IMG/VR virus record: IMGVR_UViG_3300044610_000003 | Span: 1 to 20,107 of that record | Direction: 5' to 3' (one strand) | Length of the DNA stretch: 20,107 nt | From: a virus | Shown: positions 1 to 20,107 of the stretch, piece by piece | Numbering within the stretch: the stretch's first letter is position 1 | Layout of the letters: each line of letters starts with the position of its first letter | Program-made: the position numbers and the translations under genes | Notes under the pieces: model-generated | What the model saw: the letters and a program-made list of their open reading frames with translations, nothing else | Database searches by the model: none | Told to the model about the DNA's origin: nothing

Positions 1-70
1 TGTAGACCCAAAGTTGAACACTATTAAGCTAAAGTAAGAGAATCAGACAAGAGAAGAAAGGGAATTCCCC

Positions 71-454
71 ATGAAAGAACCAAAACGCAAACCCCCTCGG
101 CAGATCATTGGGTTTTTCAAAGACCCAAGTTCTTGGGACGCGACCGTGTTTGAAACTCTGATCCGGGACGAGTTGGAAAATACTTACGGGTCAATCTCGC
201 CAAGCGACGAAACCTTGATTGCGTCGATGATCGTGATCATGGAGTCGCTGACTGAGGCGCAACGGCACATCAATGAGGAAGGCTACATCACGCAGTACGC
301 GGCGGGTGTCGGTACTACCGGATGGGTCAAGCTCAGGAACGAATGCATTGACAAGCTGATCAAGATTCTTGGTGAACTTGGTTTGGTGGCGCGTGGCCGT
401 CCAAAGAAGGTAAACAAAGCAACTGCCGTCGATGAACTGTTCGCCACTGCTTGA
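71..454 (+). CDS. Terminase small subunit (P27-like)
   Basis: 127-residue protein just upstream of the large terminase. It would recognise phage DNA and regulate the packaging motor. The size, the helical N-terminal and central region with acidic stretches, the repeated short helices (around residues 40-65 and 85-105) and the basic tail with GRPKK near residues 109-113 resemble P27-type small terminase subunits. The family call rests on overall appearance and position rather than a diagnostic motif. An AAAGGGA ribosome-binding site at about 57-63 supports the ATG at 71. Its last 23 bases overlap the start of the large subunit in another frame, which suggests translational coupling. Confidence 0.8.
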   Translation: MKEPKRKPPRQIIGFFKDPSSWDATVFETLIRDELENTYGSISPSDETLIASMIVIMESLTEAQRHINEEGYITQYAAGVGTTGWVKLRNECIDKLIKILGELGLVARGRPKKVNKATAVDELFATA

Positions 455-2111
455 GCCTGCGTTTCAGTACGCGGCTGCGGTCACTCGGGGCGACATTCCG
501 GCGTGTGAGGATGTCCGACTAGCTTCTCAGCGGTTCTTGGACATGGCAGAGCGCAAGGACGCGCCTTACGAGTTTGTCCCGGCCAAAGCTGAACACATCC
601 TCAAGTTCGTCGGATTCTGCCGCCATGTAAAGGGGCCGGACGCGGGCAAGCCCATCGTCTTGCAGCCTTTCCAAGTCCTGTTTCTCGCAGGCGTCTACGG
701 GTTCAGGGACAAGGCCGACCACTCGCGTAGATGGGTCACCGATGTCATCCTGTTCGTCCCTCGCAAGTCAGGCAAGACGACCCTAGCTTCTATCGTGGCC
801 TTGTACGAACTGATGTTCGGGGACGCAGGCGCGGAAGTCTTTACCCTCGCTACAAGCCGGGAGCAGGCAAGCATCTGCTTTGATTCCTCAAAAGCCATTG
901 TTGAGTCAATGGACGAAAGGCTTGCCGCCAAGTTCCTGACCTACCGATCAGAGATCAAGAAGCAGGGCGATACGACTTCTACCTATCGGGCGTTGAGCCG
1001 GGAGAACCGAAAGACCGGCGACGGCAAAAACCCCTCGTGCGCCCTTATAGACGAGGCTGCACAGATCACAGAACGATCCTCCATTGAAGTCCTGCACTCG
1101 GGTATGGGGGCGCGTAAGAACCCGCTGCGGCTTTACATGACCACAGCTTCGTTCACCCGCGAGACTAAGTTCTTTGAAGACCTAACCTACTTCCGCAGCC
1201 TACTCAGGGGCGATGCCGCCGACTCGGGCAAGTGGTTTGGTCTTTGTTACTCCATTGATCAGGGCGACAACTGGCGCGATCAATCGACATGGGGCAAGGC
1301 CAATCCTATGCTCGGCATCTCCGTCACCACTGAGCATATTCAGCACATGGCAGACGAGGCATCTGCCAAACCGGCAAGCCTTAACGAATTCCTTTGCAAG
1401 CAACTCAACGTCTATGTCTCGGCCAATGCCGCCTGGGTAGACCGCAAGCATTGGGATGATTCTGTTGCGCCGATGCCCGAGGGCAAGCCTGAATCCACCT
1501 TTATTGCCTTCGACTTGGCGCACTCCCGCGACCTGAATGCGGTCTGCACGCTTCACAGGTACGGTGAGGAAGACTTCTACGCAGAGTTTCAGTTCTTCCT
1601 GCCCGAAGACTCACTTGACTTTGTGCCCAATCACTACCTGAGCATCTTTGAGCAGGCGCGGCAGTCAGGCATCCTCAAGCTAACCCAAGGCAACGTCACT
1701 GACCTGAACGAAGTGGAGGCTTACATTACCTCCCAAGCTCAGAAGTACGACGTTAAGGAAATCGCCTTCGACCCCTACAACGCTGCCGCACTGGTCGCCA
1801 ACCTCTACGGCAACGGCTTGCCGGTCAAAAAGGTGGGGCAGGGCATGGCCGTTCTGTCCAACCCGTCAAAGACGACTGAGCAACTGATTCTGAAGAAGGC
1901 GATCAAGCATTCGGGTAATCCCTTTGTCGGTTGGCAGCTAGGAAACTGCGAATGCTTCGTGGACATCAACGCCAACGTCAAAGTCAGGAAGAATGCCGCC
2001 GATCCTTCGGCAAAGATTGACGGCATCATCGCCATGATCATGGCCGTGCATTGCCACTTGGACAATGTTTACACCTCGGAATCGTTTGGTTTCCGCACGC
2101 TTGAGTGGTAA
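432..2111 (+). CDS. Terminase large subunit (Terminase_1 / HK97-like)
   Basis: 559-residue packaging motor with an ATPase followed by a nuclease; it docks on the portal, pumps DNA into the prohead and cuts concatemers. Visible motifs are a Walker A-like VPRKSGKTT at residues 109-117, Walker B ALIDEA at 204-209 (D207, E208), and a TTAS coupling motif at 237-240. The C-terminal RNase H-like nuclease shows the expected spaced acids: D361 in FDLAHSRDL, D447 in FDPYN, and D530 in KIDGIIAMIMA. This order and the length match full-length Terminase_1 proteins, so the enzyme looks intact. The start at 432 overlaps the small-subunit gene by 23 bases. Confidence 0.95.
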   Translation: MNCSPLLEPAFQYAAAVTRGDIPACEDVRLASQRFLDMAERKDAPYEFVPAKAEHILKFVGFCRHVKGPDAGKPIVLQPFQVLFLAGVYGFRDKADHSRRWVTDVILFVPRKSGKTTLASIVALYELMFGDAGAEVFTLATSREQASICFDSSKAIVESMDERLAAKFLTYRSEIKKQGDTTSTYRALSRENRKTGDGKNPSCALIDEAAQITERSSIEVLHSGMGARKNPLRLYMTTASFTRETKFFEDLTYFRSLLRGDAADSGKWFGLCYSIDQGDNWRDQSTWGKANPMLGISVTTEHIQHMADEASAKPASLNEFLCKQLNVYVSANAAWVDRKHWDDSVAPMPEGKPESTFIAFDLAHSRDLNAVCTLHRYGEEDFYAEFQFFLPEDSLDFVPNHYLSIFEQARQSGILKLTQGNVTDLNEVEAYITSQAQKYDVKEIAFDPYNAAALVANLYGNGLPVKKVGQGMAVLSNPSKTTEQLILKKAIKHSGNPFVGWQLGNCECFVDINANVKVRKNAADPSAKIDGIIAMIMAVHCHLDNVYTSESFGFRTLEW

Positions 2112-2135
2112 AGTCGCGGGAAACGGGGGCCAAAC

Positions 2136-3536
2136 ATGGGAATCCTAGACATTTTCAAGCGGAAACAAACGCAAAACAACGAAGCAAACACGTTGTTTGG
2201 GCAGACCGCGCTAGGTAACAACGTCGTCTATCAGGGCGACAACCGCAGGCCGACGGTCAATACGCAGATTCTGTATGTCACCACGAGTGCCGTTACAGAT
2301 GCAGGGCGGGTGGTGGATGTATCCACGCTGTCCCGAAATAGCACGGTGATGGCAGCACTTGGCGCAAAAGCCCGCGCCTTGAGTCAATTGCCCATCAAGA
2401 TCATGTGCGAGTTGGACGACGGCACGGTGGTCGATGCGGTCAAGGATTCTCGGGTATCCACCCGGAACAAAACCAAGGCCCAACAAGTTCTGACCCTGCT
2501 ACAGAACCCCAATCAGTTCCAAAGCCAATATGAGTTTTGGTATCAGTGGATGATGTGGCACGACCTTTTGGGCGAAGCCTTCACGCTTTGGTGGCGCAAG
2601 GATCAAAAGAATCCTACGCAGACGCCCACCGAGATGTTCATTCTCGATTCGACGCTGATCGCGGTCACGCTCACCCCGACCCGCTACCCGTCCTATCGCC
2701 TAAGCACGCCTAGCTACGGCTTCAGCAAGGATCAACCGCTAGAGTATTACCAAGTCATGCACTGCAAGGATATGCCTTGGCAGGGTTCGGCAGGCTTCAA
2801 CAAGGGCATCCTTGCGGTGGAGTTGGTCGGTCTAGATCAGGACATCGACCTATACGCCAACTACGTTATGCAGAACGGCGCGAAGCCCTCCGGAATGTTC
2901 GTCACCGAGTCGGTCATTCCTGACGCCAAGTACAAAGAGATTGCGGCGCGGCTCAAGGAAGCATGGTCGAGCATGACGGGAAGCCGGACCACCGACCCGT
3001 CCAAGCCTGGCCAAGGGATGCTGCTCGATCAGGGCATGAAGTACGAACCCCTGAAGATGCTTTCCCTGCAAGACGCCGACGCTGCGGCGTTAAAGCTCCA
3101 AACCATGAAGCGGATTTGCGGATTGTTTGGCGTGCCCCCGGCGATGATTGGGATCGCGGACGGGAAGTACAACAACACTCAAACGATGTTGGACGAATTC
3201 TACAAATCCACGATGTACCCGATCATCGTGAACGTCCGTCAGAAGCTCAAGCAACATTTACTAGCGGGCTACCCCTCACTGTGCGTAGAATTTGACACGC
3301 AGCAATTCCTTATGGGCGCACCGCTAGACCAAATGAATTATGTGGTGGCGGGCGTAAATGCAGGCATACTTACGCCCAACGAGGCGCGGGAATACCTCGG
3401 TAGGCACACAATGGACGGGGCTAGTGAGTTGGTCGGCAAGAACAGCGATCAAAAGCCCATTCCTGGCAGTTCACCACAAGACACGGGCGGCGGCGGCGGG
3501 AATCAGACCCGACGCATGAACATCGGCACAACTTGA
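2136..3536 (+). CDS. Portal protein (HK97-type)
   Basis: 466-residue protein expected to form the dodecameric ring at the capsid vertex through which DNA enters and leaves. It starts with MGILDIFKRK, typical of this family. Later it has the SLQDADAAALKLQTMKRICGLFGVPP region, with FGVPPAMIG from about residue 331, and GILTPNEAREYLG at about 410-422; both are hallmarks of HK97/phage_portal proteins. The C-terminus ends in a Gly-rich, polar tail (GGGGG near residue 453), which is normally disordered. It lies 24 bases after the large terminase gene, with a purine-rich GGAAACGGGGG stretch in the gap serving as a ribosome-binding site. The length is usual and the gene appears complete. Confidence 0.95.
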   Translation: MGILDIFKRKQTQNNEANTLFGQTALGNNVVYQGDNRRPTVNTQILYVTTSAVTDAGRVVDVSTLSRNSTVMAALGAKARALSQLPIKIMCELDDGTVVDAVKDSRVSTRNKTKAQQVLTLLQNPNQFQSQYEFWYQWMMWHDLLGEAFTLWWRKDQKNPTQTPTEMFILDSTLIAVTLTPTRYPSYRLSTPSYGFSKDQPLEYYQVMHCKDMPWQGSAGFNKGILAVELVGLDQDIDLYANYVMQNGAKPSGMFVTESVIPDAKYKEIAARLKEAWSSMTGSRTTDPSKPGQGMLLDQGMKYEPLKMLSLQDADAAALKLQTMKRICGLFGVPPAMIGIADGKYNNTQTMLDEFYKSTMYPIIVNVRQKLKQHLLAGYPSLCVEFDTQQFLMGAPLDQMNYVVAGVNAGILTPNEAREYLGRHTMDGASELVGKNSDQKPIPGSSPQDTGGGGGNQTRRMNIGTT

Positions 3537-3542
3537 CCAAAT

Positions 3543-3761
3543 ATGGCAGTTCACGCAAAATTGTTAGCGGCACTTGCAAACCAAGTGCGTCGGCCTGCGG
3601 AATTGCCAATTCAGGTTCCGCGCCTGATGTCCCCGAAAATACAAGACATAAACACGACGGTCTTTGAAGGGGTCATCAATGAAACAAATCCAACTGATCT
3701 GCGAAGCAAAACTGGTTCTACCCGAGGCGGCAGGAAACCAAGAGCCAAGCGGAAAGATTGA
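3543..3761 (+). CDS. Doubtful small ORF between portal and protease
   Basis: 72-codon ORF starting six bases after the portal stop. I do not recognise the product. Its N-terminus looks amphipathic (MAVHAKLLAALANQV) and its end is strongly basic (RGGRKPRAKRKD). For it: it fills a gap of about 140 bases in an otherwise tightly packed operon. Against it: there is no clear Shine-Dalgarno before its ATG, and its last 83 bases overlap the well-supported protease gene in another frame. It may be a small head protein, a remnant, or a chance ORF in a leader for the protease gene. Confidence 0.3.
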   Translation: MAVHAKLLAALANQVRRPAELPIQVPRLMSPKIQDINTTVFEGVINETNPTDLRSKTGSTRGGRKPRAKRKD

Positions 3762-4473
3762 AGCCACCGTCACCACTTGGGGACCGCGTGAGGGCGCTGA
3801 TGGTCGGCGCTTCTATTACAAGCCGGAAGGCTTTATGCAGTGGGCTAAGGAATTCGCTGACACCAAGCGACCGCTGCCCATGTTTGTCAATCACAACGCC
3901 GATGCAATGCCGGTGGGTGAGTGGACTGCATTCGAATTCACTGACAAGGGCATGATGGCCGAGGGCCGTCTGTACCTGAACACCACTCAAGGGTCTGATC
4001 TGTATCAAGTGATGACCGAATCCCCGGCTATGTTCGGCGGTGTCTCTGTAGGAGCATACGCAGATGAATACTGTATGGTCGATGCTGAAGGCAATCCCCT
4101 CCAAAGCGGTAGCGACATGGAGGAAGGTTATTTCCAAATTTCGCAAGGCGGACTCAGAGAAGTCTCCGTCGTAATGCATCCCAACAACCCGATGGCAGAG
4201 GTTCACAAGTTGGAATTCTTCCGACCTGATGGCTCTGCTGATCTCAAGATTTTGGAGAAGGCTCTGCGTGAAGCAGGGCTGTCCAAGAAAGATGCGGTCG
4301 CTGCCGCATCTACCTTCAAGAAAGTGTTGGAGCAGCGTGAGGTTGTGACGACCGTTCTTGAAATTGCGCCGACTCAGGGTGAGCCTGATGCGGAAGCGAC
4401 CGAAGCCGAATTGCTTGCTGCTCTTGAGCAGCGGGAAATTCTTAAGCATCTTTCCAATCGTCTGAAAGGCTGA
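3679..4473 (+). CDS. Prohead maturation protease (peptidase U35-like)
   Basis: 264-residue serine protease expected to assemble inside the prohead, cleave the capsid delta domain and then itself. Family motifs are visible: H72 in FVNHN, S123 in GGVSVGA, and LREVSVVMHPNNP at about residues 159-171 with E161; these are the likely catalytic residues by analogy with HK97 gp4. The basic fold ends near residue 180. The remaining 80 residues are charged and helical, a plausible scaffold-like tail. The ATG at 3679 is preferred over an in-frame TTG at 3664 because AAGGGG at 3667-3672 lies six bases upstream of it. The gene sits between portal and capsid, its standard place. Confidence 0.9.
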   Translation: MKQIQLICEAKLVLPEAAGNQEPSGKIEATVTTWGPREGADGRRFYYKPEGFMQWAKEFADTKRPLPMFVNHNADAMPVGEWTAFEFTDKGMMAEGRLYLNTTQGSDLYQVMTESPAMFGGVSVGAYADEYCMVDAEGNPLQSGSDMEEGYFQISQGGLREVSVVMHPNNPMAEVHKLEFFRPDGSADLKILEKALREAGLSKKDAVAAASTFKKVLEQREVVTTVLEIAPTQGEPDAEATEAELLAALEQREILKHLSNRLKG

Positions 4474-4475
4474 TC

Positions 4476-5819
4476 ATGTCTAAAGAAATCATCGAAAAGT
4501 TGGACGCAATCGAAGCGTCTACCCTTGCCAAAGCTGAAGAAATCGCAGCCAAGGCTAACGAGTCGGTCGAAGCTGCCAAGGCTGAACTGACCGAGAAGGT
4601 CGCCACCTTGGAAGCCAAGGTCGCAAGCCTGAACGCTCCCGCCCTAATTCGTCCCATCGCCAAGTCTGTGCGTCAGGATGTGAACCGTGCGGTGCGTGAG
4701 CAACTGAAAGAGTACGCAAACAGCGGCAAGAGTTTCGAGAAAGAACTCAAGATGTTCGCTGACGAGTCTCAGTATTACGCGTACATGAACGAAGCCTCGC
4801 AACTGACCGCAGGCGGCGATGGCAAGGGTGGTCGTACCGCATACGATCCCGTGTTCGTGTCTTTGCGTTTGTATAACCCGCTGCGCGGCCTGTCGCGTAC
4901 CGTGGCTACTGAAGGTTCTTCGTACCAATTTCGAACAAAAGTAGGGAACGCGGGCGTACAGTGGGGGTATGCGATTCAGAACAACGGCGCAGCCACTACT
5001 GAAAACACCTCCATTTGGCAACTGGTGTTGAAGGACATCAACGTCCAATTCCCGATCCGTACTGCCGCACTCGACGACATCGACGGTTTGGAAGCGAACG
5101 TGGTGGACGATATGCTTGCCGAATTCGCGCAAGCCGAAGCCCTGTCCATGATCATCAACGACGATCAGACCGGCACGGGCACTTCGGTGACCACTGGCGG
5201 CGCTGATGGTCTGCGTGGTTTGGATCAGTACGGTGGTGCAAATTCCACCTACACGGGCGGTACGACCTCTACGGCTGCATTCGGTTCGTCGGGCACTTCC
5301 TCGACCTCCGGCCTGCACTCCCTGGCAACGTATGACCAATTGACCACGAACGGCTTTGCAAGCACGAACAACGTGACTTTCCAAGACATCGTGAACATGG
5401 TCTATGCGCTGCCGCAGCAGTATTGGACGAAGGATGCCAAGTGGATGATCAACAACGTCATGTTGTCGGCCATCCGTGGTTTGAAGGACAACCAAGGCAC
5501 GCCGATTTTCGAGCGTATGCACCCCGCTGCCGAAGACGGCATTGTGGGCAAGCTGCTCGGCTTCGATGTGGTGACCAACTCTTATGTTGACACCCCCACC
5601 GCTGCCGGTGCTTCCGCAGGCACGGTCGCCAAGTACCCGATGTACTTTGCTGACTGGTCGCGCTTCCATACCATCGTTGATCGACTCAACATGGTTATGC
5701 GGAGATTCGACCAAACCGCCCCCGGATTTATAACATTTTTCGGGGAAAAGCGGCTTTGCACGAGCGTTCGTGATCCCTTCGCAGGGGTTCGCTATCGCTC
5801 GACCGCTACGGGCGCTTAA
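4476..5819 (+). CDS. Major capsid protein 1 (HK97 fold, with delta domain)
   Basis: 447-residue capsid subunit. Residues 1-105 are an Ala/Glu/Lys-rich coiled coil, the expected delta scaffold removed by the protease; the shell-forming part begins near EASQLTAGGDGKGGR (106-120). The body contains WGYAIQNN (163-170), SIWQL (179-183) and GADGLRGL (242-249). It ends with PGFITFFGEKR and SVRDPFAGVR, typical of HK97-like P-domain and C-terminal regions. The start follows the protease stop by two bases, with AAAGG at about 4465-4469. It is followed by a strong terminator, consistent with a highly expressed, separately bounded message. The same fold recurs in the next gene. The exact cleavage site is inferred only. 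Confidence 0.93.
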   Translation: MSKEIIEKLDAIEASTLAKAEEIAAKANESVEAAKAELTEKVATLEAKVASLNAPALIRPIAKSVRQDVNRAVREQLKEYANSGKSFEKELKMFADESQYYAYMNEASQLTAGGDGKGGRTAYDPVFVSLRLYNPLRGLSRTVATEGSSYQFRTKVGNAGVQWGYAIQNNGAATTENTSIWQLVLKDINVQFPIRTAALDDIDGLEANVVDDMLAEFAQAEALSMIINDDQTGTGTSVTTGGADGLRGLDQYGGANSTYTGGTTSTAAFGSSGTSSTSGLHSLATYDQLTTNGFASTNNVTFQDIVNMVYALPQQYWTKDAKWMINNVMLSAIRGLKDNQGTPIFERMHPAAEDGIVGKLLGFDVVTNSYVDTPTAAGASAGTVAKYPMYFADWSRFHTIVDRLNMVMRRFDQTAPGFITFFGEKRLCTSVRDPFAGVRYRSTATGA

Positions 5820-5825
5820 TAAAGT

Positions 5826-5849
5826 GGGGGGCTTCGGCTCCCCTCTTTT
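5826..5849 (+). terminator. Rho-independent terminator between the capsid genes
   Basis: A perfect seven-pair stem (GGGGGGC at 5826-5832 with GCTCCCC at 5837-5843, one G-U pair) is capped by a TTCG tetraloop closed by a C-G pair, the very stable cUUCGg form. A T-rich run TCTTTT follows at 5844-5849. It begins six bases after the first capsid stop codon. It probably ends or attenuates transcription there, limiting read-through into the second capsid gene and the neck and tail genes, or it protects the 3' end of the capsid message. Confidence 0.88.
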
Positions 5850-5912
5850 CAAAGGGATTCATTGAGTCTCTTTGAAAGGGATTTCGGGCGCACTTTGCAA
5901 AGGACTACGCCA

Positions 5913-6941
5913 ATGGACAAGCAACAAAGCACGGTAACTGAACTGCTGTTGAACGGCATCAAGTCTGCCATCCAAGAAAACCGCCAAGTCAAGGTGGACA
6001 TCTCTGAAGCCTCGGCGCTTACAGGCTCCGGCTCGGGCATTGGTGGTCGCGTCATCTTTGACGACGCCTTCGCTGCTCTGCGTTACGCAAACCCCTTCCG
6101 TCAGGGCGCACGCATTCGGGACTGCGAAGGTTCCGATATGCAGTTCGTTGCCAAGACGGGTAACGCCACCAACCAAGCGGGCAACCCTTGGGGCTATGCG
6201 GTGCAGAACAACCTTGGCTCTCCCGACACGAACACGACCATTTGGCAGCTTCCCGTGCGCGTCGTTGCTGCGCGTCTGCCGATTCGCTCGGCTGTCCTGT
6301 CGGATGTGAACAACCTTGACGCCACGCTTGTCGAAGACCTGATGCTTGAGTTTGCCCAACTTGAAGGCGCAAGCATGGCGGTCAACTCCGACCAAGCCGG
6401 TTCGACCACGACCACCACGGGCGCAACCGATGGTCTGCGTGGGTTGAATATGTACCTCGACGGTGCAGCATCGGCCTACGGCACCTCGGGCACGGCGATC
6501 ACCAACGGCATCCACACGATTGCCACGCAAACGGCTACGACCGCGATTGCCTACAACGACATCACCGCTGCGGCTTCCAAGCTGCCCGGTCAGTATTGGT
6601 CGCTTCCCGGCACGGCATGGCACATCGCTCCGGCGACCATCGAACTGCTGCGCGAACTCAAGGACACCAACAACCTCCCAATCTTCCTCGAAACGGGTGA
6701 CGATGACGGCGGTGCGGTGGCGCACATCTTCGGTTGGCCTGTGATCCCGAATCCTTACCTGTCGGCAACGTACCCGATCTACCTTGCCAATTGGCCGCGC
6801 TTCCTGACGATCTGCGACCATACCGAATTCAGCATTCAAATGATGGAACAGACGCTGCCCGGTTTCGTGACCATGTATGCTGAAAAGCGCGTGGTTAGCT
6901 CTGTGCGCGACCCGTTCGCAGGGGTGCGGATCAAGCTGTAA
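5913..6941 (+). CDS. Second capsid protein, paralogue of capsid protein 1
   Basis: 342-residue HK97-fold protein related to the preceding gene along its length. Matching blocks include EASALTGSGSGIGGR (residues 32-46), WGYAVQNN (93-100), TIWQLPV (109-115), DGLRGL (173-178), PGFVTMYAEKR (316-326) and the identical SVRDPFAGVR (330-339). It lacks the coiled-coil delta domain: homology begins exactly where mature capsid protein 1 should start, preceded by only about 31 residues. It could be a pentamer/vertex protein like T4 gp24, a second shell subunit, or an alternative form. The ATG at 5913 has AAAGGA at 5899-5904. A TTG at 5862 with AAAGGG at 5851-5856 would add 17 residues and cannot be excluded. 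GGGG-rich read-through past the upstream terminator is needed unless a promoter lies between. Confidence 0.88.
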   Translation: MDKQQSTVTELLLNGIKSAIQENRQVKVDISEASALTGSGSGIGGRVIFDDAFAALRYANPFRQGARIRDCEGSDMQFVAKTGNATNQAGNPWGYAVQNNLGSPDTNTTIWQLPVRVVAARLPIRSAVLSDVNNLDATLVEDLMLEFAQLEGASMAVNSDQAGSTTTTTGATDGLRGLNMYLDGAASAYGTSGTAITNGIHTIATQTATTAIAYNDITAAASKLPGQYWSLPGTAWHIAPATIELLRELKDTNNLPIFLETGDDDGGAVAHIFGWPVIPNPYLSATYPIYLANWPRFLTICDHTEFSIQMMEQTLPGFVTMYAEKRVVSSVRDPFAGVRIKL

Positions 6942-6950
6942 GGGGTTGCC

Positions 6951-7637
6951 ATGTCAGTCAACAACTATCTGACGTATGGGGGTCCGGCGCTTGCGCCGAC
7001 CCGCAACCCTTTCAACTACGCGAAGTTTGAGCAGATTGACCGCGACAACGTGACGCCTTGGCTCACGCTTGAGGAAATCACTCAACAGCTAAACCTGTTC
7101 AACGACGAGTCTCAAGACACCTACCTGTCGATGCTTGAGGTTGCGACCCGTCAGGCAATTGAGGACTTGATCGGTCTGCCGATCATGCCGATCAGCTATC
7201 GGGTGTACTACAACGCGAGCAGTCTGTACGGCGTACCTCTGTCGCTTGACTTGCCCGAGGTAAGCCAAGGAAGCACGGGCGGTTGCTACAACGGCAACAA
7301 CGGAGTAGTGATTGACCGGGTAGGGTATTGGAACGACGACACGCCTTCGGTGTTCGTGCCTCTTACTGCAAGTCAGTATATGTACGACAACTCGGGCAAC
7401 AAGGTAATCCTTGCTGACCTCCCGAGCGACCTCAACGTGTTTATGACCTCTCCGGTGGTCTGCGAATACACGGTGCAGCCTAGCCCCTTGGCGGCGTATC
7501 CCGTCATCAAGCAGGCCGGTCTGCTCTTGCTCACTCACCTCTACAACAACCGCAGCAACAGCACCGAGGGAATGCTTCGTGACATCCCCTTCGGCGTGAC
7601 TGCTCTCTTGCGGCCTTACAAGCCTTTGGTGATGTAA
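6951..7637 (+). CDS. Head-tail connector (gp6 / phiE125 gp8-like)
   Basis: 228-residue protein expected to form the ring under the portal in the neck. The segment WLTLEEITQQLNL (about residues 37-49) followed by DESQDTYLSMLEVATRQAIEDLIGLPI is typical of the head-tail connector family: an N-terminal pair of helices followed by the characteristic ATRQAIEDLIG helix. The C-terminal half has KQAGLLLLTHLYNNR, also usual near the end of this family. Position after capsid genes and before the head-closure gene fits. AAGGGG lies just upstream of the start, and the gene ends immediately before the next start. Confidence 0.85.
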   Translation: MSVNNYLTYGGPALAPTRNPFNYAKFEQIDRDNVTPWLTLEEITQQLNLFNDESQDTYLSMLEVATRQAIEDLIGLPIMPISYRVYYNASSLYGVPLSLDLPEVSQGSTGGCYNGNNGVVIDRVGYWNDDTPSVFVPLTASQYMYDNSGNKVILADLPSDLNVFMTSPVVCEYTVQPSPLAAYPVIKQAGLLLLTHLYNNRSNSTEGMLRDIPFGVTALLRPYKPLVM

Positions 7638-7982
7638 ATGGCAATCGCACGGTTTGAGAACATCGCGGTAAACAATCTGACTTTCGGCAAGTCGGATTTT
7701 GGCGAGCAATCGACCACTCAAACCAAGTGGTTCGATACCCGTGCGCGTGTCTCAGACGTTGCCAACAGCCTTCGCATCTCCGAGAAGTACCGTCTTTATC
7801 AAGACATCGTGCAACTCACGCTGAACTACACGCCCAACACCAAGCTGATGGTGGACCGTCAAGACCTGTATTCGATCACTTGGCGCGGGCACGAGTGGCG
7901 CATCAGCGACTGCCGAGAGGCTAACGACCGCATGAGCATCACCTTCATGTGCTATCGCAACGATCCTGTGGCGGCGGTCTGA
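7638..7982 (+). CDS. Head-closure / head-tail adaptor protein
   Basis: 114-residue protein starting directly at the stop of the connector gene (TAAATG junction). Its size, beta-rich sequence, the segment YSITWRGHEWRISDCREANDR (about residues 77-97) and a short basic middle resemble the head-tail joining family of SPP1 gp16 and HK97 gp7. It would plug the connector and bind the tail. The call depends on position and family resemblance; no catalytic motif exists to confirm it. The next gene starts two bases beyond the stop, so the cluster is translated as one unit. Confidence 0.72.
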   Translation: MAIARFENIAVNNLTFGKSDFGEQSTTQTKWFDTRARVSDVANSLRISEKYRLYQDIVQLTLNYTPNTKLMVDRQDLYSITWRGHEWRISDCREANDRMSITFMCYRNDPVAAV

Positions 7983-7983
7983 T

Positions 7984-8400
7984 ATGGCACAGAGCAATCC
8001 CGTCGTCTACGGCAAGGCAATCCAAGCGGCGCTGCAATCTGTCGTCACGCCTGTCCCTGTCTATGCGGCGTTCAATCGGAACTTTGCGACTCAACCCAAG
8101 TTTGTGACTTGGTTCCTGCGGAACATCCATCAGGATGTCTACACGGGTCAGAACCAAAACAACAAAGGGATTGATAGGCCAATCTTTCAGGTCAGCATCT
8201 TCACGCAGCAGATAGAAGACGGTTTCACAATTTCCAATCAAATCCTACAATCCTTGCACGGGTACAGCGGTTTGTTTGGGGGTTCACCAAACGGCATCTA
8301 TGTGTCCAAGGTTGATGTGATGTGGCTCTATAACTCGTATGACAACGAAGAAAAACTCGCGCAGATTTTTCTAGATTGTCAGCTTGACATTCCAACATAA
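7984..8400 (+). CDS. Tail terminator / tail completion protein
   Basis: 138-residue protein in the place of the tail terminator, which caps the tail tube at the head end and provides the head-binding surface. The early YGKAIQAALQ helix, the central beta segment IFQVSIFTQQIEDGFTISNQILQ (around residues 64-86), and the late VDVMWLYNSYDNEEKLAQIFLDC are the pattern of small lambda gpU/DUF3168-like tail completion proteins. The assignment is by architecture and gene order, not by a signature motif. It lies between head closure and the major tail protein, the usual order. Confidence 0.68.
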   Translation: MAQSNPVVYGKAIQAALQSVVTPVPVYAAFNRNFATQPKFVTWFLRNIHQDVYTGQNQNNKGIDRPIFQVSIFTQQIEDGFTISNQILQSLHGYSGLFGGSPNGIYVSKVDVMWLYNSYDNEEKLAQIFLDCQLDIPT

Positions 8401-8439
8401 GACAATCGCATAACCCTGATTTCTTGGAAAGGAAAGAAA

Positions 8440-8961
8440 ATGGCTCTCCCGAATAAAGTGTTGCCCGGTTTTAGTGCTGCTCTGTGGGCACAAACTGGTG
8501 CCACTCCGACTCCCTTCTCAAACACCAACCTCTCGACTTGGACTGCCCAAGTGCAAGACATCGTCGGCACCACCGCCGGTGGTCTTGGCACCGAGGGTCT
8601 GCAACTGAACGTTGAGGCTGTCCCGGCCTTCGGTCAAGATGATGCAATGGCCAACTTCTCGGTTGCCGGTTCGCGTCAATCTGACAAGATTCCGACCCAA
8701 TCTGCCCCGACCTCTCTGACGGTCACCGCAGCTTGGAACCCCTCGGATGCCGGTCTGCTGCTGATGCGTGCTGACGCTGCCAACGGCACGATTGACCGCA
8801 CCTTCGTTGTCTCTGCTTATGACGGCACGAACGTGGTTGCCTACGCTTTCAACGGTCGCGTGAGTCAGTTCCAAATTGACGCACAACCCGGCGCGGAAGC
8901 TAAGTGTGTCTTCTCGATCCACCCGCGTGGCAATCAGTACGGTTGGTCAAACAACACCTAA
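8440..8961 (+). CDS. Major tail (tube) protein
   Basis: 173-residue beta-rich, Thr/Ala/Gly-rich protein with few charges, expected to form the hexameric rings of the tail tube. Features include MALPNKVLPG at the start, the AVPAFGQDDAMANFSVAGSR segment (about residues 60-80), and TSLTVTAAWNPSDAGL followed by VVSAYDGTNVVAYAFNGRVSQFQIDA, which resemble lambda gpV-type tube proteins. A particularly strong ribosome-binding site GGAAAGGAAAG at 8426-8436 precedes the ATG, as expected for an abundant structural protein. The 39-base gap before it also contains no other signal that I can see. Confidence 0.85.
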   Translation: MALPNKVLPGFSAALWAQTGATPTPFSNTNLSTWTAQVQDIVGTTAGGLGTEGLQLNVEAVPAFGQDDAMANFSVAGSRQSDKIPTQSAPTSLTVTAAWNPSDAGLLLMRADAANGTIDRTFVVSAYDGTNVVAYAFNGRVSQFQIDAQPGAEAKCVFSIHPRGNQYGWSNNT

Positions 8962-8964
8962 GAC

Positions 8965-9189
8965 ATGACCACGACAATACAAAACACGAATGACCTTCTT
9001 TCCTTTCTTGTGACCCAAGCCGAGTCCCGCAAGGACTGGTTTGGGTTCACACAACAAAGGATGACGGCGATTTCGTTAGCGCACGAGATTGCTGCGCGTC
9101 ATGCCAACACGATGACTCCCGAAGAAGTCGTCGAGTACGCTATCGCAATCAACACGCAAATCTTCCACAAGATCATTAAGCCACAGTAG
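8965..9189 (+). CDS. Small unknown protein in the tail operon
   Basis: 74-residue protein starting four bases after the major tail stop. I do not recognise a domain. It is mostly helical and polar, with the region TQQRMTAISLAHEIAARHANTMTPEEVVEYA (about residues 29-59) suggesting two helices around a TPEE turn. No signal peptide, membrane segment or cysteine pattern is present. Being in frame with the operon's spacing and close to its neighbours makes it a likely real gene. It may act in tail assembly, but no function can be assigned. Confidence 0.72.
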   Translation: MTTTIQNTNDLLSFLVTQAESRKDWFGFTQQRMTAISLAHEIAARHANTMTPEEVVEYAIAINTQIFHKIIKPQ

Positions 9190-9195
9190 GTCATC

Positions 9196-9780
9196 ATGGC
9201 AGGCTTCACATTCAAGTTTGAAGGTCTGTCGGATGTCTTGCAAGTGTTCGATGAGCTTGCCCGAGAGATTGGGGATAAGGAAGCAAAGAGCAAAATCCTA
9301 GTTCCGGCAACTAGGAAAGCTATGCAACCTGTGTTGCGTGCGGCGCAACAAAATGCCCCCGTGGATACCGGCGGTCTTCGCTTGTCTTTGCAAGTCGAGG
9401 CGCGACGCCCGAACCGAAGGGATCGTCGCTCTAAGTACGTCAGTAACACCGATACAGTGATTGCCGCCGTAACGACCGCATCAGGTCGCAAGCTCAAAAA
9501 AATGAGCGAAGGCAAAGGGTTGGAGCAATCCCGCAGGCGGCTTGCCTCAATGGAGCAAGATGCTCATGTTGGAGCATACAGGGCGCATAATTTCATGGGC
9601 ATTGATTCTGATGCTCGGGCGATTGCTCAAGAATTTGGCACTGCAAGAATGAGAAATAAAGATGGAAATCCATTCTTGCGGCCTGCGCTAGAGAGCAATG
9701 CAATGGCAGTAGCCAATGACTTGGGGAAAGCATTGGCAACACAGATCACTAAATACAAGTCAAGGAAAGTCAAGAAATGA
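9196..9780 (+). CDS. HK97 gp10-like neck/tail protein
   Basis: 194-residue protein with features of the HK97 gp10 family: FKFEGLSDVLQVFDELARE near the start, ATRKAMQPVLRAAQQNAPVDTGGLRLSLQVEARR at about residues 34-70, and a C-terminal AIAQEFGTARMRNKDGNPFLRPALESN (about 147-173) that fits the common 'EFGT...P.PFLRPAL' block. Such proteins are usually in the neck and help attach the tail. Here the gene comes after the major tail protein rather than before it, which is unusual. It ends in an ATGA overlap with the chaperone gene. No mobile sequence around it explains its displaced position. Confidence 0.87.
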   Translation: MAGFTFKFEGLSDVLQVFDELAREIGDKEAKSKILVPATRKAMQPVLRAAQQNAPVDTGGLRLSLQVEARRPNRRDRRSKYVSNTDTVIAAVTTASGRKLKKMSEGKGLEQSRRRLASMEQDAHVGAYRAHNFMGIDSDARAIAQEFGTARMRNKDGNPFLRPALESNAMAVANDLGKALATQITKYKSRKVKK

Positions 9781-10256
9781 GCAAGATTGCAGCGGCTCTT
9801 GGTGAGTCATACCAAGCTAAGCGGGGAGAACTCCGCATTCGCAAGTTTGAACTTGGAGGCCACACCTTCAAGGTCAGGGTTCCGGTCGTCGCTGAGACTG
9901 ATGCCATCTTCAAGCGCATCAACGAACCTGACGAGTCATTGGTGCAAGCCAATTACGAGAAGTTGGCCGCGCCCGTTCTTGAGTTTAAGGATGCAGCCAA
10001 AGAGGGCGGCTTTGAATTTCTAGACGATGACATCATTGTCAATGGCAATTCGCTCAAGCAAACAGCCAAGACTCGCGTGATGACTGAAACGCGCATCACC
10101 GAATACATCAAGTTGTTGGTGCCGGTTGAAGGGTCTTTAGAAGACTTGACGTACCAAGACATTGAAGAAGAATTCCCACTTTCCACGCAGCTTGCCTTGG
10201 TCGAGAAGATTGCCGAAGTGATCTCTCCGACCTACCGGGAATCGCGGGGAAACTGA
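9777..10256 (+). CDS. Tail assembly chaperone, short form (lambda gpG-like)
   Basis: 159-residue protein in the standard place before the tape measure gene. It would bind the tape measure and prevent premature aggregation while the tail tube assembles. It shows FELGGHTFKVRVPVVAETDAIFKRI (about residues 24-48), typical of small globular chaperones preceding a T-type tail domain, and ends RESRGN. It overlaps the preceding gene by ATGA. The stop at 10254-10256 directly follows a GGGAAAC heptamer in the right phase for a -1 slip, so this ORF is the zero-frame part of a longer frameshifted product. Confidence 0.85.
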   Translation: MSKIAAALGESYQAKRGELRIRKFELGGHTFKVRVPVVAETDAIFKRINEPDESLVQANYEKLAAPVLEFKDAAKEGGFEFLDDDIIVNGNSLKQTAKTRVMTETRITEYIKLLVPVEGSLEDLTYQDIEEEFPLSTQLALVEKIAEVISPTYRESRGN

Positions 10257-10612
10257 TTGGCTCGTTGAAGAAGCAAGTAGAGGCTGCAATGATCTTCAAC
10301 GGGCACACACAAGAATCAATCGCGGCCTTGGATGTTGAAACCATGAAGGACATACAAACGATGTATGCAGACGGCATGGTGGGAAACCACAACATCATTC
10401 ATTTGCTTGGCTCTCTTGCCACGGGCATCTTCAATTATCTTCGCTCCGACAGTGCCGCGCCGTTCTCATTGGCAAAAATCCTTGGCCCTGCCAACGATTA
10501 CATCTACCCTCCAATGTCAGAAGAACAGAAGAAGGCTCAAGCTAACGAGCAGCTTCTAGCTTTTATGACGATGGCACCGGGCTTCAACAAAGAGAGGTTC
10601 AATCGTGGCTAA
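9777..10612 (+). CDS. Tail assembly chaperone, -1 frameshifted long form (gpGT-like)
   Basis: A -1 slip at 10247-10253 joins the 159-residue G-like ORF to the downstream frame, giving a predicted 278-residue product. After the slip the sequence reads ...RGN then LIGSLKKQVEAAMIFNGH. The T-like domain contains YIYPPMSEEQKKAQANEQLLAFM near its end, matching the tone of lambda gpT-type C-termini. The downstream ORF alone would start at TTG 10265 with a poor initiation context, so it is better read as the frameshift extension. The long form is expected to be a minority product that recruits the tube protein. It overlaps the tape measure start by 8 bases. Confidence 0.85.
10247..10304 (+). promoter_or_regulatory. 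Programmed -1 frameshift site with stem-loop
   Basis: The slippery heptamer G-GGA-AAC occupies 10247-10253 in the zero frame of the G-like ORF, immediately before its TGA stop. After a six-base spacer a stem of 12 pairs forms between 10260-10271 and 10293-10304 (one G-U pair), with a 21-base loop. This heptamer-spacer-stem order is the standard design for -1 frameshifting. The shifted frame continues exactly into the T-like ORF. Lambda uses the related GGGAAAG at the same gene junction. Confidence 0.88.
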
Positions 10613-12629
10613 CATGATTGCGCGTCTAGGCGTACTGCTTGGACTGGACACCGCAGAATTCAACAAGGGACTTGCTGACGCTGAGAAGAAGCTAGACGCA
10701 TTTGTTGGTCATGCTCAACGCGGTGCGGCGCTTGCCGGTACTGCATTTGTTGGCCTGACTGCAAAGGCGATGCAATACGCAGACGAAATCGCTGACGTTG
10801 CCAAAGCTAACGACATTGCGATTGATACCGTCATCAAGCTACAGAATGCGTTAGCCAACAGCGGAGGAAGCGCAGAGAACGCAGGCAAGTTGCTTTCCTC
10901 ATTCAGCAACTATGTTGACAAAGCGGCAGAGGGTTCGTTTGAGGCGCAAAAGCTGTTCTCAAAGTTGGGCGTCAGCTTCCAAGACCTCGGCAGGCTTTCA
11001 ACCGAAGAACTGTTCAACAAGACAGTCAAGGGCATTGCTGCGATTGAAGACCCGATTACTCGCGCCGCGAAAGGCATGGAGGTATTCGGCAAGGCCGCAA
11101 AGGGTGTCGATTTTGTTGGCATGGCAGAGGGCATTGATCAGACGAGTGCGCTTGCGGAAGATCAAGCAGAAGCCATTGAAAAGTTGGCTGACCTCTATGA
11201 CAAGTTGGCGCAGGCAGGTCGCAATTTCTTGCTAATGTTCATCAAGGAATTTGGCCCGATGATCAGTGATGCGGCTGACTATTTCAGCAAGCTGCAATCA
11301 ACTAGCGATATGCTCATCTCGGTCTTTAAGACGGTTGGGCAAACCATCCTTGTCGTCGGCGCAAATGTGGCCTATGTCTTTACGCAGATTTATAAAGACG
11401 TAGAAACGATCTTCAAACAGGTTGCCGCACTTGCTCGCGGCGACTTGGATGAATTTAGTCGGCTGCATAAAGAAGCAGTTGAACGCGCCAAGAAAGACAG
11501 ACAAGAACTTGATTTGTTTGAGCAAAGAGTATTAGGCGGCGGCACAAGTGCCAAGCCCGAATCGGGTGGTGGCCGTGCGACACCGGGGCGAGAAACTACG
11601 CTTGGTCGAGACAAAGAAGCAGAGCAAGCCGAGAAAGAACGTTTGAAGGCATTGCAAGAGCGCATGAAGATTGATGCGCGAGTCCATGCCTTGCAGCTTC
11701 AGGAAATAGATTTTATGGGCAAGGATGAGCTTGCCTATGGGCGATTGATTGGTCGAATCGTTGACTATCAAAACGCACAAGCCCGCAGGCTTGAAGTTGA
11801 CCAAAGGCTAGTGGACTTGGAGGCGCGTCGAGCATCAATGCTTGATCACGAATTCCAATACGAAGCCAAGCGGATTGAGCTTCTGCATCAACACGCCGAA
11901 GCCAAGCGAGAGATTGAACACGCAGGGCTTTTGCCTGAAGAGCGTGAGCGTCGCATTCAGCGAGAAAACGAACTATATCAGAGGCGACTTGCGATCCTTC
12001 AGCAGACGCGAGACATTGAGGCAAGGAAGCGCGAAGGCGATCTTGAGGAAGGCTTCATGCGCGGCTTTGGTAAGTTCATTCGTGAGCTTCCAACAGAGGT
12101 AGAGCGTGGCGCAATGATGTTTGATTCGCTCATGGGCAACATGAGTAGCGCACTTGAAAGGTTTGTCAGAACGGGCAAAAGCTCTTTCAAAGACCTTGCC
12201 AAAAGCATCATTCAAGACTTGCTGCTGATTCAACTTCGGGCGCAGATGAGTGGCATCTTTAGAATGATTGGTATGGCAATGGGCTTCCCCGGCGCCAACC
12301 CTCTTGGCGCAAGCGGATATTCAGATATGGCAACCTTCACTGCGTTGTTGGGCGCAGGAGGTTTGGCAAATGGCGGCACGGCGCAAGCCGGTGATATGCA
12401 CTTGGTCGGTGAGCGTGGGCCTGAGTTGTTCGTGCCTCGCGTTACTGGCACCGTCATTCCGCACGAAAAGCTAGGTGGTTTGGGTGGTGGCACTACCGTG
12501 ACCAACTACAACATCAACGCGATTGATGTGAAGTCGTTTGAAGAGCGCATCATGGGCAGTTCAAACGCAGTGTGGGCGGCTAACCTGTACGCTCAGAAAC
12601 GACTGCCATTGGGCGCAGGGAGAATGTAA
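10605..12629 (+). CDS. Tail tape measure protein (lambda gpH-like)
   Basis: 674-residue protein that sets tail length and is ejected with DNA. The N-terminal region reads LGLDTAEFNKGLADAEKKLDAF with repeated helical segments, as in minor tail/tape measure proteins. A hydrophobic stretch lies around residues 236-262, long charged helices around 320-480, and a lambda-H-like C-terminal block (FDSLMGNMSSALERFVRTGKSSFKDLAK, about residues 504-532). A GLANGGTAQAGDMHLVGERGPELFVP motif at about 585-612 is common at tape measure C-termini. At roughly 1.5 angstrom per residue this suggests a tail near 100 nm (inferred). GTG 10605 has AGAGG at 10593-10597; ATG 10614 is a possible alternative start. Confidence 0.93.
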   Translation: MANMIARLGVLLGLDTAEFNKGLADAEKKLDAFVGHAQRGAALAGTAFVGLTAKAMQYADEIADVAKANDIAIDTVIKLQNALANSGGSAENAGKLLSSFSNYVDKAAEGSFEAQKLFSKLGVSFQDLGRLSTEELFNKTVKGIAAIEDPITRAAKGMEVFGKAAKGVDFVGMAEGIDQTSALAEDQAEAIEKLADLYDKLAQAGRNFLLMFIKEFGPMISDAADYFSKLQSTSDMLISVFKTVGQTILVVGANVAYVFTQIYKDVETIFKQVAALARGDLDEFSRLHKEAVERAKKDRQELDLFEQRVLGGGTSAKPESGGGRATPGRETTLGRDKEAEQAEKERLKALQERMKIDARVHALQLQEIDFMGKDELAYGRLIGRIVDYQNAQARRLEVDQRLVDLEARRASMLDHEFQYEAKRIELLHQHAEAKREIEHAGLLPEERERRIQRENELYQRRLAILQQTRDIEARKREGDLEEGFMRGFGKFIRELPTEVERGAMMFDSLMGNMSSALERFVRTGKSSFKDLAKSIIQDLLLIQLRAQMSGIFRMIGMAMGFPGANPLGASGYSDMATFTALLGAGGLANGGTAQAGDMHLVGERGPELFVPRVTGTVIPHEKLGGLGGGTTVTNYNINAIDVKSFEERIMGSSNAVWAANLYAQKRLPLGAGRM

Positions 12630-13280
12630 ATGTCATTCCAAACCATCGTTGACATTCAGCAGTCGATGACTGTTAACAACCGACGCACCATCGGTCAGCA
12701 AGTGACGCGAGGCGGGCAGATCAGGACGGCGCAGTACCTCACTTCCGTTCCTTGGGTTTTCACCATCGTCCCGCACAACTACCTGTACTACCCACAGGTT
12801 CGGGATGTCATTCAGACCATCGACAACCTCGACCGGCAGACGGCCGCAAACATCACGTTTAGCGGCACCACGCTTTCTTGGTTCACGGCTTATCAGGGCG
12901 ACCTAAGTGCAGGACAGGCTGCGGCTTTGACGCTTGCATCAGTCCCGCCTGCCAACTCTCAGACGATCACGGTTGGCAATCTTCCCGCCGTATCTTCCAC
13001 GTCCTATGTCTTTAAGGCGGGCGACTTCCTGCAACTCGGCAGCTACGTCTACAAAGTCACGGCCAATGTATTGCGTGGAAGTGCCTCAACGGTCAGCGTC
13101 AATCTTCATCGTCCGGTGATTGGTACACCCGCCACAGGAACACTCACGGCAGTTGGTTCATCTGTTTACTTTCCGGTGTATGCGGAAGTCTGCCCGACCT
13201 ACTCGCTCACGCCTATGACAAACGGCGCATTTGTGAATTGGGATGAGCCATTCGTGTTTCGGGAGAACGTCGCGCCATGA
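12630..13280 (+). CDS. Tail tip protein (distal tail/M-like position)
   Basis: 216-residue, beta-rich, Thr/Ser-rich protein just after the tape measure (TAAATG junction), the place of lambda gpM or a distal tail protein. It begins MSFQTIVDIQQSMTVNNRRTIGQQVTRGGQI, suggesting a structural arm that meets the tube, and contains NITFSGTTLSWFTAYQGDL (about residues 71-89) and a late SLTPMTNGAFVNWDEPFVFRE. No enzymatic motif is present. Identification is by position and composition only; it could be a distal tail/hub subunit. It overlaps the next gene by ATGA. Confidence 0.6.
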   Translation: MSFQTIVDIQQSMTVNNRRTIGQQVTRGGQIRTAQYLTSVPWVFTIVPHNYLYYPQVRDVIQTIDNLDRQTAANITFSGTTLSWFTAYQGDLSAGQAAALTLASVPPANSQTITVGNLPAVSSTSYVFKAGDFLQLGSYVYKVTANVLRGSASTVSVNLHRPVIGTPATGTLTAVGSSVYFPVYAEVCPTYSLTPMTNGAFVNWDEPFVFRENVAP

Positions 13281-13930
13281 CCACCACGATGACCGCGCTT
13301 AACAGCGCAAACATCCGACACGCCGAATTCGTCAAGCTGTCAGTTGGCAATCCCGCATCGCCAACCGTCTACACCTTCTGCAACGCTGCTGCTCCCGTGA
13401 CGGTCAGCGGCATCACCTTTAGTTCGCTCGGGGCGCTGTTGGCTGTCGGTGAAGTGCAGCGGGATGTCAAGGCAACCTCGTTTGATATGTCGATCTCTTT
13501 GACCGGCATTGACCCGAACTACGTTGCTCTGATTCTCTCAAGCGACATCAAGGGCAGCACCGTAGAGGTTTGGCGCGGCTTCCTTGACTCTGACAATCAA
13601 ATCATCACCACGCCGACGCTTCAATTCTTCAAGCGGTGGCAAGGCATCATCAACAACGTCAACATTACAGAAGACTTCAACGAGCAGATGCGGCAGCGCG
13701 TGGCGACTTGCAACATCACTTGCTCAAGCATGAGGCGGGTGCTAGAAAACCGCCTTGCAGGCATCAAGACCAACAAGACCATTTGGCAGTCGATCTACCC
13801 CGGCGACACCTCCATGAGCCGAGTCGATGCCATCTCAAACACCTACTTTGACTTCGGCGGCAAGCCCAACACGGGCAGCATTTCAGAGCCGGGTGGCGGT
13901 CAAGAGATACCGGAGACACAACAAAATTGA
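13277..13930 (+). CDS. Tail tip/hub protein (L-like position, DUF2163-like)
   Basis: 217-residue protein in the place of lambda gpL, which joins tube and tip. Sequence features include FVKLSVGNPASPTVYTFCN near the start, EVWRGFLDSDNQIITTP (about residues 97-113), and FKRWQGIINNVNITEDF. Cysteines near residues 148-152 (ATCNITCSS) are suggestive of the metal-binding cysteines of some L-type proteins, but I see no full four-cysteine set. The arrangement resembles DUF2163-type tail-hub proteins, a weak family call. It ends TTGA-overlapped with the acetyltransferase start. Confidence 0.58.
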   Translation: MTTTMTALNSANIRHAEFVKLSVGNPASPTVYTFCNAAAPVTVSGITFSSLGALLAVGEVQRDVKATSFDMSISLTGIDPNYVALILSSDIKGSTVEVWRGFLDSDNQIITTPTLQFFKRWQGIINNVNITEDFNEQMRQRVATCNITCSSMRRVLENRLAGIKTNKTIWQSIYPGDTSMSRVDAISNTYFDFGGKPNTGSISEPGGGQEIPETQQN

Positions 13931-14373
13931 TCCGCGAAGCATCCAAGTTTGATCTAGACGCTTGCGTTGAGATGATGCGTAAGTACGCATCAGAGTCGCC
14001 CATTTTCAAACTTCGGCAAGCTGCGTTTCACGACAACTATTATGTAAGGCACTTCCTGTTTAGTTTGATCTGCGGTCGCGGGTTCATCTTTGTTGACAGT
14101 CAATATCGAGGAATGATTGCCGCCATCGTCACGCCAAATATTTGGTGCCCCGGCGTGCATGAGGTTAAAGAGTTGGCATGGTGGGTTGACCCCGCGCACC
14201 GAGATGGAACAATCGGCGGCAAGTTGTTTGTTGCCTACAAGGTCAAGGCCGAAAAGCTGATCAAGGAAGGTCGGGCGCAGGTTATGAGCGTGTCGCTTAT
14301 GGCTAACAGCCCATCAATTGATTTAGAGGGTCGCGGGTTCAAGCGGATTGAGTCCACCTTCTGCAAGGAATAG
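13927..14373 (+). CDS. GNAT-family N-acetyltransferase
   Basis: 148-residue protein resembling GNAT acyltransferases, which move an acetyl group from acetyl-CoA to an amine. It shows [16 protein letters not shown] at the start, the typical beta1-alpha1 opening, then a central [23 protein letters not shown] (residues 79-101) as motif A. Its pyrophosphate loop is RDGTIG, with Thr95 where the usual R-x-x-G-x-G/A has the first glycine. The C-terminal [13 protein letters not shown] is the expected motif B end. TTG 13927 overlaps the preceding stop as TTGA. It occupies the slot of lambda K and I in the tail operon; its substrate is unknown. It may modify a tail or host-surface component (inference). 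Confidence 0.85.
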
Positions 14374-14375
14374 AA

Positions 14376-17300
14376 ATGCCCGGTTCAATCATTCTTGCTC
14401 AAATCGGTATTACTGCTGCAAGTATTGGTGCGACGGCATACGCCGCGACCGTTTTTGCAATCAACTTTGCCGTTTCTTACACAGTGACTCGGGTGTTTGG
14501 CGCGAAGCCCCCGCGTCAGCAGGACAACGGCGTAAGGCAGCAGATTCCCCCAAGCGCAGACAACTCTATCCCTGTCGTCTATGGCGACGCATGGATGGGC
14601 GGCACCTTCGTTGATGCGGTGCTTACCACCGACAACCAAGCGATGTACTACGTCTTGGCGATCAGCAACATCTCGCCAAACGGTCAGTTCACTTTCGACA
14701 CTACGCAGTTTTATTACGGTGATCGGCTTATCACGTTTGCGCCGGGGACCAACCAAGTTGCCTCTTTGACTGACGGCGCGGGTAACGTCGATACAAAGAT
14801 CAACGGCTACCTCTACATCAATCTGTACACCTCGACCGCATCGGGAACCATTACAACCGTTCTCGGCACTGCGCCGAATGTTGCAATGGGTGGCGTAGAC
14901 ATCCCCGCCGCGCTTCGGTGGCCTGCCTCGGGTCGGCAGATGAACGGGCTTGCATTTGCAATCGTCTATCTAAAGTATTCGACCGATGCGGGTTCGACCG
15001 GCTTGCAGCCTCTGACCTTTAGGGTCAAGCACGCATTGAACGGCACCGGCGTTGCAAAGCCCGGCTCTGTACTCAAAGACTATCTGACCAACACGGTCTA
15101 TGGTGGCGCGGTGCCTTTGGCAAACGTCAACACCACGGCTTGCGACGACCTTGATACCTACTCAGACCAAACGATCACCTACACGCCATCGGGCGGCGGT
15201 TCAGCAACTCAGGCGCGGTATCGGATAAACGGCGTCATTGATACGGGCGAAACCGTACTCAACAACATCGAAAACGTACTGATTGCTTGCGACTCGTGGA
15301 TTGGCTATCAAGCTGAGTCGGGGCAGTGGGCACCCATCATCAACAAGGCAGAGTCCACGGGCTTTGCGTTTGATGACACCAACATCATTGGCGACATTCG
15401 GGTATCGGCCACCGACATCACATCAAGCATCAATCAGGTTGAGTTGTCGTTTCCTTGGAAAGACAACAAAGACAAACCCGGCTATGTCTTCCTTGATCTA
15501 GCGGCACTCAATCCTTCGCTGCTTTATCCGAATGAGCCGATGAACAAGTACACCGCGACCCTAAGCATGGTCAATGACTCTGTTCAGGCGCAGTACCTTG
15601 GCAATCGAATGTTGGAGCAGGCCCGCGAAGACCTGATCGTTTCATTCAACACGGCATACACCGGCATTCAGGTCAACGCAGGCGACGTGGTTAGCGTAAC
15701 CAATGCAGCCTACGGTTGGACGAACAAGCTGTTCCGCGTCATTAAGGTCAACGAAGCAAGTCTGCCGGACGGCAACCTTGGTGCGCGTTTTGAACTGAGC
15801 GAGTACAACGCATCGGTATACGACGATATGCCGATCACGGCATTCGCGCCTGCGCCCAACTCTGACCTTCAATCCGGGTATTACTTCCCGGCACTAGCAG
15901 CGCCTACTTTTAGCGATCAGCAGCCTGCTCTGTCGCCCCCGACATTTAGCGTCACCTGTCAATTGCCAAGCACGGTGCGGGTCACAAGCGTAACTCTGTA
16001 CTACACCAAATCGGCCACTCCCTCAATAACCGATTGGGATGTGTGGAGCGTTCAAACGCCGATCAATGAAGCAGTGTTTCCTGCCGGTTCGGCAATCAAA
16101 TTTAGCAACGTCATTGTTGGCTCGGGCACCTACTACTTTGCTTTTGCGATCAGCAATGAGATTGCCACATCGCAGAAGTCCACAACTTCAGCTTCGTTCT
16201 CTTGGGCACCGATTGTTTCTTCGCTAATCGCTACGTCTTGGTCACCTGTTGTGATTCAAGTGCCGCGAACCGGCGGCGTGCCAAGTTTCACAAACATCAA
16301 CCCTCAGCTTTATTTGACGTTCGGCGGCGTTCAGGTCAACTTTGTCACATCGCAAACTGACACCGATCCTGCTTTTGTAAACAACACTTGGCGCATTGGC
16401 AATTCGTCCACCACCGGGAATGGTGACATCACCACCACGGGCGGTCTTGTGATGGGCGCTATCACAGACGGTGGCACTTATGCGCGGTGGGGCGACCCCA
16501 CGGCCATGACAAGCTCGCCTGCGCTGTTGTCTGTTCCTGCTCGATACAAGGACAACACGGGCATCGTTTATCAAACCGCGTTCAACTCCTTGCAGTTCAT
16601 CTTTTTGGATGCGGGTATCGTCGGCCCGACTGGGCCTACAGGCAACTTGGGGCCAACAGGAAGCCAAGGCCCAACAGGCATAACAGGCCCGACAGGCAAT
16701 CAAGGTCCAACTGGCACGCAAGGCCCAACCGGCATAACTGGGCCAACCGGAACACAAGGCCCAACTGGCACGCAAGGTCCGACAGGGACAACTGGGCCGA
16801 CCGGCATAACGGGGCCAACAGGCAACACCGGCGCAACGGGCAATCAATATGCAATTGCGTATTTGTATCAATGGTCGCCCACGCAGCCCGGCAACCCGTC
16901 GGGAACTTCGACGTATGTTTGGGCAACCGGCGTAAATACTTCTTACACGGGCGGCAATGGATGGGGCGTGTCTTTGCCATCCAACCCCGGCACTCCCGGC
17001 ATTTATTTGTGGATTGCCGCAAAAGAAGTTGCAGACGTGGGGGGCACTGTTAGCACCACGGTGAATTGGACTAGCGGGTTCAATGTCATCGCTCAGTCTG
17101 CAAATGGCGTAAATGGTCCTACTGGCGCTCCCGGAAGCAAGACGGCGCGTCCTGTTGTTTATCAATGGGCTGTCACACTTCCCGCAGGGCCGACAGGCAC
17201 ATCAACCTATACATGGTCAACGGGAACATTTACTCCGAATCCTGCCGGGTGGAGTTCCACAATTACTGCTTCCCCGTCGGCGGGATTTACGTTGTGGTCT

Positions 17301-18398
17301 GCGACAGCATCAATCATTGATGCCGAAACTGCCACGACCACCACGATCAATTGGACGACGGCGAGTATCGTCGCTGCGGGATATGCGGGAGTCACTGGAC
17401 CAACAGGAGTCACTGGGCCAACAGGCACGGGTACAAATGGCGCATCCTCTCGCATCTGTTTTGCGCGGGTGCCCAACAACCCGGCTCCGGTATCGGGCAA
17501 TATCACCACATCAGGTTCAGCGTCATTCCCTTCGAGCGCACAGTCTCTGTCCACTTGGGGCTTCTCGGCTACTTGGGGCGCGTCTGACCCCAACCCGTCT
17601 AGCACTGATTCGCTGTATCAAAGCGATGGCATCTATGACCCCAACACCGGAAACACGGTGTGGACGACGCCTTACATCTCAAGCCTGAAGGTCGGCACGC
17701 TGTCGGCCATTACGGTCAACACGGGTGCGCTAACGGTTCAAGACATCCTGACACTAAACACCCTTGGCAAGATCAGAGGTGGACAGACAGACTACAACGC
17801 CGGGACAGGTTTTTTCCTTGGCTACAGCGGTGCAGCTTATAAATTCTCAATTGGTTCGTCTACTCAATCTTTGTTGTGGGATGGTACAAGCCTAACAATC
17901 AATGGCAATATTGTTTCTAGCGGAAAAGCAGAATTTGTTGGTAACAATGGCGATTTGCTTGGCACGGCTGTCAAGGCTAATCAGACTGGCGCGGCTGATG
18001 TTGGCGTTGCCGGGTATGCAGGCAGTTCAACTCTTGGGCGCGGCATCAGTGGGTTTGCAAGCGCATCTAGCACAGTTGGCGTGGTTGGTTCAATTAGTTC
18101 ATCTGCGGCGCGTGCGGCCATCTTGGCAAACTGCACAGGCACGGCCACTACGGCGCTAGAAATTGCAGGCGGCAAGATGGTGATTGACAACTCTACATTG
18201 GTTGTCAATCTCAATGCTGATCTACTGGACGGCAAAAATGCTTCGGCTTTTGTTGAGATCGCAAGTGGCGTTACAAATGGTCAGTACATCTACTTTGTAA
18301 ATAACAACACTGCGCCAACTGATCCAAACAATCGAGCTGCTTGGATTCGCTTATCAACAAATGACGGTGGTTACGTCTACTTCCCCGGCTATCTGTGA
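14376..18398 (+). CDS. J-like tail tip protein with collagen segments
   Basis: 1340-residue host-contact protein. Residues 4-40 are hydrophobic ([18 protein letters not shown]), then a tip-attachment core runs to about 488, with a phage-tail type domain from about residue 234 including [17 protein letters not shown] and [11 protein letters not shown]-like sequence. Residues about 527-612 form an Ig/fibronectin-like beta domain. A 25-triplet collagen segment, nearly all GPT plus GxQ/T (residues 750-824), is followed by two related beta repeats (about 824-910 and 923-1004) with short collagen links at 911-922 and 1005-1018. The C-terminal fibre part carries [13 protein letters not shown] (residues 1280-1292), a motif common in tail fibres. 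AAGGAA lies before the ATG. Probably the receptor-binding protein. Confidence 0.88.
16623..16847 (+). repeat. Collagen-like Gly-X-Y run in the tip protein
   Basis: Twenty-five uninterrupted Gly-X-Y triplets, over half of them GPT, alternating with triplets such as GIT, GTQ, GNQ and GTT. At the DNA level this is a 9- to 18-base-period repeat with recurring blocks such as CAAGGCCCAAC. It should form a trimeric collagen-like rod that spaces the core of the tip from the distal domains. Confidence 0.9.
16845..17387 (+). repeat. Two diverged domain repeats in the tip protein
   Basis: Two related segments of about 85 residues lie head to tail. The first reads [25 protein letters not shown], and the second [24 protein letters not shown]. 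Each then has a Trp-containing [13 protein letters not shown] or SPSAGFTLW strand and a '[16 protein letters not shown]' end. A short collagen link [10 protein letters not shown] separates them. This looks like an internal duplication of a small beta domain. Confidence 0.8.
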
Positions 18399-18405
18399 GG
18401 TACAA

Positions 18406-18714
18406 ATGCGAGAAATTACCATTAACGGTCAAACGATCAATCAAGAAATTCAATCGTATGACCACAACCTTGGCAATTTTGTTCGGGTTGTGATTGGGGT
18501 CGGAAAAGTTGTAGTCGGCAAGTTTGAATTTGATGTGCCGCAGCAATTTCAGACAACAATCATTGTTGATACGCCGTCTAGGGTTAATCCTATGACGGGC
18601 GAGGTGCTAAGAGAAGCAGTGACTGACTACACTGATCTGCTTGCTATGGGCGATGGAGAGGTGAAGGTCAATAATCTTTGGACGATTGTTGACCGCATCA
18701 ATGCTCGGCCTTAA
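18406..18714 (+). CDS. Small unknown protein after the tip gene
   Basis: 102-residue protein. GAGG at 18397-18400 gives a close ribosome-binding site for the ATG at 18406; an in-frame start at 18361 inside the tip gene is less likely. The sequence is mixed and mostly beta, e.g. NLGNFVRVVIGVGKVVVGKFEFDVPQQ (about residues 21-47) and a late DLLAMGDGEVKVNNLWTIVDRIN. No signal peptide or known domain. Position between tip and fibre genes suggests a fibre accessory or assembly role, which is inference. Confidence 0.7.
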   Translation: MREITINGQTINQEIQSYDHNLGNFVRVVIGVGKVVVGKFEFDVPQQFQTTIIVDTPSRVNPMTGEVLREAVTDYTDLLAMGDGEVKVNNLWTIVDRINARP

Positions 18715-18842
18715 AATTTGGCAAGATAAGACACCATCCGTAGCCCCGCAAGAGTGTGGGGAGCGTCACTACCCGGTTAGGGGAAACAGGATGTCAAGCA
18801 ATCAGGGCTTCCTGTGCTTTGCAAGAAAGGCAGGGTAAAGCC
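18715..18842 (+). other. Structured non-coding leader with a 15-codon mini-ORF
   Basis: This gap is much longer than the gaps between neighbouring genes. It contains a six-pair hairpin, CCCCGC (18744-18749) with GTGGGG (18756-18761), and a second imperfect hairpin formed by 18811-18834 (CCTGT...GGCAGG). The mini-ORF at 18791-18838 begins with ATG eight bases after an AGGGG run and encodes MSSNQGFLCFARKAG followed by TAA. I matched it to no known riboswitch by eye. It may be a regulatory leader, a leader peptide, or a short inserted structured RNA. Confidence 0.5.
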
Positions 18843-19331
18843 ATAGCGATCTTCAACAAGAATACGCTTGCCCAAGTCAGCGGGTTCGACAACCCCATTC
18901 TTGCCGGTGAACTGGTTTGGAACCAAAAGACCTATTGGAATCTTTCGTTCACCAATTGCGCTACCGGCCTGCCGATCCCTCTGACCGGCGCAACGCTTGA
19001 CGCTCAGATCGTCCGGCGACAAGTCAGCAACATTGTAGACACCCGCAACGGTCTGACATTCGACATTGCGGATTACACGCCGACTCCCACGCCGGTCAAC
19101 CTCACGATAAGCAACCGCAATGACGCAGCAGGCACGTTCACGCTTGTCATTGACGATTCCACTTGGTCGCTGATCAACAGCGATCCTCAGCTAGAAATCA
19201 ACGCTCAGGATTGCGTGGGTTTCTCAGGCCGCATCAAGGTTTCCTTCCCCGCTAGTGGCAGCACGCCGCAGGATGATGCAATCATCTTCCTGCTGTTCCT
19301 TGTTCGCTCCGACGGGGTGGTGGTGGTATGA
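18843..19331 (+). CDS. Fibre-associated protein with uncertain start
   Basis: About 162-163 residues if it starts at 18843, where the codon is ATA: the reading begins [26 protein letters not shown]. The sequence strongly suggests an intended start MAIFNK at this point, and AGGG at 18832-18835 lies seven bases upstream. Alternatives are TTG 18819 or GTG 18756 in the same frame, with weaker context and an N-terminus that does not look protein-like. The body is beta-rich, e.g. [21 protein letters not shown] and [20 protein letters not shown], and ends GVVVV. It overlaps the collagen fibre gene by ATGA. Function unknown; probably a fibre or baseplate partner. Confidence 0.75.
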
Positions 19332-20107
19332 GCAACATCAAGGTTGTTGTCCAAGACGGTAACAACGTCAATCTTCAGGTCACTCCCACGCCTGATGTAA
19401 GCGTCAGGCTTGACCGCAGCGTTTCCGGAGCTACGGGACCGACCGGGCCTTCGGGTACTACCGGACCCACCGGGCCTGCCGGAACTGCCGGACCCACGGG
19501 TGCCACGGGTGCCCCCGGTCCTGCGGGTGGGCCTACTGGTCCCACGGGCGCTACGGGCAGCACAGGCTTGACCGGCCCGACTGGCGATGCAGGTCCAACC
19601 GGTCCGACGGGCAGCGCAGGCGCGACAGGCCCAACCGGCGATATGGGGCCAACCGGCGCGACAGGCCCAACCGGTGCACAAGGCGGGCAAGGAACAATCG
19701 GCCCGACCGGCCCGCAGGGTGTTCAGGGCGTCCAAGGCATTCAAGGCGATCATGGGCCTACCGGACCGCAAGGCCCGACCGGACCACAAGGGGTGGCAGG
19801 CCCGACCGGCGCGATTGGCCCTACCGGAGATATTGGACCTACTGGACCGACTGGTACACAGGGCGCTCAAGGCAATATCGGCCCGACCGGACCGCAAGGA
19901 AACCAAGGCATTCAAGGTGACCACGGCCCAACAGGACCACAGGGCGTTACAGGCCCGACCGGAGCGCAGGGAAACGTAGGCGCAACCGGCCCAACTGGCG
20001 CTCAAGGGGACACTGGACCTACGGGACCGCAGGGCGTACAAGGTATTCAGGGTGACCAAGGCGTACCCGGACCGACCGGCCCGATTGGGCCTACAGGTTC
20101 TCAAGGC
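19328..20107 (+). CDS. Collagen-like tail fibre protein (partial)
   Basis: Open to the window edge: 260 codons are visible with no stop. Residues 1-33 ([18 protein letters not shown]...) are a non-collagen N-terminal part, probably the attachment domain. From residue 34 onward the sequence is almost unbroken Gly-X-Y, rich in GPT, GPQ, GAT and GIQGDH/GIQGDQ. A single extra glycine near residue 67 (GPAGGPTG) breaks the phase. Such repeats form trimeric rods that extend receptor-binding tips; the C-terminus that would define the tip is outside the window. Confidence 0.85.
19427..20107 (+). repeat. Long collagen-like Gly-X-Y repeat
   Basis: A run of over 200 Gly-X-Y triplets in-frame with the fibre gene, continuing past the window. 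It is more complex than the repeat in the tip gene: it alternates GPT blocks with GxQ, GAT and GDx triplets. It shares DNA blocks such as GGCCCAACCGG with the tip-gene repeat, giving patches of homology about 2.6 kb apart. Confidence 0.9.

Follow-up and report, generated by a model that had tools for sequence, protein, structure and literature searches.

A delta-less capsid paralogue encoded behind the delta-domain capsid gene in a group of small aquatic tailed phages

How one HK97-fold protein gives rise to both hexamers and pentamers, and how a delta domain steers this choice, is one of the classic problems in phage head assembly. To our knowledge, a dedicated vertex subunit is known mainly from T4. 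In that phage, the pentamers are formed by gp24, a paralogue of the major capsid protein whose gene follows that of gp23 (PMC9958956, PMC3012670); on maturation gp24 loses a propeptide of 10 residues and gp23 one of 65, and gp24-bypass mutations have been located in the A domain of gp23 (PMC9958956). According to the same review, the vertices of other well-studied phages are built from the major capsid protein itself (PMC9958956). The capsid protein of HK97 sheds a piece of ~104 residues (PMC9024508). Two capsid genes have been reported in some phi29-like phages and in Lactococcus phage KSY1, and a duplication has been proposed for KSY1 (PMC11476376).

We analyzed the first 20 kb (20,107 nt, referred to here as the window) of the viral IMG/VR record IMGVR_UViG_3300044610_000003, which encode a tailed-phage structural module (Table 1). 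The S78 protease, whose start codon is uncertain, is the first gene of a head-maturation block and precedes capsid gene A in every relative whose sequence extends far enough. Genes for the tail tube, the tape measure and receptor-type tail proteins lie 3' of the adaptor.

Table 1. Positions of the features discussed in the text, numbered from the first nucleotide of the window
Feature	Position	Strand	Evidence
Small terminase	71-454
TerL	432-2111
Portal	2136-3536
Prohead protease (Peptidase_S78)	3664-4473	+	PF04586, E 4.7e-6; phrog_3244 (head maturation protease), E 1.5e-9
Capsid gene A, 447 aa	4476-5819	+	PF05065, E 3.5e-26; phrog_10, E 3.6e-29
Delta (scaffold) domain of A, residues 1-105	4476-4790	+	No counterpart in B
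Intrinsic-terminator-like hairpin between A and B	5826-5850	+	GGGGGGC-TTCG-GCTCCCC + TCTTTTC
In-frame leader 5' of B, probably untranslated	5862-5912	+	Comparison of relatives
Capsid gene B, 342 aa, no delta domain	5913-6941	+	PF05065, E 1.3e-18
Conserved amphipathic N-terminal helix of B, residues 8-22	5934-5978	+	Alignments; model helix 8-22
Head-tail adaptor (Ad1, gp6-like), directly 3' of B	6951-7637	+	phrog_40, E 2.2e-13; PF05135

Several features of the module are recorded here in their own right. The J-like tail protein (14376-18398) carries collagen-like GPTG repeats at residues ~749-801 (PF01391, E 6.6e-12), and long collagen-like GPTG repeats also occur in the last ORF (19328-20107), which runs off the end. 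Between tail genes, just 5' of the J-like gene, positions 13927-14373 encode a 148-aa protein that looks GNAT-type acetyltransferase-like by eye and gave no Pfam match at E 0.01; a gene of similar size is found at the equivalent position in Methylophilaceae phage P19250A (see below). One relative has ~480 nt extra between protease and A (L120:4482-4958), where the other relatives have none, and in L101 and L136 (B) and in L126 (A), two frames that overlap or adjoin take the place of one capsid gene, through sequencing error or a real frameshift.

Profile searches assigned A to phrog_10, the major head protein, and to PF05065, and the solved structures nearest to it by sequence were those of the Rhodobacter GTA capsid (6tb9/6tba, E 5e-9). 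The ~105 aa before EASQLT are rich in Ala, Glu and Lys, helix-like and coiled-coil-like, and are conserved in all A relatives. A thus has the delta domain of an HK97-type major capsid protein, whereas B begins with ~30 unrelated residues; this restriction of the delta domain to A, already seen in the initial annotation of the window, held in all 39 representative pairs. BLASTP aligned the two proteins with 139 of 345 residues identical (40%, E 2e-74), from MNEASQLT in A and ISEASALT in B to the C-terminus, and with both proteins in PF05065 the pair was confirmed as two tandem HK97-fold paralogues. The homology had been said to start at EASxLT in both proteins, exactly where mature A should begin: the first part is borne out by the alignment, and the coincidence with the mature N-terminus, a predicted cleavage site, is plausible by analogy with HK97. 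The motif SVRDPFAGVR is identical in A and B, and some A relatives read SVRDPNALVR instead, which prompted the idea of a recent gene conversion; the idea was dropped, as DPFAGVR was found in many A lineages.

The mechanical ORF of B runs from a TTG at 5862 to 6941, and the alignment with relatives begins no earlier than about residue 18-24 of that ORF. Since an ATG at 5913 is preceded by a ribosome-binding site (AAAGGA, 5899-5904), the start of B was corrected to that ATG. A Pfam search of B returned PF05065 as the sole family, at 67.9 bits against a curated cut-off of 24.2, and B relatives also scored above it (53.9-69.9). A model of B was predicted with AlphaFold2 from a 59-sequence alignment of the window and IMG/VR loci, with medium confidence (pLDDT 75, pTM 0.73). 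When this model was compared to the PDB by Foldseek, 6tb9, the GTA capsid of Rhodobacter, ranked first (E 5e-17); structures of the HK97 prohead and head matched at E about 1e-14 (prohead 8fqk, E 2.6e-14), and of 349 chains at E <= 1e-3, the 50 listed were all HK97-type capsids. The predicted structure agrees with the original assignment of B as an HK97 subunit. B retains the complete HK97 fold, including the spine and E-loop motifs, and should therefore be able to occupy a lattice position.

The N-terminus of B (~30 residues) is a conserved helix of its own, with the family consensus (T/S)ITEKILxGIKxAI. Its origin as a remnant of the delta domain (EKLDAIEA vs. EKILDGIK) was considered and discarded, since profile comparison of the B N-terminus with the delta domain of A performed no better than shuffled columns (127/300). 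In 13 distinct contigs, B is fused in frame at its N-terminus to a ~100-aa phrog_2859 domain of unknown function (L011:5686-7017, L026:5689-7008 and 11 others, e.g., L013-L019, L028, L029, L075 and L078), matched at E 6e-26 in L011 and about 1e-26 overall and bearing the motif GGTAVGVARARDI...GYPSAGRIAWALWGGDPGK. The fusion is confined to one sub-lineage, the window's own clade, and replaces the leader between the hairpin and B. Inside the fused frame, the usual start of B is still marked by an ATG with a ribosome-binding site, so B may be produced in two forms. The helix, the absence of detectable kinship with the delta domain and these fusions speak against B being simply a "pre-matured" A, as was first suggested. 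In the window, the leader is an open frame whose end (...DFGRTLQRTTPM) recalls that of the phrog_2859 extension (DPGKTWAEKEHAKM); judging from this likeness, the window may derive from the fused form by deletion, with the leader as its remnant.

B followed A in all 158 IMG/VR loci of a first set with room downstream (at least 450 nt 3' of A) and in all 74 loci of a second set; some contigs occur twice across the sets, and the distinct A-B junction sequences number 190. At least 563 stretches in IMG/VR encode relatives of A, and each of 12 near-complete records (35.3-41.1 kb) carries exactly two capsid genes. In the Azospirillum-phage-Cd-like loci, the nearest well-sampled single-capsid family, one capsid gene was present in 79 of 79, consistent with the initial statement that related phages normally encode one. 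Relatives of A with one capsid gene, which had been named as a finding that would point to redundancy, were absent among the 232 A loci, and this argues against redundancy of B.

A tblastn search of 50,697 phage records yielded one B carrier, the isolate Methylophilaceae phage P19250A (KX815270), which infects a Methylophilaceae host. Its gp5 corresponds to A (57% identity) and its gp6 to B (56%), in the same gene block. The former is annotated as "gene transfer agent capsid protein" and the latter as "hypothetical protein", so that a probably abundant family of structural proteins goes unlabelled; no discussion of the pair in P19250A was found in the open-access literature. The marine phage Venkman has been reported to be syntenic with P19250A (PMC8163748). 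Venkman (MT375522) was uninformative for the pair: its head module differs, and its scaffold gene is separate from the single annotated capsid gene. The pair was also present in one MAG contig (Rhodocyclaceae) of a genome collection, which makes betaproteobacterial hosts likely for the group. The pair marks a large, little-studied group of ~35-41 kb tailed phages of lakes and rivers.

A tree was built from 39 A, 39 B and 4 outgroup capsids, in which B formed one clade with a support of 100/100. The free tree nested B in the A lineage beside the window's A; this placement was weakly supported and was set aside, as A forming one clade was not rejected (AU p 0.275). Because B mirrors several subgroups of A, we favour a single duplication that preceded the diversification of the group; A and B are then the products of this old duplication of the major capsid gene, both kept since. 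Distances within A and B were correlated (Mantel r 0.53, 0 of 2000 permutations). B diverges about 1.5 times faster than A, and the median dN/dS was ~0.11 in A and B alike (0.107 in B), indicating equally strong purifying selection.

The hairpin between the two genes is the best terminator-like site of the window. A uniform scan detected a hairpin at 184 of 190 distinct A-B junctions, with stem sequences that vary widely, and at 0-2% of the TerL-portal, portal-protease, protease-A, B-adaptor and adaptor-next-gene junctions; in the shuffled control it occurred in 1 of 300. Among single-capsid controls, a hairpin was present at 7 of 67 Cd-like capsid ends and in 3 of 13 other single-capsid phages, and HK97 is annotated with a putative terminator after gp5, the equivalent position. 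Terminators can thus follow the capsid gene in single-capsid phages as well; the hairpin is not specific to having B, and its interpretation as a B-specific device was weakened, above all by HK97. The notable point is that B always lies beyond the hairpin, a stop after the capsid gene itself being not unusual.

The mean effective codon number was 38.6 for A, 43.8 for B, 47.5 for the connector (adaptor), 47.9 for the portal, 48.6 for the protease and 51.1 for TerL. B was below A in 3 of 39 genomes, the window among them, which reverses the trend with 40.2 for B vs. 44.3 for A, and codon bias was stronger in B than in the portal in 31 of 35 genomes. Taken together, hairpin and codon bias suggest amounts in the order A > B > portal, that is, a copy number of B between those of A and the portal.

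Domain-specific differences between A and B were limited to indels. Three loops of 8, 7 and 8 aa (A residues 254-261, 291-297 and 376-383), defined as filled in >90% of A rows and gapped in >90% of B rows, were present in every A and in no B, mapping after B residues 181, 209 and 285; A also has a four-residue C-terminal tail that is missing in B. From the order of secondary structure and the fold topology of the medium-confidence B model, the three loops are presumed to sit in the A-domain, which occupies the centre of the capsomer. Indels in the E-loop were small, and type II A/B sites were not clearly concentrated in any domain (6 of 135 columns in the A-domain, 4 of 57 in the E-loop).

We propose that B is a minor, co-assembling shell subunit, most likely a pentameric vertex protein that is T4 gp24-like by convergence, a reading to which we give an even chance. 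Co-assembly with A was inferred from the outset, with a vertex subunit, a mixed shell or size control as possible roles; the hairpin, the codon bias and the differences in A-domain loops fit a minor co-assembling role such as that of a vertex subunit. Under this proposal, A would build the hexameric lattice, and its delta domain would scaffold the procapsid and then be cut off, presumably by the S78 protease. B, having no scaffold, would be unable to start a shell and would join one made by A, most likely as pentamers at the eleven non-portal vertices, the job of gp24 in T4. The hairpin would end many A transcripts, and the position of B behind it is proposed to account for its smaller amount. 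Thus A, with longer A-domain loops, would supply the hexamers, and B, with shorter central loops and lower expression, would complete the shell; if T=7 is assumed from genome size and the analogy with HK97 (39.7 kb), 55 subunits of B and 360 of A would be required. Terminator activity of the hairpin, incorporation of B and its place at the vertices are what we infer in this explanation. The broader proposal, that small (~38 kb) HK97-type phages evolved an unscaffolded vertex paralogue independently of T4 and that one lineage carries an additional ~100-aa domain there, is more tentative and falls somewhat short of an even chance.

Among the alternatives, a mixed shell holds up best. B would then share the hexamers with A, either interspersed or confined to one quasi-equivalent position, and would dilute the scaffold domains inside the procapsid and alter stability or DNA capacity. 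Its complete HK97 fold with spine and E-loop motifs would suit such a place, its codon bias is nearer that of a high-copy than of a 12-copy protein, and Family 2B encapsulins co-assemble two HK97 proteins in variable composition (PMC12407261). We nevertheless consider a mixed shell unlikely, although worth serious attention, as the hairpin and the A > B trend in codon bias suggest unequal amounts and the consistent A-domain loop differences suggest different capsomer environments. It is improbable that B is an assembly or size-control factor, acting transiently or in few copies (e.g., beside the portal) and not as a regular subunit of the mature lattice: the complete fold, the strong purifying selection along the whole protein and a codon bias above that of the portal in 31 of 35 genomes together suggest more than a few copies and weigh against such a factor, although B has no scaffold, has its own conserved N-terminal helix and is encoded next to the head-tail adaptor behind the terminator-like hairpin. 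A role in decoration or internal display, on the surface of the shell or inside it and in some phages with extra domains such as phrog_2859, is very improbable; the 13 contigs with a ~100-aa domain on B and the absence of a separate decoration gene between A and the adaptor would agree with it, but the extension occurs in one sub-lineage only, the internal ATG and ribosome-binding site are kept at the ordinary start, and the lattice-forming elements of the fold are retained. It is barely credible that B is a redundant copy or one in decay, or a second capsid reserved for other conditions and not needed beside A: 0 losses in 232 loci, a dN/dS of 0.11, a single ancient origin, the significant correlation of A and B divergence (Mantel r 0.53) and the lack of a scaffold with which B could form a shell by itself all speak against it, even though duplicated capsid genes with later loss were inferred in phi29-like phages, e.g., CpV1 (PMC11476376).

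In these small phages, whose scaffold is integral to the capsid protein, the task of forming hexamers and pentamers seems to be divided between two proteins throughout hundreds of environmental genomes. Should B be the vertex subunit, as we prefer, hexamer and pentamer formation would be genetically separated in a minimal delta-domain capsid, and capsid geometry would be open to study by omitting or tagging one gene. If B is instead mixed into hexamers, the group would offer a natural two-component delta-domain shell.

Family 2B encapsulins resemble the pair in that two distinct HK97-fold shell proteins co-assemble (PMC12407261), but they are bacterial compartments with irregular mixed tiling and not phage heads with a portal, a protease and a packaged genome; unlike an encapsulin operon of that family, the A-B pair is flanked by terminase, portal, protease, adaptor and tail genes. 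The phi29-like phages and KSY1 belong to a different capsid lineage, KSY1 has an elongated head, and a fixed pairing of a delta-bearing with a delta-less protein is not described for them; no description of such a pair was found in the open-access literature, which our search covered. T4 shares the order protease, capsid and paralogue, and a second protein with little or no propeptide. No sequence relation between B and gp24 was detected by hhalign (probability 0.6%, 10 columns), so the resemblance to T4 would be convergent. T4 has separate scaffold proteins and a genome of 169 kb, whereas in this group a delta domain within A serves as scaffold and the genomes measure ~38 kb; A and B share 40% identity, compared to about 20% for gp23 and gp24; and gp24 is known to be at the vertices, whereas the same position is proposed for B. 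HK97 gp5 and Azospirillum phage Cd share with this locus the order portal, protease, capsid with a delta domain of ~100 aa, and adaptor, but phages of the HK97/Cd type use one capsid gene for hexamers and pentamers, whereas in the group described here a delta-less second copy is always present.
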